Part shown: positions 1-64,000 of the stretch, one piece after another
How the letters are laid out: every line of letters begins with the position of its first letter
Position numbering within the stretch: the stretch's first letter is position 1
NCBI GenBank assembly: GCA_016794595.1
Contig: JAEUJN010000019.1
Location: 62,001-126,000 of the forward strand
Source of the DNA: Kineosporiaceae bacterium
Lineage (GTDB): Bacteria; Actinomycetota; Actinomycetes; Actinomycetales; Kineosporiaceae
Direction of reading: 5' to 3'
DNA length: 64,000 nt
Notes under the pieces: model-generated
What the model was told of the DNA's origin: nothing
Database searches by the model: none
The model's input: the letters and a program-made list of their open reading frames with translations, nothing else
Position numbers and translations under genes: made by a program

Positions 1-1
1 C

Positions 2-550
2 CAGGGCAAGATCGCCGATGAGAAGAAGCGCCTGGACGAGTTGGCCGCCGAGCAGGCCAAGCTGAGGGCGATCCTGGCCGAGCGCGCCCGCAAGGCCCGC
101 GAGGCCGCGCGCAAGCGCAACCGCAACGGTGGCGGAGGGGGCGGGGTCCCGGCGTCCAACGGGTTCTTCGGCTACCCGAGCTCGGGGCCGGTCAGTTCCG
201 GTTTCGGCATGCGCTACCACCCGATCCTGCACATCTCCCGGATGCACACCGGCACCGACTTCGCTGCCGGGTGCGGCACCCCGGTGTACGCGGCCGCGGA
301 CGGTGAGGTGATCTCGGCGGGCTGGGCCGGCGGGTACGGCAACCGGGTGATCATCGACCACGGGATGGTGGGCGGGGTCTCGCTGGCCACCACGTACAAC
401 CACCTGTCCCGGATCGCCCGTGGCGGCGGATCGGTGCGGCGCGCCCAGGTGGTCGGCTACGTGGGGACGACGGGCCTGTCCACCGGGTGCCACCTGCACT
501 TCGAGGCGCTGGCGGACGGCGGGTACGTCAACCCGATGCGCTACCTGTGA
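2..550 (+). CDS. M23-family peptidoglycan endopeptidase, C-terminal part
   Basis: The gene runs in from beyond the left edge; 182 residues are visible. The first 40 residues are a charged, Lys/Arg/Glu-rich coiled coil, followed by a short Gly-rich hinge and a complete LytM/M23 domain. The zinc motifs are present: HTGTDF (H and D ligands), a conserved YNHLS segment, and the terminal HLHFE. The layout matches EnvC/RipA-like murein hydrolase activators, which cleave or help cleave cross-bridges during cell division. In actinobacteria this gene usually follows ftsE-ftsX and precedes smpB, as here; smpB starts 29 bases downstream. The signal peptide and most of the coiled coil would be outside the window. 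Confidence 0.9.
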   Translation, partial: QGKIADEKKRLDELAAEQAKLRAILAERARKAREAARKRNRNGGGGGGVPASNGFFGYPSSGPVSSGFGMRYHPILHISRMHTGTDFAAGCGTPVYAAADGEVISAGWAGGYGNRVIIDHGMVGGVSLATTYNHLSRIARGGGSVRRAQVVGYVGTTGLSTGCHLHFEALADGGYVNPMRYL

Positions 551-567
551 CCTGTCGAGACCACGCC

Positions 568-573
568 TAGACT
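568..573 (+). promoter_or_regulatory. -10 box (TAGACT) of smpB, leaderless
   Basis: TAGACT ends 7 nt before the smpB ATG, so transcription should begin on the A of the start codon. No Shine-Dalgarno lies between. smpB can therefore be expressed separately from the M23 gene. Confidence 0.6.
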
Positions 574-579
574 GGTTCG

Positions 580-1050
580 ATGCCTCGGGAAACCGGCCGC
601 AAGGTCGTCGCCTCCAACCGCAAGGCCCGGCACGACTATCACATCGACGACACCTTCGAGGCCGGCCTGATGCTGACCGGCACCGAGGTCAAGGCGCTGC
701 GCGCGGGGCGGGCCTCGCTGGTCGACGGGTTCGTCTCGATCACGGACGGCGAGGCCTGGCTCGAGGCGGTGCACATCCCCGAGTACTCCCAGGGCACCTG
801 GACCAACCACGCCCCGCGGCGGCGCCGCAAGCTGCTCATGCACCGCCACGAGATCGCCGAGCTCGAGGCGGCGACCCGCGAGAAGGGGCACACGATCGTG
901 CCGCTCCAGCTGTACTTCTCCGACGGGCGCGCGAAGGTCGAGATCGCCCTGGCCCGCGGCAAGAAGGAGTACGACAAGCGGCTTGCCCTGCGCGAGCGGC
1001 AGGACAAGCGCGAGACCGAGCGCGCCGTCCAGGCTCACAAGCACCGCTGA
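580..1050 (+). CDS. smpB: SsrA-binding protein SmpB
   Basis: A 156-residue protein, normal for the family. SmpB binds the tRNA-like domain of tmRNA and brings it to ribosomes stalled on truncated mRNAs for trans-translation. Seen: the N-terminal NRKARHDY segment, the [11 protein letters not shown] core of the OB-fold, the IPEYSQG loop, and a basic C-terminal tail (KKEYDKR onward) that fills the empty mRNA channel. The ATG start is supported by the leaderless -10 box. Its RNA partner ssrA lies only 2.5 kb downstream on the same strand, with one opposite-strand c-di-GMP gene between them. Confidence 0.97.
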
Positions 1051-1073
1051 CCTGACTCGATCCCGCCCGCCCT

Positions 1074-1113
1074 CGTGATCATGCACTTTCACCGTTGAAA
1101 GTGCATGATCACG
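1074..1113. repeat. Palindromic junction element, copy 1
   Basis: Two perfect 18-bp arms, beginning CGTGATCATGCACTTTCA, flank a 4-nt loop (CCGT). It lies between the convergent ends of smpB and the GGDEF-EAL gene. It is the first of four related copies in the window. A bidirectional transcription terminator is the simplest role, although there is no T-tract. Confidence 0.8.
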
Positions 1114-1151
1114 GCGGGGGGGCGGGGGCGGGGTGGGTGGGTCAGGCCGGG

Positions 1152-3353
1152 TCAGAGGAACTCGGGCTTGCCGAAGTACCACCCCTGGCCCCGGTCGCAG
1201 CCCATGGCCGCGAGCCGCTCGGCCTGCTCGGCGGTCTCCACCCCCTCGGCGGTCACCGACATGCCGTGGGCGTGCGCCAGGGTGATGATCGCCGACACCA
1301 CGGCGTCCGCGCGCTCACCGGTGCCCAACTGGGAGACGAACGACCGGTCGATCTTGAGGAAGTCCAGGTCGAAGGCATCCAGGTAGGCCAGAGCGGAATA
1401 GCCGGTGCCGAAGTCGTCGATGCCGACGGTCAGGCCCTCGCGTTGGAGCTCGCGCAGCTGGGTCGCGCGCGGGCTGGCGGCGTCCAGCAGGCTGGACTCG
1501 GTCACCTCGATCAGCATCCGGTTCGCGTCGATCCGGTTGCGGCGCAAGGCCATTCGCAGCCGGGACCGGTACTCGGCGCTGTCCAGCGTGCGGGGTGAGA
1601 CATTGACCGCGATCCGCAGCAGCCGGGGGTCGCCGTCCGCGCGCGCGAGAGCCGTGATGGCCAGCTCGCAGATCCGGCTGTCGATCTCGGCCACCAGGCC
1701 GGTGTCCTCGGCGGCCGGGATGAACTCCTCCGGCGGCAGCAGCCCCAGCTCGGGGTGCTCCATCCGGGCCAGGGCCTCGCTGCCGACCACCTCACCGCTG
1801 GCCAGGTCGACCACCGGCTGCAGCACCATCCGGACGCCGTCGTGGGCGAGCGCGGCGCGCAGGTGGCGTTCGCTCTGGATTCGCCGGTCGGCCATCGAGC
1901 GCAGCTCGTCATCGAACAGGGCGACCGCGTTGCGTCCGGCCGCCTTGGCCTCGTAGAGCGCGAGATCGGCTTCGCGGTAGAGGTCCTGGACGGTGTTCTG
2001 GGCGCCGTCGCACCAGGTCACCCCCAGGCTCGCGGTGGTGTTCAGCCGCGAGACCCCGGCCAGCGTGTACGGGTGCGCCAGCCGCAGGCGGATGACCTCG
2101 GCCAGGTCGGCAATGGCCGCCGGTCCGGGACACGTGGCGATCAGGACGGCGAACTCGTCCCCGCCGAGGCGGGCCACGACGGCGCTCGACGGGACGGCGC
2201 CCCGCAGGCGTCGTCCGACCTCGACCAGCAGGGCATCGCCGGCGACGTGCCCAAGGGAGTCGTTCACCGTCTTGAACCGGTCGAGGTCGAGCAGCACGAA
2301 GCCGATGCCGAGGCCTGGCCCGGTGATCGATCTGCGGTCCAGGGCCTGCTGAGCGGCGGCCTCCAGCGCCGCCCGATTGCTCAGCCCGGTCACGGTGTCG
2401 GTCAGGGCCAACCGTTCCAGTTCTGCCTGGGTGCTGCGCAGCACGGTCACGTCGACCACGTGCAGGATGAGCCGAACCACGCGGTCCAGGTCCTCACCGT
2501 CGTCCGCGGCGGCGTGCACCCAGGCCAGGCGGTCCGAGCCGTCGGGGCGGACCAGGCGCACCTCGGCCGAGCGGATCTGGGGTGTGGCCTCGACGGCGAT
2601 CAGCGCGTCCAGGGTGGCCCGGTCGTCGGGGTGGACCAGAGTCGTCAGGTCCAGCGGTGGCGCCTCCGGCTCGGGTGGCGCGGCGCCGACCAGGGTGCGC
2701 AACGCGCGGTTGACCATGACGGTGCGCACCAGCGGGGCGGGACCCGCTGCCGCGGGGGAGAGCTCGAGCATCGCCATCCCGATCGGCGCCTCGTCGAAGG
2801 CCAGCCGGAACACCTCGCGGTTGGCATGCAGTTGCTGCACCGTCTCCTGATGGGTGGTGACGTCCATCGTGGCCCCGAGGACGGCGACCGGGTCGCCCTG
2901 GTCATCGGTGACCACGTCCGACCACGCCTCGAGGTAACGGGTGCGGCCGTCGGGTGGCAGGGCCCGGAAGACCACATGCCAGCCCTCGCCGGCCGCGGCG
3001 GCGGCCATGTCCGAGGAGGCCAGGTCCACCCGGTCGTCGGGGTGCAGCAACTGCTGCCAGTCCTGCCAGGTGGGGGAGGGGCCGGGCGGCAGCCCGATCA
3101 GGTCGAACATCTCCCGCGACCAGGTGAGCCGTCCGGTGGCCAGATCCCAGCTCCACAGCGCCACCCCGGTCAGGCGTCGGGCGGACTCGAGCAGGGTCTG
3201 GGCCACGCCGGTGTCCGAGGTCCGGTGGCCGATGGCGGCCAGCGCCTCCTGGAGGGAGTCATTGGACAGGCCCGAGGTCACCCGTTGCCGGGGGATGCGC
3301 GGGAGCACGGTCGGGGGGCCGTCCGTGCTCCTGGAGGGGTGCTGGGCCGTCAC
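1152..3353 (-). CDS. PAS-GGDEF-EAL c-di-GMP enzyme
   Basis: About 733 residues. Two PAS-like sensor regions (roughly residues 45-165 and 175-310) precede a GGDEF domain (about 325-480) and an EAL domain (about 490-730). Both catalytic signatures are intact: RLGGDEF for diguanylate cyclase, and SEALAR, DDFGTGYS, KIDRSF and EGVET for c-di-GMP phosphodiesterase. The protein could therefore make and degrade c-di-GMP; no inhibitory RxxD site is obvious. There is no membrane segment, so it is probably cytoplasmic. The start is uncertain: GTG at 3353 or GTG at 3281, neither with a clear ribosome site. The reading frame stays open far upstream through ssrA, which is accidental. It separates smpB from ssrA. 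Confidence 0.88.
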   Translation of the reverse strand: MTAQHPSRSTDGPPTVLPRIPRQRVTSGLSNDSLQEALAAIGHRTSDTGVAQTLLESARRLTGVALWSWDLATGRLTWSREMFDLIGLPPGPSPTWQDWQQLLHPDDRVDLASSDMAAAAAGEGWHVVFRALPPDGRTRYLEAWSDVVTDDQGDPVAVLGATMDVTTHQETVQQLHANREVFRLAFDEAPIGMAMLELSPAAAGPAPLVRTVMVNRALRTLVGAAPPEPEAPPLDLTTLVHPDDRATLDALIAVEATPQIRSAEVRLVRPDGSDRLAWVHAAADDGEDLDRVVRLILHVVDVTVLRSTQAELERLALTDTVTGLSNRAALEAAAQQALDRRSITGPGLGIGFVLLDLDRFKTVNDSLGHVAGDALLVEVGRRLRGAVPSSAVVARLGGDEFAVLIATCPGPAAIADLAEVIRLRLAHPYTLAGVSRLNTTASLGVTWCDGAQNTVQDLYREADLALYEAKAAGRNAVALFDDELRSMADRRIQSERHLRAALAHDGVRMVLQPVVDLASGEVVGSEALARMEHPELGLLPPEEFIPAAEDTGLVAEIDSRICELAITALARADGDPRLLRIAVNVSPRTLDSAEYRSRLRMALRRNRIDANRMLIEVTESSLLDAASPRATQLRELQREGLTVGIDDFGTGYSALAYLDAFDLDFLKIDRSFVSQLGTGERADAVVSAIITLAHAHGMSVTAEGVETAEQAERLAAMGCDRGQGWYFGKPEFL

Positions 3354-3490
3354 GTGGTGTGCATCGACGGGTGGGCGGGTCGGCCTGATCACCCGTTCGG
3401 CGTAACCCTGGCGCCCGGTCGGGTGGGGTTCTCGTCGACCGCGAGCGCTGACCGGGGGAATGTCGCTGTCCGGGACGGCGTTGAGCGCAG

Positions 3491-3496
3491 TAGTCT
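3491..3496 (+). promoter_or_regulatory. Possible -10 box of ssrA
   Basis: TAGTCT lies 67 nt before the mature tmRNA 5' end. Transcription from here would give a leader removed by RNase P, as is usual for tmRNA. No good -35 is seen. Confidence 0.3.
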
Positions 3497-3562
3497 GAGC
3501 CGGCACCACAGTTGTGAGCACCACGGTGCAGCAGCACGGTTCGGACGGACACGACCCACCCA

Positions 3563-3935
3563 GGGGGTGACTGGCTTCGACGGCGGATGTCGGGGCAGGT
3601 GAAGCGGGCCGAGTAGGTGACGTGATCTCGTTAATCCTCGTCGCAAACCAATAACTGCCAACAAGCAGAGCACCGAGCACTTCGCCCTCGCCGCCTGAGC
3701 GAGGCAAGTCTCCGTCAGCCCCGAGCACGCCTTCGGCCCGGGTGCTGACGTCATCCAGAAGGCCACTGGCTGAAAGCCCGGTCACGGAGCTGACGCGACA
3801 CAAACAGTGACTGAGCCCGGCTCGGCGACTCGTCTGCGTGATCGCCGGGGCTGAGAAAGGCCACAGCAGACTGCGCCCGGAGAAGAACTGGCTCGTCACC
3901 GGCGGACGCGGGTTCGATTCCCGCCACCTCCACCA
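3563..3935 (+). ncRNA. ssrA: Transfer-messenger RNA (tmRNA, one-piece)
   Basis: The 5' end GGGGGTG and 3' end CACCTCC plus ACCA form the tRNA-like acceptor stem (seven pairs, one G-U). A T-arm GGTTCGATTCC precedes the 3' end and CCA is encoded. The length of 373 nt is typical. Within it the resume codon follows AATAACT, and a tag reading frame ends in ALAA. It rescues stalled ribosomes together with SmpB, encoded just upstream. A strong hairpin terminator follows within 6 nt. Confidence 0.97.
3657..3698 (+). other. tmRNA proteolysis tag reading frame
   Basis: The resume codon GCC starts the tag ANKQSTEHFALAA, followed by TGA. The final ALAA is the degron read by ClpXP. The preceding AATAACT matches the usual alignment signal for the resume codon. 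Confidence 0.92.
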
Positions 3936-3940
3936 ACATG

Positions 3941-3971
3941 AAGGCCCCCACATGCTCGTCGTGGGGGCCTT
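3941..3971 (+). terminator. Intrinsic terminator of ssrA
   Basis: An 11-bp perfect stem (AAGGCCCCCAC paired with GTGGGGGCCTT) with a 9-nt loop begins 6 nt after the tmRNA 3' end. Confidence 0.9.
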
Positions 3972-4201
3972 CACCGTTCGTCGACGCTGTGGGAATCGGG
4001 AGGAGGCTGCCCCGAGGCACGAGGGTGGCGCCGACGCTCGGCGTCGGTGGCCATTGTTGGTGGCCATTCAGGGACCGCGCGTACGCGCGCGACGCGCCGC
4101 CATGCCGCGGACAGGGCATGGCGTTACCGCTCAGGCGTCTCGTCGTCCGGCGGTAGGCGATTCCGGATCTTGCCGGGCGGGTCGACGGGTTCCACGGGGC
4201 C
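3972..4201. other. Gene-free stretch after ssrA
   Basis: No convincing gene was found between the ssrA terminator and the toxin-antitoxin promoter. The stretch holds a short direct repeat (TGGTGGCCATT, near 4048-4071) and an alternating CG-rich patch near 4077-4095. The 3' ends of ssrA genes are common integration sites, so this could be scar DNA. No duplicated attachment core or integrase is visible. Confidence 0.5.
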
Positions 4202-4231
4202 TTGACGGTTGAGCCACAGTGTAGGGACAAT
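4202..4231 (+). promoter_or_regulatory. Promoter of the toxin-antitoxin operon
   Basis: TTGACG and GACAAT are separated by 18 nt. The -10 box lies inside the left half of the palindromic operator, so a bound repressor would block it. Confidence 0.5.
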
Positions 4232-4249
4232 TCTCGTGTTGTACCTACA
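4220..4249. promoter_or_regulatory. Palindromic operator of the toxin-antitoxin operon
   Basis: TGTAGGGACAA and TTGTACCTACA are inverted copies (10 of 11 matching) around an 8-nt centre. The site covers the -10 box and runs to the edge of the ribosome site, as expected for autorepression by a Phd/YefM-type antitoxin complex. Confidence 0.65.
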
Positions 4250-4265
4250 GGAGGGGTGGGATGGT

Positions 4266-4550
4266 GTGAGCACGGTCTCCGTCCGCGAGTTCTCCTACAA
4301 CCCCAGTGCGATGTTCGCGCGCGTCGAGCAGGGCGAGACGATCGAGGTGACGCGGCACGGCCGCGTCATCGCCGTGCTGCTGCCCGGCGGAGGGTCACTG
4401 GCGCGCTACATGCCCCTGGTGACCAAGGGTCTGGTGAAGCTCAAGGCCACGACGACCAGCGACCTCGACCGGATACGCGAGGTCGCCGTGCCAGCGGAGG
4501 TGTCGCCGCTCGACCTGCTGCTCGCCGAACGCATGGACGACGAGCGTTGA
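4266..4550 (+). CDS. Phd/YefM-family antitoxin
   Basis: A 94-residue protein. The N-terminal half (VSVREFSYNPSAMFARVEQGE, then a TRHGRVIAVLLP strand) is the Phd/YefM DNA-binding fold. The C-terminal half, ending in LLLAERMDDER, would wrap the toxin. GTG at 4266 is preferred because AGGAGGGG lies about 9 nt upstream; an upstream in-frame start at 4209 would overlap the promoter. It binds and neutralises the following PIN toxin and, with it, should repress the operator at 4220-4249. Its stop overlaps the toxin start (TTGA), so the two are translationally coupled. Confidence 0.85.
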   Translation: MSTVSVREFSYNPSAMFARVEQGETIEVTRHGRVIAVLLPGGGSLARYMPLVTKGLVKLKATTTSDLDRIREVAVPAEVSPLDLLLAERMDDER

Positions 4551-4978
4551 TCTACCTGGACGCCTCTGCCCTGGTCACCCTGCTCTCCGGTCGGCGCCCC
4601 GCGGCGGAGCTGCGGGCCTTCCTGGCCCGCACTCCCGGCATCCCGCTGGCGACCAGCACCATCGGTTTCGTGGAGACGGTGCGGACGCTCGACCGCGTGG
4701 GTAGCTTCCCCACGTTGATGGCGGATCTCGTGCGCGACGTGTCCGAGATCCTGGTGACCGAGGAGGTCCGCGACGCCGCGGCGCAGCTCCCCAGCGGGTG
4801 CCGCACCCTGGACTCCATCCACGTCGCCAGCGCTCAGGTGGTCGGCGAGAACTTGCTGGCCCTCGTGTCCTACGACCGGCGCATGCTCGAGGTGGCGGCG
4901 GGCGTCGGCGTCCCGACCGCTGCTCCCGGCCTGTCCGGCGAGTGCGAGAAGTCGAAGGGATCGCCGCGGTGTACGTGA
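4547..4978 (+). CDS. VapC-type PIN-domain toxin ribonuclease
   Basis: A 143-residue PIN protein that probably cleaves RNA with Mg2+ or Mn2+. The acidic active-site residues are visible: YLDASAL near the start, GFVETVRT near residue 43, TLDSIHVASA near residue 87, and SYDRRM near residue 110. TTG at 4547 is the likely start; it overlaps the antitoxin stop and leaves the PIN fold complete. Pairing with a Phd/YefM antitoxin rather than AbrB or RHH VapB is common in actinobacteria. Its site next to ssrA suggests acquisition at a tRNA-like hotspot. The toxic target cannot be told from sequence. Confidence 0.88.
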   Translation: MIYLDASALVTLLSGRRPAAELRAFLARTPGIPLATSTIGFVETVRTLDRVGSFPTLMADLVRDVSEILVTEEVRDAAAQLPSGCRTLDSIHVASAQVVGENLLALVSYDRRMLEVAAGVGVPTAAPGLSGECEKSKGSPRCT

Positions 4979-5106
4979 CCGAGTCTGCCGCGGGGGGACT
5001 GGCCGCCGGCCGCGCCTCTGGCCGGACCCGCAGGGCCCGATCGTGGTGCGCGCCGTCCGCAACCCCGGTTTCGAGGTGCCGTCCTCGGGCCGTCGGGGGT
5101 CGCGGA

Positions 5107-5112
5107 TAGAGT
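5107..5112 (+). promoter_or_regulatory. -10 box (TAGAGT), leaderless start
   Basis: TAGAGT ends exactly 7 nt before the GTG at 5119, which predicts a leaderless mRNA for the VanZ-like gene and yqgE. Confidence 0.55.
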
Positions 5113-5118
5113 CGGGGA

Positions 5119-5514
5119 GTGAGCGCGCGGACCCGGCAGGTGATCTTCGGCCTCACCGTGATCGCGCACCTGGCCGCGCTGTACGCGCCCAAGGCCGGGG
5201 CCGCCTCGCCCGTCGTCGGCATCGACAAGGTGGCGCACCTGGTGCTCTTCGGCGGGGTGCTGGCGGTCGGTGCCTGGGCCGGCGTGGCCGTCCGGCCGCT
5301 GGCGCTGGCCCTGCTGGCCAATGCCGTACTCAGCGAACTCGCGCAGTACCTCTGGCTGGCCCGGCGCTCGGGTGATGTGTGGGACGCGGTCGCCGACGCG
5401 CTCGGGGTGCTGGTGGTCTGGCTGGTCCTGCGCCGGCGGCGCCCAAGGCCGGGGCCACCGGATCCCGACAGCGAGACGATGGCTGCCCGCTCGGCCGCGC
5501 GGGACGCGGCGTGA
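5119..5514 (+). CDS. VanZ-like small membrane protein
   Basis: 131 residues with about four hydrophobic segments. The pattern GIDKVAHLVLFG, then ELAQYLW near residue 75 and GDVWDAVADALG near residue 87, matches the conserved polar positions of the VanZ-like fold (DKxxH, E-x-Q, D-x-x-D). Members are membrane proteins of unclear role; VanZ itself gives low-level teicoplanin resistance, but that function should not be assumed here. The stop overlaps the next start (GTGA), so it is coupled to the YqgE gene. The C-terminal 30 residues are polar and cytoplasmic. Confidence 0.7.
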   Translation: MSARTRQVIFGLTVIAHLAALYAPKAGAASPVVGIDKVAHLVLFGGVLAVGAWAGVAVRPLALALLANAVLSELAQYLWLARRSGDVWDAVADALGVLVVWLVLRRRRPRPGPPDPDSETMAARSAARDAA

Positions 5515-6098
5515 GGCGGCCAGACCACCGCCGCGCCGCCCAGGATCGCCCGCTCGTGGGGCGGCTGCTCGTGGCCACTCCGGTGCTGGACGATCCGAAC
5601 TTCCGGCGCACCGTCGTCCTGCTGCTGGACCACACCGACGAGGGCGCGATGGGCATCGTGGTCAACCGCCCGCTGCCCGTGGACGTCGCCCGGGTGCTGC
5701 CCGAGTGGCAGCCCTTCGTGACCACCCCGGGCCGGCTGTTCCAGGGTGGGCCGGTGGGCCTGGACGGCGCCCTGGGCCTGGTGGCCGTGCCCGGCGACGA
5801 ACAGGACCCGCTCGGCGTCCGGCGGATCATCGGCGCCCTCGGGCTGGTGGACCTCGATGCCCCGCCGCAGATCGTCGCCGGGGGGGTGGCCGGGCTGCGC
5901 ATCTTCGCCGGGCACTCCGGCTGGGGGGCAGGCCAGCTGGAGGAGGAGATCGACGAGGGCGCCTGGTACGTGGTGGACGCCGAGTCGCGCGACCCGTTCA
6001 GTGACACCCCGGACGGCCTGTGGCGCACGGTGCTGCGTCGCCAGCGTGGCGAGCTGGCGTTCCTGTCGACCTACCCGGACGAACCGTCGGCCAACTGA
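5511..6098 (+). CDS. YqgE/AlgH family protein (DUF179)
   Basis: 195 residues. The family core is clear: VGRLLVATPVLDDPNFRRTV, then GAMGIVVNRPL, LFQGGPV, and FAGHSGWGAGQLEEEI. YqgE/AlgH proteins are soluble and widespread; in Pseudomonas AlgH affects alginate expression, but no biochemical function is settled. GTG at 5511 overlaps the previous stop by four bases. Upstream in-frame starts would run through the VanZ-like gene and lack family similarity. It converges on the protease gene, with 55 bases between the stops. Confidence 0.92.
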   Translation: MRRPDHRRAAQDRPLVGRLLVATPVLDDPNFRRTVVLLLDHTDEGAMGIVVNRPLPVDVARVLPEWQPFVTTPGRLFQGGPVGLDGALGLVAVPGDEQDPLGVRRIIGALGLVDLDAPPQIVAGGVAGLRIFAGHSGWGAGQLEEEIDEGAWYVVDAESRDPFSDTPDGLWRTVLRRQRGELAFLSTYPDEPSAN

Positions 6099-6153
6099 TC
6101 ACGGACTGTGGGCCGGCCGTGGGCAGGGCGGCCGCCCTGCCCACGGCCAGGGC

Positions 6154-8037
6154 TCACCGGGCCGCGAAGGCGAAGTCCGGGCCACCGGTGGGGAGGTAGA
6201 TGACGTATCGATAGGTGCCCACCGACGCGTTCCTGCGCATCGTGGCCCGCACCGGACCGGACCCCGTCGACCGGGTCGAGGAGAGCCCCACCGTGACCCA
6301 GCCCCGGCCCGAGAGCCACTTCTGCAGGTACAGCCGGATGTCGGCCGGGCCTCGGGCGGCCAGGCAGGCGCTCCTGGTCGAGGTGCTCCCCACCCGGAAG
6401 GAACCGCTCGCGGGAGCGATGGCATACCGAGCGCGGCCGATGGTCGCGGTGATCGGCGTGCCGTACCCCCGACACAGCTCCGCCGGGGCCGGGGTGGGGG
6501 TTCTAGACGCGCCTGCCGGACTGCTCTGGGTCGGTGTACTGCTGGGAGTGGTCGGGACGGGGACGGTCGGGACGGGCGCGGTGGTGCCGGGAGTGATCGG
6601 GGCCGCGGTGGTCGGTGTCGGGGTGCCCGCGGGGGGGCCGGCGGGGGTGGTGGCCGGAGTGGTGGGGGCGGGGACGGTGACGCTCGGCGTTGCAGGAGTG
6701 GGGCTGGCCGGTGCCGGAGTCGTCGGTGCCGGGGTGGTCGGTGCCGGAGGCGGAGTCGCGGGAACGGATCCCGTGGTCCTCAGCGACAGGCCGTAGGTCG
6801 CCAGGATCGGGTTGATCGGCTGGAAGTACGTCGTGCCACCGACGGAGCAGTTGCCGTTGCCGCCCGAGGTGACCCCCTGGGCCTGCTGACCGGAGATCCA
6901 TGACCCGCCCGAGTCCCCCCGCTCGGCACAGGCGTTCGTCCTGGTGAGCCCCGTGACGGTGCCCTGGGGGAACATCACGGTGGCGTTCTTCGCCAGGATC
7001 GTGCCGCAGCGCCACCCGGTGGTTGAGCCGGACCGGCAGACCGCAGCGCCGATCACCGCCTCTTCGGACCCGGCGACCTGCACGTTGCCGCCCGCGGCGT
7101 CCCGGACCCAGGGTTGCGGTGTCCAGTTGGCGTTCACCCGAACCCAGCCCCAGTCGTGCCCGGGGAACTGCGATCCCTGGACGACACCCTGATTGGCCCG
7201 GTTCACCCCGGCCGTGCTCGACCCTGCGCTGCCGCAGTGACCAGCCGTGACGTACCCGCCCTCGACGGAGAACCCCACCGAACAGCGGGAGGTGCCGTTG
7301 ATGTAGTAGGCGTCCCCACCGCGGACGTCGGCCAACGTCTGCGGCTGCTCGTCACTGGTGACCACGGTGGTCGTGGCCGGATCGACGCCCGCCGCCGAGA
7401 TGAAGGCGGCGGCGGCCGTGCGTTCGCCGGCGATCACGGTGACGGTGTTCGCCGGAACGTCGATGAACCACGAGGTCACGCCCCGTGGCTCCGCATCGGC
7501 TGCAGCGCGGTCGAGCGCGGCCTTGGTCTGCTCCAGGGTGGATCGGCTCGAGGTCACCAGCGCCGGAATGGCCTGTGCTGCCGAGACTGTCTCGGCGGCA
7601 GCGGGGTCGGTCACCGCCACGGTGAGCGATCCGCTGTCCTCGGTCAGATACGCGCCTGCGTAGGCCTCGCCGAGCCGAGACCGCAGGTCACGATCGAGGG
7701 CGTGGGCTTGGTCATCTCGGATCACCCGGACGATGGCCTCGTCGGCGGTCAGCCCGAGGTCTCGCTGCATGGCCGTCAGAACGGGGTCCGCCGCCACGGG
7801 AGCCGGTGTCGGCGCCACGGCCGTCGCGCCGGGTGCGGCGGCCGTCGCCACGGGTGCGGCGGCGGGCTGCTCACTGCGCCCACCGAGGGCGGCGGGGACG
7901 GCGGCGCCCGCTCCGCCGGCAGGCTCGGCGTCGGCCGTGGTGGATGGCCCCCAGGTGGCTCCCGGCAGACCGACGCCCACGACAGCCAGGGCGAGTCCGG
8001 TCGCGCCGGCGAGGACGAGTAGGTGACGTGGTCGCAT
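6154..8037 (-). CDS. Secreted S1 protease, alpha-lytic/streptogrisin type, with C-terminal accessory domain
   Basis: 627 residues, exported: a hydrophobic signal (about 5-30), an Ala/Pro-rich spacer, an alpha-lytic-type pro-region (about 85-235), then the chymotrypsin-fold protease. The triad is H267 (TAGHCG), D295 (GHDWGW) and S376 (GDSGGS). Paired cysteines at 252/268, 334/344 and 370/397 match streptogrisin disulfides. A Pro/Thr linker of about 100 residues (424-525) leads to a C-terminal domain of about 95 residues with two Cys, which I do not recognise and which may bind cell wall or substrate. The pro-region should act as a folding chaperone. It is a stand-alone gene. Confidence 0.92.
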   Translation of the reverse strand: MRPRHLLVLAGATGLALAVVGVGLPGATWGPSTTADAEPAGGAGAAVPAALGGRSEQPAAAPVATAAAPGATAVAPTPAPVAADPVLTAMQRDLGLTADEAIVRVIRDDQAHALDRDLRSRLGEAYAGAYLTEDSGSLTVAVTDPAAAETVSAAQAIPALVTSSRSTLEQTKAALDRAAADAEPRGVTSWFIDVPANTVTVIAGERTAAAAFISAAGVDPATTTVVTSDEQPQTLADVRGGDAYYINGTSRCSVGFSVEGGYVTAGHCGSAGSSTAGVNRANQGVVQGSQFPGHDWGWVRVNANWTPQPWVRDAAGGNVQVAGSEEAVIGAAVCRSGSTTGWRCGTILAKNATVMFPQGTVTGLTRTNACAERGDSGGSWISGQQAQGVTSGGNGNCSVGGTTYFQPINPILATYGLSLRTTGSVPATPPPAPTTPAPTTPAPASPTPATPSVTVPAPTTPATTPAGPPAGTPTPTTAAPITPGTTAPVPTVPVPTTPSSTPTQSSPAGASRTPTPAPAELCRGYGTPITATIGRARYAIAPASGSFRVGSTSTRSACLAARGPADIRLYLQKWLSGRGWVTVGLSSTRSTGSGPVRATMRRNASVGTYRYVIYLPTGGPDFAFAAR

Positions 8038-8212
8038 GGTGGCCTCTTTCCCCGGGTGATCTGCTGCTCACCACCGTGACGACCCGCCTCTGACGACCGG
8101 GGTAAAGCGGCCTTATGGGTGCCTTTGCCGCCAGGCACACTCCCTTGAGGCAGCGTGGCGAGCCAATGCGCCGAACGCGCCGTCCGGCCTGACCTGCGGG
8201 CGCGGCTCGGCC

Positions 8213-8218
8213 TAGACT
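8213..8218 (+). promoter_or_regulatory. -10 box (TAGACT) of the DUF3039 gene
   Basis: TAGACT ends 9 nt before the ATG at 8227; a leaderless or nearly leaderless transcript is likely. Confidence 0.45.
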
Positions 8219-8226
8219 CGGGCCCC

Positions 8227-8586
8227 ATGAGCTCCGTCGACGACCCCACACCGCTGTCCTCACCGATGACGGCTCCCTCGGTGGACGGCGGGGCCACCGC
8301 ACTGCTCGAGCGCGAGCTGGTCGAGCAGCCGGTCGAGCCGGGCGACCACGAACGCTTCGCGCACTACGTGCGCAAGGAGAAGATCGTCGAGTCCGCGGTC
8401 ACCGGGATGCCGGTGATCGCCCTGTGCGGCAAGGTCTGGGTGCCCGGGCGCGACCCCAGCAAGTTCCCGGTCTGCCCGATGTGCAAGGAGATCTACGAGC
8501 AGCTGCCCCGCGGCGGCGGCGACGGCAAGGGATCGGGCGCCGACAAGGGGTCCGGGTCGGGCTCCGGATCCGGTGGGGACGCCTAG
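8227..8586 (+). CDS. DUF3039 protein
   Basis: 119 residues. The conserved block HERFAHYVRKEKI, GMPVIALCGKVWVPGRDP and FPVCPMCKEIYE is the actinobacterial DUF3039 signature. The cysteines in ALCGK and CPMCKE suggest metal (zinc) binding, which is inference. The tail is a Gly/Ser/Lys low-complexity stretch. Function is unknown, but the family is nearly universal in actinobacteria. The final codons overlap the start of the MFS gene by 14 bases in another frame. Confidence 0.85.
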   Translation: MSSVDDPTPLSSPMTAPSVDGGATALLERELVEQPVEPGDHERFAHYVRKEKIVESAVTGMPVIALCGKVWVPGRDPSKFPVCPMCKEIYEQLPRGGGDGKGSGADKGSGSGSGSGGDA

Positions 8587-10003
8587 CCCCTGGAGCCGCC
8601 CGCACCGGGCCACCACGGCGGCCATCGTCGCCGTCACGCTGCTGGTCGCCTTCGAGGCCTACGCCGTCGTGACCGCGATGCCGGTGGCGGCGCGGGCCCT
8701 GGGGGGCCTGCGCGAGTACGGTCTGGCCTTCTCGCTGTTCGTGACCACCGCCCTGTTGGGCATCGTCGGCGCCGGTGAGCTGGTCGGCCGCCGTGGCCCC
8801 GCGGTCACCATGCTGCTCGGACTGGTCACCTTCGGCGTGGGCCTGACGATCAGCGGGACGGCGACCACCTTCGCCACCTTCCTCGCCGGGCGGGCACTGT
8901 CCGGCCTCGGCGGCGGCGTCCACATGGTCTGCCTGTACGTGCTGGTGGGTGCCGCGTTCGCGGAATCCCTGCAGCCCAGGGTGTTCGGGCTGATCTCGGC
9001 GAGCTGGGTGCTGCCCAGTCTGATCGGGCCACCGGTGGCCGGCCTGCTCGCCACCCACGTCGGGTGGCAGGCGCCCTTCCTGGCCGTGCTGCCGCTGCTG
9101 CCCGCCCCGCTGTGGGTGCTCTGGACGCGTCTGCGTGCCGTCGGCGTCGCCTCGGGCGCCCCGGGTGCCGCGAGCTCGGGCGGGGGACGGCGCCGCCTGG
9201 GGGCCGCCGTCCTGCTCGCCGGCGGCGCCGGCTGCCTGCAATGGGCCCAGTGGGCGTTGACCGCCGACGCCGCCCCCGGCGTCCTGGTGGCGGCCCTGGG
9301 CGCCGGCGGGGCGGCGGTGATGCTGGCCGGGTTGCCGCGGCTGCTGCCGTCAGGGGTGTTCCGGGCCGCGCGGGGGCTGCCCGCGCTGGTGGTCCACCGC
9401 ACCGGGATCAATGCCGCCTTCTTCGGCTCGGAGGCGTTCCTGACCCTCATGCTGGTCGAGCACCGCGGCGTGAGTCCGGCCCTGGCGGGGGTGGCGCTGA
9501 CCTTCGGGGCGATCGGCTGGTTTGCCGGGTCGTGGAGCCAGGGCCACTGGCCCGGGGGGTCGACCGGACCCAGCGGAGCCGAGCGCCCCGATCGCTACCG
9601 GCTGGTGAGCATCGGCGGACTGCTCATCGGCGCGGCGCTCACCGGCCTGGCGTTCACCCCGCTGACCTGGGTGCCACCGGTGCTGGTGGCACCGATCTGG
9701 GTGGTGGCCGGGCTCGGCATGGGGTGGGCGATGTCCTGCTCGAGCGTGCTGTTGTTGCGCCTGGCCCCGGCGGCGGAGCAGGGTCGCAGCGCTGCCGCCG
9801 TCCAGATCGGTGACAACCTGGGCAGCATGATCGGCATCGGGGGCGCCGGTGCGCTGTTCGCCGCGGCCTACCGTCCCGGTGAGGTCACCGGGGCAGGCGT
9901 CTTCGCCGCGATCTGGCTGCTGCTGGCGTTGGCCGGGCTCGGAGCCGGCGTCGTGGCCCGCCGGATCCGGCCCGTCGCGCCGCCGGTCAATGGCTCCCCT
10001 TGA
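8573..10003 (+). CDS. MFS transporter
   Basis: 476 residues with 12-14 hydrophobic helices. The N-terminal half has the drug:H+ antiporter look: TAMPVAARALGG after TM1, GELVGRRGP as the loop 2-3 motif, and SGLGGGVHMVCLY in TM4. The substrate cannot be told; the overall look is of a multidrug or small-metabolite exporter. GTG at 8573 overlaps the DUF3039 end. An ATG further in would delete TM1, so the long form is preferred. Its last 17 bases overlap the small opposite-strand gene that follows sqr. Confidence 0.85.
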   Translation: MGTPSPWSRPHRATTAAIVAVTLLVAFEAYAVVTAMPVAARALGGLREYGLAFSLFVTTALLGIVGAGELVGRRGPAVTMLLGLVTFGVGLTISGTATTFATFLAGRALSGLGGGVHMVCLYVLVGAAFAESLQPRVFGLISASWVLPSLIGPPVAGLLATHVGWQAPFLAVLPLLPAPLWVLWTRLRAVGVASGAPGAASSGGGRRRLGAAVLLAGGAGCLQWAQWALTADAAPGVLVAALGAGGAAVMLAGLPRLLPSGVFRAARGLPALVVHRTGINAAFFGSEAFLTLMLVEHRGVSPALAGVALTFGAIGWFAGSWSQGHWPGGSTGPSGAERPDRYRLVSIGGLLIGAALTGLAFTPLTWVPPVLVAPIWVVAGLGMGWAMSCSSVLLLRLAPAAEQGRSAAAVQIGDNLGSMIGIGGAGALFAAAYRPGEVTGAGVFAAIWLLLALAGLGAGVVARRIRPVAPPVNGSP

Positions 10004-10202
10004 GCACCATCTTCATGATCCGGCTATTGAGCACCAGGAACCGCACGCCCTGGATCAGCAGGCTCTGCCGGGCCCTGATGGTCTTGGCGGTCGGAAGCGG
10101 CGCGGCCGCGATGGCCCGGTCGGATTCCAGCAAGGCCGCATCGTCCCGCGGGGTGGGGGAGGGGCTGGGGGAGGGGCTGGGGGAGGGGTGGGCAGAGGTC
10201 AT
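9987..10202 (-). CDS. Small protein downstream of sulfide:quinone reductase
   Basis: 71 residues. It begins with a Pro-Ser repeat (SPSPSPSPSPTP), then a basic segment rich in hydrophobic residues (RQSLLIQGVRFLVLNSRIMKMVLK). ATG at 10202 follows the sqr stop by 4 bases and has GGAG 7 nt upstream, so it is probably translated with sqr. The end is amphipathic and could associate with the membrane or with SQR, but that is inference. I do not recognise a family. The gene end overlaps the MFS gene by 17 bases. Confidence 0.6.
   Translation of the reverse strand: MTSAHPSPSPSPSPSPTPRDDAALLESDRAIAAAPLPTAKTIRARQSLLIQGVRFLVLNSRIMKMVLKGSH
10155..10189. repeat. 12-bp tandem repeat (GGGGGAGGGGCT), three units
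   Basis: Three head-to-tail copies, the last imperfect, encode the Pro-Ser run of the small protein on the minus strand. Such repeats change copy number by slippage. Confidence 0.8.
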
Positions 10203-10206
10203 CGAT

Positions 10207-11664
10207 TCACTCCGGGATGAAGTGCCAGCCCGGGCGGGCCTTGGCCTTGTAGATGAACAGGTAGTGCAACATCAGCTTCAGCCAGTGCCCGGCCAGGCCG
10301 ATCTCGCCGATGGTGTCGGTCAGGCTGCGGCCGTGCCCCGGGTACTTCTGGTAGTCGGGGACCACCGGGTACATGGTCATCGACGCCGCCGATCCGTGAC
10401 GCAAACCCGTTCCGGCCGAGGCCACGCAGGCGGCTCCCATGTCGGCCATCGAGGCCTCGTGGGTGTGCGCGTCCGCTCCCTTGGTGATCCGCTCGACGAT
10501 GGTCAGGGCCGCCACCTTGCCCATCACGCCGGACGGCATGCCGGTGCGAGGGGGTGAGGGTGCCACGACCGTGCCGTTGGGGCTCGTGCGCGGGCGGGAG
10601 ATCTGGTGCGGTGGGGCGAAGGCGATGCCGACCGCGAACACGTTCGGGTAGCCAGGGCTCTCGTAGGTGCTGGGCCAGTCCTCGGCCCGCCACTGGTCGT
10701 AGCCCTTGGCGGTGTAGTCGGCGTCGACCTTCATGAAACCACTGGGCGCGAACAGGTTCTGGGTGATCTCGGCGCCGTCCCGGTCGAAGGCCTGCAGATC
10801 GGCCCCCCGGAAGGGCGGCAGCAGCATGGCGAAGTCGAAGGCCAGTTCGTGCCGGCTGCCGTCCAGCTGCTCGTAGTGCACGACCCCGGGCTCGACGCGT
10901 TCGACGTGCGCGCCGAGGATCGCCCGGACCCCGCGCTCACGGAAGAGCGACTCGGTCCACATCTTGCTGCTGGTCCGAAAACCGTTCTGCTCGAACGTCA
11001 TCCCGTCGACCCCGAAGTCGCCGAGTTCGAACTCGTTGGTCAGGTAGATCACCTCGGCCAGGTCACGCACCCCGGCCTGGCGAAGCTCGTGGTCGACGTT
11101 GAAGACGTACTCGAACGCCGCTCCCTCGCAGGTGCACGTGCCGTGGCCCATGCCGACGATCAGGGTCTGGTGCCGGCCCTGGCGCAGCCGTTCGATGGTC
11201 TCCCCGAGGGCCTTGGCGGCCTCGGTGGCGTGCCCCGCGGTGCAGACCGACAGGGAGTTGCCGTCGGGGCCGAGCCCGGGGGTGGCGGCGAAGTTGAGGC
11301 GGGGCCCAGTGGCGTTGATCAGGTAGTCGTAGCGCAGGCGCTCGGTCTGGCCCGTGCGGTCGGGGCTGGTGTACACGATGTCGACCGCACCCGTGGGGTC
11401 GCCCTGGTCGCCCTCGGGGCGGATCGCCACGGCCTTCGCCTGGTGGTAGGTGATGCCCTTGCGGCGGTAGATCGGGGCCAGGGGGAACACCACCTTGTCG
11501 GCGCCCATGCGGCCCACGCCGACCCAGATGTTCGACGGGATCCAGTTCCACTGCGAGTTGGGTGAGACCACCACCACCTCGTGGGCCTTGCCCAGCTTGC
11601 GGCGCAGGTGCAGGGCCGCCGTGTGGCCCGACACCCCCGCGCCGAGGACGACGATCCGTGCCAT
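10207..11664 (-). CDS. sqr: Sulfide:quinone oxidoreductase-like flavoprotein
   Basis: 485 residues from ATG 11664, chosen because GGAGG lies 8 nt upstream; a GTG at 11673 would abut that site. FAD binding: VVLGAGVSGHTAALHLRR at the N-terminus, and the second motif near the C-terminus (NVFAVGIAFAPP). The CTCEG segment near residue 180 and other cysteines fit the SQR active site region. The hydrophobic C-terminal helices (WLKLMLHYLFIYKAK) are the usual membrane anchor. It oxidises sulfide to sulfane sulfur and reduces menaquinone, at the inner face of the membrane. A CsoR/CstR-like palindrome upstream suggests sulfide-responsive control. Confidence 0.82.
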   Translation of the reverse strand: MARIVVLGAGVSGHTAALHLRRKLGKAHEVVVVSPNSQWNWIPSNIWVGVGRMGADKVVFPLAPIYRRKGITYHQAKAVAIRPEGDQGDPTGAVDIVYTSPDRTGQTERLRYDYLINATGPRLNFAATPGLGPDGNSLSVCTAGHATEAAKALGETIERLRQGRHQTLIVGMGHGTCTCEGAAFEYVFNVDHELRQAGVRDLAEVIYLTNEFELGDFGVDGMTFEQNGFRTSSKMWTESLFRERGVRAILGAHVERVEPGVVHYEQLDGSRHELAFDFAMLLPPFRGADLQAFDRDGAEITQNLFAPSGFMKVDADYTAKGYDQWRAEDWPSTYESPGYPNVFAVGIAFAPPHQISRPRTSPNGTVVAPSPPRTGMPSGVMGKVAALTIVERITKGADAHTHEASMADMGAACVASAGTGLRHGSAASMTMYPVVPDYQKYPGHGRSLTDTIGEIGLAGHWLKLMLHYLFIYKAKARPGWHFIPE

Positions 11665-11699
11665 GCGCGCCACCTCCGGTAACGACCGGTGAGTCTGTG

Positions 11700-11725
11700 C
11701 TGATATACCCCCAGGGGTATATCAG
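11700..11725. promoter_or_regulatory. CsoR/CstR-type palindromic operator upstream of sqr
   Basis: Perfect 12-bp arms, CTGATATACCCC and GGGGTATATCAG, flank a CA centre. The core TATACCCC-n2-GGGGTATA is the known layout of CsoR-family (copper or persulfide sensor) operators. It is 36 bases upstream of the sqr start codon. Confidence 0.75.
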
Positions 11726-11886
11726 AGCACAGATGCCCGCCACCGGCCAGAGGGTGCGGCCACGATCAGCCGAACGGCTGGTGGTGAAGAGTCGGGCCGG
11801 GAGTGGGCTCGGCACCCGACTAGCACACCCCGGGTCGCCACGCCCGTACCCGGCAACCGTCGGTGAGTCGGGTCGCCGTCCTGGAC

Positions 11887-11892
11887 TAGGGT
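11887..11892 (+). promoter_or_regulatory. -10 box (TAGGGT) of the helicase gene
   Basis: TAGGGT predicts a start of transcription near 11899, between the two candidate GTG codons at 11896 and 11902. A leaderless mRNA starting at 11902 is plausible. Confidence 0.4.
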
Positions 11893-11895
11893 CCC

Positions 11896-13677
11896 GTGCT
11901 CGTGAGTGGCCGCCAGCACGTGACCCCACGCCGCAGTGAGAACCTCTCCCCGGCCTTCCCGGCCAGGGCCTCGTGGGGGACCGCGGCCAAGCTGCGGGCG
12001 TGGCAGCAACAGGCCCTCGACCGCTACCTCGAGACCCAGCCGCGCGACTTCCTGGCCGTGGCCACCCCCGGGGCCGGCAAGACCACCTTCGCCCTGCGGG
12101 TCGCCGCCGAGCTGCTCGATCGCCGCGTCGTGCAGCGGATCACGGTGGTCTGCCCGACCGAGCACCTGAAGACCCAGTGGGCCGAGGCGGCCCACCGGGC
12201 CGGGATCCGGCTGGACCCCACCTTCCGCAACAGTCACGGGTCCCACTCGCGCTCCTACGACGGGGTGGCCGTCACCTACGCCCAGATCGCCACCCGGCCC
12301 GCCTTGCACCGCGCGCGCACCGAGGCCGCCCGAACCCTGGTGATCCTGGACGAGATCCACCACGGCGGGGACGCGCTGTCCTGGGGCGATGCCATCCGCG
12401 AGGCGTTCGAGCCCGCCACCCGGCGGCTGTCGCTGACCGGCACCCCGTTCCGCTCCGACGACGCGCCGATCCCGTTCGTCAGCTACGAACCCGACCCCCG
12501 GGACGCCGCCGGGGCGCTGCGGTCGCGAGCCGACCACAGCTACGGCTATGCCGATGCCCTGCGCGACCGCGTCGTCCGGCCGGTGATCTTCCTGTCCTAC
12601 TCCGGTGAGATGCGCTGGCGCACCCGCTCGGGCGACGAGCTGAGCGCCCGGCTCGGCGAGGCGATGACCCGGGACATGGCCGCGCAGGCCTGGCGCACGG
12701 CGCTGGACCCGGGCGGGCAGTGGATCCCCGCAGTGCTCGCGGCCGCCGACCAACGGCTCACCCAGGTGCGTCGAGCCGTCCCGGACGCCGGTGGCCTGGT
12801 GATCGCCACCGATCAGAGCGCGGCCCGGGCCTACGCCGCGTTGCTGCGCGGGATCAGTGGCGAGGTGCCCGAGGTGGTGGTCTCGGACGACGCCACGTCC
12901 TCGCAACGGATCGAGGACTTCACCGGATCCGACCGGCGCTGGATGGTCGCGGTGCGGATGGTCTCCGAGGGAGTGGACATCCCGAGACTGGCGGTGGGGG
13001 TGTACGCCACCTCGACGTCGACGCCGCTGTTCTTCGCCCAGGCCGTGGGCCGGTTCGTGCGCGCCCGCTCCCGCGGGGAGACCGCCTCGATCTTCCTGCC
13101 CAGCGTCCCCGGCCTGCTGGCGCTGGCCGGCGAACTCGAGCTGGAGCGCGACCACGTGCTGGGCGCCCCGGCGCGTGCCGAGGACGACTGGTCGCCCGAG
13201 GACGACGAGCTGGCCGCGGCCAACCGGGCAGAGAAGGCATCGAACGCCTTGGAGGGCACTGCCTTTCAGGCTCTGGACGCCCAGGCAACCTTCGACCGGG
13301 TGTTGTTCGACGCCCAGGAGTTCGGCACCGCGGCGGAGGTCGGCAGCGAGCACGAGCAGGGCTTCCTCGACCTGCCCGGGCTACTCGAGCCCGAAGAGGT
13401 CACGCACGCGTTGCGGGCCCGCCAGGCGCGCCAGCTCGCCGGTCAGCGCCGGGTGGCCACGGTCACCGAGGTGGCCACGCACCGGGAGCTCACCGCCCTG
13501 CGCAAGGAACTGCACTCCTTGGTCGGGGCCTGGGCGCGGCGGACCGGGCAGCCGCACGGCGTGGTCCATGCCGATCTGCGCGCCCGCTGCGGGGGACCCG
13601 AGGTGGCCACGGCGAGCGCCGAGCAGGTGCAGGCCCGGATCGCCACCTTGCGCAACTGGTTCGTCGGCCGCCGCTGA
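11896..13677 (+). CDS. DEAD/DEAH-box superfamily 2 helicase
   Basis: 593 residues. Helicase motifs in order: Walker A TPGAGKTTF (about residue 57), DEIHH (motif II, near 152), LTGTPF (motif III, near 183), then SEGVDIPRL and QAVGRFVRAR (motifs V and VI, near 357-390). The enzyme is an ATP-driven nucleic-acid translocase or remodeller; the C-terminal 170 residues have no recognised domain. It stands alone, not beside methylase or nuclease genes, so a restriction role is not supported. The start may instead be GTG at 11902. Confidence 0.88.
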   Translation: MLVSGRQHVTPRRSENLSPAFPARASWGTAAKLRAWQQQALDRYLETQPRDFLAVATPGAGKTTFALRVAAELLDRRVVQRITVVCPTEHLKTQWAEAAHRAGIRLDPTFRNSHGSHSRSYDGVAVTYAQIATRPALHRARTEAARTLVILDEIHHGGDALSWGDAIREAFEPATRRLSLTGTPFRSDDAPIPFVSYEPDPRDAAGALRSRADHSYGYADALRDRVVRPVIFLSYSGEMRWRTRSGDELSARLGEAMTRDMAAQAWRTALDPGGQWIPAVLAAADQRLTQVRRAVPDAGGLVIATDQSAARAYAALLRGISGEVPEVVVSDDATSSQRIEDFTGSDRRWMVAVRMVSEGVDIPRLAVGVYATSTSTPLFFAQAVGRFVRARSRGETASIFLPSVPGLLALAGELELERDHVLGAPARAEDDWSPEDDELAAANRAEKASNALEGTAFQALDAQATFDRVLFDAQEFGTAAEVGSEHEQGFLDLPGLLEPEEVTHALRARQARQLAGQRRVATVTEVATHRELTALRKELHSLVGAWARRTGQPHGVVHADLRARCGGPEVATASAEQVQARIATLRNWFVGRR

Positions 13678-13702
13678 CCGCCGCCCCGTGACCTCACCAC
13701 TG

Positions 13703-13766
13703 CCCCACCCCCTCGTGATCATTCACTTTCGACCCGTCGAAAGTGCATGATCACGAGGGGGTGGGG
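13703..13766. repeat. Palindromic junction element, copy 2 (longest)
   Basis: 30-bp arms with one mismatch (position 13723) around a CCCG loop. The inner core is CTCGTGATCATTCACTTTCG; the outer part is a CCCCACCCC/GGGGTGGGG extension. It lies between the convergent helicase and TrpRS-like genes. Confidence 0.85.
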
Positions 13767-13783
13767 TGCGAGGGGGTGTGCGG

Positions 13784-14599
13784 TCAGGGGGAGGGCTGCA
13801 CCAGGCGGTGGAGGGTGACCGGGTCGGCGATCAGCTCGGTGTAGACCGCGCGGATCGGGCGCAGCCGTTCCAGCAGGGCCTCGGTGATGGCGCGCTTGAG
13901 TTCGTGGATCCCGTGCAGGCCGAACAGGGCGGCGATCGGCGTCCGGTCGGTCAGCAGGCCCAGGATCACCGCCAGGTTGGCCACCCCGGGTCGCAGCTGC
14001 GGGTCGTAACCCAGGGTCGGGTCCAGGTCGGTGTGCGCCTGCCGGATCGCCGCCGCCACCCGCAGCGGGGAATCCATGATCTGGACGACGCCGCGCAGGT
14101 CGGGCTCGCCGTCCACGGTCACCTGCCCCATCGGCACCCGGGGCCGGCGCAGGTCCTTGACCACCGGCTCGGCGCCCGGGCCGATGCCCGAGCTGATGCC
14201 GAGGCCGGCGTCCGGGCCGGTGTCCCGTGCGCCGTCCAGGTCGAGCGGGGTGACACCTCCCGTGAAGGCCACCGAGCCCAGCCCGCAGGCGACCAGGGCC
14301 GCGGCGGTCAGGGCCGCCTCTCGTGCGGGCCCCTCGATCCGGACGGTCAGGTCGACGAACGGGTCGGCGGCCAGCGCGCGCAGCCGGCGCACGGTACCGA
14401 GCAGATCTCCCAGGTGCAGCTCGCGGGCCGGCCCGAAGGCGTGCAGCACCCGGCGGCGGGTCCGCGGGTCCAGAGGTGGCCGATCGCCGGTCACAGCGGT
14501 CTGCCCGGTGCCGACGACCCCGGTGCCGACGACCCCGGTGGCGACGACCCCGGTGCCGGCGAGCTGGGAGGCGGCGAGCTGGGCACGGGCCGGGCTCAT
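13784..14599 (-). CDS. Degenerate tryptophanyl-tRNA synthetase paralogue (pseudoenzyme)
   Basis: 271 residues against about 330 in real TrpRS. After a Gly/Val/Thr repeat, residues 45-75 match the TrpRS start (RVLHAFGPARELHLGDLLG; HIGH motif changed to HLGD). A shortened stretch follows, then the TrpRS C-terminal half: DSPLRVAAAIRQAHTD, GYDPQLRPGVANLAVIL, ELKRAITEALLERLRPIR and ADPVTLHRLV. About 100 residues of the catalytic core are missing, and KMSKS is replaced by VPMGQ. It cannot plausibly charge tRNA. The reading frame is open and its ATG overlaps the lhgO stop (ATGA), so it is probably expressed and has a non-catalytic role. The homology is my own reading against remembered TrpRS sequence. 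Confidence 0.72.
   Translation of the reverse strand: MSPARAQLAASQLAGTGVVATGVVGTGVVGTGQTAVTGDRPPLDPRTRRRVLHAFGPARELHLGDLLGTVRRLRALAADPFVDLTVRIEGPAREAALTAAALVACGLGSVAFTGGVTPLDLDGARDTGPDAGLGISSGIGPGAEPVVKDLRRPRVPMGQVTVDGEPDLRGVVQIMDSPLRVAAAIRQAHTDLDPTLGYDPQLRPGVANLAVILGLLTDRTPIAALFGLHGIHELKRAITEALLERLRPIRAVYTELIADPVTLHRLVQPSP
14507..14551. repeat. 15-bp tandem repeat (GGTGCCGACGACCCC), three units
   Basis: Three copies, the third with one change, encode the Gly-Val-Val-Gly/Ala-Thr repeat near the N-terminus of the TrpRS-like protein. Confidence 0.8.
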
Positions 14600-15822
14600 G
14601 CCGACCGCGACCGGATCGCGGTCATCACCTCGTCGCCGATGAACTCGGCGATCGCCAGCGATGCGGTCGCCGCCGGGGACGGCGCGTTGCGCACGGCGGT
14701 CACCGCGCCCAGGTGGTTGATCCGGAAGTCGTCGACCAGTGAGCCGTCCCGGTCGACAGCCTGCGCGCGCACGCCGGCGGGCGCCGGCACGACGTCGTCC
14801 ACGGTGACCTCGGGCACGTACTTGCGGGCCCGGTTCAGGTACAGCTTGCGGCTGGCCGAGCCGGCCATCTCCTCGACGCCCATCTTCCAGTGCTTGCGCG
14901 CCAGGGCCCGGAAACCCGGCCAGGCGAGCGTCTGCTTGAGATCGCCGATCGAGAGACTGGTGCGGCCGTAGCCCTCACGGGCCAGGGCGAGCACGGCGTT
15001 CGGTCCGATGTCGACCCGGCCGTCCACTCGCTTGGTGAAGTGCACTCCCAGGAACGGGTAGTTGGGGTCGGGCACCGGGTAGATCAGGCCGTTGACCAGG
15101 GAGGTCCGCTCCGGCGTGAGGGTGTAGTACTCGCCGCGGAAGGGCACGATCGCCGGTTCCGGGTCGTCGCCAGCCCAGCGGGCCACCACGTCGGACTGCA
15201 ACCCGGCACAGATCACCAGCCGGTCGAAGGTGAACAGCTCCCGCGGGGTGTGGACGTCGACCACCCCGGCGCGCTGGACGATCCGGCTGACGGGGGTGCT
15301 CAGCCGCACCGAACCACCGGCCTTGACCACGTCGTCCGCATAGGCCTCGGTCACCGCGACGAAGTCGGTGATCGCGGTGTGGGGGGAGTGCAGCGCCTCC
15401 ACCCCGGCGGCGTGCGGCTCGAGCTCGCGGATGCCCGCGGCGTCCAGCGAGCGCAACCCGGCCACCCCGTTCTCGGTGGCCCGCTGCCGGATCCGCTCCA
15501 GGGCCGGGCGCTCCGAATCATCCACGGCCACAACGAGTTTGCCGCACTCGTCATAGGGCAGGGCCTTCTCGGCGCAGTACTCCCGGAGCATCGCCATGCC
15601 CCGGTGGCAGAGCGTCGCCTTGAGCGATCCCGGCGCGTAGTACAGCCCCGCGTGCACCACGCCGCTGTTGTGCCCGGTCTGGTGGGCGGCGATCCGGCTC
15701 TCCTTGTCGAGCACCGTCACCTGGGCATCGGGCATCAGTTGGGTCAGCCGGCGGGCCACGGCCAGGCCGACGATGCCGGCTCCGATCAGGCCGATGCGCT
15801 CGGTGGATCGCTCAGGGGACAC
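14596..15822 (-). CDS. lhgO: L-2-hydroxyglutarate oxidase
   Basis: 408 residues from GTG 15822. A DAO-type FAD fold: IGLIGAGIVGLAVARRL at the N-terminus, then AAHQTGHNSGVVHAGLYY and CHRGMAMLREYC, both typical of LhgO/YgaF. It oxidises L-2-hydroxyglutarate to 2-oxoglutarate and passes electrons to quinone. GAGGAAG lies 8 nt before GTG 15822; other in-frame starts are GTG 15828 and an ATG at 15897 that would overlap the decarboxylase stop (TGATG) and add 25 residues. Sitting with a Lys/Orn/Arg-type decarboxylase, it could serve lysine breakdown through cadaverine, glutarate and L-2-hydroxyglutarate. Confidence 0.9.
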   Translation of the reverse strand: MSPERSTERIGLIGAGIVGLAVARRLTQLMPDAQVTVLDKESRIAAHQTGHNSGVVHAGLYYAPGSLKATLCHRGMAMLREYCAEKALPYDECGKLVVAVDDSERPALERIRQRATENGVAGLRSLDAAGIRELEPHAAGVEALHSPHTAITDFVAVTEAYADDVVKAGGSVRLSTPVSRIVQRAGVVDVHTPRELFTFDRLVICAGLQSDVVARWAGDDPEPAIVPFRGEYYTLTPERTSLVNGLIYPVPDPNYPFLGVHFTKRVDGRVDIGPNAVLALAREGYGRTSLSIGDLKQTLAWPGFRALARKHWKMGVEEMAGSASRKLYLNRARKYVPEVTVDDVVPAPAGVRAQAVDRDGSLVDDFRINHLGAVTAVRNAPSPAATASLAIAEFIGDEVMTAIRSRSA

Positions 15823-15896
15823 GGACACGGCTTCCTCGGACTTCCTCGACGGGCTGGTGAACGGCTCCACTATCTCGCACCCCCGGACGGCGAACA

Positions 15897-17450
15897 TCAG
15901 GACTGCCGGACTCGCACCACCTCGAGCGTGCTCAGGGTCGGGTCGGCGGCATAGGCGATCCGGCTGCCGTCCGCCCGGGCGGCGGCCACCGCGGCCAGCG
16001 CCTCGGGGGTGACCAGCTCTCCCGGGGCCAGTACCGGGACCCCCGGGGGATAGGGCGCGACGATCTCCGCGCACACCCTGCCGGCCGCCTGGGCCCAGGG
16101 CACGCGCTCGTGGTCGGCGAAGAAGGCCTCGCGCGGCGAGAGGGCCTGCTGGGTGATCGACCCGGCCGCAATGGCCCAGGCCGGGTTCCGGCCCGGCGAG
16201 CGGGCAGGACCGCCGTGCCGGGCGATCGAGGCCTCGAGGGTGCTCAGCAGGCGATCGACGCCGTCCTCGTCGTCCGCGAGGGTGATCATCGGGATCAGGG
16301 TGTCCCGATCGGCCAGCTCCACCGGCAGGCCCGCGGCCACCAGGTCGGCCTCGACCGCGTGCCCGTGGGCCCCGGTGCCGGCCAGCTGCAGCACCAGCTT
16401 GGCCGGGTCGAGCCGGACGGTCCCCGCTCGGCCGGCGGCGCCCGCCACCCCGGTCCCGGGGTCGAGGACGCGCAGTCCCGGGACGGCGGCGAGTCGCCGG
16501 CGGGCCAGGGTCACCAGCCGGAGCAGTTCCTCGGCCAGCGCCTGGCCGTGCAGCGCCAGCACGGCGCGGGCGGCGTCCAGACTGGCCAGGATCGCCCCGG
16601 ACGGCGAGGTGGTGTGGCCGGTCTCGAAGGCGCGGGTCAGCCGGTCGGCGTCCAGCAGGCCGCCGGTGCGCGTCGTGCGGGCCAGCACGTAGGTGGCTTG
16701 GTTGAGTGCGGGCAGCGTCTTGTGCGCGCTGGTGACCAGGGCGTCGGCGCCGGCCGCGAGCGGGTGTGGCGGCAGCGCCGGGTGAGCACCGAAGTGGGCG
16801 CCCCAGGCGGCGTCCAGGATCAACGGGACGCCGGCGGCGTGCGCCACGTCGGCCAGGGCCGGCAGGTCGCCGCAGGTGCCCACGTAGCTGGGGTCGGTGA
16901 GCAGGACGGCGCAGGCGTCCGGGTGTTCGGCGAGCGCGGCCCGTACGGCCCCCGGGTCCACCCCCAGCGGCAGGTGGGTCTGCTCGTGCAGCCGTGGGTG
17001 GACCCAGACCGGGTTCAACCCGGCCAGGATGAGGGCGCTCAGGCCGGATCGGTGCAGCGTCCTGGCGACCACCACCGGCCGGCCCGGCCGGCCGACGCCG
17101 AGGGCCAGGGCCTGGTTGCCGTGGGTGGAGCCACCGACCGAGAACCGGCACCAGTCGGCGCCGAAGTGCTCGGCCGCGAGCTGCTCGGCACGGGCGAGCA
17201 GTTCATCGGCGGCCTTGATCGGGGCCAGCCCACCGTAGAGCGGCAGGTCACCCTGGGTGAGCCGGCCGAGCAGGTCCGTGCGCTGCTTGTGCCCGGGGAT
17301 GGTGAACGGCGTGAGCGTTCCCGTGCGGACGGCGTCCTCGGCGTCCAGCCAGGCACGCAGCAGCGGGGCATGGTCGGCGATCCCCAGCGGATCACGGTCG
17401 TCGACCGGGGAGCCCCCGGACGCCTGGGGTGGGGGTGGGGTCTGGGTCAC
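15897..17450 (-). CDS. Orn/Lys/Arg decarboxylase-family PLP enzyme
   Basis: 517 residues from GTG 17450 (GTG 17459 is also possible). A fold-type I PLP enzyme: TIPGHKQRTD near residue 50, FSVGGSTHGNQA (cofactor loop), DAAWGAHFG (Asp to the pyridine nitrogen), and SAHKTLPALNQ with the Schiff-base lysine. The C-terminal small domain ends in EIVAPYPPGVPVLAPGE. This short type is typical of Gram-positive lysine, ornithine or arginine decarboxylases; the exact amine product cannot be told. A 74-base gap, or an overlap if the longer lhgO start is used, links it to lhgO. Confidence 0.88.
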   Translation of the reverse strand: MTQTPPPPQASGGSPVDDRDPLGIADHAPLLRAWLDAEDAVRTGTLTPFTIPGHKQRTDLLGRLTQGDLPLYGGLAPIKAADELLARAEQLAAEHFGADWCRFSVGGSTHGNQALALGVGRPGRPVVVARTLHRSGLSALILAGLNPVWVHPRLHEQTHLPLGVDPGAVRAALAEHPDACAVLLTDPSYVGTCGDLPALADVAHAAGVPLILDAAWGAHFGAHPALPPHPLAAGADALVTSAHKTLPALNQATYVLARTTRTGGLLDADRLTRAFETGHTTSPSGAILASLDAARAVLALHGQALAEELLRLVTLARRRLAAVPGLRVLDPGTGVAGAAGRAGTVRLDPAKLVLQLAGTGAHGHAVEADLVAAGLPVELADRDTLIPMITLADDEDGVDRLLSTLEASIARHGGPARSPGRNPAWAIAAGSITQQALSPREAFFADHERVPWAQAAGRVCAEIVAPYPPGVPVLAPGELVTPEALAAVAAARADGSRIAYAADPTLSTLEVVRVRQS

Positions 17451-17506
17451 GACGTGCACCCAACCAGCCGGGGCGACACGCGACAACGGGCGTGCGCCGG
17501 GCAGCC

Positions 17507-18232
17507 TCAGCCGGCGCGGGGCAGGGACTCCAGTGCCTGGTCCTCCGGTTCGGGGACCGGTTCGCCGGCCTGCTCGGCCCGGGGCAGCGGCACCTCGGGA
17601 GCCGGGGTGGGCGGCGGGGGTGGTGGTGGTGGGTCCAGGTGCACCAGGCTCATGCCGATCCGCACGCCGTCCTCGGTGGGCAGGCGGACCAGTCCGACCC
17701 GCAGCAGACCGGCCTGGTCGGCTCCGGCGGCCGCGGCGGTCACCACGCCGTCCCAGGTGGACGCCGTCCCGGTGCTGAGCAGGCGCAGGGCCCCATCGAG
17801 GGCGCGGGCGCCGTCGGCCGTGAACAACCGGTGGGGATCGAGCGGGCCGGGCTCGGGTGCGGTGATCCCCGCCAGCTCGCGGAAGGCCGGGTTGGCCCGG
17901 TGGATCGTCGCGGTCCCGTCGCGGTCGAGATCGATCAACGCGAGCGCCGTCCGGACGTGGTGGAAGGCGGTGCGGTAGTCGGTGCGCCCCAGGCTGGTGT
18001 GGAAGGCGGCCGGCGGGCGCACCACCAGGTCGTTCTCCAGCCGCAGCAGGGTGCGCACGCCGAGGGGGACGAAGCAGGCACTGACCATGATCAGATGCGT
18101 GGAGGACAGGGGCGTCCCCGGCCAGGCGCCGGCCATGGCGGCGCCCGCGCAGGCCAGCATCTCCGGCAGGCGCAGTCGGGCCAGCCCCCTGCGGCGTGCC
18201 GGTGCCGACGACACCGCCTCCACAGCGACCAT
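17507..18232 (-). CDS. PAS-domain protein
   Basis: 241 residues. ATG 18232 is backed by a strong ribosome site (AGGAGGGG, 6 nt upstream). The N-terminal 70 residues include two moderately hydrophobic stretches (AGAAMAGAWPG, LIMVSACFVPLG). Residues 75-205 look like a PAS fold (FHHVRTALALIDLDRDG, RANPAFRELAGI). The tail is Pro-rich with an eight-proline run. There is no kinase, GGDEF or HTH output domain, so it may signal through a partner. It ends 56 bases before the decarboxylase start and may be the first gene of that operon. Confidence 0.65.
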   Translation of the reverse strand: MVAVEAVSSAPARRRGLARLRLPEMLACAGAAMAGAWPGTPLSSTHLIMVSACFVPLGVRTLLRLENDLVVRPPAAFHTSLGRTDYRTAFHHVRTALALIDLDRDGTATIHRANPAFRELAGITAPEPGPLDPHRLFTADGARALDGALRLLSTGTASTWDGVVTAAAAGADQAGLLRVGLVRLPTEDGVRIGMSLVHLDPPPPPPPPTPAPEVPLPRAEQAGEPVPEPEDQALESLPRAG

Positions 18233-18439
18233 CGACCGCCCCTCCTCGAGCCGGATCGCGACGTCCCACCCCGGGCGAGGGCTCGTCGGTGATCTGTCGG
18301 TCGACCTCGACGAGGCCTTGAGTCGGCGGTGACGACCACGCTGGATCGGATCCGGATCACGTCCGGATCGGGTGGGCCGCGTCGGGAGCGGGACACCGAT
18401 CCCGGGGCCGCGCAGAGGGGTCGCGCAGAGGGCCTGACC

Positions 18440-18445
18440 TACCCT
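18440..18445 (+). promoter_or_regulatory. -10 box (TACCCT), leaderless start
   Basis: TACCCT ends exactly 7 nt before ATG 18452. This argues for that ATG rather than the longer in-frame start at 18329. Confidence 0.55.
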
Positions 18446-18451
18446 GGCCGG

Positions 18452-19888
18452 ATGGCGACCACGCGCGGTTCGACGGATGACCTCGGCGGTTCGGCGCCCG
18501 GCCCGGCCGACCGGGCGCAGGTGCTGGCAGCGCTGCGCGAGCACCTGCCCGAGCAGGCGGTGCTGACCGATCACGATCTGGTGCAGGGCTATCGCACCGA
18601 CCGGGCGATGTTCTGCCCGGCCGGCATGCCGCTGGCGGTGGTGCTCGCCCGCGAGACCGCTCACGTACAGCACGCGCTGCGGGTCGCGAGCCGGTTCGGG
18701 CTGCCCGTCGTGCCGCAGGGCGCGCGCAGCGGGTTGTCGGGGGCGGCGAACGCGATCGAGGGCGGGCTGGTGGTGAGCACCGAGAAGATGACCGAGGTGC
18801 TCGAGCTGGACGTCGCCAACCGGTTCGTGGTCACCCAGCCCGGGGTCCTGAACGCGGAGTTGTCCCGGCACGTCGAGGCAGCGGGGCTGTTCTACCCACC
18901 GGATCCCTCGAGCTGGGAGTTCTGCTCGATCGGGGGCAACCTGGGCACGAACTCGGGCGGGCTGTGCTGCGTGAAGTACGGCGTGACCGCCGACTACGTG
19001 CTGGGTCTCGAGGTGGTGCTGGCCTCGGGGGAGGTGCTCAGAACGGGACGGCGCACGGTCAAGGGGGTCGCCGGGTACGACCTGACCCGGCTGTTCGTGG
19101 GCAGTGAGGGCACGCTCGGGATCATCACCGAGGCGACCCTGGCCCTGCGGCCGGCGGCCCGCCGTCCCCGTACGGCTGCCGCGCTGTTCGCCAGTGGCCG
19201 GGCGGCGGCCGAGGCGGTGGCTGCGGTGGTGGCCGGCGGCCATCAGCCCAGCCTGCTGGAGATCATGGACTCGACCACGCTGCGCGCGGCCAGTGACTAC
19301 CTGCGAGCCGACCTGCCCGCCGACGCCGCGGCCATGCTGCTGTGGCAGTGCGACACCGGTGAGGGCGCCGAGGCCGAGGTGCGGGCGATCGGCGCCGTGG
19401 TGCAGGGGTGCGGTGGCGAGGTGGTCGAGGCAGCCGATCAGGCCGAGGCCGACCTGCTGCTGGCGGCCAGGCGCTGCGTGTTGCTCGCGCTGGAGCGTCT
19501 GGGCACCACGCTGATCGACGATGTCTGCGTCCCGCGGAGCCGCCTGGGCGAGCTGATCGACGGGGTGGCGCGCATCGCTGCCGAGCGCTCTCTGGTGATC
19601 GGGGTGGTGGGTCATGCGGGGGACGGCAACATGCACCCCACCGTCGTGTTCGACTCTCGCGATGCCGAGCAGACGGCCGCTGCCCTGGCGTCGTTCGACG
19701 ACGTGATGGCGCTCGGGCTGGAACTCGGCGGCACGATCACGGGAGAACACGGGGTCGGGGTGCTCAAGAGGGAGTGGCTGGCGCGCGAAGTGGGCCCCGT
19801 GGGGCTGAGGGTGCACCGGGACCTCAAGCGCGCCCTGGACCCGGCCGGGATCCTCAATCCGGGCAAGGTGTTCTCCCTGGCCGACTGA
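18452..19888 (+). CDS. FAD-linked oxidase, GlcD/D-lactate dehydrogenase type
   Basis: 478 residues. An FAD-binding type 4 domain (PQGARSGLSGAANAIEGG near residue 90, CSIGGNLGTNSGGLCCVKYG near 165) and the FAD-oxidase C-terminal domain with GHAGDGNMHP and TGEHGVGVLKREW. These enzymes oxidise D-2-hydroxy acids (glycolate, D-lactate, D-2-hydroxyglutarate) to keto acids using quinone or another acceptor. There is no GlcE/GlcF partner nearby, so it probably works alone. An 18-bp imperfect duplication straddles the stop codon, and a hairpin follows. Confidence 0.88.
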   Translation: MATTRGSTDDLGGSAPGPADRAQVLAALREHLPEQAVLTDHDLVQGYRTDRAMFCPAGMPLAVVLARETAHVQHALRVASRFGLPVVPQGARSGLSGAANAIEGGLVVSTEKMTEVLELDVANRFVVTQPGVLNAELSRHVEAAGLFYPPDPSSWEFCSIGGNLGTNSGGLCCVKYGVTADYVLGLEVVLASGEVLRTGRRTVKGVAGYDLTRLFVGSEGTLGIITEATLALRPAARRPRTAAALFASGRAAAEAVAAVVAGGHQPSLLEIMDSTTLRAASDYLRADLPADAAAMLLWQCDTGEGAEAEVRAIGAVVQGCGGEVVEAADQAEADLLLAARRCVLLALERLGTTLIDDVCVPRSRLGELIDGVARIAAERSLVIGVVGHAGDGNMHPTVVFDSRDAEQTAAALASFDDVMALGLELGGTITGEHGVGVLKREWLAREVGPVGLRVHRDLKRALDPAGILNPGKVFSLAD

Positions 19889-19906
19889 TTCTCCCTGGCC
19901 GAGCGA
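19871..19906. repeat. 18-bp direct duplication at the oxidase stop codon
   Basis: TTCTCCCTGGCCGACTGA (19871-19888) is followed directly by TTCTCCCTGGCCGAGCGA; 16 of 18 match. It looks like a slippage duplication of the last codons, with the second copy beyond the stop. Confidence 0.8.
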
Positions 19907-19941
19907 GGGTGGTCCGGCTGCCCGACTCGGGACACCCTCGC
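19903..19941 (+). terminator. Likely terminator of the FAD-linked oxidase gene
   Basis: A perfect 9-bp stem (GCGAGGGTG with CACCCTCGC) begins 15 nt after the stop codon. There is no T-tract, as is usual for actinobacterial terminators. Confidence 0.5.
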
Positions 19942-20038
19942 CCCAATGGTCACTTTGTGCACTTGGTCCGTGACACTCCGATTAACTTCGTGTCGGGCAA
20001 GTGGGCACGGATTGCAATGAACGTGGCACTCTGAGTGC

Positions 20039-21742
20039 ATGAACTCGGGGACGGCCGGCGCGGCGACCTCTGTCGAGCACCCGCCGCTGCGCGTGGTTCA
20101 AGGCGGTCAACTGCGCCTTGACCTGCTCGAACGCCGTCTGGGACAGATCGAGTCACTGCTCGCCTCGCGCCCTGACGGTTGCGACGAGGCCACGTCCCGG
20201 GTCTGGCTGTCGGAGGCCGAACGTCTGCTGCCGCTGGCCGGGGACTTCGACCGCGCACGGCTGCTCCAGGGCTGCGCCGTGGTGCGCGAGGAGCTGGCCC
20301 GGACCGGGCGGCCGTGCGAACGCCAGGCCTACCGGGACGACGCGGACGCCGCCGCCCTGTACGAGCAACTCGGCGAGGCTGCTCACGCGGCCACCTGCTA
20401 CACCTCGGCGGCCATCTCGGCTCTGCGCTCGGAGGAGGTCTCCGAGGCGCTCGAGCTGGCCGTCCGGGGGCTGGTGGCCTTCGAGTCCCTCACCCCGGTC
20501 GAGCTCGAGCGCGACCGGGCGGCCGAGGCCCGCATGGCGGGCATGCTCGCCCTGCTGTGCTGCCAGTTCCTCGACCATGAGCGGGCCCTGCGCTTCGCCG
20601 AGATCGCGGTGGGCCAGATCGCCGTCGGCCACCGCCGTTGGGGCTCGGCCGCGGGACTGCTGGCCCGGATCGCGCTGGTGCGCGCGCGGGAGCTGGCCGG
20701 TGACCCGCTCGCGGGCGCCGCCACGGGTCCGTCCAGCCGCCGCGAGCACCTGCTGGACACCGTCGACCACATCGGGCGCACCCTGGCGGACGGCGCGCGC
20801 GGGGCCTCGAGCCTGGTGATCGGCCCGTTGCTGCTGGCCGAGGTGATGGTCGAGCGCGGCGAGGCCGCCCGGGCGTGGGAGCTGCTGGAACGAGCGGACC
20901 ACGCGGCGCGCGGTCCCCAGGTGGGGTGGACGTCCGGACCGGATCTGGCCGGGCTGCAACTGGCGCGCGGGCGGTGCCTGGTCAGGCTCGCCAGGCCGGT
21001 CGAGGCGCTGGCAGAGCTGGACGGCGCACTGGGCGCACTGCACCCCGACCGCGATCTGGTGGACCACGTGCACGCCCTCGAGCTGCGCTCGCTCGCCCGG
21101 GAACGCTCCGGGGACGCCGCCGGCGCGCTGGCCGACCTGCGCCGGCTGACCGACCTGGTCTGGGTGCGCCACCGCCGGCAGATCGGCGGGTTCATGGAGC
21201 AGATCTGGGGCCGTGCCGGAGCCGAGGGCCGCCGGCGCGACCTGGAGGCCCGCGAGCAGGTGCTGATCCGCACTGCCGAGCAGGACCCGTTGACCGGCCT
21301 GGCCAACCGTCGGGGAGTCGAGCGGTTCTGCTCCACCCTGGCCCCCACCGAGCCGATCTGCCTGGTCATGATCGACATCGATCACTTCAAGACGGTCAAC
21401 GACCGGTTCGGGCATGCGACCGGTGACGCCACGCTGCGCGAGGTGGCCGAGGTCCTGGGGTCCTCGGTGCGCTCGGTCGATCGCGTGGCCCGCTGGGGAG
21501 GGGAGGAGTTCCTGCTCGCCCTGCCGTCCAACTCGGTCGACTTCGGGGCGGAGGTCGCCTCCCGGGTGCGGCGCCGGGCGCAGGAGCACCACTGGGAACA
21601 CCTGGCACCCGGGCTCGGGCTCACGGTCAGCGCAGGAGTGGCCTGCGGTCCGGCGAGCGAGCTGGCCGACGTCCTGCACCGTGCGGACGCCGCGCTGTAT
21701 GCCGCCAAGCGGGCCGGGCGCAACCGGGTCGTGACCGGCTGA
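20039..21742 (+). CDS. Diguanylate cyclase with TPR-like sensor region
   Basis: 567 residues. The first 380 are Ala/Leu/Arg-rich helices that resemble repeated TPR-like hairpins (for example DAAALYEQLGEAAHAATCY and EARMAGMLALLCCQFLDHERALRFAE). Residues 405-565 form a GGDEF domain with DPLTGLANRRG, DIDHFKTVNDRFGHATGD and an active WGGEEF motif, so it should make c-di-GMP. There is no EAL domain or membrane segment. It is the second c-di-GMP enzyme in this window; the first, at 1152-3353, also has a phosphodiesterase domain. A CACTCT box 7-8 nt upstream of the ATG may be a weak -10. Confidence 0.9.
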   Translation: MNSGTAGAATSVEHPPLRVVQGGQLRLDLLERRLGQIESLLASRPDGCDEATSRVWLSEAERLLPLAGDFDRARLLQGCAVVREELARTGRPCERQAYRDDADAAALYEQLGEAAHAATCYTSAAISALRSEEVSEALELAVRGLVAFESLTPVELERDRAAEARMAGMLALLCCQFLDHERALRFAEIAVGQIAVGHRRWGSAAGLLARIALVRARELAGDPLAGAATGPSSRREHLLDTVDHIGRTLADGARGASSLVIGPLLLAEVMVERGEAARAWELLERADHAARGPQVGWTSGPDLAGLQLARGRCLVRLARPVEALAELDGALGALHPDRDLVDHVHALELRSLARERSGDAAGALADLRRLTDLVWVRHRRQIGGFMEQIWGRAGAEGRRRDLEAREQVLIRTAEQDPLTGLANRRGVERFCSTLAPTEPICLVMIDIDHFKTVNDRFGHATGDATLREVAEVLGSSVRSVDRVARWGGEEFLLALPSNSVDFGAEVASRVRRRAQEHHWEHLAPGLGLTVSAGVACGPASELADVLHRADAALYAAKRAGRNRVVTG

Positions 21743-21788
21743 TCGCCGACCGGCAGCCAGGGCGCCGGGGATGCGGCACCCTTGGGGC

Positions 21789-22544
21789 ATGAGCGCCCAG
21801 CCACCCGGGTGGTACCCCGACGCCGCTGACTCCGGGCTGGAGCGGTGGTGGGACGGTCAGGCCTGGAGCCCGGTCACCCGTCCGGCTGCCGTCGGGCCCT
21901 GGGCCAGTTACCCCAACACCTCGGGGACGCCGTACGGCACCGCCACACCGCCGGGTCCCGGTCCTGCCGGGTACGGGTCGGCTGGTCACGGGGCGCCCGG
22001 GTACGGGCCTGCCGGGTACCCGGCGGCCGTGCCGACCGTCGACGGCCGCGTCCTCGCCGGGCGGCCGATCCGGCTGCTGGCCCGCTTCATCGACGGGGTG
22101 GTGACCAGCGCGGTCACCGCGGCCATCGGGTACCAGGAGGTCACCCGGCTGGTGACCGATCTGGGCGACTACATCGCGACCCTGCCGGGGGACGGCAGTG
22201 CCTCACCCGACCCGGTCCGGATCGCCGAGATCATCGAGCAGCCCAGCGCCACGCTGGCGGTGATCGGGCTCGTGGTGGCCGCGATCTACCACGTGAGCAT
22301 GGTCGCCATCCGGGGCGCCACCCTGGGCAAGCTCGCGGTCGGCGTCCGGGTGATGGTGATCGGCCGTCCCGGCGCCCCGGGGTGGTCCAAGGCGCTGATC
22401 CGCTGGGCCGCGACCTCGTTACCGGCGCAGATCCCGTTCCTGGGCATGGGGTATGCCCTGCTCGATGCGCTGTGGTGCCTGTGGGACGGGCGGCGGCAGT
22501 GCGTTCACGACAAGGTCGCCGGCACGGTGGTGGTTCGTCGCTGA
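21789..22544 (+). CDS. DUF2510 + RDD membrane protein (paralogue 1)
   Basis: 251 residues. It opens with a DUF2510 motif (GWYPDA...ERWWDGQAW), followed by a Gly/Pro/Tyr-rich linker and an RDD domain (from about residue 95: RPIRLLARFIDGVV; then ATLGKLAVGVRV; ending CVHDKVAGTVVV). It has about three or four membrane helices. RDD proteins are membrane proteins, some implicated in ion exchange, but most are unknown. It is adjacent and similar to the next gene, so the pair arose by tandem duplication. Confidence 0.85.
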   Translation: MSAQPPGWYPDAADSGLERWWDGQAWSPVTRPAAVGPWASYPNTSGTPYGTATPPGPGPAGYGSAGHGAPGYGPAGYPAAVPTVDGRVLAGRPIRLLARFIDGVVTSAVTAAIGYQEVTRLVTDLGDYIATLPGDGSASPDPVRIAEIIEQPSATLAVIGLVVAAIYHVSMVAIRGATLGKLAVGVRVMVIGRPGAPGWSKALIRWAATSLPAQIPFLGMGYALLDALWCLWDGRRQCVHDKVAGTVVVRR

Positions 22545-22625
22545 GAGTCCGCTGATCGCGACGCACAGAGGTCGAACGCCCGCCAGGGCCCGACCCGGGG
22601 CCCGTGATGGTGCACTCTTGGTCGC

Positions 22626-23885
22626 ATGACGACCTCGCCGCCCCCCGGTTGGTACCCCGACGCCACCCTTCCCGGGCACGAGCGCTGGTGGGACGGCGCC
22701 GCCTGGACCGCCAGCACCCGGCCCGAGTTCTCGGGCGAACCCGAGCTCCGGCCTCTCGCCGCTGCCGACTCCTCGGAGGCCGAGTCCCGGATCGCCGAGG
22801 CCCGGCCAGCTGCTGACGCCGGGTCGCAGCCGTGGGCCGGCCAGGACCTGCGGCCCACCGAGCAGGCGGAGCCATCCGAGCCGTCGCCCCGGTCGTGGGA
22901 GCCGCAGCCGCAGGCTCCGAGCGCCTCCGGGACCTCGCAGTGGCCGGGGCCAGCGTCCGATCCGTGGGCTGCCCCGAGCCCCGCCGCCCCTGAGCAGTCC
23001 CTGCCCGAGCGGTCCTCGGCTCCCACAGCGCCGTCGTCCGGCGCCCCGTTCGCGCCGGCACCGGAGGCGGCGGGCGCGGGCCCGGCGTCCCCGGGCAGTG
23101 GGTCGCTCTGGGCGGCGCCGGCCGGTGAACCCGGCGGGTCCCCGTGGGGTGCCCCGGCACCCGGTCCCGCCTTCGGCGCGGCCGGCTCCGAGCCGGGCCC
23201 GGCGTCGGGTTCGGCATCCGGGCCGGCGCCGGTGGCGCCCTACCCCGCGCCGTCCTCGGCACAGGGCTTCCCTCCGCCGGCCGGCACGCCGTACGCGGCC
23301 GCTCCGCCGGCCGGCTACCCCGGGTACCCGGCGTCCGGGCAGCCCGCGGGGGTGGGCTACCCGGCCGCGAGCGGGGGTCAGTGGGGCCAGTGGGGGGCTC
23401 CGTCCAACCTGGCCAATGTCTGGGCACGCCTGGGGGCCCGGATCATCGACGGGCTCGTGCTGGGCGTGCTGTTCCTGATCGTCGGCTTCCCCTTCTACAG
23501 CGGGCTGGGGCAGGACTTCCGGGATCTGATCGACGCCGCCGAGGCCGGGGTGACCGAGCCGGATGTCGGCCCGATCATCGTCTCCTTCCTCATGCTCACC
23601 CTGGTGTCCACGGTGCTCACCGCGGCGTACGAGATCGTGCTGATCGCGCTGCGGGGCGCCACCCTGGGCAAGATGGCCCTGGGATTGAAGGTCGAGCGCG
23701 AGGGCGCTCCGGCCGGGGCCGCCGGGCCGGGCTGGGGACCGTCGGTGATCCGCTGGGCGACCGCCGTCCTGCCGCAGATCGTGATCGGCTTCCTGTGGCT
23801 CATCGACCCGCTGTGGTGCCTGTGGGACCCCAAGCGACAGTGCCTGCACGACAAGGCCGCCTCCACCATCGTCGTGCATCGGTGA
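22626..23885 (+). CDS. DUF2510 + RDD membrane protein (paralogue 2, long linker)
   Basis: 419 residues. It has the same architecture as the previous gene: DUF2510 (GWYPDATLPGHERWWDGAAW), then an unusually long disordered stretch of about 220 residues rich in Pro, Ala, Ser and Gly, then RDD (from about residue 265, ARLGARIIDGLVLG; ATLGKMALGLKV; CLHDKAASTIVVHR). The shared C-terminal CLWD..RQC.HDK pattern shows paralogy. The linker may span the cell wall layer or act as an interaction tail. Stop codons of this gene and the minus-strand neighbour are 40 bases apart. Confidence 0.85.
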   Translation: MTTSPPPGWYPDATLPGHERWWDGAAWTASTRPEFSGEPELRPLAAADSSEAESRIAEARPAADAGSQPWAGQDLRPTEQAEPSEPSPRSWEPQPQAPSASGTSQWPGPASDPWAAPSPAAPEQSLPERSSAPTAPSSGAPFAPAPEAAGAGPASPGSGSLWAAPAGEPGGSPWGAPAPGPAFGAAGSEPGPASGSASGPAPVAPYPAPSSAQGFPPPAGTPYAAAPPAGYPGYPASGQPAGVGYPAASGGQWGQWGAPSNLANVWARLGARIIDGLVLGVLFLIVGFPFYSGLGQDFRDLIDAAEAGVTEPDVGPIIVSFLMLTLVSTVLTAAYEIVLIALRGATLGKMALGLKVEREGAPAGAAGPGWGPSVIRWATAVLPQIVIGFLWLIDPLWCLWDPKRQCLHDKAASTIVVHR

Positions 23886-23925
23886 GCCGGGGGCCGGTCG
23901 CCCCCGGTCCGTTGCCGCAGTCGGG

Positions 23926-24747
23926 TCAGTCGTCGGGGGCGATCAACCCGAGGCGCACCAGTTCCGCGATCGTGCCCTCGACGTCGTCCGCCTGAACGGC
24001 CACGCACAGGGTCCGCAGGCGCGCGGCGTCCGCCTCGGTCAGGGCGCGCAGGGACGCGACCACCGGTGCCGGGTCGGGTTCGGCGAGAACCCGGGCCAGG
24101 TCGGGCCGTGAGGCGCCCTCCAGGGCGGCCCGGACGGCGGCCAGCACGTTCAGCACGCCGTACCGGTGGTCGGTGGGCGCGGTCGGCGGGCTGGTCAGGG
24201 GCAACTCGGGCCCACCCAGGCGCCAGCGGAGCCGGTGGGAGACGGCGGCGTCCAGCAGGGCCGCCGCCTGGTCGGGGCCGTCGTCCAGCACCAGGGTGAG
24301 GCCTTCGGCGCCGTCCGCCGCGATCACCGACAGGGCCTCGGCCCACCCGGGGCCAGGGGCGATCTCGATCCAGGCGGGGGCGGTGAAGTCGAGGGCCGCG
24401 AGCAGCCGAGCGGTGGTCTCGGCGCGTGACACCCGGGCGCCGGGCCCCGCCTCGGGCAGCGGCAGGCGCACCCCGATCAGCTCGACCCGGTCGTCCTCGG
24501 CGATCAGGTCCCGGGCTGCGCGGACCTGATGGCGATCGCTGCCGCTGAGCAGCACCGGGCGGGCGTGGTCGGCAGCTCCCAGTTGGGCGGTGGTCTGCTC
24601 GATGGTGGCCGCGTCCAGGACCAGTGCGGCCAGGGTGTCGCCGTACCAGGCGCCGCGGTGATCGCGGTGGGCGGCCGGTGAGCCGGTGTCGTCCAGCAGG
24701 TTGTCGAGGAGCCCGGCGGCGGCCACCGGGGCGGAGCCTGACGTCAT
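23926..24747 (-). CDS. Conserved-looking protein of unknown function
   Basis: 273 residues, not recognised. It is Ala/Leu/Asp-rich with alternating strands and helices; a Rossmann-like core is suggested by ALVLDAATIEQ, WIEIAPGPGWAEALSVI and TLVLDDGPDQAAALLDAAV. There is no signal peptide or membrane helix. ATG 24747 is fixed by a TAGGGT -10 box exactly 7 nt upstream, so it is probably a genuinely expressed gene. It is divergent from icmF. The function cannot be inferred. Confidence 0.7.
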   Translation of the reverse strand: MTSGSAPVAAAGLLDNLLDDTGSPAAHRDHRGAWYGDTLAALVLDAATIEQTTAQLGAADHARPVLLSGSDRHQVRAARDLIAEDDRVELIGVRLPLPEAGPGARVSRAETTARLLAALDFTAPAWIEIAPGPGWAEALSVIAADGAEGLTLVLDDGPDQAAALLDAAVSHRLRWRLGGPELPLTSPPTAPTDHRYGVLNVLAAVRAALEGASRPDLARVLAEPDPAPVVASLRALTEADAARLRTLCVAVQADDVEGTIAELVRLGLIAPDD

Positions 24748-24753
24748 GCCCGG

Positions 24754-24759
24754 ACCCTA
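24754..24759 (-). promoter_or_regulatory. -10 box (TAGGGT, minus strand), leaderless start
   Basis: The last T is exactly 7 nt from the ATG of the minus-strand gene at 24747. Confidence 0.55.
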
Positions 24760-24786
24760 TCCCTGGCCATCTGCTCTGAAGGCCGA

Positions 24787-24792
24787 TAGTCT
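24787..24792 (+). promoter_or_regulatory. -10 box (TAGTCT) of icmF
   Basis: TAGTCT would start transcription near 24799, giving a 5' leader of about 50 nt. No -35 match is clear. Confidence 0.4.
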
Positions 24793-24849
24793 GAAGTCAA
24801 AGTATTTCCGCCGCACTCGCGGTCGAGACGACAGCTCGAGGGGGCCGGG

Positions 24850-27800
24850 ATGGCCGGACTGCACGTGCCGAAGTACCCGATCCGGGTCGTGACCGCGGCC
24901 GGACTGTTCGACGGTCACGACGCCGCGATCAACGTGATGCGCCGGATCATGCAGGCCCAGGGCTGCGAGGTGATCCACCTGGGGCACGACCGGTCGGTGG
25001 CCGAGGTGGTCGACGCGGCCATCTGCGAGGACGTCCAGGCCGTGGCCGTGAGCTCCTACCAGGGTGGGCACGTCGAGTACTTCGGCTATCTGGTCGACTC
25101 CCTGCGTGAACGGGGGGCCGGTCACGTGCGCATCTACGGCGGGGGCGGCGGGGTGATCGTCCCGGAGGAGATCGCCCTGCTGGCCGAGCGCGGGGTGAGG
25201 ATCTTCTCCCCGGCCGACGGCCAGCGGCTGGGCCTGCCCGGCATGATCAATGTGATCGTCCGCGAGTGCGATGTCGACCTGTGCGACCTGCCGGCCGCCG
25301 CCGGTCCGGACGGTGCCCTGGCCCGCACCATCACCCGGATCGAGGCCGGCCGCCCCGAGGTGCCGCTCGCGCCGGGCGCCGCCGGTCGCAGGGTGCCGGT
25401 GCTCGGCATCACCGGGACGGGTGGGTCGGGCAAGAGCAGCCTGACGGATGAGCTGGTCCGCCGGCTGCGCACCGACTACGACGATGCCCTGAGGGTGGTC
25501 GTGCTGGCGGTCGACCCGACCCGGCGCCGCGGGGGAGGGGCCCTGCTGGGTGACCGGATCCGGATGACCTCGCTGGCCCCGGGCCGCACGTTCTTCCGCT
25601 CGCTGGCCACCCGCGGGGCGCCCACCGAACTGCCCGAGCGGCTGGCGGAGGTGATCGCGGCCGCGCGGTCCGCGGCCGATCTGGTGATCGTCGAGACCCC
25701 GGGCATCGGCCAGGGGGACAGCGCCATCGCCGAGCTCGCCGACGTCTCGCTGTACGTGATGACGCCCGAGTTCGGCGCCGCGTCCCAGCTGGAGAAGATC
25801 GAGATGCTGGACGTCGCCGACGTGGTGGCCGTCAACAAGGTCGAACGGGTGGCGGGCCGCAGCGGTGAGGACGCCCGGCGCGACGTCGCCCGCCAGCTGC
25901 TGCGCAACCGCGAGGCGTTCGGCCGGGACTGGCAGGACCTGCCGGTGTTCGGCACCAGCGCCGCGCGGTTCGCCGATGACGGGGTGAGTGCGCTCTACCG
26001 CTTCCTGCGGGATACCTTGATCGACAAGGGATTACGCCCCTCCCCCGGCAGGCTGCCGTTACCTCCGCAGGAGCTGCGGCAGTCCACCGGGCTGCGCGGC
26101 GTCGTCCCGCCGCACCGGGTGCGCTACCTGGCCGAGGTGGCCGAGGCCGTCCGCGCTCACCACGTCCGCACCGCGAGCCTGGCCGAGGCAGCTCGCCGCC
26201 GGCAGCACCTGGCCACCGCCGTCCGCGAGTTGGACGCCGCGGGTGCCGACAGCGGTGCCGCCGCCGCCCTGGCCGCCCGGGCCGAGGCCGAGCTGGACGC
26301 GGACAGCCTGAGAGCGCTCGACACCTGGCCAGCCGTGGTCGAGAGCTACCGGGGTCAGGAGCTGGTCTACGCCGTCCGCGGCCGCGAGGTGCGCACCCCG
26401 CTGCGCCGGACCACGCTGTCCCAGACCTCGATCCCTCGGGTCGCCCTGCCCCGGACCGGGGATCACGGTGAGCTGATCACGTACTGGCGCAGCGAGAACC
26501 TGCCCGGACACTTCCCCTACACCGCCGGGGTGTTCCCGCTGAAGCGGGACGCCGAGCAGCCCACCCGGATGTTCGCCGGGGAGGGGGACGCGTTCCGGAC
26601 CAACCGCCGTTTCCACCTGCTCTCGGCCGGTCAGAAGGCCACCCGGTTGTCGACCGCCTTCGACTCGGTCACCTTGTACGGGCGCGATCCCGACCTGCGC
26701 CCGGACATCCACGGCAAGGTCGGCACCTCCGGGGTCTCGATCGCCACGGTCGATGACATGCGTGAGCTGTACCGCGGTTTCGACCTCTGCTCGCCGACCA
26801 CCTCGGTCTCGATGACCATCAACGGCCCGGCGCCGACCGTGCTGGCGATGTTCTTCACCGCGGCGATCGAGGACGCCGTCGAGCGGTTCGCCGCCGAGCA
26901 CGGGCGCGAGCCCGACGAGGCCGAGCGCCGGGACATCCGGGGGCGCACGCTGTCCACGGTCCGCGGCACGGTGCAGGCCGACATCCTCAAGGAGGACCAG
27001 GGACAGAACACCTGCATCTTCTCCACCGAGTTCGCCCTGCGGTGCATGGCCGACATGCAGGAGTTCTTCGTGGCCAACGCGATCCGCAACTTCTACTCGG
27101 TCTCGGTGAGCGGCTATCACATCGCCGAGGCCGGGGCGAACCCGATCAGCCAGCTGGCCTTCACGCTGGCCAACGGCTTCACCTACGTCGAGAGTTACCT
27201 GGCCCGCGGGATGGCGATCGACGAGTTCGCGCCCAACCTGTCCTTCTTCTTCAGCAACGGCATGGACGCCGAGTACACGGTGCTGGGCCGGGTGGCGCGA
27301 CGCATCTGGGCGATCGCGATGCGGGAGCGGTACGGGGCCGACGAGCGGTCGCAGAAGCTCAAGTACCACGTGCAGACCTCGGGCCGCTCCCTGCATGCGC
27401 AGGAGATGGACTTCAACGACATCCGCACCACGCTGCAAGCCCTGTGCGCGATCTACGACAACGCGAACTCGTTGCACACCAACGCCTTTGACGAGGCCGT
27501 CACCACCCCGAGCGAGCACTCGGTGCGCCGTGCCCTGGCCATTCAGATGATCATCGACGCAGAGTGGGGGCTGGCCGGCTGCGAGAACCCGCTCCAAGGC
27601 TCCTACGTGGTCTCGGAGCTGACCGACCTGGTCGAGGAGGCGGTCCTGCGCGAGTTCGAGCGGTTGGCCGAACGCGGCGGGGTGCTGGGCGCGATGGAGA
27701 CCGGCTACCAGCGTGGCCGGATCCAGGACGAGTCGCTGCTCTACGAGCAGCGCAAGCACGACGGGTCGTTGCCGATCATCGGGGTCAACACCTTTTTGGA

Positions 27801-28071
27801 TCCCCGCGCCGAGACCGGCTCCGACGTCTCCGCAGGGCTCGAGCTGGCCCGGGGGACCGACCGGGAGCGGGCCTCCCAGCTCGCCCGCCTGGCCGACTTC
27901 CACGCCCGGCACCGGGAGGAGGCCCCCGGTGCGCTCGCCCGGTTGAAGCGGGTGGCCGCCGAGGGCGGGAACGTCTTCGCCGAGCTGATGCACACCGTGC
28001 GGGTGTGTTCCCTGGGCCAGATCACCCAGGCGTTCTTCGAGGTCGGCGGCGCCTACCGCCGGACGGTCTGA
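24850..28071 (+). CDS. icmF: Fused isobutyryl-CoA mutase family protein IcmF
   Basis: 1073 residues in the full IcmF order. A B12-binding domain (1-145) has the DxH motif FDGHDAA with cobalt-ligand H23. A MeaB-like G-protein chaperone (about 165-410) has P-loop GTGGSGKSS and NKVE. The acyl-CoA mutase barrel follows (about 530-1073; ITYWRSENLPGHFPYTAGVFP, VSVSGYHIAEAGANP). It rearranges isobutyryl-CoA and n-butyryl-CoA, or related branched acyl-CoAs, using adenosylcobalamin; the G domain handles cofactor loading. All domains look intact. A MarR regulator starts 2 bases after its stop and may control it. Confidence 0.95.
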   Translation: MAGLHVPKYPIRVVTAAGLFDGHDAAINVMRRIMQAQGCEVIHLGHDRSVAEVVDAAICEDVQAVAVSSYQGGHVEYFGYLVDSLRERGAGHVRIYGGGGGVIVPEEIALLAERGVRIFSPADGQRLGLPGMINVIVRECDVDLCDLPAAAGPDGALARTITRIEAGRPEVPLAPGAAGRRVPVLGITGTGGSGKSSLTDELVRRLRTDYDDALRVVVLAVDPTRRRGGGALLGDRIRMTSLAPGRTFFRSLATRGAPTELPERLAEVIAAARSAADLVIVETPGIGQGDSAIAELADVSLYVMTPEFGAASQLEKIEMLDVADVVAVNKVERVAGRSGEDARRDVARQLLRNREAFGRDWQDLPVFGTSAARFADDGVSALYRFLRDTLIDKGLRPSPGRLPLPPQELRQSTGLRGVVPPHRVRYLAEVAEAVRAHHVRTASLAEAARRRQHLATAVRELDAAGADSGAAAALAARAEAELDADSLRALDTWPAVVESYRGQELVYAVRGREVRTPLRRTTLSQTSIPRVALPRTGDHGELITYWRSENLPGHFPYTAGVFPLKRDAEQPTRMFAGEGDAFRTNRRFHLLSAGQKATRLSTAFDSVTLYGRDPDLRPDIHGKVGTSGVSIATVDDMRELYRGFDLCSPTTSVSMTINGPAPTVLAMFFTAAIEDAVERFAAEHGREPDEAERRDIRGRTLSTVRGTVQADILKEDQGQNTCIFSTEFALRCMADMQEFFVANAIRNFYSVSVSGYHIAEAGANPISQLAFTLANGFTYVESYLARGMAIDEFAPNLSFFFSNGMDAEYTVLGRVARRIWAIAMRERYGADERSQKLKYHVQTSGRSLHAQEMDFNDIRTTLQALCAIYDNANSLHTNAFDEAVTTPSEHSVRRALAIQMIIDAEWGLAGCENPLQGSYVVSELTDLVEEAVLREFERLAERGGVLGAMETGYQRGRIQDESLLYEQRKHDGSLPIIGVNTFLDPRAETGSDVSAGLELARGTDRERASQLARLADFHARHREEAPGALARLKRVAAEGGNVFAELMHTVRVCSLGQITQAFFEVGGAYRRTV

Positions 28072-28073
28072 GG

Positions 28074-28592
28074 ATGGCCGGTGCGCGCGCCAGGCCGCTG
28101 CCGTTCGACCCCGTGGCCGAGGCCCGCGGCCACTGGGAACGCGCCGGGTGGGCGGAGGCCGCGCCGGGGATGGCCGCCGTCACCTCGATCATGCGCGCTC
28201 AGCAGGTGCTGCTGGCCAGGATCGAGGAGGTGCTGCGCCCGCACGGGCTGAGCTTCGCGCGGTACGAGGTGCTGATGCTGCTGTCGTTCAGCCGCACCGG
28301 CGCCCTGCCTCTGGCGCGCCTGGGCGAGCGGCTGCAGGTGCACCCGGCGAGCGTGACCAACCTGGTCGACCGGCTCACCGCCGCCGGCCTGGTGAGCCGG
28401 GTGGCACACCCCAGCGATCGCCGGGCCACCCTGGCCGAGTTGACCGAGGCGGGCAGGTCCCTGGCCCTGGCGGCCACGGCGGACCTGAACGCCACGGTGT
28501 TCGCCGCGCCCGGCCTGACCCCGGACGGCGTCCAGCGACTGGTCGAGGTGCTCACCGAGCTGCGCCGCGACGCCGGCGACTTCACCCCGTGA
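28074..28592 (+). CDS. MarR-family transcriptional regulator
   Basis: 172 residues. A winged-helix core (about 60-125): GLSFARYEVLMLLSFS, ARLGERLQVHPASVTNLVDRL (recognition helix) and GLVSRVAHPSDRRA (wing). ATG 28074 lies 2 bases after icmF, so the two are probably co-transcribed; the regulator may respond to an acyl-CoA or aromatic effector, which is inference. Its stop codon TGA (28590-28592) lies inside palindromic junction element copy 3. Confidence 0.9.
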   Translation: MAGARARPLPFDPVAEARGHWERAGWAEAAPGMAAVTSIMRAQQVLLARIEEVLRPHGLSFARYEVLMLLSFSRTGALPLARLGERLQVHPASVTNLVDRLTAAGLVSRVAHPSDRRATLAELTEAGRSLALAATADLNATVFAAPGLTPDGVQRLVEVLTELRRDAGDFTP

Positions 28593-28632
28593 TCATGCAC
28601 TTTTGGTCATTCGAAAGTGCATGATCACGGGG
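28585..28632. repeat. Palindromic junction element, copy 3
   Basis: Perfect 19-bp arms CCCCGTGATCATGCACTTT, with a further T-G and G-C pairing near the loop. The element contains the TGA stop codons of both convergent genes: MarR at 28590-28592, and pncA on the minus strand at 28625-28627. Confidence 0.85.
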
Positions 28633-29242
28633 GGTCGAGCAGGACCGGGTGACCGGTCAGGGTGACGCCGGCCCGGCGGAGGTGGTCGAGGGCGGCAAGG
28701 GTCGTGGCCCGGGCCACCCCGGCGGTGAGGTCGAGCAGGACGTGGGTGGCCAGCCCGGCCGCCGCGGCGTCCAGGGCCGTGGCCCGCACGCAGTGATCGG
28801 TGGTGATCCCGACCACGTCGACACTGTCCACCTCGCGCTCGCGCAGCCAGCCGGCCAGCCCCACCCGCTCGCCGTCCTCGGTGTCGGTGGCCCCCTCGAA
28901 CCCCGAGTAGGCCGCCGCGTGCTCGCCCTTGGTGAACCAGGCGTCGATCAATCCGGCGGCGATCACCTCCCCCAGTGCGGGATGGCTCGCCGCGCCGTGC
29001 GACCCCGCGACGCAGTGCACCGGCCAGGTGTCGACGAAGTCCGGACCCGGGGGAGTGGCGGCGAAGTGCCCGCCCGGGTCGACGTGCCAGTCCTGGGTCG
29101 CGGCGACCGCGGTGTACTCGCCGCGGCGCTCGCCGACGAAGGCGGCGATCTGTTCGGCCACCCCGGCGCCACCGGCGACGGCCAGGGAGCCGCCCTCACA
29201 GAAGTCGTTCTGCACGTCGACGATGATCAGTGCGCGGGTCAT
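28625..29242 (-). CDS. pncA: Nicotinamidase
   Basis: 205 residues of the isochorismatase-like fold. LIIVDVQNDFCEGGSL carries the catalytic Asp and a metal-binding context; ATQDWHVDPGGHF supplies Asp and His metal ligands; GITTDHCVRATALDA has the nucleophile Cys. It converts nicotinamide to nicotinate for NAD salvage; the next upstream gene, pncB, uses nicotinate. ATG 29242 has GGAGGAGAGG upstream. A 210-base spacer with a perfect palindrome and a tandem repeat separates it from pncB, so it may have its own promoter. Confidence 0.93.
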   Translation of the reverse strand: MTRALIIVDVQNDFCEGGSLAVAGGAGVAEQIAAFVGERRGEYTAVAATQDWHVDPGGHFAATPPGPDFVDTWPVHCVAGSHGAASHPALGEVIAAGLIDAWFTKGEHAAAYSGFEGATDTEDGERVGLAGWLREREVDSVDVVGITTDHCVRATALDAAAAGLATHVLLDLTAGVARATTLAALDHLRRAGVTLTGHPVLLDPP

Positions 29243-29314
29243 GGCCTCTCCTCCGTGCTCGTGGCCTCGAACCAGTCTCCCGCGGGGACCCGGGCAGGTC
29301 TCCTCCCGCGACAC

Positions 29315-29346
29315 TGTGCGCTGCTCCACCTGTGGAGCAGCGCACA
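29315..29346. repeat. Perfect 32-bp palindrome between pncB and pncA
   Basis: Arms TGTGCGCTGCTCCAC and GTGGAGCAGCGCACA (15 bp, no mismatch) around CT. It is downstream of pncB and 73 bases upstream of the pncA start. It may be a pncB terminator or an operator of pncA. Confidence 0.8.
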
Positions 29347-29356
29347 CGCTGACGGA

Positions 29357-29419
29357 TGACACCCCCTGGGTTCCCCGGATGGCACCGGTGACACCCCCGG
29401 GTTCCCTGGATGGCACCGG
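29357..29419. repeat. Tandem direct repeat of about 31 bp, two units
   Basis: Both units begin TGACACCCCC, continue GGGTTCC and end GGATGGCACCGG (29357-29388 and 29389-29419), with one indel and one change. The repeat is non-coding, just downstream of pncB. Confidence 0.8.
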
Positions 29420-29452
29420 CCGCCGCCGACCGTCCGGGACTCGCAGGCAGCG

Positions 29453-30742
29453 TCACCCCTCGAGAAGGGTCGGGATCGCCGGCTCGCCCCGGGAGAGCTG
29501 CCGGGCGGTGGCGGGCAGTTCGGCCAGGGACGCCGCGTGCCGCTCCCGGGCGACCGCCAGCGGTTCGAGGCCGACCGGCTCGCCCCGGGTGATCAACGGG
29601 ATCAGCAGCGGGCGGTCGGGGCCGTCGTCCGGGGTGTCGGCCGGCGGGTGACCCACGCCGATCACCTCGGCCGTGGCCACCGCTGCGACCCGGCGGCGCA
29701 TCGCCCACTTCCGGCCGGCGATGCTGGTCTTGTCCAGACTGCGCTTGGCCACGCCGACCAACTCCCCGCCCGCGCCCTCGCGGGCGACCAGCTTGTAGAC
29801 CAGCCCAGCGGTGGGCGCACCCGATCCGGTCACCAGTGACGTGCCCACGCCGTAGGAGTCGACCGGGGCCGCGGCCAGGGCGGCGATCGCGTGCTCGTCC
29901 AGATCGCTGGTCACCACGATCCGCGTGCCGTGGGCCCCGAGGGCGTCCAGTTGAGCACGCACCGCGATGGCCTGGTCGAGCAGGTCGCCCGAGTCCAGCC
30001 GGACGGCGCCGAGTTCGGGACCGGCCACCTCGACTGCGGTGCGTACCCCCTGCTCGACGTCGTAGGTGTCCACCAGCAGCGTGGTGCCCGGGCCGAGCAC
30101 CGCCACCTGGGCGGTGAAGGCCGCCCGCTCGTCGTCGTGCACAAGCGTGAACGCGTGCGCGGCGGTGCCGATCGTGGGGATGGCGTAGCGGCGTCCGGCG
30201 TCGAGGTTGGACGTTCCCGCGAACCCGGCCAGGTAGGCGGCTCGCGCTGCCGCCACCGCGGCGTGCTCGTGGGTGCGGCGCGAGCCCATCTCCAGGCAGG
30301 GGCGGCCCTGGGCAGCGATCACCATCCGGCTCGCGGCTGCGGCGATGGCGCAGTCGTGATTGAGGATCGAGAGCACCAGCGTCTCCAGCACGACCGCCTG
30401 GGCGAAGTCGGCCTCGACCACCAGGATCGGCGAGCCGGGCAGGAAGACCTCGCCCTCGCCGTAGCCGGTGACCTCACCGCTGAACCGGTAGGCGGCCAGC
30501 CAGTCCAGCGTCGCACCGTCGACCACCGAGGACAGTGCAGCGAGCTCGACGTCCCCGAACCGGAACTCCCCGATGGCCTCGAGCAGCCGCCCGGTGCCGG
30601 CGACCACCCCGAACCGACGTCCCTGGGGCAGGCGACGGGCGAACACCTCGAACACGCACCGCCGGCCGGCTGCACCGCTGCGCAGCGCTGCCTCGACCAT
30701 GGTCAGCTCGTACCGGTCGGTCAGCAGGGCCGTACTGGTCAT
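29453..30742 (-). CDS. pncB: Nicotinate phosphoribosyltransferase
   Basis: 429 residues. LLTDRYELTMVEAAL at the N-terminus, RRTHEHAAVAAARAAYLAGF with the catalytic-region His, TIGTAAHAFTLVH, LLVDTYDV and VRLDSGDLLDQA are NAPRTase signatures. It joins nicotinate to PRPP to form nicotinate mononucleotide, downstream of PncA. ATG 30742 is fixed by a TACCGT -10 box exactly 7 nt upstream, inside the last codons of the tetR gene. It therefore has its own promoter although tetR ends only 4 bases before it. Confidence 0.95.
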   Translation of the reverse strand: MTSTALLTDRYELTMVEAALRSGAAGRRCVFEVFARRLPQGRRFGVVAGTGRLLEAIGEFRFGDVELAALSSVVDGATLDWLAAYRFSGEVTGYGEGEVFLPGSPILVVEADFAQAVVLETLVLSILNHDCAIAAAASRMVIAAQGRPCLEMGSRRTHEHAAVAAARAAYLAGFAGTSNLDAGRRYAIPTIGTAAHAFTLVHDDERAAFTAQVAVLGPGTTLLVDTYDVEQGVRTAVEVAGPELGAVRLDSGDLLDQAIAVRAQLDALGAHGTRIVVTSDLDEHAIAALAAAPVDSYGVGTSLVTGSGAPTAGLVYKLVAREGAGGELVGVAKRSLDKTSIAGRKWAMRRRVAAVATAEVIGVGHPPADTPDDGPDRPLLIPLITRGEPVGLEPLAVARERHAASLAELPATARQLSRGEPAIPTLLEG

Positions 30743-30746
30743 CCGA

Positions 30747-31397
30747 TCACGGTATCGACGCCTGGCCCGGCTGCCTTGGCCCTGCGCCCGAGCTCCGGCC
30801 GGCTGTGGCCGGTGCCTGCAGGCCTCCGACGATCCAGGTGAGCAGCATGCCCCTGACCTCCTCGGACATCTCCCCACCGAGCGGGGAGCCCGTTGCCCCT
30901 CCGGCCAGCGCCCCGACCGCGGCGAGTACGGCGTCGTGGCGCAGCATGAGTTCGTCGCGGTCCAGGTGCGGCACCGCGGCGGCGAGGCGTTCGATCAGAT
31001 GGGTGTCCACGACATCGCGGATGGACTCGAGATTCGCCAGGAGTCCCGGCGCCCGCTCGGCCATCCCGCGCTGGATCAGTGCCCAGAGCCGCGCTTCGCG
31101 GTCGTCGCGCTCGCCGGTGCCGAGTGCGGGCGCCAGCCACACCCGTACCAGGTCCGCGAGCGGTACCCCCGAGGGGACGTCGTCCAGCCGGCGGCGCTGC
31201 ACCTCGACCACCTCGCGCAGCGCCTCGCCGTAGACCAGGGCGAGCAGGGCGTCCTTGGACCCGAAGTGGTAGCTCACGGCCGCCACGTTCGCGTCGGCGC
31301 GCTCGGTGATGTCCCGCAGGGTGGTCGCCGCCTGCCCCTGCGCGAGCAGCAGGTCCTCGGCGGCGGCACGCAGGCGTTCGACCGTGGACGGCGACAT
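30747..31397 (-). CDS. TetR-family repressor
   Basis: 216 residues. The N-terminal HTH (residues 5-50) reads TTLRDITERADANVAAVSYHFGSKDALLA; the C-terminal ligand domain includes LWALIQRGMAERAPGLLANL. It is divergent from the MMPL exporter with an inverted-repeat operator between the two starts, so it probably represses both. The last 25 residues (from GLQAPATAGRSSG) look like run-through sequence and contain the pncB -10 box. This suggests the original stop was lost when the cassette joined this site. Confidence 0.9.
   Translation of the reverse strand: MSPSTVERLRAAAEDLLLAQGQAATTLRDITERADANVAAVSYHFGSKDALLALVYGEALREVVEVQRRRLDDVPSGVPLADLVRVWLAPALGTGERDDREARLWALIQRGMAERAPGLLANLESIRDVVDTHLIERLAAAVPHLDRDELMLRHDAVLAAVGALAGGATGSPLGGEMSEEVRGMLLTWIVGGLQAPATAGRSSGAGPRQPGQASIP
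30749..30754 (-). promoter_or_regulatory. -10 box (TACCGT, minus strand) of pncB, leaderless
   Basis: The box is exactly 7 nt from the pncB ATG and lies within the final codons of tetR. Confidence 0.55.
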
Positions 31398-31427
31398 GCG
31401 GCAATCATGCCAGTCCTTGCGACCGAT

Positions 31428-31452
31428 TGAAACAATTGATTGAATCGTTTGA
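31428..31452. promoter_or_regulatory. Inverted-repeat operator between tetR and the MMPL gene
   Basis: TGAAACAAT and ATCGTTTGA (7 of 9 paired) flank a 7-nt centre in a locally AT-rich intergenic region; ATTGA occurs four times across it. A TTGCGA/TTGAAT promoter pair (16-nt spacing, 31418-31445) for the MMPL gene overlaps the site. Confidence 0.55.
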
Positions 31453-31474
31453 TTGACGGGAGCGAGGAGCGCAC

Positions 31475-33619
31475 ATGTCGGGTTGGCTGGAACGGGTCGG
31501 ACGCAGCGCTGCACGACGCCCCTGGGGGACGCTGGCCGGGTTCCTCGTCATGCTCCTGATGCTCGGCGGGATCGCCGGCGGCGTCGGAGCAGGCTTCACC
31601 GACGAGGTGCGTCTGGGCGAGACCGGGTCGCAACAGGCCTCCGACCTGCTCACCGAGCGCTTTCCTGCCGTGGCCGGGGACACCGCCACCCTCGTGGTGC
31701 ACTCGACCGCCGGGCTGCGGACCGAACGGGCCACGGCGGCTGTCGACACGCTGATCGCGTCCGTGTCGTCCCAGCCCGATGTGGTGTCGGTGGCGCCGCT
31801 GCAGATTTCGGCCGACGGCTCGACGGGCTACCTGACCGTGCTCTATCGCGCCAAGGCCGCCGATCTGTCAGCCGAGCACCTGCACCGGCTCGAGCAAGCT
31901 CTCCAGCCGCTGGGGCGATCCGGGATCGAGGCGAGCATGCGCGGCCCGGTGGTCGACCGGTGGCGTGAGCGCCCGGTGCCGATCGGGGAGGGCGTCGGCC
32001 TGCTCGCGGCGATCCTGCTCGTCACCCTGCTCTTCCGCTCCGTGATCGCCACCGTGGTCACCGTGGGCTCGGCCCTGGTCGGGCTGGTCCTGGGCAACAC
32101 CGTCCTGGCTGTCGTCTCCGGCTTCGTGGACATTCCGACGGTCGCCCCGACCATTGCGATCATGCTCGGTCTCGGGGCGGGGGTGGACTACGCCCTCTTC
32201 CTGGTTGCGCGGTACCGGGCTCGGCTGCGGGCAGGGGATGACGTGCTCACCGCGGCGGCCACGGCCACCGGCACCACCGGCTCTGCCGTCATCACGGCGG
32301 GCGCCATCGTCGTGGTCTCGATCTGCGGCCTGGCGGTCACCGGGATCACGATCATCGGGCGGATGGGACTGGCCGCCGCCATTGTCGTGGCCGTCGCCGC
32401 GATCACCACCGTGACCCTTGTACCCGCCGCCATGCGCCTGGCCGGACGCCGCGTGTTGCCGAGAGCCGAGCGAGCACCGCTCGAGGTCACACAGTCCGGG
32501 CAGCGGCCGGCGCAGGACGAGCGCGAGGGGCGTTGGGCGCGCGACCTTGCCCGCTCGGTGGCCCGCCGTCCCTGGGTCAACGCCGTCGTCTCGGCCGCCG
32601 TCCTGCTCTCCCTGGCCACCCCGGCACTCGGCCTGCAGCTCGGCCAACCGGACGACGGCAACCGCCCCGTGGGCGACACCATGCGGATTGCCTACGACCG
32701 GCTCGCGGAGGGTTTCGGCCCCGGATTCAACGGGCCCCTGCTGATCGCCGTGGACCTTCGGGAGGCTGCCGACGCCACAGCCACGGTGCAAGCGCTGGCG
32801 GGCGCACTGTCGGGCACACCCGGGGTGGCCGCTGTCGCGCCACCGCAGCTGGATCCCACCGGACGGACGGCGGTGATCACCCTCGTCCCGACCACGCCAC
32901 CCCAGGCAGAGCAGACCAGCGAGCTCGTGCGCGCGCTGCGCGAGCGGGTGCTGCCCACTGCGGTGGCCGGCACCGGTGCCACCGCCTACGTCGGCGGCCA
33001 GACCGCCACCTTCGACGACCGCGCCACCAAGGTCTCCGACGCCCTCCTGCCGCTCATCGTGACCGTGATCGGTCTCTCTCTCATCCTGCTCGCCATCGCC
33101 TTCCGGTCCCTGGTGCTACCGGTGGTGAGTGCGGCGCTCAACCTGCTGTCCATCGGGGCTGCCTACGGCGTTGTCACGCTCGCATTCCAGACCGGCCCCG
33201 GGGCCGAGTTGCTCGGGGTGCACGAGCAGCCCGTGGTCTCGTTCGTGCCCATGCTCATGTTCGCGATCCTGTTCGGCCTGAGCATGGACTACACCGTGTT
33301 CCTGCTGTCGGCCGTGCGCGAGGAGCGGCTCGCGAGCACTGGGGCGCGCGCCGCCGTCCCGCTCGCCGTTGGCCGGACGGCTGGGCTCATCACCACGGCC
33401 GGCGCGATCATGACGCTGGTCTTCCTCGGGTTCGCGGTCACCGAGGAGACCGAGGTGACGATGATCGGGCTCGGCCTGGCGACCGCGGTCCTGATCGATG
33501 TCACCCTCGTCCGGCTGTTCTTGGCGCCGGCCGTGCTCGAACTGCTGGGGGAACGGGCCTGGTGGCTGCCTGGCTGGTTGGATCGACGACTCGGCCAGGG
33601 TCTGGCGTTGACCCACTGA
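31475..33619 (+). CDS. MMPL/RND-family membrane transporter
   Basis: 714 residues, with 12 helices in the 1+5+1+5 RND order. TM1 is near residues 19-37, and two periplasmic loops follow (about 40-170 and 380-520). The helical halves contain the signatures [19 protein letters not shown] and [20 protein letters not shown], whose aspartates carry protons. MMPL proteins export lipids, siderophores or hydrophobic drugs. ATG 31475 has GCGAGGAG upstream. Control by the divergent TetR is likely. Its 3' end abuts a truncated HTH gene. Confidence 0.92.
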
Positions 33620-33770
33620 GGACCCACTGGGCGAGCGTGGCGGATCGGCGCCCGCCGAGCGCCTCGGCGATCTCTGCCCAGGACCACCCGCTGTGGTGGG
33701 CGTTGTCGACCTGCGGGGCCTCGATCTGCTCCAGCAGGCGGGAGAGGGCGGCGACGGCGCGCAATCCCAC
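33501..33770 (-). pseudogene. Remnant of an actinobacterial HTH gene, truncated beside the MMPL gene
   Basis: From GTG 33770 down to about 33651 the translation reads as a compact [22 protein letters not shown], then [13 protein letters not shown]. Full-length relatives known to me continue with a recognition helix of the type VSRQAVHKK; here the sequence departs into unrelated residues and runs on into the opposite strand of the MMPL gene before stopping at 33501. So the DNA-reading half is gone. The cut point, about 30 bases from the MMPL stop, fits loss of the 3' end when the tetR-MMPL cassette arrived. Confidence 0.6.
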
Positions 33771-33886
33771 CGCGGGCTCGCCTCGCCGGCAGGCTCATCG
33801 GTGATCGAGCACGGTGATCCCCGGTGCCGTCGGCGCGTGCGCGGTGGGCCCCCGAGTCGCCGGTTCGACCAGCACGATCGCCGTTC

Positions 33887-33892
33887 TAGAGT
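33887..33892 (+). promoter_or_regulatory. -10 box (TAGAGT) of clpS
   Basis: TAGAGT ends 8 nt before GTG 33900; a leaderless clpS transcript is likely. Confidence 0.5.
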
Positions 33893-33899
33893 GGGGTCC

Positions 33900-34190
33900 G
33901 TGTCGGTGGCCCCCGTCGAGGTCGAGCGCCCGGAAACCGTCGAGTCCGTGGACGTCGACCCCGGATGGGTCACCATCGTCTGGAACGACCCGGTGAACCT
34001 GATGTCGTACGTGACCCACGTCTTCCGGACCTATTTCGGCTACCCGAAGGCCCAGGCCACCAAGCTGATGATGGACGTGCACACCAAGGGCAAGGCCGTG
34101 GTCAGCCACGGCACCCAGGCCGAGATGGAACGGGACACCCAGGCCATGCACGAGTACGGGCTGTGGGCGACCTTCTCCAAGGACGGCTGA
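33900..34190 (+). CDS. clpS: ClpS adaptor of the Clp protease
   Basis: 96 residues. [20 protein letters not shown] is the N-degron-binding pocket region (with the conserved NDP), followed by [23 protein letters not shown], which contacts the ClpC/ClpA N-domain. It delivers proteins with N-degron residues to ClpCP. GTG 33900 is supported by the -10 box; GTG 33906 is an alternative. The DUF2017 gene follows immediately, as in most actinobacteria. Confidence 0.95.
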
Positions 34191-34192
34191 GC

Positions 34193-34873
34193 GTGCGCCG
34201 TCCCCGCTCGCCCTTCGAGCGCGCTCGCCCCCGCGGCTCGGTGCGGGTGCGCCTGCACGACCAGGACCGGGCCCTGCTGGCCGGGCTGTTGGACGACGTG
34301 GCGCGGATGCTGGAGCCGGCCGAGGCCGAACCTGCCGACCCGCCCGAACCTGCCGACCCGCCCGAACCTGCCGACCCGCCCGAATCGGCCGACCCGCCGG
34401 AGGCGGCGGACACGATGGTGGACTGGGCCCGGTTGGAGGCCTCACTCACCGTCGACCCCCCACAGGATCCGGCCATCGCCCGGCTGCTGCCCGACGGCCA
34501 CCGCGAGGACGCCGAGCTCGCCCAGAGCTACCGCCGCCTGACCGAGCACACCCTGCGCCGGGCCAAGCAGGAAGGACTCACCCGGGCCGCGCAAGCCCTG
34601 CTCCGCCCGGACCCGATCGTGCTCGACGCCGGGGAGGCCGGCGCCCTGGTCAAGGCGCTGACCGACGTCAGGCTGGTGCTGGCCGAGCGGCTCGGCCTGC
34701 ACACCGACGAGGACGCCGGGGTGCTGCACGCCCGGCTGACCCTGCTCGAGCTGCGCGCGGAGCGGGACCCCGAGCGCGGTCTGAGCGAGGCCGAGGAGCG
34801 CTGGCTCTGGCTGGCCACGCTCTACGAGGCCCTCACCGGGTGGCAGGAGGCCCTGGTCGGGGCGCTGGCCTGA
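34193..34873 (+). CDS. DUF2017 protein
   Basis: 226 residues from GTG 34193, 2 bases after the clpS stop. The N-terminal region (RVRLHDQDRALLAGLLDDVARML) and the helical C-terminal half (LVKALTDVRLVLAERLGL, WLWLATLYEALTGWQEAL) are the DUF2017 pattern. The family is linked to clpS in actinobacteria but has no known biochemistry; a role in adaptor or proteolysis control is inference. An acidic Pro-rich insert (PADPPEP repeated) interrupts it near residues 45-70. Confidence 0.88.
   Translation: MRRPRSPFERARPRGSVRVRLHDQDRALLAGLLDDVARMLEPAEAEPADPPEPADPPEPADPPESADPPEAADTMVDWARLEASLTVDPPQDPAIARLLPDGHREDAELAQSYRRLTEHTLRRAKQEGLTRAAQALLRPDPIVLDAGEAGALVKALTDVRLVLAERLGLHTDEDAGVLHARLTLLELRAERDPERGLSEAEERWLWLATLYEALTGWQEALVGALA
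34328..34399. repeat. 18-bp in-frame tandem repeat (about four units)
   Basis: GAACCTGCCGACCCGCCC occurs three times exactly, followed by a degenerate fourth copy, all inside the DUF2017 gene and encoding EPADPP units. Confidence 0.85.
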
Positions 34874-34972
34874 GCCATCGCTCGATCCCTCCGGCGCCCG
34901 ACGGATCCGATCGTCGAGTCCGCGGTTCACTGCGGAAACAGTTGCCCCAGCCGGTCGTAACCGAATCGTTCC

Positions 34973-35003
34973 TTGTCGGCGGCGCCAGGGTGCCGTGTAC
35001 CTT
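34973..35003 (+). promoter_or_regulatory. Possible promoter of the pot operon
   Basis: TTGTCG and TACCTT are 19 nt apart, about 34 nt before the potA GTG. Confidence 0.3.
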
Positions 35004-35036
35004 GCGGCGATACCCACGGCCCAGGGGAGAGCACGC

Positions 35037-36101
35037 GTGAGCACGAACGGCACCGCCGCGGTGGCCCTGCGCGGACTGCGCAAGGAGTTCGCCGGGCGTG
35101 GCACGGGCGAGCCCACCGTGGCCGTCGACGGGGTCGACCTGGACATCGCCGAGGGAGAGTTCGTCACCCTGCTCGGGCCGTCGGGGTCCGGCAAGACCAC
35201 GGTGCTGCGCATGATCGCCGGCTTCGAACGGCCCACCGCGGGCCGGGTGGTGCTGCGCGGGACGGACGTGACCGACCGGCCGCCGTTCCAGCGCGAGGTG
35301 AACACCGTCTTCCAGGACTACGCGTTGTTCCCCCACCTCGATGTGCTGCGCAACGTGGAGTACGGCCTGCGGGTGACCAAGGTGCCCGCCGCCCAGGCGC
35401 GGGAGCGCGCGCGCTCGGCGCTGGCCGCCGTCCGGCTCGAGGGTTTCGAGAAGCGCGCGCCGGCGCATCTGTCGGGTGGACAGCGGCAGCGGGTCGCCCT
35501 GGCTCGGGCGCTGGTCAACCGTCCGGCCGTCCTGCTGCTCGACGAGCCCCTCGGCGCGCTCGACCTCAAGCTGCGCGAGCAGATGCAGGTCGAACTCAAG
35601 GCGATCCAGCGCGAGGTCGGGATCACCTTCGTCTTCGTCACCCACGATCAGGAGGAGGCGCTGACCATGTCGGACCGGATCGTGGTCTTCGACCGCGGCC
35701 GGGTCGAGCAGGTCGGTACTCCCGCCGAGGTCTACGAACGACCGGCGACCGAGTTCGTCGCCTCGTTCGTGGGCACCTCGAACCTGCTGCAACCGGACGC
35801 CGCGCGCCAGGTGATCGGGCACGAGGGCCTGTACTCGATCCGGCCGGAGAAGATCAGCGTGCTCCAGGACGGGGCTGCCCTGCCGGACGGCGCCCAGGGA
35901 GCCTCGGGCACGGTGGCCGAGGTGGTCTACGTCGGGTCGGCCACCCGGTTCGTGGTCGACCTGGACGCCGGGGGGCGCCTGATCGCCCTGCAACAGAACT
36001 CCGACACCTCCTCGATGGACGTGCTGGCCTACCGCGGGCGCCGGGTGCTGCTCAGCTGGCGGCGCGAGCACGGGTTCGCCGTGCCGCGGGCCCAGACCTG
36101 A
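35037..36101 (+). CDS. potA: Polyamine ABC transporter ATP-binding protein
   Basis: 354 residues. NBD motifs: Walker A GPSGSGKTT (about residue 45), Q-loop VFQDYALFPHL, signature LSGGQRQRVALARAL, Walker B LLLDEPLGALD and switch His in VTHDQEE. A TOBE-like C-terminal domain follows (from about 260). It energises import of spermidine/putrescine-type substrates. GTG 35037 has GGGGAGA upstream. It is the first gene of a four-gene operon: ATPase, binding lipoprotein and two permeases. Confidence 0.93.
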   Translation: MSTNGTAAVALRGLRKEFAGRGTGEPTVAVDGVDLDIAEGEFVTLLGPSGSGKTTVLRMIAGFERPTAGRVVLRGTDVTDRPPFQREVNTVFQDYALFPHLDVLRNVEYGLRVTKVPAAQARERARSALAAVRLEGFEKRAPAHLSGGQRQRVALARALVNRPAVLLLDEPLGALDLKLREQMQVELKAIQREVGITFVFVTHDQEEALTMSDRIVVFDRGRVEQVGTPAEVYERPATEFVASFVGTSNLLQPDAARQVIGHEGLYSIRPEKISVLQDGAALPDGAQGASGTVAEVVYVGSATRFVVDLDAGGRLIALQQNSDTSSMDVLAYRGRRVLLSWRREHGFAVPRAQT

Positions 36102-36151
36102 TCGACGACTCGTCCCGACCACTCATCACCATCCGACGAAGGAGACCGACC

Positions 36152-37357
36152 GTGCGTACACCCACCACTCGATTGGCCACGGGGGCGGTCCTGACCGCGG
36201 CCGCGCTCGTGCTGGCCGCCTGCGGCGGCGGCTCGTCCGATTCCGGGTCGGCAGCCCCCTCGGCGGCGCCGGGCGGGGCAGCCTTCGCGGGCCCGGTCGG
36301 GGCCGGCGAGGGAGCGCTCACCGTGCTCGCCTGGCCCGGCTACGCCGAGGACGGCTCGACCGACCCGAAGATCGACTGGGTCACCCCGTTCGAGAAGGCC
36401 AGCGGCTGCCAGGTGGACGTCAAGACGTTCGCCACCTCCAACGAGGCGGTCACGCTGTTCAAGAGCGGGGGCTACGACGTGGTCTCCGCCTCCGGCGATG
36501 CCTCTCTGCGCCTGGTCTACGGCGATCTGGTGCAGCCGGTGAACACCGACCTGGTGCCGAGCTACGCCGACGTCTTCCCCGATCTGAAGGACAAGCCCTG
36601 GAACTCGGTGGGGTCCACCCGGTACGGCGTCCCGCACGGGCGGGGAGCGAACCTGCTGCTCTACACCAAGGCCTCCCACCCCACGGCCCCTGACTCGTGG
36701 AAGGACATGTTCGAGGCCACCAGCCCGGCCAAGGGCAAGATCAGCCCCTACGACGACGCGATCTACATCGCCGACGCCGCGGTGTACCTGATGGCCACCA
36801 AGCCCGACCTCGGCATCAAGAACCCCTACGCCCTCGACCAGAAGCAGTTCGACGCCGCCATCGAGCTGCTGAAGCAGCAGAAGGGCATGGTGGCCGAGTA
36901 CTGGGGCGACATCACCAAGCAGGGCACCGCGCTCGCCTCGGGCGCCGTCCTGCAGTCCCAGGGCTGGCAGGTGACGGCGAACCTGGCCAACGCCGACGGC
37001 GACAAGGTGGGCACCGTCAAGCCCAAGGAGGGCACCACCGGCTGGTCGGACACCTGGATGATCAAGAAGGGCACGAAGAACGTCAACTGTGCCTACAAGT
37101 GGCTGGACCACATCGCCTCGGCCCCGGTGAACGCCCAGATTGCCGAGTACTTCGGTGAGGCCCCGGCCAACGCCAAGTCCTGCGACCTGACGGTGAGCAA
37201 GACCCACTGCGCCGACTTCCACGCCGCCGAGACCGACTACTGGAAGGACGTCTGGTACTGGACCACCCCGACGGCCAAGTGCCTGGACGGGCGCACCGAC
37301 GTCACCTGTGTCACCTACGACGAGTGGGTCAAGGCATGGTCGGCGCTGCGGGCATGA
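36152..37357 (+). CDS. potD: Polyamine-type solute-binding lipoprotein
   Basis: 401 residues. A signal with lipobox LAAC (Cys near residue 24), then a Ser/Gly/Ala linker and a type II periplasmic-binding fold: LTVLAWPGYAEDG, FATSNEAVTLFKSGGYDVVSASGDAS, YGVPHGRGANLLLY, CAYKWLDHIASAPVNAQIAEYFGEAPAN. The fold and gene order fit PotD-like proteins that capture spermidine, putrescine or a similar compound outside the membrane; the exact ligand is unproven. GTG 36152 has AAGGAG upstream, 50 bases after potA. Confidence 0.9.
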   Translation: MRTPTTRLATGAVLTAAALVLAACGGGSSDSGSAAPSAAPGGAAFAGPVGAGEGALTVLAWPGYAEDGSTDPKIDWVTPFEKASGCQVDVKTFATSNEAVTLFKSGGYDVVSASGDASLRLVYGDLVQPVNTDLVPSYADVFPDLKDKPWNSVGSTRYGVPHGRGANLLLYTKASHPTAPDSWKDMFEATSPAKGKISPYDDAIYIADAAVYLMATKPDLGIKNPYALDQKQFDAAIELLKQQKGMVAEYWGDITKQGTALASGAVLQSQGWQVTANLANADGDKVGTVKPKEGTTGWSDTWMIKKGTKNVNCAYKWLDHIASAPVNAQIAEYFGEAPANAKSCDLTVSKTHCADFHAAETDYWKDVWYWTTPTAKCLDGRTDVTCVTYDEWVKAWSALRA

Positions 37358-37379
37358 GGCATCCGACCGGGAGGAGCCG

Positions 37380-38189
37380 ATGACCGCTGCAGCCTGGCTG
37401 CACCGTCATGTCGGGGCGCGGCTGGCACTCCTGCTGGCCGCGCCCCTGACCTGGCTGATCGCGGTCTACCTGGCGCCCTTGGGATTGCTGTTCCTGACGG
37501 CGTTCTGGCAGACCGACAGCTTCACCGGCCTGGTGCAGCGCCGCCTGACCACGGCCAACTTCGTCGACGTGTTCACCGAGCCGGCCTACCTGACCGCGCT
37601 CGCCCGCACGGTGGGCGTGGCGCTGGTGGTCACCCTGGCCTGCATCGTGATCGGCCTGCCGATGGCGCTGTTCATGGCCAAGGTGGCCGCGCCGCGCTGG
37701 CAGCCGGTGCTCCTGGCCCTGGTGCTCACCCCGTTGTGGGCCTCCTACCTGGTCAAGGTGTACGCCTGGCGCACCATCCTGGGCGCCACCGGTGGGCTCG
37801 GTCTGGGCGCCGTCGTGCTGGTGCTCACCTATCTCTGGCTGCCGTACATGGTGCTGCCGCTCTACACCGGGTTGACCTCGATGCGGGCCTCACTGCTGGA
37901 CGCCGCGGCCGACCTGGGTGCCCCGCCCGGGCGGGTGGTGCGCACCGTCGTCCTGCCGTTGCTGGCGCCCTCGGTGATCGCCGGGTCGATCTTCACCTTC
38001 TCCCTGAGCCTGGGCGACTACATCACCGTGCAACTGGTGGGTGGTACCAGCCAGATGCTGGGCAACGTGGTCTACGCCAACTTCTCCACCGACCTGCCGT
38101 TCGCCGCCGCGGTGGCCACCCTGCCGGTGCTGGTCATGATCGGGTACCTGCTCGCCGCCCGGCGCAGCGGTGCCCTGGAGCAGCTGTGA
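37380..38189 (+). CDS. potB: Polyamine-type ABC transporter permease
   Basis: 269 residues with six helices. It has the binding-protein-dependent permease core and the EAA-like coupling loop (SLLDAAADLGAPPGRVVRTVVLPLL, about 175-200), which docks on the PotA subunit. ATG 37380 has GGGAGGA 5 nt upstream and is 22 bases after the lipoprotein stop. It pairs with the following permease to make the channel. Confidence 0.93.
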   Translation: MTAAAWLHRHVGARLALLLAAPLTWLIAVYLAPLGLLFLTAFWQTDSFTGLVQRRLTTANFVDVFTEPAYLTALARTVGVALVVTLACIVIGLPMALFMAKVAAPRWQPVLLALVLTPLWASYLVKVYAWRTILGATGGLGLGAVVLVLTYLWLPYMVLPLYTGLTSMRASLLDAAADLGAPPGRVVRTVVLPLLAPSVIAGSIFTFSLSLGDYITVQLVGGTSQMLGNVVYANFSTDLPFAAAVATLPVLVMIGYLLAARRSGALEQL

Positions 38190-38217
38190 CGGCCCCGAGG
38201 TCCGCCAGGAGGCGACC

Positions 38218-39024
38218 GTGATCGATTCCCGGACGGCGCGCTGGGCGCTCGGTGCGGCGATGGCGGCCGGACTGGCCTTCATCTACCTGCCGCTGGCCGT
38301 CGTCCTGGTCAACTCCTTCAACGCCAGCCCGACCTTCGGCTGGCCGCCGACGTCGCTGACCACCCGCTGGTGGAGCGCCGCGGTCGACAACGCCGGGGTG
38401 CGCGAGGCCACCTGGACCTCGATCCAGGTGGCGGCCGCCGCCACCGCGATCGCGCTGGTGCTGGGGACGCTGGCCTCGATGGCCGTGGCCCGGTACGAGT
38501 TCTTCGGCCGGGACGTGGTCTCCCTGCTGCTGGTGCTCCCGATCGCGCTGCCCGGCATCGTCACCGGGATCGCGCTGAACAGCCTGTTCACCAGCTTCCT
38601 GGGCGGCCTGACCTTGATGACCCTGATCATCGGGCACGCCACCTTCTGCATCGTGGTGGTGTTCAACAACGCCACCGCCCGGCTGCGCCGCCTGTCCGGG
38701 TCGGTCGAGGAGGCCTCGATGGACCTGGGGGCCACCCGGGCGACCACCTGGCGGCTGGTGACCTTCCCCGCCCTGCGCGGGTCGTTGTTCGCGGGCGGCC
38801 TGCTGGCCTTCGGGTTGTCCTTCGACGAGATCATCGTGACCACCTTCACCGCCGGCCCCGGGATCCAGACCCTGCCGTTGTGGATCTTCCAGAACCTGTT
38901 CCGGCCGAACCAGGCGCCGGTGGTCAACGTGGTGGCTGCCGTCCTGGTGGTGGTCTCGGTGGTCCCGGTGTACCTGGCCAACCGGCTGACCGGTGAGCAG
39001 AGCCTGGCCGGGGGGCGGATGTGA
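38218..39024 (+). CDS. potC: Polyamine-type ABC transporter permease
   Basis: 268 residues with six helices: FIYLPLAVVLVNSFNAS at TM1 and the EAA-like loop EEASMDLGATRATTWRLVTFPAL near residue 170. GTG 38218 has AGGAGG upstream, 28 bases after potB. It is the last gene of the operon. The downstream murI gene has its own -10 box, so it need not depend on this operon. Confidence 0.93.
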   Translation: MIDSRTARWALGAAMAAGLAFIYLPLAVVLVNSFNASPTFGWPPTSLTTRWWSAAVDNAGVREATWTSIQVAAAATAIALVLGTLASMAVARYEFFGRDVVSLLLVLPIALPGIVTGIALNSLFTSFLGGLTLMTLIIGHATFCIVVVFNNATARLRRLSGSVEEASMDLGATRATTWRLVTFPALRGSLFAGGLLAFGLSFDEIIVTTFTAGPGIQTLPLWIFQNLFRPNQAPVVNVVAAVLVVVSVVPVYLANRLTGEQSLAGGRM

Positions 39025-39090
39025 GCGAACGGACGGTCCCGGTGAGGGACTCGGGTGGCTGAGGGCCACCGCCGGGCCCGGGGACGCCAT

Positions 39091-39096
39091 TACCCT
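39091..39096 (+). promoter_or_regulatory. -10 box (TACCCT) of murI, leaderless
   Basis: The box ends exactly 7 nt before GTG 39103, which selects that start over the longer reading at 39055. Confidence 0.55.
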
Positions 39097-39102
39097 CGTG
39101 CC

Positions 39103-39918
39103 GTGCAGCATGACCGCGCAGATGCCCCGATCGGCATCCTCGACTCGGGCGTGGGCGGCCTGACCGTCGCCCGGGCCGTGCTGGATCAGCTTCCCCATGA
39201 AGGGGTCCTCTACGTCGGGGACACCGCTCACGGACCCTACGGGCCCAAGCCGATCGCCCAGGTCAGGGCGCACGCCCTCGAGGTGATGGACCACCTGGTC
39301 GAGGCGGGCGTCAAGATGCTGGTGATCGCCTGCAACTCGGCCAGCGCGGCCACCTTGCGCGATGCCCGCGAGCGGTACCGGGTCCCGGTGATCGAGGTGA
39401 TCCAGCCCGCGGTCCGCCGCGCGGTGGCCGCCACCCGCGGCGGGGTGGTCGGCGTGATCGGCACCCGGGCGACGATCACCAGCCGGGCCTATGAGGACGC
39501 CTTCGCCGCGGCGACCCACCTTCGGCTGGTCTCGGCCGCCTGCCCCCGGTTCGTGGAGTTCGTCGAGGCCGGGGTGACCGCCGGCCCCGAGCTGCTGGAT
39601 GTCGCTCACGAGTACCTCGACCCGGTCCGCGAGGCAGGGGTGGACACCCTGGTGCTGGGCTGCACGCACTATCCGCTGCTCACGGGCGTGATCTCCTACG
39701 TGATGGGTAACGAGGTGACCCTGGTGTCCAGTGCGGAGGAGACGGCCAAGGACGTGTACCGAACCCTGATGGCCGAGGGCCTCGCCCGGGACGTCGCCGC
39801 GCCCGCCCCGGTGCACCGCTTCCTGGCGACCGGGCCGGCCGAGCCCTTCGCCCGCCTGGCCCGGCGGTTCCTGGGGCCCGAGGTCGCCGCGGTCGAGCAG
39901 GTGGGGGTGTTCGCGTGA
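39103..39918 (+). CDS. murI: Glutamate racemase
   Basis: 271 residues. [16 protein letters not shown] at the N-terminus, [13 protein letters not shown], the two catalytic cysteines in IACNSASA (near residue 74) and LGCTHYPLL (near residue 185), and the usual length. It makes D-glutamate for peptidoglycan. The next gene, an MBL hydrolase, overlaps its stop (GTGA), then rph and rdgB follow; this order is conserved in many actinobacteria. Confidence 0.97.
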
Positions 39919-40691
39919 GCATGCGCCTGACCGTCATCGGGTGCGCCGGTTCGTTCCCCTCGCCGGAGTCGCCGGCCTCCTGCTACCTGGTCGAGGCCGA
40001 CGACGAGGCCGGGCTGACCTGGCGGGTGGCCCTGGACTTCGGCAACGGTGCGCTCGGCCCGCTGCAGTCCCACATCGACCTGGACGAGCTGGACGCCGTG
40101 GTGCTCAGCCACCTGCATCCCGACCACTGCCTGGACCTGTGCGGGCTGTACGTGGCCTTCCGCTATGACCCCCGCGGACGGCGGGCGCACCGGATGCCGG
40201 TCTACGGCCCGCACGGCACCCTGCGCCGGCTGGAACGCGCCTACGGCAAGCACGAGAAGGGCTCGCTCTCGCTGACCTATGACGGCTACACCCTGGTGGA
40301 CGGCGACCCGGTCGTGATCGGGCCGTTCACCATCACCCCGCGCCGGGTGGAGCACCCGATCGAGGCCTTCGCCCTGCGGGTCGAGGCGGGCGGCGCCGTC
40401 CTGACCTACAGCGGTGACACCGACACGTGCGAGGCGCTGACCAAGCTGGCCACCGGGGCGGACCTGCTGCTCGCCGAGGCCTCCTTCATCGAGGGACGAG
40501 AGCCCGAACGCGGCATCCACCTCACCGGGCGGCGGGCCGGGGAGACCGCCCGGGACGCCGGCGCCAAGTCCCTGCTGCTGACCCACCAACCGGTGTGGAC
40601 CGATCCGGCGGTGGTGGCCGGCGAGGCGCGTCAGGTCTTCGACGGGCCGGTGGACGTCGCGCGGCCGGGGATGGTCGTCGACCTGGGCTGA
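39915..40691 (+). CDS. MBL-fold metal-dependent hydrolase
   Basis: 258 residues. The metallo-beta-lactamase motif [10 protein letters not shown], the later TYSGDTD aspartate and SLLLTHQP histidine complete a dinuclear zinc site. The fold resembles RNase Z/cAMP phosphodiesterase-like members. In actinobacteria this gene is almost always between murI and rph, so a role in RNA or nucleotide metabolism has been suggested, but it is not proven. It starts by a four-base overlap with murI. Confidence 0.9.
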
Positions 40692-40751
40692 GCCGGATCG
40701 GTCACCGATGGCCGGAGGGCGATGGCCGGCCGCGGTGTCGGACCGGTCGCA

Positions 40752-40757
40752 TAGGCT
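40752..40757 (+). promoter_or_regulatory. -10 box (TAGGCT) of rph, leaderless
   Basis: It ends exactly 7 nt before ATG 40764. Confidence 0.6.
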
Positions 40758-40763
40758 CGGGGA

Positions 40764-41516
40764 ATGGCGAATCCAGCATCCCCCGGTTCCCGCGTCGACG
40801 GGCGCAGCCCCGACCAGCTCCGCCCGGTGACCATCACCCGCAACTGGCTCGATCACGCCGAGGGCAGCGTGCTGGTCGAGTTCGGTCGCACGCGAGTGTT
40901 GTGCGCAGCCAGCTTCACCGAGGGTGTCCCGCGGTGGCTGCGGGGTAAGGGCAAGGGCTGGGTCACCGCCGAGTACGCGATGCTGCCGCGCTCGACCAAC
41001 ACGCGCGGCGACCGGGAGTCGGTGCGGGGGAAGATCGGTGGACGCACGCACGAGATCTCGCGCCTGATCGGCCGGTCGTTGCGGGCCGTGGTCGACACCA
41101 AGGGCCTGGGGGAGAACACCGTCGTGCTCGACTGCGACGTGCTGCAGGCCGACGGTGGCACGCGCACCGCCGCCATCACCGGTGCCTATGTCGCTCTCGC
41201 CGATGCGATCGGCTGGGCGCGTGGCCGGGGGATCATCCCGGCCTCCGCCCGGCCGCTGACCGGTTCGGTGGCCGCGGTCAGCGTCGGGGTGATCGGCGGG
41301 GTCCCGGTGCTCGACCTGTGCTACGAGGAGGATGTGCGGGCCGAGACCGACATGAACGTGGTCACCACCGGCGCCGGCGCGTTCGTCGAGGTGCAGGGGA
41401 CTGCCGAGGGGGCACCGTTCGACCGGGCGGAACTCGACGCCCTGCTCGACCTGGCCGTCGGGGGTTGCGCCGAGCTGACCCGGCTCCAGGTGGCCGCCCT
41501 GGACGGCACGCCATGA
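40764..41516 (+). CDS. rph: Ribonuclease PH
   Basis: 250 residues, full length. [33 protein letters not shown] and [17 protein letters not shown] (phosphate-binding arginines) and [20 protein letters not shown] are diagnostic. It trims tRNA 3' ends phosphorolytically in a hexameric ring. The leaderless promoter fixes the ATG. Its stop overlaps the rdgB ATG (ATGA). Confidence 0.97.
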
Positions 41517-42115
41517 GCGCCCGGATCGTGTTGGCAACCCGCAACACGCACAAGGTGGGCGAGCTGCGCCGGATCCTCGCCGATGCCCAGCTCGACGTCG
41601 AGGTGCTCGACCTGGCGGCCTACCCGGACGTGCCGGACGTCCCCGAGACCGGGGTGACCTTCGCCGAGAACGCCCTGCTCAAGGCGCACGCCGTGGCGCG
41701 GGCGACAGGGCTGCCCGCGGTGGCCGACGACTCCGGGCTCTGTGTCGACGTCCTCGGCGGGGCGCCCGGGGTGTTCAGCGCCCGCTGGGCGGGCAGGCAC
41801 GGTGACGACCTGGCCAATCTCGACCTGTTGCTCGCCCAGCTCTCCGACGTGGGCGAGGACCACCGGGGTGCGCACTTCGCCTGCGCGGCCGTGCTGGCGC
41901 TGCCCGATGGCACCGACCGGGTGGCCGAGGGCCGGATGCACGGCCGGTTGATCCGGGAGGCATTGGGCGCGAACGGGTTCGGGTACGACCCGATCTTCGT
42001 GCCGGACGGGGAGCGTCGGACCTCGGCGCAGCTCACCCCGGCCGAGAAGGATGCGATCAGCCACCGCGGGGTCGCGTTCCGGGCCCTGGTGGGCCACGTG
42101 CGAGAGCTGGTCTGA
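41513..42115 (+). CDS. rdgB: XTP/dITP diphosphatase (RdgB/HAM1)
   Basis: 200 residues. [16 protein letters not shown] (substrate loop), [25 protein letters not shown] (metal-binding Asp) and [12 protein letters not shown] are the family signatures. It hydrolyses non-canonical purine triphosphates to prevent their use in DNA and RNA. It is translationally coupled to rph; the pair is widely conserved. The next gene starts 4 bases after its stop. Confidence 0.97.
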
Positions 42116-42119
42116 GGTC

Positions 42120-43208
42120 GTGGGGCCGGGAGCGAGCCGGCGGGCGCTGCTGCTCGGTGGCCTCGGGCTGGGCCTGGGCGGTGCCTCGGCACTCGCCGGC
42201 TGCACCGCGCCGTCCGGCGGGCCCTCGTCCTCGGGGCCGCCGGGATCGGGGGCGGGCGCGGTTCCCCCGCTGCCGAGCCCCGGTGCGCGGGCGGTGCTGC
42301 CCGAGGGGGTGGAACTCGGTGTCGACGGGGTGGTGCCGTTCCGGGTGCCCACCGAGGATTTCTTCCAGATCGACACCACCCGCGGCCTGCCGAGGGTGGA
42401 TGCCTCCACCTGGCGGCTGCGCATCCACGGTGAGGTCGACCGCGAGCTCCGGCTGACCTACGCCGACCTGCTCGCCCGCCCGATGATCGAGCGTGACCTC
42501 ACGATCTCGTGCGTGTCCAACGAGGTCGGCGGCGACCTGATCGGCAATGCGCTCTGGCTGGGCACCCGGATCGCCCCGATCCTCGCCGAGGCCGGGCCCC
42601 GGGCGGGTGCCGACATGGTGCTGTCGACCAGCTACGACGGCTGGACGGCCTCGACCCCGATCGAGGTGCTCAGGGACGACCGGGACGCGCTGTTCGCGGT
42701 GGGGATGAACGGCCAGGTGCTGCCCGAGCGGCACGGCTACCCGGTGCGGATGGTGGTGCCGGGGCTGTACGGCTTCGTCTCGGCGACCAAGTGGCTGGTT
42801 GATCTGGAGGTCACCCGGTTCGCCGACGCCAAGGCCTACTGGAGCACGCGGGGATGGTCCGAGCGGGGGCCGGTGAAACTCTCCTCGCGCATCGACGTCC
42901 CCCGGTACGGCGCCCGGGTGCCCGCCGGCCCGGTGGCCGTGGGTGGTGTCGCCTGGTCGCCGCACGTGGGGATCCGGGCGGTCGAGGTGCGCGTGGACGG
43001 CGGCGACTGGCAGCCAGCGCGCCTGGGCGCCGTCCCCAGCGCCGACACCTGGCGGCAGTGGGCCTTCACGTGGCAGGCCGTTGCGGGGGATCATGAGCTG
43101 AGCGTGCGGGCGATCGATGCGGCGGGCCAGGTGCAGACCGGTGAGGTGGCCCCGGTCGACCCGGACGGCGCGACCGGCTGGCACTCCATCGAGGTGAAGG
43201 TGACGTGA
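42120..43208 (+). CDS. Tat-exported molybdopterin (sulfite-oxidase-family) oxidoreductase
   Basis: 362 residues. The N-terminus ASRRALLLGG followed by a hydrophobic core and LAGC indicates a twin-arginine lipoprotein signal. The Mo-cofactor domain (about 90-270) contains DLTISCVSNEVGGDLIGNA, whose cysteine would ligate molybdenum, and SYDGWTASTP. A C-terminal immunoglobulin-like dimerisation domain follows (about 275-362). Relatives often carry an N-terminal membrane part with five helices; here it is absent. It acts outside the membrane; substrate unknown. GTG 42120 is 4 bases after rdgB. Confidence 0.85.
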   Translation: MGPGASRRALLLGGLGLGLGGASALAGCTAPSGGPSSSGPPGSGAGAVPPLPSPGARAVLPEGVELGVDGVVPFRVPTEDFFQIDTTRGLPRVDASTWRLRIHGEVDRELRLTYADLLARPMIERDLTISCVSNEVGGDLIGNALWLGTRIAPILAEAGPRAGADMVLSTSYDGWTASTPIEVLRDDRDALFAVGMNGQVLPERHGYPVRMVVPGLYGFVSATKWLVDLEVTRFADAKAYWSTRGWSERGPVKLSSRIDVPRYGARVPAGPVAVGGVAWSPHVGIRAVEVRVDGGDWQPARLGAVPSADTWRQWAFTWQAVAGDHELSVRAIDAAGQVQTGEVAPVDPDGATGWHSIEVKVT

Positions 43209-43215
43209 GTCTGCG

Positions 43216-44169
43216 GTGAATGCGGCAACCGATTCGACGGCGGACCCGGCGCGCGCACCCGTCACTGCCGCGGTGAACCTGACCCGCTTCGCCTGGTGGT
43301 CGATCGCGGCGGCGGTGGCGACGATCGGGCTGAAGGCGGTGGCCTACCTGGTCACCGGATCGGTCGGGTTGTTGTCGGACGCCGCCGAGTCCGGGGTCAA
43401 CCTGGTGGCGGCGATCGTCGCCCTGACCGCCCTGCGGGTGGCGGCCCGCCCGGCGGATGACAACCACCACTTCGGTCACGGCAAGGCCGAGTACTTCTCG
43501 GCCGGCGTCGAAGGGCTGATGATCTTCGTCGCAGCTGCGCTGATCCTGCTCGCGGCCGTCGATCGGCTGATCCGCCCGCAGGAGCTGGAGAGCCTGGGTA
43601 TCGGCCTGGCGATCTCCACCGTGGCCTCGGTGATCAACGGCGTGGTCGGCATCCTGCTGCTGCGGGCCGGCCGGGCCCACCGGTCGGTGGCGCTGGAGGC
43701 CGACGGCAAGCACCTGCTGACCGACGTGTGGACGTCGGTGGGCGTGATCCTCGGCGTCTTGGTGGTCGCCCTCACCGGGTGGGAACGACTGGACCCGATC
43801 GTGGCCATCCTGGTCGGGCTCAACATCCTGATCACCGGCTACGGGTTGATCTCGCAGTCGGTGACCTCGTTGCTCGACGCCGCCCTGCCGGAGCAGGACC
43901 TGGCCACCATCGAGCAGGTGCTGGCGGGCTACCGGAACCAGGAGGTGGGGTTCACCGGCCTGCGCACCCGGGCCTCCGGGCGGCACCGGTTCGTCACCCT
44001 GACCGTGCTGGTGCCGGGGGAGTGGAGCGTCGTGCGGGGCCACCTGCTCGCCGACGAGGTGGAGAGGGCCCTCGCCCGGGCGCTGCCGGACTGCGATGCC
44101 CAGACCCACCTCGAACCGCACGGGGCTCACGATCATGTCGCGCGGGTGTCGGAATCAGCCGAGCGCTGA
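43216..44169 (+). CDS. Cation diffusion facilitator (CDF) metal exporter
   Basis: 317 residues with six helices. SVGLLSDAAESGVNL, NHHFGHGKAEYFSA and DGKHLLTDVWTSVGV carry the His/Asp metal sites of TM2 and TM5. A cytosolic C-terminal domain follows (from about 215), ending with a His-rich tail (HLEPHGAHDHV). It exports Zn2+, Fe2+ or similar metals in exchange for protons; selectivity is not readable. GTG 43216 lies 7 bases after the Mo-enzyme gene. Confidence 0.92.
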   Translation: MNAATDSTADPARAPVTAAVNLTRFAWWSIAAAVATIGLKAVAYLVTGSVGLLSDAAESGVNLVAAIVALTALRVAARPADDNHHFGHGKAEYFSAGVEGLMIFVAAALILLAAVDRLIRPQELESLGIGLAISTVASVINGVVGILLLRAGRAHRSVALEADGKHLLTDVWTSVGVILGVLVVALTGWERLDPIVAILVGLNILITGYGLISQSVTSLLDAALPEQDLATIEQVLAGYRNQEVGFTGLRTRASGRHRFVTLTVLVPGEWSVVRGHLLADEVERALARALPDCDAQTHLEPHGAHDHVARVSESAER

Positions 44170-44222
44170 CCTCCCGTCGTCCCCCGCCCGCCCCCGGCCC
44201 CGCCGCGCACGCGCGTCGGGCC

Positions 44223-44307
44223 TGGTGCGGGAGGCGGGACTCGAACCCGCACGCCCGAGGGCACAGGAACCTAAATCCTGCGTGGCTGCCAGTTACACCA
44301 CTCCCGC
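44223..44307 (-). tRNA. tRNA-Leu (anticodon TAG)
   Basis: Read on the minus strand: acceptor GCGGGAG pairs with CTCCCGC; the anticodon stem CAGGA/TCCTG holds loop TTTAGGT (anticodon TAG). A long variable arm (GCCC-TC-GGGC) marks a class II tRNA, and the T-arm is GCGGG TTCGAGT CCCGC. CCA is encoded. With 85 nt including CCA it reads CUA and CUG codons. Confidence 0.96.
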
Positions 44308-44364
44308 AGACCGGCCATCCAGACTACCTCACCAGGTCACCGTCCCCGGCGGCGAGAGGCGCTT

Positions 44365-44405
44365 CGTGATCATGCACTGTCGATCATCGGAAGTACCTGA
44401 TCACG
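44365..44405. repeat. Palindromic junction element, copy 4 (degraded)
   Basis: The left arm begins CGTGATCATGCACTGTC; the right arm matches 13 of 17 positions. It lies 19 bases beyond the bcp stop, between bcp and tRNA-Leu. Mismatches suggest decay of an older copy. Confidence 0.7.
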
Positions 44406-44423
44406 AGAGGGCGAGGTTGTGGC

Positions 44424-44888
44424 TCAGACCCCCAGGGCCTTGCGCAGCGAGGCGACGTGGCCGGTGGCCTTGACGTTGTACCGCGCCAGCTGGACCACGC
44501 CGTCCGGGTCGACCACCACCGTCGAGCGGATCACGCCGACCACCTTCTTGCCGTAGAGCGACTTCTCGCCCCAGGCGCCCCAGGCCTGCATGACCTGCTT
44601 GTCGGGGTCGGACAGCAGCGGGAAGGTCAGCTGATCGCGGTCGACGAACTTCGCCAACTTGGCCGGGGCGTCGGGCGAGATGCCGAGGACGACGTATCCG
44701 GCGGAGGCGAGCGGGGCCAGGCTGTCGCGGAAGTCGCAGGCCTGCTTGGTGCACCCCGGGGTCATCGCCGCCGGGTAGAAGTAGACGATCACATGCCGGC
44801 CGCGGTGGTCGGACAGGCTCACCTGCGACCCGTCGGCGGCGGTCAGGGTGAAGTCGGGGGCGGGCGATCCCGCGGAGAGCTGAGGCAC
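44424..44888 (-). CDS. bcp: Thioredoxin-dependent peroxiredoxin (BCP type)
   Basis: 154 residues. SAGSPAPDFTLTAADG opens the thioredoxin fold; TPGCTKQACDFRD carries the peroxidatic cysteine (near 46) and a resolving cysteine five residues later, the atypical two-Cys BCP arrangement. It reduces hydrogen peroxide and lipid hydroperoxides. GTG 44888 has a TAGAGT -10 box exactly 7 nt upstream, so the mRNA is leaderless. Palindrome copy 4 probably terminates it. Confidence 0.95.
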   Translation of the reverse strand: MPQLSAGSPAPDFTLTAADGSQVSLSDHRGRHVIVYFYPAAMTPGCTKQACDFRDSLAPLASAGYVVLGISPDAPAKLAKFVDRDQLTFPLLSDPDKQVMQAWGAWGEKSLYGKKVVGVIRSTVVVDPDGVVQLARYNVKATGHVASLRKALGV

Positions 44889-44894
44889 AGGTGG

Positions 44895-44900
44895 ACTCTA
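44895..44900 (-). promoter_or_regulatory. -10 box (TAGAGT, minus strand) of bcp, leaderless
   Basis: Its last base is exactly 7 nt from the GTG at 44888. Confidence 0.6.
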
Positions 44901-45064
44901 ACTCGGCAGCCGACCCTGCCGACCGGCCAGACCCGAGCGCACTGATCACTCCGGGTGTCCGGTTGTCCAGGCCTCCAGGCCACACGAGGGCTGCTGGGGA
45001 TGCCACTGCTGGTGGATGCCCGCTGGACTGGTCACCGAGCCCGTCGGCGACGCATGGTGGACCG

Positions 45065-46195
45065 ATGGCGCACTTCGTCGTGGCGATGGACAAGTTCAAG
45101 GGCTCACTGGGTTCGCGGGAGGCCGGCGAGGCGGTGGCGGCCGGGCTGAGCGCCAGCAGTGACACCCCGGTGCAGGTGATCGAGATCGCCGACGGGGGCG
45201 ATGGCCTGGTCGGGGCCCTGGCCACGGCCGGCTTGTCGATCGAGCAGCTCGAGGTGGACGGCACTCCGATCGACGTGGCGACCTTCGGGGCCGAGGTGGT
45301 CATCGAATCGGCACAGCTGGTCGGGCTCGTACGCGGCGGCGTCCGGGTGATCGATCCCCTGGGGGCCTCCTCCGAACCGGTCGGCCGGGCGATCCGTGCC
45401 CTGCTGGCAGGCCCCCGGCCGCCCCAGCGGGTGATCGTCGGCGTCGGCGGGACGAACTGCACCGACGGCGGTCTGGGCCTGCTGCGTGGGCTGGGCGCCC
45501 GGGCTCTGGACGAGCACGGCGAGCCGGTGCCACCCGGCGGTGCGGGGCTCTCCCGGCTCGCGCGGATCGACACCACCACCCTGGACGACGCGGTGCGACC
45601 GGAGCTGCCCGGCCACACCGAGCTCATCTTCGCCACCGACGTCACGGTTCCCCTGCTCGGACCCTCCGGCGCCGCCCGGATGTTCTCGCCGCAGAAGGGT
45701 GCCGCCCCCGAGGAGGTCGAGGTGCTCGAGGCCGGCCTCGAACGCCTGGCGGCCGTCCTGGACCGGATGGCCGGCACCGGCCCCGCCGATTCGGTGGGAC
45801 TGATCGCCGGCAGCGGCGCAGGTGGGGGAATGCCTGCGTGCGCCCTGGCCCTGCTCGATGCGCGGATCACCGCCGGCGCCGATCTGGTGCTGACCGCCGC
45901 CGGTGTCCCGTCATCGCTCGGCGATGCCCGCCTGGTGATCACCGGTGAGGGAGCGATCGACCGGCAGACCTCCCACGGCAAGGCCCCCGGACGCGTGGTC
46001 CGGTTGGCCGAGGCCGCCGGGGTGCCCGTCGTCCTGATCGGTGGCCGGGTCGACCGGGCGGCGGTCGCCGATCTCGGCCCGGCGGTCGCTGCCTGGTACA
46101 GCCTGGCGGACCTGTCCCAGGACCTCGGTGACAGCATGCTGCACGCCGCCGAGCATCTGGAGGCGGTCGGCCGGATCATCGGCCGGGCCTTCTGA
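45065..46195 (+). CDS. Glycerate kinase (GlxK type)
   Basis: 376 residues. VVAMDKFKGSLGSREAGEAVAAG at the start, IADGGDGLVGAL, GVGGTNCTDGGLGLLRGLGAR, FSPQKGA and VITGEGAIDRQTSHGKAP are glycerate-kinase family 1 motifs. It phosphorylates D-glycerate to 2-phosphoglycerate, feeding glycolate/glyoxylate or serine routes into glycolysis. ATG 45065 starts at the conserved N-terminus; the 176-base gap to the divergent bcp gene has no other gene. Confidence 0.93.
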   Translation: MAHFVVAMDKFKGSLGSREAGEAVAAGLSASSDTPVQVIEIADGGDGLVGALATAGLSIEQLEVDGTPIDVATFGAEVVIESAQLVGLVRGGVRVIDPLGASSEPVGRAIRALLAGPRPPQRVIVGVGGTNCTDGGLGLLRGLGARALDEHGEPVPPGGAGLSRLARIDTTTLDDAVRPELPGHTELIFATDVTVPLLGPSGAARMFSPQKGAAPEEVEVLEAGLERLAAVLDRMAGTGPADSVGLIAGSGAGGGMPACALALLDARITAGADLVLTAAGVPSSLGDARLVITGEGAIDRQTSHGKAPGRVVRLAEAAGVPVVLIGGRVDRAAVADLGPAVAAWYSLADLSQDLGDSMLHAAEHLEAVGRIIGRAF

Positions 46196-46200
46196 GCGCG

Positions 46201-46265
46201 CGGCGTTGCCGCTGTGTGATGGAGCGGCGTTGCCGCTGTGTCGTCGGAGCGGCGTTGCCGCTGTC
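46201..46265. repeat. Tandem array of three small hairpin units
   Basis: CGGCGTTGCCGCTGT occurs at 46201, 46225 and 46250 (spacing 24-25 bp). Each unit can fold GCGGC-GTT-GCCGC. The array sits just after the glycerate-kinase stop and may help terminate transcription. Confidence 0.75.
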
Positions 46266-46284
46266 GGCCTCGGCACCCATCGCC

Positions 46285-46290
46285 TACGGT
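46285..46290 (+). promoter_or_regulatory. -10 box (TACGGT) of the DUF3618 gene
   Basis: It ends 6 nt before ATG 46296. Confidence 0.45.
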
Positions 46291-46295
46291 GATCG

Positions 46296-46625
46296 ATGGA
46301 GGTGGTGTCGGTGGGCACGAATCAGAACGGGGTCTCGGGCAGCGCGGCCGAGCTCGAGCAGGTGATCGCCCAACGCCGCGCGCACCTGGCCGCCACGGTC
46401 GACGAACTGGTCGTCCGGGCCCAGCCCAAGGCGATCGCGGCCCGCTCGGTGGCCGACGCCCGCCAGCGCCTGACCGCGGTGACCCACACCGAGGACGGCG
46501 CGCTGCGCACCCAGCGCCTGGCCGCGATCGGTGCCGCCGTCCTCGCCGTGATCACCACGCTGAGCCTGATCCGTCGCCGCGCCAACCGACGGCGAGCCGA
46601 TCGAGCGGCCCGGTACTCCGACTGA
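46296..46625 (+). CDS. DUF3618 membrane-anchored protein
   Basis: 109 residues. LEQVIAQRRAHLAATVDELVVRAQPKAIAAR is the DUF3618 core. One transmembrane helix (AAIGAAVLAVITTLSLI, about 78-94) is followed by a very basic tail. Function unknown; the family is common in actinobacteria. The start is ATG 46296 if the mRNA is leaderless, or GTG 46311, which has GGAGGTGG upstream; the sequence supports both. It is 47 bases before the next gene. Confidence 0.83.
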   Translation: MEVVSVGTNQNGVSGSAAELEQVIAQRRAHLAATVDELVVRAQPKAIAARSVADARQRLTAVTHTEDGALRTQRLAAIGAAVLAVITTLSLIRRRANRRRADRAARYSD

Positions 46626-46637
46626 CGGGCCGACCGA

Positions 46638-46643
46638 TACGGT
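46638..46643 (+). promoter_or_regulatory. -10 box (TACGGT) of the GroES-like gene
   Basis: It ends 8 nt before GTG 46651, which supports that start over ATG 46672. Confidence 0.45.
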
Positions 46644-46650
46644 TCGGTGC

Positions 46651-47004
46651 GTGACCTCGTCCGCTGCCACCATGCTCCCCACGTCCGGCGAGAAGCTGCC
46701 GATTCGCATGCTGAACGACCGCGTGCTGGTGTCCAGTGACGGCGAGGGCGGTGAGCGTCGCTCGACCGCGGGCATCGTGATCCCGGCCACCGCCGCGGTG
46801 GGCAAGCGACTGGCCTGGGCGGGGGTGGTGGCCGTCGGTCAGCACGTGCGTCAGGTCCAGGTCGGCGACCGAGTGCTCTACGACCCCGAGGACCGGGCCG
46901 AGGTCGAACTCGGTGGTGCCCAGTACGTCCTGCTGCGGGAGCGGGACATCCACGCGGTCGCGGCCCCCCGCGTGGAGGACGGCCAGACCGGCCTCTACCT
47001 CTGA
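46651..47004 (+). CDS. GroES-like (Cpn10-fold) protein
   Basis: 117 residues. Residues 17-105 resemble the chaperonin-10 barrel: IRMLNDRVLVSSDG, RRSTAGIVIPATA, GVVAVGQHVRQVQVGDRVLYDPE and LLRERDIHAV. The mobile-loop region (GEGGERRSTAGIVIP) is present but differs from classic GroES, and no groEL is adjacent, so it is a solitary Cpn10-like protein rather than the main GroES. It ends 5 bases before the P450 start. Confidence 0.8.
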   Translation: MTSSAATMLPTSGEKLPIRMLNDRVLVSSDGEGGERRSTAGIVIPATAAVGKRLAWAGVVAVGQHVRQVQVGDRVLYDPEDRAEVELGGAQYVLLRERDIHAVAAPRVEDGQTGLYL

Positions 47005-47009
47005 CCGCC

Positions 47010-48515
47010 GTGACCGCCCTCCTGGCCAGGGTCGTTCCGGGTAACCCGCTCAGCGCGCCCGGGCCGAGCCCGCTCACCCTGGTCCGCTCCCTGGCCCGCA
47101 TCCGGCGCGACCCGATCGGATTCCTCGAGGACCAGGTGGCCCTCCACGGCGACCTGGTCTCGCTGCCCATCCCGGGACAGCCGGTGCTGGTGGTCAACGA
47201 TCCGGCCGGCGCCCGTCGCGTGCTGCAGGACAATCCCGGTGGGTACACCAAGGCCACCATCCAGTACGGGTCGCTGTCGACGGTCACCGGGATCGGGCTG
47301 CTCACCGCCGACGGCGATCAGTGGAAGGCCCGGCGGCGCGTCGTCCAGCCGGCCTTTCACCACGGCAAGCTGGAGACCGTCGCGGACGCCGCCGCCGCGG
47401 CCGGCGCCCGGCTGCGGGCGCGGTGGGACGCGGCGCCCGGCCAGGTGCTGGACGCCGACGAGGCCCTGCTGCACAGCATGCTCGAACTGGTCGGCCACAC
47501 CCTGTTCGGCGTCGAACTGGCCGGCCCTGTCGGCAACCGCCCCTCCGAGGGTGCCGGGGACCGGTCGGTGCCGGCGCCGACGCCGGACGGCGAACGCATG
47601 GTGGCCGCCGCGGACGTTGCGCTGCGGATGGTGATGGCCAGGTCGCAGTCGGGGCGCCCCGCCTGGGCCGACCCGATCCGCAGCGCACGGCTGCGGGTCG
47701 CGATCGCCACCCTGGACGAGGTGTGCGCCCAGATCGTCGCCGCGCGGCGACGCCGGGACGCGGCGGGTACCGGCGGCTCGGACGACGTGCTCGGGTTGCT
47801 GCTGGCCGCCCAGGACAGCGGGGCGATGAGCGCCACCGAGGTCCGTGACGAGATGGTGACCACCGTGATCGCCGGCCATGAGACCGTGGCCAGCGCCCTC
47901 ACCTGGACCCTGCACCTGCTCTCCACCCACCCGGAGGTCGCCGAGCGACTGGCGGTCGAGCTGGACGACGTGCTGGGCGCCGGAGATGTCCGGCCGGGCG
48001 ACGCCCCGCCCGGAGCCGGCCACCGTCTGCCCACCTGGGACGACCTGCACAGGCTCACCTACACCCGGGCGGTCTTCGACGAGGCACTGCGGCTCTACCC
48101 GCCGGCCTGGGTGATCACCCGTCGGGCGAGCGCGCCGGACGTGATCTGCGGGGTCGGCATCCCGGCCGGCACCCTGGTGGTGATCAGTCCCTGGCTGCTC
48201 CAGCGGCGCGAGGCCACCTGGCCCGAGCCCACCCGCTTCGATCCCGAACGGTTCCTGCTGCCCGTTCCCGGCGGGGCCGCCCGGGCCGCCCGTCCGCGCG
48301 GGGACTACCTGCCCTTCGGCCTGGGGCCCCGGCTGTGCATCGGGCGCGACCTCGCCCTGGTCGAGGGGCCGCTGCTGCTGGCCTGCCTGCTGCCCGGACG
48401 CCGGGTGGTCCCGGTCCGTACCGAGGCGCCGGTGGTGGACGCCCTGATCACCCTGCGTCCGCGCGGAGGACTGGCACTGCGCCTGACCGATGAACATGAC
48501 ACATCAGGGTTCTAG
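47010..48515 (+). CDS. Cytochrome P450
   Basis: 501 residues. I-helix oxygen-binding motif VIAGHETVAS (near residue 290), K-helix EALR (ExxR), and heme loop FGLGPRLCIG with the ligand Cys (near residue 448). The N-terminus lacks a membrane anchor. It is a soluble monooxygenase of the CYP102/CYP110-like branch by general look; substrate unknown. No ferredoxin gene is beside it. GTG 47010 begins 5 bases after the GroES-like gene. It may or may not belong functionally to the glycan operon that starts 50 bases further on. Confidence 0.92.
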   Translation: MTALLARVVPGNPLSAPGPSPLTLVRSLARIRRDPIGFLEDQVALHGDLVSLPIPGQPVLVVNDPAGARRVLQDNPGGYTKATIQYGSLSTVTGIGLLTADGDQWKARRRVVQPAFHHGKLETVADAAAAAGARLRARWDAAPGQVLDADEALLHSMLELVGHTLFGVELAGPVGNRPSEGAGDRSVPAPTPDGERMVAAADVALRMVMARSQSGRPAWADPIRSARLRVAIATLDEVCAQIVAARRRRDAAGTGGSDDVLGLLLAAQDSGAMSATEVRDEMVTTVIAGHETVASALTWTLHLLSTHPEVAERLAVELDDVLGAGDVRPGDAPPGAGHRLPTWDDLHRLTYTRAVFDEALRLYPPAWVITRRASAPDVICGVGIPAGTLVVISPWLLQRREATWPEPTRFDPERFLLPVPGGAARAARPRGDYLPFGLGPRLCIGRDLALVEGPLLLACLLPGRRVVPVRTEAPVVDALITLRPRGGLALRLTDEHDTSGF

Positions 48516-48565
48516 TACCAAGGTCCACTGCCCAGTAGTACCCCGCCGCGATCACCGTGATCGTC

Positions 48566-49813
48566 ATGTCCACCCAGCCCTTGCCGCGCTCGCGCTGCCG
48601 GCACTACGTCTTCAGCTCGCACGACGGATTCGGCCTGGGGCACCTCAGGCGGAACACCCAGATCGCCCACGCCCTGCTGGCAACCGATCCCGGGGCCCGG
48701 ATCACCATCGTCACCGGGGTGGCGATCCGCCCCCGCTGGATCGGTGACGCGCGGATCCGTACCATCACGGTTCCTCCGCTGCTCAAGGGCTCCGACGGGG
48801 CCTACCGCAACCCCGGCATGGCGTTCGAGCAGGCGGTCGGCATCAGGACCCGGGTGTTCGAGTCGGTCATCGAGCAGACCCGGCCCGCCGCGGTGATCGT
48901 CGACCGGCACCCCTTCGGACTGGCCGGTGAACTGCAGGCGGGCCTGCGTCGGGCCCAGGCAGGTGGCGCGGCCCTGGTGCTCGGGTTGCGCGACGTCCTG
49001 GACGAGCCGACCCGGGTGCGCGAGGAGCTGGACGGCGCCGGCTGGGACGGGGTGCCCGACCTGTTCGACACCCTGCTGGTCTACGGCGAGGCGGCGCTGT
49101 GCGACCACCGTGCCGAGTACGGCGTGCCACTGGCACCGATCTACACCGGCTGGGTGGGCCCCGCCCGACCCGAACCGTCGGCCCCGGCCCGCGAGGCCGG
49201 TCTGCTGCTGGTCAGTGCCGGCGGGGGTGGGGACGGGCGCCCGGTGTTCGACCTGGGCGCCGAGGTGCTGGCCCGTCGCCCGTCCTGGCGCGGTGTCATC
49301 GTCGCGGGGCCGTACGCCGCCGACCTGACCCCATCCGACCTACCGGCCGCCGCGGCGGCGCGGATCACCATCGAGCGGGGCCGGCCGAGCTGCGTGGACC
49401 TGCTCGCGCGGGCCGGTGCCGCCGTCCAGATGGCCGGCTACAACTCGACTGTCGAGGCGATCGCGTGCGGCCTGCGCCCGGTGCTGGTGCCGCGGCGCAG
49501 CCCGCGCCGCGAGCAGGCGATCCGCGCCTCGCGGCTCGCCGCCCTCGGCCTGGCCGACGTGGTCGACGAGGGGGCCCACCCGGACGAGGTGGCCTGGCTG
49601 CTCGATCGGCAGCTGGCCGGGCGTCCGGGCGGCTCCGAGGCCGTCTCGCCGTACGTCGACGCCGTCCGGGTGGCCGAACACGCTGCGTCCGTGGGACTTC
49701 GGCTGGACGGTGCGCAGCGCGCCGCCGCCCTGATCGCCGACCTGGCCCGCGATCGGGTGCCGGTTCGCCCGGCCGCTCGATCCCGGGTGGTCTCGCGGCG
49801 GGGTGCCCGATGA
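48566..49813 (+). CDS. MurG-like/COG4671-type predicted glycosyltransferase
   Basis: 415 residues from ATG 48566 (a GTG at 48557 is also in frame). The N-terminus VFSSHDGFGLGHLRRNTQIAHALL is typical of predicted glycosyltransferases that resemble MurG. The C-terminal nucleotide-sugar half holds LLVSAGGGGDGRPVF and AAVQMAGYNSTVEAIACGLRPVLVPR, which is the GT28-type donor-binding pattern. It should transfer a sugar from a nucleotide donor, at the cytoplasmic face. It is the first gene of a chain in which every later gene overlaps the previous one; the ABC exporter start overlaps its stop (ATGA). Confidence 0.8.
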   Translation: MSTQPLPRSRCRHYVFSSHDGFGLGHLRRNTQIAHALLATDPGARITIVTGVAIRPRWIGDARIRTITVPPLLKGSDGAYRNPGMAFEQAVGIRTRVFESVIEQTRPAAVIVDRHPFGLAGELQAGLRRAQAGGAALVLGLRDVLDEPTRVREELDGAGWDGVPDLFDTLLVYGEAALCDHRAEYGVPLAPIYTGWVGPARPEPSAPAREAGLLLVSAGGGGDGRPVFDLGAEVLARRPSWRGVIVAGPYAADLTPSDLPAAAAARITIERGRPSCVDLLARAGAAVQMAGYNSTVEAIACGLRPVLVPRRSPRREQAIRASRLAALGLADVVDEGAHPDEVAWLLDRQLAGRPGGSEAVSPYVDAVRVAEHAASVGLRLDGAQRAAALIADLARDRVPVRPAARSRVVSRRGAR

Positions 49814-51636
49814 GCCGGACGCCGGGCGCCACGACCTCGCGTGCCACGACACCCACCACGACGTTGGGTGCGATGCGTCGGCTGAGCCCGTTCCTGCGCC
49901 CCTGTCGCAGAGCCCTGCTGCTCGGTGCCCTGGCTGCCCTGGCCGAGATCGCGGTCAGCCTCGCCCTGCCCTGGCCGATGCGGCTGATCGTCGACCGGAT
50001 CCTGGTCACGCAGACGCCGCTGACCAACCCCCAGCGTGGCCTGATGATCGCGATCGGGCTGCTGCTCTACCTGACCCTGCTGGCAGCCCTGTTCGACTAC
50101 GTCTCGACGAAGCTGTTGTCCTCCAGCGGGTTACAGGTCGCCGCCGACGTTCGCGGGGCCGTGTTCGCCCACCTGCAGCGGCTGCCGTTGCGCTACCACG
50201 GCAGCCATCCGGTGGGCGATCTCACCACCCGGGTCACCAGCGACGTCGACCGTGCGCAGGACCTGGTGGTCTCGACCCTGGCGGTCCTGCTGCCCAACCT
50301 GATGCTGGTCACCGGCATGCTCGCGGTGATGCTCGCGCTCGACCCGGGCTTCACCATGCTGGCCCTGGTCGTGGTGCCGCTGATGGTGCTCGCGGTGCAC
50401 CGCTCCACCCTCGCGCTGCGCCAGGCCGCGCGCCGGGCCCGCAAGGCCGACGGCGCGGTGGCCGCAGCCACCACCGAGGGCCTGGGCGCGATCCACCTGG
50501 TGCAGGCGTTCACCCTCGAGGAGCAGCAGCGGTCCCGGCTCGACCGGCTCACCGGAACGAGCCTGCAGGCCGGGCTGGAGGCGGTGCGCCTGCAGGCCCG
50601 GTTCAGCCCGATCGTCGACACCACCTCGGCGGCCTCGGCCGCGGTGGCGCTGTGGTTCGGGGTGCAGCGGGTGATGGACGGCGAGATGACCCTCGGCGTC
50701 CTGCTGGTCTTCATGTCCTACCTGACCACGCTCTACAAGCCGGTCAAGGCGCTGTCGAAGCTGAGCGCCACGATGGCCAAGGGGGTGGCCAGCGCCGAGC
50801 GCGTGATGGACGTGCTGGACGAGGAGTCCGAGGTGCGCGACCTGCCCGGCGCCCTGGTCGCGCCGCCGCTGCGTGGGGCGCTGCGCCTGCGGGAGGTGAC
50901 CTTCTCCTACGGGCGCGAGCCGGTGCTGAACGGCGCCGACCTGACGGTCCGGCCCGGCGAGACGGTCGCCCTGGTCGGGCCCACCGGCGCCGGGAAGTCC
51001 ACCATCGCCGCACTGTTCGCCCGCCTGATCGAGCCCCGGTCCGGTTCGGTGGAGCTGGACGGTATCGACGTGCGCCGGATGACGCTGGACTCGGTGCGCT
51101 CGCAGATCTCGTTCGTGCTGCAGGAGTGCATCCTGCTGTCGGGCAGCATCCGCGACAACATCGCCCTCGGCCGCCCGGGCGCCGGTGACGGCGAGATCGA
51201 GCGGGCCGCGCGGCTGGCCCTGGTCGACGAGTTCGCCGCCCGGATGCCGCTGGGGCTGGACACCCCGATCGGCGAGCGGGGGGTGGACCTGTCCGGTGGG
51301 CAGCGGCAGCGGGTGGCCATCGCTCGGGCCATCCTGCGCGACGCGCCGATCCTGATCCTCGACGAGCCGACCAGCGCCCTGGATGCCGAGTCCGAGGAAC
51401 TGATCGTGGCGGCGCTGGGCAACCTGCCGGCCGGGCGCACCACGCTGGTGATCGCCCATCGCCTGTCCACGGTGCGCCGCGCCGACCGGATCGTCGTCCT
51501 GGACGGCGGCCGCGTGGTGCAGCAGGGCACCCACGCCGAGTTGCTCGGCCAGGAAGGCCTCTACCGCCGGCTGTCCGTCGCAGCGGCCCGCTCATCGGCC
51601 GGCCCCCGGATCGAGGAGTCCCCATGGACGGTCTGA
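49810..51636 (+). CDS. ABC exporter (fused membrane and ATPase domains)
   Basis: 608 residues. Six helices (about 30-320) followed by an NBD: Walker A VGPTGAGKST (near 395), Q-loop FVLQE, signature DLSGGQRQRVAIARAI, Walker B ILILDEPTSALD, H-loop VIAHRLSTV. This is the MsbA/lipid-exporter half-transporter form, which works as a homodimer. In this operon it probably exports or flips the glycosylated product. ATGA overlap with the upstream glycosyltransferase and a 13-base overlap with the next gene. Confidence 0.93.
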   Translation: MSRTPGATTSRATTPTTTLGAMRRLSPFLRPCRRALLLGALAALAEIAVSLALPWPMRLIVDRILVTQTPLTNPQRGLMIAIGLLLYLTLLAALFDYVSTKLLSSSGLQVAADVRGAVFAHLQRLPLRYHGSHPVGDLTTRVTSDVDRAQDLVVSTLAVLLPNLMLVTGMLAVMLALDPGFTMLALVVVPLMVLAVHRSTLALRQAARRARKADGAVAAATTEGLGAIHLVQAFTLEEQQRSRLDRLTGTSLQAGLEAVRLQARFSPIVDTTSAASAAVALWFGVQRVMDGEMTLGVLLVFMSYLTTLYKPVKALSKLSATMAKGVASAERVMDVLDEESEVRDLPGALVAPPLRGALRLREVTFSYGREPVLNGADLTVRPGETVALVGPTGAGKSTIAALFARLIEPRSGSVELDGIDVRRMTLDSVRSQISFVLQECILLSGSIRDNIALGRPGAGDGEIERAARLALVDEFAARMPLGLDTPIGERGVDLSGGQRQRVAIARAILRDAPILILDEPTSALDAESEELIVAALGNLPAGRTTLVIAHRLSTVRRADRIVVLDGGRVVQQGTHAELLGQEGLYRRLSVAAARSSAGPRIEESPWTV

Positions 51637-52991
51637 TCACCACCGCCGACGGCAGTGCCACCTCGGTCAACTCGCTGCCCTCGCAGCCGTTGCAGCCGTT
51701 GCAGCCGCCGCCGGCGTTGCCCGGCGGGCTGCGGGTCCACTACGTGCTCAAGCGCTACCCGCGCACGAGCGAGACGTTCATCGTCCGTGAACTGCTCGGG
51801 CTCGAGCAGGCCGGGGTGCAGCTGGCGGTCGATGCGCTGCTGCCCCCCGAGGACGCCCCGGTCCCGGCCGGGGTCGGCGACGTGCGTGCCGCCGTCCGGT
51901 ACCTGCCCCGCCGTCCGCGGCTGCGCGATCCGGGAGTGTCGCGGGCCCACGCCCGGCTCGCGCTGCGCCGGCCGCTGGCCTGGGCCCGGACGGCGTGGCG
52001 CGCGCACCGGGACGGCACCTGGCGGCGGTTCGTGCAGGCGGGGTTGGTGGCCGACCGCGCGCGGCGTGAGCGCGCCGACCACCTCCACGCCCACTTCGCC
52101 ACGGCCGCCGCCGAGGTCGCCCGCGATGCCGCCGCACTGGCCGGGCTGACCTTCACCGTCACCGCCCACGCCAAGGACATCTTCCACGTCGACAACGTGG
52201 ACCTGCTCGCGGCGCGGGTGCGCGGGGCCTGCGCGGTGGTGACCGTCTCGGCGCACAACCTCGAGCACCTGCGCGGGGTGCTGCACGGTCACCGGTCGGT
52301 TGACCGGTCGGTCGAGCGGGCGATCGAGCCGCCCGTGGTGCACGTCCCCAACGGGGTGCGGGTGGTCGCGGACGGCGAGCCCGACCCGGGCGGGGTGATC
52401 CTGTGCGTGGCCCGCATGGTCGACAAGAAGGGCATCGACGTCCTGATCCGCGCCTTCGCCTTGCTCGCCCCGCACCGTCCGGCGGCCCGGCTGGAGCTGA
52501 TCGGTGGTGGCGAGCAGACCGAGGACTGTGCCGCGCTGGCCGCCGAACTCGGTGTGGCCGATCGGATCACGTTCCGCGGGGCGGTGGCCTACGACGAGGT
52601 GGCGCAGGCGTTCGGGCGGGCCGCGATGGCGGTGCTCGCCTGCCGGGTCGCGGCCAGCGGCGACCGGGACGGCATGCCCACCTCGCTGGTCGAGGCGGCC
52701 GCGCACGGCCTGCCGCTGGTGGCCACCGACGTGGTGGGCCTGGGCGAACTGGTGCACCACGGCGACACCGGGCTGCTGGTGCCGCCAGAGGACCCGCAGG
52801 CCCTGGCCGCCGCCCTGGCGTGCCTGCTGGACGACCCGGCCCGCGCGCGCCGGCTCGGTGCGGCGGCCCGCCGCCTGGTCGCCCGGCGCTACCACCCCCG
52901 GCAGTCCACCGCCGAACTCCTGGATGTGTTCACCGCCGCCTCGCGGTCCCGCGGAAGGGCGTCACGGTCCCTCGGAAGGAGGACGCGATGA
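51624..52991 (+). CDS. Glycosyltransferase family 4 (WcaL-like)
   Basis: 455 residues. A GT-B fold: N-terminal YVLKRYPRTSETFIVREL and HLHAHFATAAAEVARDAAALAG with TAHAKDIFHVD, the C-terminal LCVARMVDKKGIDVLI and GMPTSLVEAAAHGLPLVATDVVG (the EX7E-type donor site). This N-terminal pattern is typical of exopolysaccharide/colanic-acid-type transferases. A short Gln-Pro repeat precedes the domain. It overlaps the exporter gene by 13 bases and the next gene by ATGA, so it is tightly coupled. Confidence 0.88.
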   Translation: MDGLITTADGSATSVNSLPSQPLQPLQPPPALPGGLRVHYVLKRYPRTSETFIVRELLGLEQAGVQLAVDALLPPEDAPVPAGVGDVRAAVRYLPRRPRLRDPGVSRAHARLALRRPLAWARTAWRAHRDGTWRRFVQAGLVADRARRERADHLHAHFATAAAEVARDAAALAGLTFTVTAHAKDIFHVDNVDLLAARVRGACAVVTVSAHNLEHLRGVLHGHRSVDRSVERAIEPPVVHVPNGVRVVADGEPDPGGVILCVARMVDKKGIDVLIRAFALLAPHRPAARLELIGGGEQTEDCAALAAELGVADRITFRGAVAYDEVAQAFGRAAMAVLACRVAASGDRDGMPTSLVEAAAHGLPLVATDVVGLGELVHHGDTGLLVPPEDPQALAAALACLLDDPARARRLGAAARRLVARRYHPRQSTAELLDVFTAASRSRGRASRSLGRRTR

Positions 52992-54208
52992 GGATCGCCG
53001 TCCTGTGCAGTGACCTGGGGGTGCGGATCCCCGGCGACAAGGGTGCCTCGATGCACCTGAGCGCGATCACCGCCGCCTTCGCGGCGCTGGGCCACGAGGT
53101 GATGCTCATCGGCGTCGCCGGGCACGGCGAGCCGCCGACCGAGCTGGCCGGGGTGCACCGGCTGCTGCTGCCGCACCCGGGTCGCAGCGAGGGCATCGAA
53201 CGCGAACGGCGCAAGCTGGCCTTCACCGACCACCTGCACGACGTCGCGCTACCCGAGCTGACCCGGTTCGGCCCCGAGCTGATCTACGAGCGGTTGGCCC
53301 TGTTCGGCACTGCCGGAACGCGTTCGGCCCGCCGTCTCGGTGTACCGCACGTGGTGGAGGTGAACGCCCTGCTCGCCCGCGAGGAGGCCGCGTGGCGCGG
53401 ACTGCACCACACCGGCGAGGCCACCCGCCGCGAGGTCGAGGTGCTCGCGGCCGCCGACCTGCGGGTGACGGTCAGCCAGGAGTGGCGCCGCGCCGTCCGC
53501 GACCTGGTCGGTGACCTGGCCACCGTGACCGTGCCCAACGGCGTGGACGCCGCGACGTTCCGGTCGCTGCCCACCCGCGGTGCCGCTCGTGCCGACTGGG
53601 GCCTGCCACAGACCGGGGCCCTGGCCGGGTTCGTCGGGGCGCTGCGCGGCTGGCACGGCGTCGAGGTGGCGATCGATGCCCTGGCCCGCACCCGCCGTCC
53701 GGTCGAGCTGGTCGTCGCCGGCGACGGTGACCTGCGCGCGTCCCTCGCCGAGCGCGCCGTCCGCGCCGGGGTGGCCGAACGGGTGCACTGGCTGGGACAC
53801 GTTGCCCACCATCGGGTTCCGAGCCTGCTCGCAGCGCTGGACCTGGCCCTGGCGCCCTACCCGAGCCGCGACTTCGCGTTCTCGCCGCTCAAGCTCTACG
53901 AGTACCTGGCCGCCGGGGTGCCGGTGGTGGCCAGCGATGTCGGGCAGGTGCACGACGTGCTGCAGGCGGCCGGGTGCGGGGTGCTGGTCGAGCCGGGCCG
54001 GGCCGACGCGCTGGCGGCAGGGATCGACCGGGCCCTCGACGGCCGGGCGGGCCTGCGTCGGCGGGCCGCCGCCGCCCGGCACCGGGCCCTGGTCGAGCAC
54101 GCCTGGCCCCGGCGAGCGGCGGACATCCTGTCCGCGCTCGCGCAGCTGCGGCCCCAGGCACGCGCTCACGCCGTCGAGGGGGTGCGTCAGGATGCGCTGG
54201 CCGGCTGA
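52988..54208 (+). CDS. Glycosyltransferase family 4
   Basis: 406 residues. IAVLCSDLGVRIPGDKGASMHL at the N-terminus (acceptor side), VTVPNGVD, VVAGDGDLRASLAERA and FSPLKLYEYLAAGVPVVASDVGQ at the donor site. It resembles GT4 enzymes that extend polysaccharide or glycolipid chains. It is coupled to both neighbours: ATGA overlap upstream, and the following kinase gene starts 17 bases before its stop. Confidence 0.88.
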   Translation: MRIAVLCSDLGVRIPGDKGASMHLSAITAAFAALGHEVMLIGVAGHGEPPTELAGVHRLLLPHPGRSEGIERERRKLAFTDHLHDVALPELTRFGPELIYERLALFGTAGTRSARRLGVPHVVEVNALLAREEAAWRGLHHTGEATRREVEVLAAADLRVTVSQEWRRAVRDLVGDLATVTVPNGVDAATFRSLPTRGAARADWGLPQTGALAGFVGALRGWHGVEVAIDALARTRRPVELVVAGDGDLRASLAERAVRAGVAERVHWLGHVAHHRVPSLLAALDLALAPYPSRDFAFSPLKLYEYLAAGVPVVASDVGQVHDVLQAAGCGVLVEPGRADALAAGIDRALDGRAGLRRRAAAARHRALVEHAWPRRAADILSALAQLRPQARAHAVEGVRQDALAG

Positions 54209-55073
54209 CCACCCCGCCGTGACCGACCCAGCCCTGGCGGCCTGGTCGGGCGGCGCCGACGAGGTGTGCCCGGACGCCACCGTGGTGCGCGTGCTGCGTC
54301 ACCTGCCCGGGCGCCGCGTCGCCACCCTGGTCGAGACCCCCACCGGCCCAGCGGTGCTCAAGGTCTTCGCCCGGCCCCGAGCGCGCGGCAACGAACGCCG
54401 GCTGCGGCTGCTCGCGGCCTGCCCGACGACCGGCGCCATGGTGCCGCAACCGCTCGGAGCCGACTCCGCCGGTCACGTCGGCCTGGTCGGGTACGTGCCG
54501 GGCCAGGTCTTCGACACCCTGGACGACGAGACCTTCGTGCACACCGCGGGGCTGGTCGGTGCCGCCCTGGTCCGGCTGCACTCGGCCTGGATCACCCTCG
54601 ACCGCAGCTGGACCTGGAGCCAGGAGGTCGACCTGCTGCAGCGGCGGATGACCGCCACCAGCGAGCCGTGGATCGCCGACGCCGTGGCCACCACCCGGCA
54701 CCTGGCGGCCGAGCCCTCGGTGGTCTCCCACCGCGACTGCCACCCCCGCCAGGTGGTGCTCACCGGCGACGGCACGGTGCGCTGGATCGACCTGGACGAT
54801 GCGGCGCAGGCCCCGGCCACCCTGGACGTCGGCAACATGCTCGCCCACCTGGCCCGGGACGGCGCCACCGGGCAGCGCAGCGTGCCGGTCTCGGCGGCGG
54901 CCAGTGCTGCCTTCCGGGACGCCTACGGCAGCGTGCCGGGGGATCTGAGTGCGTGGCACCACCTGGCCCTGCTGCGTCTGGCCGGGCTCGCCGAGTCCCG
55001 GCACGGCCGACCCGACCAGGCCCGGCGCATCCTGTCCCTGCTGGAGCCGGGACGGGCGGTGAGTGTGGCATGA
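54192..55073 (+). CDS. APH-fold phosphotransferase (kinase 1), altered catalytic loop
   Basis: 293 residues. A choline/aminoglycoside-kinase-like fold: TPTGPAVLKVFARPRA holds the ATP lysine, GLVGYVPGQVFDTLD the hinge. The catalytic loop reads SHRDCHPRQVV, so the catalytic Asp is present but the usual metal-binding Asn is Gln. IDLDDA retains the second metal Asp. It probably phosphorylates a sugar or small alcohol; the Gln may lower activity. ATG 54192 overlaps the upstream gene by 17 bases. Confidence 0.8.
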   Translation: MRWPADHPAVTDPALAAWSGGADEVCPDATVVRVLRHLPGRRVATLVETPTGPAVLKVFARPRARGNERRLRLLAACPTTGAMVPQPLGADSAGHVGLVGYVPGQVFDTLDDETFVHTAGLVGAALVRLHSAWITLDRSWTWSQEVDLLQRRMTATSEPWIADAVATTRHLAAEPSVVSHRDCHPRQVVLTGDGTVRWIDLDDAAQAPATLDVGNMLAHLARDGATGQRSVPVSAAASAAFRDAYGSVPGDLSAWHHLALLRLAGLAESRHGRPDQARRILSLLEPGRAVSVA

Positions 55074-56164
55074 CCACCCACCTCGCGGCCGGTCTGTGGC
55101 ACTGCGCCCCGCCGCCGGCGGGCGCCGAGCAGGTGGCGCAGATCCTGCACGCGCAGGGTCTGGACGTCAGCGACGTCCGGGTGCTGGACGACCGGCACGC
55201 CGATCGCCCGGTCTTCCGGGCCCGGATCGTCGCCGGGGGACTGACGGGCAACGGGGACTCGGCCGACGTGGTGATCAAGTACCACGGCACCGCGGCCGCG
55301 GAGGCCCATGAGGTGTCCCGCCGGCTCTGGGCCGGCCCGCTGGGTCCGGGTCGCACCGCGGGTGACGGCACGGGCGAGACCGCGGCCGGTGACGCGGCCG
55401 GGGTTCCCTGTCCGATCGCCGTGGCGGCGCCGTCCGGGCTCGTGATCACCGGTTTCGTGCCGGGCCCACCGGCTGGGCGGCGCGGAGTCCCGGCCGACCC
55501 AGCGCTCACCGCTGCCGCGGCGCACCTGCTCGCCCGGCTGCACCGGACCCCCGTGCCTTCGGTCTCCCCGGCGGGTCGCGCGGTCGTGCCCGGCCCCGGC
55601 GCGACGAGGGGGCCGTGGCGGGTGCGTGATCACCGCGGCATCCTGCGGTCGCTGTGGCGCAAGGTGAGTGACCTGGTGCCACGTGACGAGGCGACGGCCT
55701 CCCGGCTCGGGGTGGTGGTCGCCCTGCTCGACCGCGGCCTGGCCCTTCGCCCCGTCCACGATGAGCCCCTCGTGATCACCCACGGTGACTTCTCCCCGCG
55801 CAACGTGCTGCTCGGCCCGGATGGTCCGGTGCTGATCGACGTCGATCGGGTGCGGATCTCACTGCCCGGGCGTGACCTGGCGTACTGGGGGGCCTGGGAC
55901 TGGGCGACCCGGGCGATGGCCGGTGAGCAGCCGTCCTGGCGGGTCGCCGACGACCTGGTGTCGGCCTACCGGCGGGCCGCGCCCGAGATGGCCGTCGCCG
56001 AGGTATCGGACGTCGAGGCGACGATGGCATTGCACCGGGTGGCCGCCCTGGTGCGGATCGCGCACGGCTGGTCGGCGCTGCGCGAACCGCAGAACGCCCC
56101 GGTGAGGGAGTGGATCGTGGCCGAGGCGCTGCGCTGGGCCCGCCGGGTCGATCTTGGCGGTTGA
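55070..56164 (+). CDS. APH-fold phosphotransferase (kinase 2)
   Basis: 364 residues. ADVVIKYHGTAAAEAHEV carries the ATP-binding Lys; VITHGDFSPRNVLL is an intact catalytic loop (Asp and Asn) and LIDVDRVRISLPGRDLAYWGAWDWA supplies the metal Asp. A Gly/Ala/Thr-rich insertion lies near residues 95-120. It is the last gene of the operon and its start overlaps kinase 1 (ATGA). Two kinases in tandem beside two GT4 genes and an exporter suggest a phosphorylated glycoside product or a cytosolic protective modification; both are inference. Confidence 0.82.
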   Translation: MTTHLAAGLWHCAPPPAGAEQVAQILHAQGLDVSDVRVLDDRHADRPVFRARIVAGGLTGNGDSADVVIKYHGTAAAEAHEVSRRLWAGPLGPGRTAGDGTGETAAGDAAGVPCPIAVAAPSGLVITGFVPGPPAGRRGVPADPALTAAAAHLLARLHRTPVPSVSPAGRAVVPGPGATRGPWRVRDHRGILRSLWRKVSDLVPRDEATASRLGVVVALLDRGLALRPVHDEPLVITHGDFSPRNVLLGPDGPVLIDVDRVRISLPGRDLAYWGAWDWATRAMAGEQPSWRVADDLVSAYRRAAPEMAVAEVSDVEATMALHRVAALVRIAHGWSALREPQNAPVREWIVAEALRWARRVDLGG

Positions 56165-56174
56165 CGCTCGGTGA

Positions 56175-57269
56175 TCATGCCGGCCGGTGAGTGTGGTCCC
56201 GCGTCCAGGCCAGCAGGTCCTCGAGTGGCCACGTGTTCACGATCGAGGCGGCCGGCACCCCGGCGGCCATCGCCCGATCGCATCCGATCAGCTGCCAGTC
56301 GAGCTGGCCCGGGGCGTGCGCGTCGGTGTCGATCGCGAACAGGCACCCCTCGGCCACGGCCCGGCGCAGCAGGGCCATCGGCGGGTCCAGCCGCTCGGGG
56401 CGGGAGTTGATCTCGACTGCCACCCCGGTTCGGGCGCACGCGGCGAACACGGCCGCGGCGTCGAAGGTCGAGGGTGGGCGGGCCTTGCCGCTGCGGGTGC
56501 GGCTGGACAGGCTCGAGGAACCGTAGCTGCGGTCGATCACGTACCGGCCGGTGCAGTGGCCGAGCACGTCGGTGTGCGGGTTCTCGATCGCTGCGATCAT
56601 GCGGGCGGTCATCGGCCCGGACGGCATCCGAAGCTCGGAGTGCACGCTCGAGACCACGACGTCCAGGGCCGTCAGCAGGTCCTCGCTCTGGTCCAACGAC
56701 CCGTCGGTGAGGATGTCCACCTCGATCCCGGTCAGCAGCCGGAAGTCGGCCGGGGCGCCGGCCAGTTCGTCATTCACCGAGCCCACGACCTCGAGCTGGC
56801 GGCGCAGCCGCTGCGGGGTCAGCCCGTTGGCCACGGTCAGACGGGGGGAGTGGTCGGTCAGCGCGGTGTAGGAATGGCCCAACCCGGCGGCGGTCACGGC
56901 CATCTCACCGATCGGCGAGCCGCCGTCCGACCAGTCCGAGTGCGTGTGCAGGTCGCCGCGCAGCGCCGTGCGCAACTCGTCCCCGCCCGCGGCCAGCCGG
57001 CCGCCCGTCCGCTCGGCGACCTCGATCAGGTACTCCGGTTCGACGCCGGCCACCGACTGTTCGATCACGGACGCCGTCCGCTCGCCGATGCCCTTGATCC
57101 CGCGCAGGCCGCCGCTCGCGGCGAGCAGCGCGACGTCCTCGGCGGGCAGCGCGGCCAGCGCGGCGGCCGCCGTCCGGAACGCCTTGACCCGGTAGGTGGA
57201 CTCCAGCGCCCGTTCGAGCAGGAAGGCCACTCGCCGCAGATCGGCCACCGGATCACGTGCGGAGTTCAC
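56175..57269 (-). CDS. PHP-domain protein, PolX-like (helix-hairpin-helix + PHP)
   Basis: 364 residues from GTG 57269 (GAGG about 9 nt upstream). The N-terminal 90 residues have an HhH-like helical part (YRVKAFRTAAAALAALP, GLRGIKGIGERTASVI). The PHP domain follows with metal ligands in GDLHTHSDWSDGG, ALTDHSP, GIEVDI, VSSVHSE and DTDAHAPGQ. The order matches the C-terminal part of PolX without the polymerase palm; it may be a phosphatase or exonuclease acting on DNA or nucleotides. It is divergent from the CYTH-CHAD gene. Confidence 0.88.
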   Translation of the reverse strand: MNSARDPVADLRRVAFLLERALESTYRVKAFRTAAAALAALPAEDVALLAASGGLRGIKGIGERTASVIEQSVAGVEPEYLIEVAERTGGRLAAGGDELRTALRGDLHTHSDWSDGGSPIGEMAVTAAGLGHSYTALTDHSPRLTVANGLTPQRLRRQLEVVGSVNDELAGAPADFRLLTGIEVDILTDGSLDQSEDLLTALDVVVSSVHSELRMPSGPMTARMIAAIENPHTDVLGHCTGRYVIDRSYGSSSLSSRTRSGKARPPSTFDAAAVFAACARTGVAVEINSRPERLDPPMALLRRAVAEGCLFAIDTDAHAPGQLDWQLIGCDRAMAAGVPAASIVNTWPLEDLLAWTRDHTHRPA

Positions 57270-57349
57270 CGGTTCAGCCTCGCACGTTGGGCGCAAAGGT
57301 GACGTCGGACCACTCACGCTCCGGGCCGCCAACCCCGATACTGACCGGC

Positions 57350-58927
57350 ATGGCCAAGAAGGCGAAGCGTGCATCCAAGGGCAAGAACGACCATGTCGTC
57401 GAGATCGAGCAGAAGTTCGACGTTCCGGTCGACTTCACCCTCCCCGATCTGGCCGATCTGCCCGGTGTCGCCCGTGTCGACGAGCCGGTGACCTACCAGC
57501 TCGAGGCCACCTACCTGGACACCGCGGACCTGGACCTGTTGACCCACAAGTGGATCCTGCGCCGGCGCACCGGGGGTTCGGACGCCGGGTGGCACCTCAA
57601 GCGCCCGCTGGCCGAGGGCGAACGCGACGAGATGCACTTCCCGCTCGGGCGCTCGGCCCGCACCATCCCGGTGGCCGTCCAGCGCGCGGTCGCCGTTCAC
57701 ACCCGGGGCAAGCCGCTGGCGCCGATCGCCCGGCTGAGCACCGAGCGCACCGTGCGTGCGCTGCGTGATGCCCGCGGGGCCGTGCTCGCCGAGGTGATGC
57801 TGGACGCCGTCGACGCGGCCTCGCTGCACCCGGACGGGTCCGTGCGGGACGCCTCGACGTGGTTCGAGATGGAGACCGAGCTGGGCACCGGCGATCTGGT
57901 CCTGCTGCGCGCGCTGGACGAGCGGATGCGCAGCGCCGGGGCCTGGCCCAGCCCGAGCGTGTCCAAGCTCGCCCAGGCCATGCAGGAACGGCTGGCGGTC
58001 GAGCCGCTGAACCGGGTCGCACCGCCGCCGCAGTTCGGGCCTGCCACCGCGGTCGGGGTGGTGCTCGCCTACCTGGCCGGCGAGGTCTGCCACCTGCAGG
58101 AGAACGACCCGCTGGTCCGGGTCGACGCCGAGGACGCCGTCCACCAGATGCGCGTCGCCTCCCGGCGGCTGCGCAGCGCGCTGGCCACGTTCCGCCCCCT
58201 GTTCGACCGCTCGGTCACCGACCCGATCCGGGTCGAGCTGCAGTGGATCGGCGCCGAACTCGGCAGCGCCCGGGACGTCGAGGTGATCCGCGACCACCTG
58301 GTGCAGGCGGTGACCGCCGAGCCGGCCGCGCTCCAGCACGGGCCGGTGGTCAAGCGGATCCGGAGCACGATGGCGGCCCGCTACAAGCAGGCCCACACCC
58401 ACGGGGTCGCCCAGCTGAGCAGCGAGCGCTACTACGCGCTGCTGGACTCCCTGGACGCCCTGGTCGCCACCCCGCCGCTGGCCGAGGACGCCGGCGGGCG
58501 AGAGGTGGAGTACCTGCTCAAACTGGTCCGGCGCACCTGGAAGCGGATCGAGGACCTGCACGACCAGCTGGAGCTCACCGACGACCGGCACGAGCGGGAC
58601 GTGCACCTGCACGAGGTGCGCAAGGCGGCCAAACGGGCTCGCTACGCGGGGGAGGCGCTGGCCCCCACGTTCGGCAAGTCCGCCTCGGACTATGCCTCGG
58701 CGATGTCCTCGATCCAGAGTTCGCTCGGTGATCACCAGGACTCGGTGGTCATCCGCGAGGAGCTGGTGGCCCTGGCCGAGGCGGCCCTGGCCGCGGGCGA
58801 GCCCACGTTCACCTACGGCCGGTTGCACGCGCTCGAGCAGGTCCGGGGTGCCGAGACCGAGGAGGCGTTCGCTGCTGCCTGGTCGAAGGCATCCGCCCGC
58901 TCGGTGCTGCGCTGGATGAAGGCCTGA
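57350..58927 (+). CDS. CYTH-CHAD domain protein
   Basis: 525 residues from ATG 57350. The CYTH domain (about 15-215) shows VEIEQKFDVP (ExExK) and several Arg/Lys/Glu pairs for triphosphate and metal binding. The CHAD domain (about 240-520) has DAVHQMRVASRRLRSAL and HEVRKAAKRARYAGEAL with its conserved His and basic residues. CYTH proteins hydrolyse inorganic or organic triphosphates, and CHAD domains bind polyphosphate, so polyphosphate metabolism is a fair guess. There are no ppk or ppx genes nearby. The start region is shared divergently with the PHP gene (80 bases). Confidence 0.93.
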   Translation: MAKKAKRASKGKNDHVVEIEQKFDVPVDFTLPDLADLPGVARVDEPVTYQLEATYLDTADLDLLTHKWILRRRTGGSDAGWHLKRPLAEGERDEMHFPLGRSARTIPVAVQRAVAVHTRGKPLAPIARLSTERTVRALRDARGAVLAEVMLDAVDAASLHPDGSVRDASTWFEMETELGTGDLVLLRALDERMRSAGAWPSPSVSKLAQAMQERLAVEPLNRVAPPPQFGPATAVGVVLAYLAGEVCHLQENDPLVRVDAEDAVHQMRVASRRLRSALATFRPLFDRSVTDPIRVELQWIGAELGSARDVEVIRDHLVQAVTAEPAALQHGPVVKRIRSTMAARYKQAHTHGVAQLSSERYYALLDSLDALVATPPLAEDAGGREVEYLLKLVRRTWKRIEDLHDQLELTDDRHERDVHLHEVRKAAKRARYAGEALAPTFGKSASDYASAMSSIQSSLGDHQDSVVIREELVALAEAALAAGEPTFTYGRLHALEQVRGAETEEAFAAAWSKASARSVLRWMKA

Positions 58928-58955
58928 GGGCGGGGGTGTCGACCAGGGGTCGGCC

Positions 58956-59474
58956 TCAGCCGGGTGTCCCGGGCTCCAGGGCCTCGCGCAGCCGGTCGAG
59001 AAAGGCGCCCTGAGCGACCACGATCCGTGCGCGGGCGTCGTCCAGGTCGAACCACGCGACCCGGTCGAACTCGGGGAAGCTCTGCATCCGTCCCGAGCGG
59101 GGCGGCCACTCCACCTGGAAGGTGTTGCTCACCGCGTCCGCCGGGTCCAGGTCGCCCTCGACCGCCCAGGCGGTCACCTTCTTGTTGTTCGCCTGGACCG
59201 CGTCACCCAGTGGCAGGTACGTCGCGTCATCCGGGAGCGGGACGCCGACCTCCTCGGCGTACTCGCGCCGAGCGGCGACGAACGGGTCCTCGTCGGCGCC
59301 GTAGCCGCCCTTGGGGATGCTCCAGGCGCCCACGTCGCGACGTTGCCACAGCGGGCCGCCCATGTGACCGAGCAGCACCTGAACCCCGCCCTCTCGGCGG
59401 CGGAAGAGCACGATGCCGGCGCTGAACCGGCGGGGCTTGACCGAGACCTTGCGGGGGGCGCGAGAGCTGTTCAT
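58956..59474 (-). CDS. NUDIX hydrolase
   Basis: 172 residues. The NUDIX box is GGYGADEDPFVAARREYAEEVG (shown in part: AARREYAEEVG carries the metal glutamates). RFSAGIVLFRRREGGVQVLLGH before it and AWSIPKGG complete the fold; DRVAWFDLDDAR lies near the end. This short form with the IPKGG motif resembles Ap4A/diadenosine- or inositol-phosphate-acting NUDIX proteins; the CYTH-CHAD neighbour makes a polyphosphate or nucleotide link plausible. Start ATG 59474; the gene converges on the CYTH-CHAD gene with 28 bases between stops. Confidence 0.9.
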   Translation of the reverse strand: MNSSRAPRKVSVKPRRFSAGIVLFRRREGGVQVLLGHMGGPLWQRRDVGAWSIPKGGYGADEDPFVAARREYAEEVGVPLPDDATYLPLGDAVQANNKKVTAWAVEGDLDPADAVSNTFQVEWPPRSGRMQSFPEFDRVAWFDLDDARARIVVAQGAFLDRLREALEPGTPG

Positions 59475-59614
59475 CGCCGGTACTGCCTCCGGGAAACGCA
59501 CGGGTGGCCGGCCGCGGGTGGCCTTGGGCCTGATGCGGCGCCCTGAGGCCCCGGCGGTGGCCTCCACGGTAACCGGCGTCGATCTGCGGGGGGAGTGACG
59601 TCATCCGGACGGCC

Positions 59615-59657
59615 TTTCGTCTCGCTATGTGCAACGCGTTCCGTCTGTCGCTACGAT
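59615..59657 (+). promoter_or_regulatory. Promoter region of the betA-like gene with direct repeats
   Basis: TTTCGTCTCGCTATG (59615) and TTCCGTCTGTCGCTACG (59639) are near-repeats 24 bp apart, so they fall on the same face of the helix roughly every two turns. A TACGAT -10 box lies at 59652-59657, 38 nt before the ATG. An activator or repressor site is possible. Confidence 0.35.
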
Positions 59658-59695
59658 TTCGGGGCGGGGTTGGGGCGTCGACCATGAGGTGACAG

Positions 59696-61396
59696 ATGGC
59701 TCAGCGGTATGACTACGTCATCGTCGGCGGCGGGTCGGCCGGGTCTGCCCTGGCCAACCGGCTCAGCGCGGACGGCACGCGCTCGGTGCTGGTGCTCGAG
59801 GCCGGACGGCGCGACTACCCGTTCGACGTGTTCATCCACATGCCCGCGGCGCTGACCTACCCGATCGGCAGCCGCTTCTACGACTGGAAGTACGAGAGCG
59901 AACCCGAGCCCTACATGCACGGGCGGCGGATCTACCACGCCCGGGGCAAGGTGCTGGGCGGATCCAGCTCGATCAACGGCATGATCTTCCAGCGGGGCAA
60001 CCCGCTGGACTACGAGCGCTGGGCTGGCGACCCGGGGATGTCCCGCTGGGACTACGCCCACTGCCTGCCCTACTTCAAGCGGATGGAGAACTGCCTCGCG
60101 GCCGCTCCGGACGATCCGTGGCGCGGTCACTCCGGCCCGCTGCTGCTCGAGCGGGGCCCGGCCACGAACCCGCTGTTCGGCGCCTTCTTCGAGGCCGCGC
60201 AGCAGGCCGGCTACCCGCTCACCCCCGATGTCAACGGCTACCGGCAGGAGGGCTTCGCCCCGTTCGACAAGAACGTACGGCGCGGACGGCGGCTCTCGGC
60301 CGCGCGGGCCTACCTGCACCCGGTGATGCGCCGTCCCAACCTGACCGTGCGCACCTCCTCGCTGGTCACCAAGGTGCTGTTCACCGGACGGCGCGCGAGC
60401 GGCGTCGAGGTCGTGCGCGTGACGCCGTTCGGGCGGGTGCCCCGGCGCGCGGCGGAGCGGATCGACGCCGGTGAGGTGATCCTGTGTGGCGGGGCGATCA
60501 ACACCCCGCAGATCCTGCAACTGTCCGGGATCGGTGACGCGGACCGGTTGCGGGCGTTGGGAATCGACGTGGTGGCCGACCGCCCGGGGGTGGGTGAGAA
60601 CCTGCAGGACCACCTCGAGGTCTACATCCAGCACACCTCGACCCAGCCGGTCTCGATGCAGCCCTATCTCAAGCACCGGCACAAGCCGTGGATCGGCGCC
60701 GCCTGGCTGTTCGGGCGCACCGGTCCGGCGGCGACCAACCACTTCGAGGGGGGCGGGTTCGTGCGCAGCAACGAGCAGGTCGCCTACCCCAACCTGATGT
60801 TCCACTTCCTGCCGATCGCGATCCGCTACGACGGGACCCAGCCCCCCGGCGGGCACGGGTATCAGGTGCACGTCGGGCCGATGTACTCCGACGCCACCGG
60901 CAGCGTGCGGATCCGCACCGCCGACCCGCTGACCAAACCGGAGTTGCGGTTCAACTACCTGTCCACCGAGCAGGACCGCCGGGAGTGGGTCGAGACCGTC
61001 GAGGTCACCCGGAACATCCTGAGCCAGCCCGCGCTGGCACCGTTCAGTGGCGGTGAGATCTCACCCGGTGCCTCCGTCCGCACTCCCTCGGAGATCCTGG
61101 AGTGGGTGGGCCACGACGCCGAGACCGCCCTGCACCCCTCGTGCACGGCGAAGATGGGCATCGGTGAGGACGCCGTGACCGACCCGGACACCCTCGGCGT
61201 CCACGAGGTGGAGAACCTGCGGGTGGTGGACGCCTCGGTGATGCCGTACGTGACCAACGGCAACATCTACGCCCCGGTGATGATGCTCGCCGAGAAGGCG
61301 GCCGACCTGATCCTCGGTCTCGAGCCCCTTGCCCCCCAGCCGACGCCGTTCTACCGGCACGGCGTCAGCCCGCTGACCGAAGGTGGTCTCTCATGA
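59696..61396 (+). CDS. betA: GMC oxidoreductase, choline dehydrogenase-like
   Basis: 566 residues. [18 protein letters not shown] binds the FAD ADP part; [21 protein letters not shown] and [15 protein letters not shown] are GMC signatures; [11 protein letters not shown] holds the catalytic His and [10 protein letters not shown] the paired Asn. Length and motifs are those of BetA, which oxidises choline to betaine aldehyde, though other alcohols cannot be excluded. The overlapping next gene is MTHFR-like, so the operon may handle one-carbon units from choline or betaine. AGGTGA precedes ATG 59696 by about 4 nt. Confidence 0.9.
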
Positions 61397-62241
61397 GGAG
61401 GATCCTGCCCGGGGGTGACCACGAGGCCCTGTTGCGCTTGCTGCACCAGGCCCGGTACGAGGTACTGCCCACGGCGACCATCGAGGACAAGGTGCTGGCG
61501 GCGGTGCCGCGGGAGGTCACGATCACGGTCACGGCCTCCCCGGTCAAGGGTCTGGACCCCACCCTCGAGCTCAGCGAGCGGTTCGCCGCTCACGGCTACA
61601 CCGTGGTGCCGCACATCGCCGTCCGGTTGCTGCGCGGCGAGCAACACCTGGCCGAGGTGGTCGACCGGTTGAAGGCGGCCGGGATCACCGAGGTCTTCAT
61701 GCCCGCCGGGGACGCCGACCCGCCCGCCGGTGAGTGGGACGCCGCCCTGCCGGGCCTGCAGGCCCTGGGCCGGCTGGGGGACCCCATCCCCGAGGTGGGG
61801 ATCACCGGCTACCCCGAGTCGCACCCCTCGATCGACGACGACGTGACCGTGCAGGCCATGTGGGACAAGCGGTCTCATGCCACCTGCATCATCTCGAACA
61901 TGTGCTTCGACCCGAAGATGATCTCGCACTGGGTCAAGCGGGTGCGCCGCCGGGGCGTCGACCTGCCGATCAAGATCGGGGTCGCGGGACCGGTCGAGCG
62001 CACCAAGCTGCTCACCATGGCGACCAAGGTGGGCGTGGGGGAATCGACCCGGTTCCTGACCAAGCACGCCGGCTGGTTCGCCCGGCTGGCCGGGCCCGGG
62101 TACTCCCCGGAGAGCCTGATCGCCAAGGTGGCCCGTGACGTCGGGGACGAGAAGTACCGGCTCTCGGGGCTGCACATCTTCACCTTCAACCAGGTCGCCG
62201 AGACCGAGGCCTGGCGGCAGACGCTGCTCGCCCAGGGGTGA
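61393..62241 (+). CDS. Methylenetetrahydrofolate reductase-family protein
   Basis: 282 residues, TIM-barrel FAD enzyme family. [40 protein letters not shown] shows the start of the barrel (glutamate and His region), [16 protein letters not shown] the substrate region, and [14 protein letters not shown] a later strand. Similarity is to the MetF-like branch found with choline and betaine genes rather than to the main biosynthetic MetF. ATG 61393 overlaps the betA stop (ATGA). It could process methylene or methyl groups released in betaine demethylation; this is inference. Confidence 0.82.
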
Positions 62242-62254
62242 GGGCGCCCCACCG

Positions 62255-63130
62255 GTGAGCATCGCCGTGATCGGCGCCTACCTGGTGGGCGCTGTGACAG
62301 GGCTGGCCGCCCAGCGTCACCCTCGGGCCGCGCGGGTCTGGCCGGTGCTCGTGCGGGCCCAGATCCTGCTCGCCTCCGCCCTGCTGTCGGTGGCCGCCGC
62401 CTGGCGGCTGAGCGCGAGCGCCGACGCGCTCTGGCCCGCCCTGCTGGTCGTGGTCTTCGCCGTCGTCCTGGCCGCCTCGTTCGCGTTGACCCCGCCGCCG
62501 CTCCGGGCAGGGCTGTCGGGGCTGCGAGCCTGGACGGCGTTCGCGAACACCTCCTACTTCGGCATCCCGGTGGCCGGCGCGCTCGCCGGGCCCGCCGGGG
62601 TGGGGGCCGCCGTCCTGGTCGACCGGCTCGGCCTGCCGGTGTGGTCGCTGACCTTGTGGATGCTGCGCCGGGACGCGCCCATCGCGCAGCACCGCCGCAC
62701 GTCGTGGGTGGACCAGTCGCCGCTGATCGCCTTCCTGATCGGCCTGGCGCTCAAGCTGACCGGTCGCGCGCCGGAATGGACCGTGACCATCTCGGTGATC
62801 GCGGCCCCGGTGCTGGCGGCGTCCGGGGCGGCGATCTTCGTGGGTTCGGTGCTGCACCCCAGTCAGCGCCTGGATCCCCGCCCCGGGGTGGGGATCTGGC
62901 TGCGGCTGGTCGCCGTCCGGGTGGGGCTGGGGACGCCGCTGGTGCTCTGGGCGCCCTCACCCGCACTGGCCGTGGTGGCCGTGCTGTCGGTGCTCTCGAT
63001 CCCGGCGTTCGGGCCGCCACAGATGTCGACCGTGTACGGCTACGCCGACCCCACGGTGTCTGCGGCCTCACGGTACGGATGGATGTTCGGGATGGTGGGT
63101 CTGGGCATAGCGTGGTGGTTGAGCCGGTAG
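62255..63130 (+). CDS. AEC-like multi-helix permease (tentative)
   Basis: 291 residues, about eight to nine hydrophobic helices. RAWTAFANTSYFGIPVAGALAG resembles the N-T-x-F-x-G-x-P segment of auxin-efflux-carrier (AEC) transporters, and VLSIPAFGPPQMSTVYGY a second half-site, but the match is weak. GTG 62255 follows the MTHFR gene by 13 bases, so it may belong to the betA operon and move an organic acid or betaine-related compound. Confidence 0.65.
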   Translation: MSIAVIGAYLVGAVTGLAAQRHPRAARVWPVLVRAQILLASALLSVAAAWRLSASADALWPALLVVVFAVVLAASFALTPPPLRAGLSGLRAWTAFANTSYFGIPVAGALAGPAGVGAAVLVDRLGLPVWSLTLWMLRRDAPIAQHRRTSWVDQSPLIAFLIGLALKLTGRAPEWTVTISVIAAPVLAASGAAIFVGSVLHPSQRLDPRPGVGIWLRLVAVRVGLGTPLVLWAPSPALAVVAVLSVLSIPAFGPPQMSTVYGYADPTVSAASRYGWMFGMVGLGIAWWLSR

Positions 63131-63204
63131 CCGCAGGCCCGGCGTATCGGGCCGTCGTGGCCCGGATCGGCCGAGCGCTCGGCGTTTCAGGAGAGGAGCG
63201 CGTC

Positions 63205-63681
63205 GTGGCCCGGACAGTGAAGAAGACCAGTGCACCAGGTGAAGATGCTCTCACCGCAGTCGAACTGGCGGCGATGAGGGAGCGTGCCCAGGAGGCCCGG
63301 GCCTCGCGCCGGGCTTCGGGTGGCGGTGGGCGGGAGGCCGCCGCCCAGGCGGTCGTGGACCGGATCGCGCAGATGGACGAGACCGATCGCGCGATCGCCG
63401 GACGGCTGCACGAGATCATCACCTCGACCGCCCCCGAGCTGGCCCCCAAGCTGTGGTACGGCATGCCGGCCTACGCGCGGGACGGCAAGGTCGTCTGCTT
63501 CGTGCAGGAGGCGAAGAAATTCGAGACCCGGTACCTCACCCTGGGTTTCCAGGACACGGCGCACCTGGACGACGGGGTGATCTGGCCTACCTCGTTCGCG
63601 GTGATCCGGCTGACCGCAGAAGTGGAACGGCGGATCGCCGAGCTGGTCCGGCAGGCGATCACCGATCCGGCACTGGCCTAG
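63205..63681 (+). CDS. DUF1801 (YdhG-like) protein
   Basis: 158 residues from GTG 63205, with GGAGAGGAG upstream. A charged N-terminal helix rich in Arg and Ala precedes the DUF1801 domain (about 55-158): KLWYGMPAYARDGKVVCFVQEAKKFETRYLTLGF. The domain is related to the frataxin/YdhG-like fold and to YjbR-type proteins; no enzymatic activity is established. It starts 74 bases after the permease. Confidence 0.75.
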   Translation: MARTVKKTSAPGEDALTAVELAAMRERAQEARASRRASGGGGREAAAQAVVDRIAQMDETDRAIAGRLHEIITSTAPELAPKLWYGMPAYARDGKVVCFVQEAKKFETRYLTLGFQDTAHLDDGVIWPTSFAVIRLTAEVERRIAELVRQAITDPALA

Positions 63682-63684
63682 GCT
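63679..63684 (+). promoter_or_regulatory. -10 box (TAGGCT) of the enoyl-CoA hydratase gene
   Basis: It ends 8 nt before GTG 63692 and overlaps the DUF1801 stop; a leaderless mRNA is likely. Confidence 0.45.
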
Positions 63685-63691
63685 CGCACCC

Positions 63692-64000
63692 GTGGACCTG
63701 GTCACCTGTGTCGTGGACGGCGGCATCGCCCAGGTGCGGCTGGATCGGCCGGACAAACTGAACGCGCTGACCCTGGACACGCTGCACCAACTGACCGCCC
63801 TCGCCCGCCGGCTGGGTGAGGATCGCAGCCTGCGGGCGGTGGTGATCGCCGGCGAGGGCGACGCCTTCTGTGCGGGGCTCGACTTCGCCACCGTGCTGGC
63901 CCGGCCCGCCCGGGTGGCGGCCTCGTTCGTGCCGTCGCCCTGGCGGGGCACCAACGCCTTCCAGGAGGCGTGCTGGTCGTGGCGCCGGCTGCCCGTGCCG
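63692..64000 (+). CDS. Enoyl-CoA hydratase/isomerase family protein, N-terminal part
   Basis: 103 residues are visible; the gene runs off the right edge. GIAQVRLDRPDKLNALT is the crotonase N-terminus, and VVIAGEGDAFCAGLDFA forms the first oxyanion-hole strand and loop. The remaining catalytic glutamates would be outside the window, so the exact reaction (hydratase, isomerase or hydrolase) cannot be assigned. GTG 63692 is supported by the -10 box. Confidence 0.88.
   Translation, partial: MDLVTCVVDGGIAQVRLDRPDKLNALTLDTLHQLTALARRLGEDRSLRAVVIAGEGDAFCAGLDFATVLARPARVAASFVPSPWRGTNAFQEACWSWRRLPVP

Follow-up and report, generated by a model that had tools for sequence, protein, structure and literature searches.

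A polar gene-end element of a Kineosporiaceae genome and other Actinomycetes, with a putative role in transcription termination

Introduction

Why does a bacterial chromosome carry the same long palindrome behind several of its genes? The question is raised by a stretch of 64,000 nucleotides from a Kineosporiaceae bacterium (contig JAEUJN010000019.1, positions 62,001 to 126,000; hereafter the window), in which four such palindromes lie at gene junctions. A first-pass annotation described them as one dispersed, maintained element and proposed a bidirectional terminator, a REP-like sequence, or a protein-binding or mobile element. Here, we followed the palindromes through the whole genome (G000; 4.95 Mb, 123 contigs, 99.4% complete) and through other genomes of the phylum. 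Tentatively, and with somewhat less than even confidence, we favor a polar gene-end (3'-end) signal of chromosomes that would be read by a factor and would putatively terminate upstream transcription.

Results

Four palindromes at gene ends in the window

The first copy (1074-1113, core 1075-1112) occupies the convergent junction between smpB (+) and the gene of a GGDEF-EAL protein (-). Direct reading of the sequence gives a stem of 18 bp with a loop of 4 nt, and a C-rich stretch on the transcript strand (1051-1073, +) leads from the smpB stop codon to the palindrome. This smpB gene (580-1050, +), with the palindrome right after it, lies near the tmRNA gene (3563-3935, +). At the second copy (13703-13766, core 13715-13754), a helicase-like gene (+) converges with a gene (-) that has no Pfam match; the palindrome has extended C-rich and G-rich arms and 31 stem positions, 97% complementary. 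The third copy (28585-28632, core 28589-28628) fills the convergent MarR/isochorismatase junction with a perfect stem of 19 bp, and the TGA within GTGATC forms the stop codon of both genes (ends at 28592 and 28625). The fourth copy (44364-44406, core 44366-44404) has 21 stem positions, 81% complementary, and a right half-site with three mismatches. It is located 3' of bcp (-), and the junction is codirectional because the tRNA-Leu gene beyond it (44223-44307, -) is on the same strand as bcp.

The four palindromes were confirmed at their annotated places: the 16-mer core has 8 matches (half-sites) in the window at up to 3 mismatches, compared with a mean of 0.11 and a maximum of 2 in 100 shuffles. 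Gene calls and a tRNA scan likewise bore out the placement of three copies between convergent genes and of the fourth just past bcp. A scan of the window against Rfam at the gathering threshold returned only tmRNA and tRNA, with no named family for the palindromes. Another convergent junction of the window is filled by a different, perfect 17-bp inverted repeat (6115-6148), which falls outside this palindrome family.

A uniform palindrome family in the genome

The search for the core across the genome placed the four copies in a dispersed family. The exact half-site GTGATCATGCAC occurs 142 times in G000, all within the stretches that we read, in 81 entries. Base composition predicts about 0.15 occurrences, and a reversed-pattern control gave 0; this control is lenient, since it contains CTAG, a generally rare word. 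The script returned 82 entries, which became 81 once the fold-back centre L091 was dropped, and L092, a duplicate that mirrors L090, was left out. As four of the 81 entries (L001, L007, L102, and L108) stem from two palindromes that an insertion sequence has cut in half, the true count of places is closer to 79. The 53-kb contig C54, to which L091 belongs, seems to consist of two perfect inverted copies around a palindrome (0 mismatches in the 2-kb arms checked). It is probably an assembly fold-back artefact, and the 142 half-sites are therefore inflated by about three. The entry L020 consists of a single half-site between divergent genes. Intergenic stretches of G000 (L020:1501-3012 and a few other junctions) also seem to contain a second recurrent motif, GCTCATGCTCC and its complement GGAGCATGA.

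The palindrome core reads GTGATCATGCACTTTCGA-nnnn-TCGAAAGTGCATGATCAC and measures exactly 40 bp in 61 of 68 paired cores. The loops had been described as drifting, but genome-wide they are not free: one of three 4-nt centres (ATAG, ACAG, CCAG, or the complement) occupies 50 of 67 paired copies, although none of the four window copies carries any of these. The proposed co-evolution of the outer arms was upheld. They are C-rich before the core and G-rich after it and pair with each other beyond chance, the mean perfect run past the core being 5.0, compared with 2.3 when left and right flanks are permuted (largest of 5000 permutations, 3.1).

The arm positions of the core are conserved at 92-100%, and such uniformity within one genome is what would be expected under the main rival explanation. 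According to it, the element is a selfish REP-like repeat spread by copying or gene conversion, which comes to rest at gene ends since its insertion does no harm there, any termination being a side effect. We consider this somewhat unlikely in the light of the evidence on direction, conservation, and mobility given below.

Placement behind genes

Genes were called by a simple codon-usage script trained on G000, which was applied to the other genomes too. None of the 81 entries lies inside a gene. Among the 76 entries with both neighbours, 43 are in convergent, 28 in codirectional, and 5 in divergent junctions; three assignments were changed by scanning the window and ten loci for tRNAs (43, 27, and 6, respectively, before this step). 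Copies are thus not mostly within genes or upstream of them. By comparison, convergent junctions make up 28 of 246 element-free control junctions, which come partly from overlapping stretches, 9 of 58 junctions in the whole window, and 70 of 321 in the pooled set. The annotated preference for convergent junctions therefore holds genome-wide (43 of 76 against 28 of 246). In one convergent entry (L108), the facing gene encodes the transposase of an insertion sequence; leaving this entry out gives 42 convergent entries of 75, with p values of 1e-20, 1e-15, and 1e-10 against the three sets, respectively.

The element also keeps close to the preceding gene in codirectional gaps, where it lies a median of 14 bp behind the stop of the upstream gene and 66 bp ahead of the following start codon (27 cases). 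Compared with uniform placement in these gaps, the median gives p = 0.0006, or p = 0.008 if the 30 bp before the start are excluded; excluding 50 bp gives p = 0.13 for the median and 0.011 for the mean. In 15 of the 81 entries, the TGA of GTGATC supplies the stop codon of a neighbouring gene. One long convergent gap (L088) contains two elements, each about 25 bp behind the stop of its own gene. Taken together, a dispersed and maintained family at convergent junctions and other gene 3' ends, as proposed, is supported.

Hairpin and C-rich lead

Element-bearing gene ends (80 of 112 folded) have a median MFE of -41 kcal/mol compared with -21 kcal/mol for mononucleotide shuffles, the fold groups still including the fold-back entry L091. 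A U-tract after the hairpin (at least 6 T in 8) was found at 0 of the 80 element-bearing gene ends examined. An intrinsic terminator would combine a stable hairpin just past the gene, which is present, with a U-rich tract, which is absent. The C-rich, G-poor stretch before the end point that marks Rho-dependent terminators is present: from stop codon to element, the transcript strand contains 64% C and 15% G (56 stretches, G000), compared with 44% and 34% at element-free convergent gene ends and 38% and 35% at codirectional ones.

These strong gene-end stem-loops, whose outer arms change in complementary fashion, could also belong to an ordinary hairpin terminator of the U-less, "I-shaped" kind that acts independently of sequence and was duplicated by chance in G000. 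U-poor structured ends are known from Streptomyces; in the high-GC species Streptomyces clavuligerus, PMC8269248 counts 353 of 1,427 mapped 3' ends as structured and U-poor. However, the structure of element-free convergent junctions hardly exceeds that of shuffles, the medians being -27.25 and -27.0, respectively, and the paired difference having a median of -1.6. We regard a plain hairpin as quite improbable, a judgement that also draws on the occurrence of the core in other genomes.

The 11-mer core in other Actinomycetes

The 12-mer is enriched in only a few genera among 118 relatives, and across 396 genomes of the phylum, no count outside G000 exceeds 3. The 11-mer GTGATCATGCA has at least 20 copies in nine of 394 Actinomycetes genomes: G013 (413), G580 (328), G000 (150), G034 (106), G016 (90), G526 (45), G564 (35), G614 (28), and G550 (24). 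The next genome, G810, has 19, and most others have 0 to 8. Six Planotetraspora genomes contain 290 to 1083 copies, the highest number being that of Planotetraspora thailandica, and further counts are 84 in Bailinhaonella thermotolerans, 134 in the MAG RYN_229, and 6 in Kineosporia rhizophila. The same core thus recurs in some distant relatives, so it looks like a widespread, undescribed gene-end signal.

The 11-mer is followed by a tail specific to each genome: CTTTCGA in G000, CGTTCGCCCC in G016, CGCCAGCGCA in its congener G034, and ATCCCGCCAC in G013. Units are arranged as inward pairs, outward pairs, single sites, or tandem arrays. In G526, 22-bp tandem arrays are found, the largest one seen lying directly behind a gene and containing 19 motif copies at up to 1 mismatch (L249:2064-2470). 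Planotetraspora (L031-L076) has symmetric arrays with a period of 54 nt, GTGATCATGCA-(tail TTCG)-N14-ACCTGCG-N12, with up to several units per arm and a unit number that varies between species at the same junction. In Planotetraspora, 41 palindrome centres have a neighbour on either side, and of these, 15 lie in convergent, 22 in codirectional, and 4 in divergent junctions. A plain hairpin accounts poorly for an 11-mer kept across distant families, also as single sites, and for 22-bp tandem arrays that form no such hairpin. The same conservation and the single, tandem, and inverted arrangements lend indirect support to the protein-binding element proposed in the annotation.

The spread is patchy. 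In G541, the only other genome examined of the genus of G580, GTGATCATGCA is missing altogether, compared with 328 copies in G580; the signal is dispensable, since one congener does without it. The junctions of G541 were also searched for a repeated 11-mer of its own; among 45 intergenic stretches, no 11-mer recurred in more than 3. Patchiness, genome-specific tails, and uniformity within a genome are well explained by concerted evolution of a selfish repeat, whereas a core common to several families despite differing tails argues against it.

High copy number (1083 in Planotetraspora thailandica) and genome-specific dialects might alternatively point to a motif with no link to transcription, serving DNA uptake, the nucleoid, or chromosome organisation. 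DNA uptake sequences, too, are known to form inverted pairs where genes converge. Uptake sequences are, however, spread over coding and non-coding DNA regardless of transcription, whereas 0 of the 81 entries in G000 lie inside genes, tandem arrays occur, and direction follows transcription in the other genomes, as described next. We consider such a motif very improbable.

Direction and conservation of the unit

Direction was analyzed in 76 clusters from seven other genomes, retained only if they had an exact motif and neighbours on both sides; 28 are convergent, 32 codirectional, 9 divergent, and 7 inside called genes. It was judged in codirectional gaps, or by the nearer stop in convergent gaps. 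In 35 clusters, all motifs point in one direction, and of the 26 that could be assessed, 21 read with the preceding gene and 5 against it (p = 0.0025). The 41 mixed clusters comprise 33 inward, 5 outward, and 3 other arrangements (p = 4e-6). G013 is an exception, with one-direction clusters in the same (2), opposite (2), and divergent (1) arrangement. In the 25 nt ahead of the motif, C exceeds G in 33 of 37 one-direction clusters, 11 of the 37 being from G526. The polar signature of direction and C-rich lead does not require the hairpin. Gene-relative direction and a C-rich lead at single sites, too, speak against a selfish repeat.

Orthologous junctions were compared between Planotetraspora species. 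Substitutions affect 36 of 607 motif columns, 416 of 1772 spacer columns, and 329 of 3206 flank columns, so that the 11-mer changes four times less than the spacers. The comparison consists of seven non-independent pairs, its motif columns were located with up to 2 mismatches, which somewhat favours conservation, and spacer changes are possibly inflated by misalignment because unit numbers differ between orthologous arrays. A motif conserved at orthologous sites where spacers are not is a further point against a selfish repeat. The tails behave differently: P. thailandica has GCAGAAGTTCG at junctions where the other species have GCACAGGTTCG-like tails. Similarly, a comparison of 14 and 8 loci of G016 and G034 yielded a single orthologous junction (75% identity), which has the element in both genomes with differing tails. 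Site position can thus outlast tail sequence. Across genera, positional conservation by gene family was rejected for want of a clear excess, as 9 of 99 reciprocal-best pairs are tagged in both genomes and about 7 are expected from the overall tagged fraction.

Mobility

REP and REPIN elements with RAYT transposases are dispersed, extragenic, and palindromic, with genome-specific variants. The G000 element agrees in form, being a short, dispersed, extragenic palindrome in many copies (81 entries, 0 inside genes). In REP elements, the stem has a conserved GTAG at its foot; in G000, this tetranucleotide is absent there, and the consensus before the stem is CCCTC, followed by GTGATCATGCA. The RAYT domain Y1_Tnp (PF01797) had 0 matches in six motif-bearing genomes, G000, G016, G034, G002, G006, and G011. 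Of the ten genomes searched, only G005 gave a match, and the 12-mer is missing from it; in the control, 5 of 14 genomes matched, E. coli among them. The annotated likeness to REPs therefore stands for the form and fails for the transposase, and mobility by RAYT was rejected, which also weighs against a selfish REP-like origin. Single and tandem directional sites and a core shared by distant families are further differences from REPs.

An insertion sequence with an rve integrase core, which we take to be IS30-like, has four matches in the genome, at contig ends and apparently from two copies. All four sit at palindromes, at the same point inside them (L108:2489-3650, L007, L102, and L001, on contigs C74, C8, C71, and C1). 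The palindromes act as insertion targets, since both copies sit inside them. REPs are likewise targets of some insertion sequences, according to PMC1525189, and this likeness counts in favour of a selfish repeat.

Among 50,697 phage records, 6 matched the 40-nt core, as did a single one among 72,556 plasmid records, and all these matches were weak and partial; a phage or plasmid origin was therefore rejected, and the result also counts against a selfish repeat. IMG/VR yielded four tandem matches, all in near-identical unrelated DNA and perhaps coding repeats, and no inverted matches. An autonomous transposon between the facing arrays that flank a gene at L152 was likewise rejected, because the arrays sit behind the stops of neighbouring genes; nothing mobile was seen when the L152 translations were inspected by eye. 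A CRP-type operator was also discarded, its spacing being a misfit to the CRP operator consensus. Identity between G541 and G580 is 66-92% in matched pieces and 70-78% in long ones. With this divergence and a different gene order, no clean empty sites could be read in G541 (one of five G580 stretches compared).

Discussion

The position after stop codons, the direction, the C-rich lead, the conservation of the 11-mer, and the matching of tails within a genome are read directly from the sequences. Across genomes, the position behind genes, the direction, the C-rich lead, and the 11-mer are constant, and the tail, the arrangement, and the presence of the element vary. The polar gene-end signal that we favor probably serves transcription termination, and for the palindrome of G000, the annotated bidirectional terminator is the best functional guess. 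Several observations weigh against a gene-end signal: the 5 divergent entries of G000, the 9 divergent and 7 intragenic clusters elsewhere, the split in direction in G013, the lack of the motif in G541, the overlap of tagged genes between genera that hardly exceeds expectation, and a stop proximity that is no longer significant on the median once 50 bp before the start are excluded.

Read along transcription, the unit would consist of a C-rich, G-poor stretch, then GTGATCATGCA, and then the genome-specific tail, and transcription of the upstream gene would end at this unit. Most likely, the C-rich RNA would load Rho, and a predicted DNA-binding protein on GTGATCATGCA, or the RNA hairpin in the palindromic form, would stall the polymerase. 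The hairpin might then cap the transcript against 3' exonucleases. In G000, two units stand head to head and give a two-way hairpin; because they face each other, one 40-bp palindrome could serve both convergent genes. The differing tails of the genomes hint at a recognising factor whose specificity shifts in the course of time, with subsequent homogenisation of the copies in each genome. In a narrower form of the polar gene-end signal, which we consider unlikely, the element would be a host-wide, factor-dependent, and direction-specific terminator, at which a putative protein reads GTGATCATGCA and the tail and stops RNA polymerase from one side. Such sites would work alone, in tandem, or head to head and, within a genus, would all be acquired, lost, or retuned together.

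Eukaryotic rDNA has terminator boxes of the TTF-I/Reb1 type, which are bound by protein, act in one direction, and often follow genes as tandem copies. The tandem directional boxes are alike, but the domain of life and the polymerase differ, which leaves an analogy only. I-shaped and U-poor ends of high-GC actinobacteria share a strong gene-3'-end hairpin without a U-tract and possible two-way use. As far as PMC8269248 describes them, they are defined by structure with no shared sequence, whereas the present element has a specific 11-mer that also occurs without a hairpin.

The stoperators of cluster A mycobacteriophages are another system for comparison. According to PMC9283540 and PMC6550527, elongation can be halted there by a protein of two domains that sits on an oriented, asymmetric site; the sites are short, many per genome, located in short intergenic spaces, and correlated in direction with transcription, and related genomes have related but distinct motifs. 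The element described here is likewise a short, asymmetric site oriented with transcription (21 of 26; 33 inward against 5 outward), G013 being the exception. The two DNA-binding domains of the stoperator repressor (PMC9283540, PMC6550527) would fit a constant core with a variable tail. As far as these accounts go, however, stoperators are phage sites for a phage repressor, whereas the present sites are chromosomal, at host gene ends, and often in palindromes or arrays. Searches of the open literature for the strings GTGATCATGCAC, GTGCATGATCAC, and TGATCATGCA and by subject listed no paper that is relevant by title (for TGATCATGCA, among 20 listed of 45), subscription journals being mostly outside their coverage; the string GTGATCATGCAC occurred in a paper on yeast mtDNA and in one on Streptomyces ArgR, and GTGCATGATCAC in none.

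Gene ends in GC-rich actinobacteria are poorly understood, and the U-tract of classical terminators is missing from many transcript ends. A conserved sequence that marks gene ends directionally and is present from tens to about a thousand times in a genome would offer a concrete handle on termination in these bacteria, and its palindromic form may be of use as a compact two-way terminator for actinobacterial engineering. It raises the questions of which factor reads the signal and how hundreds of sites change their tails together.
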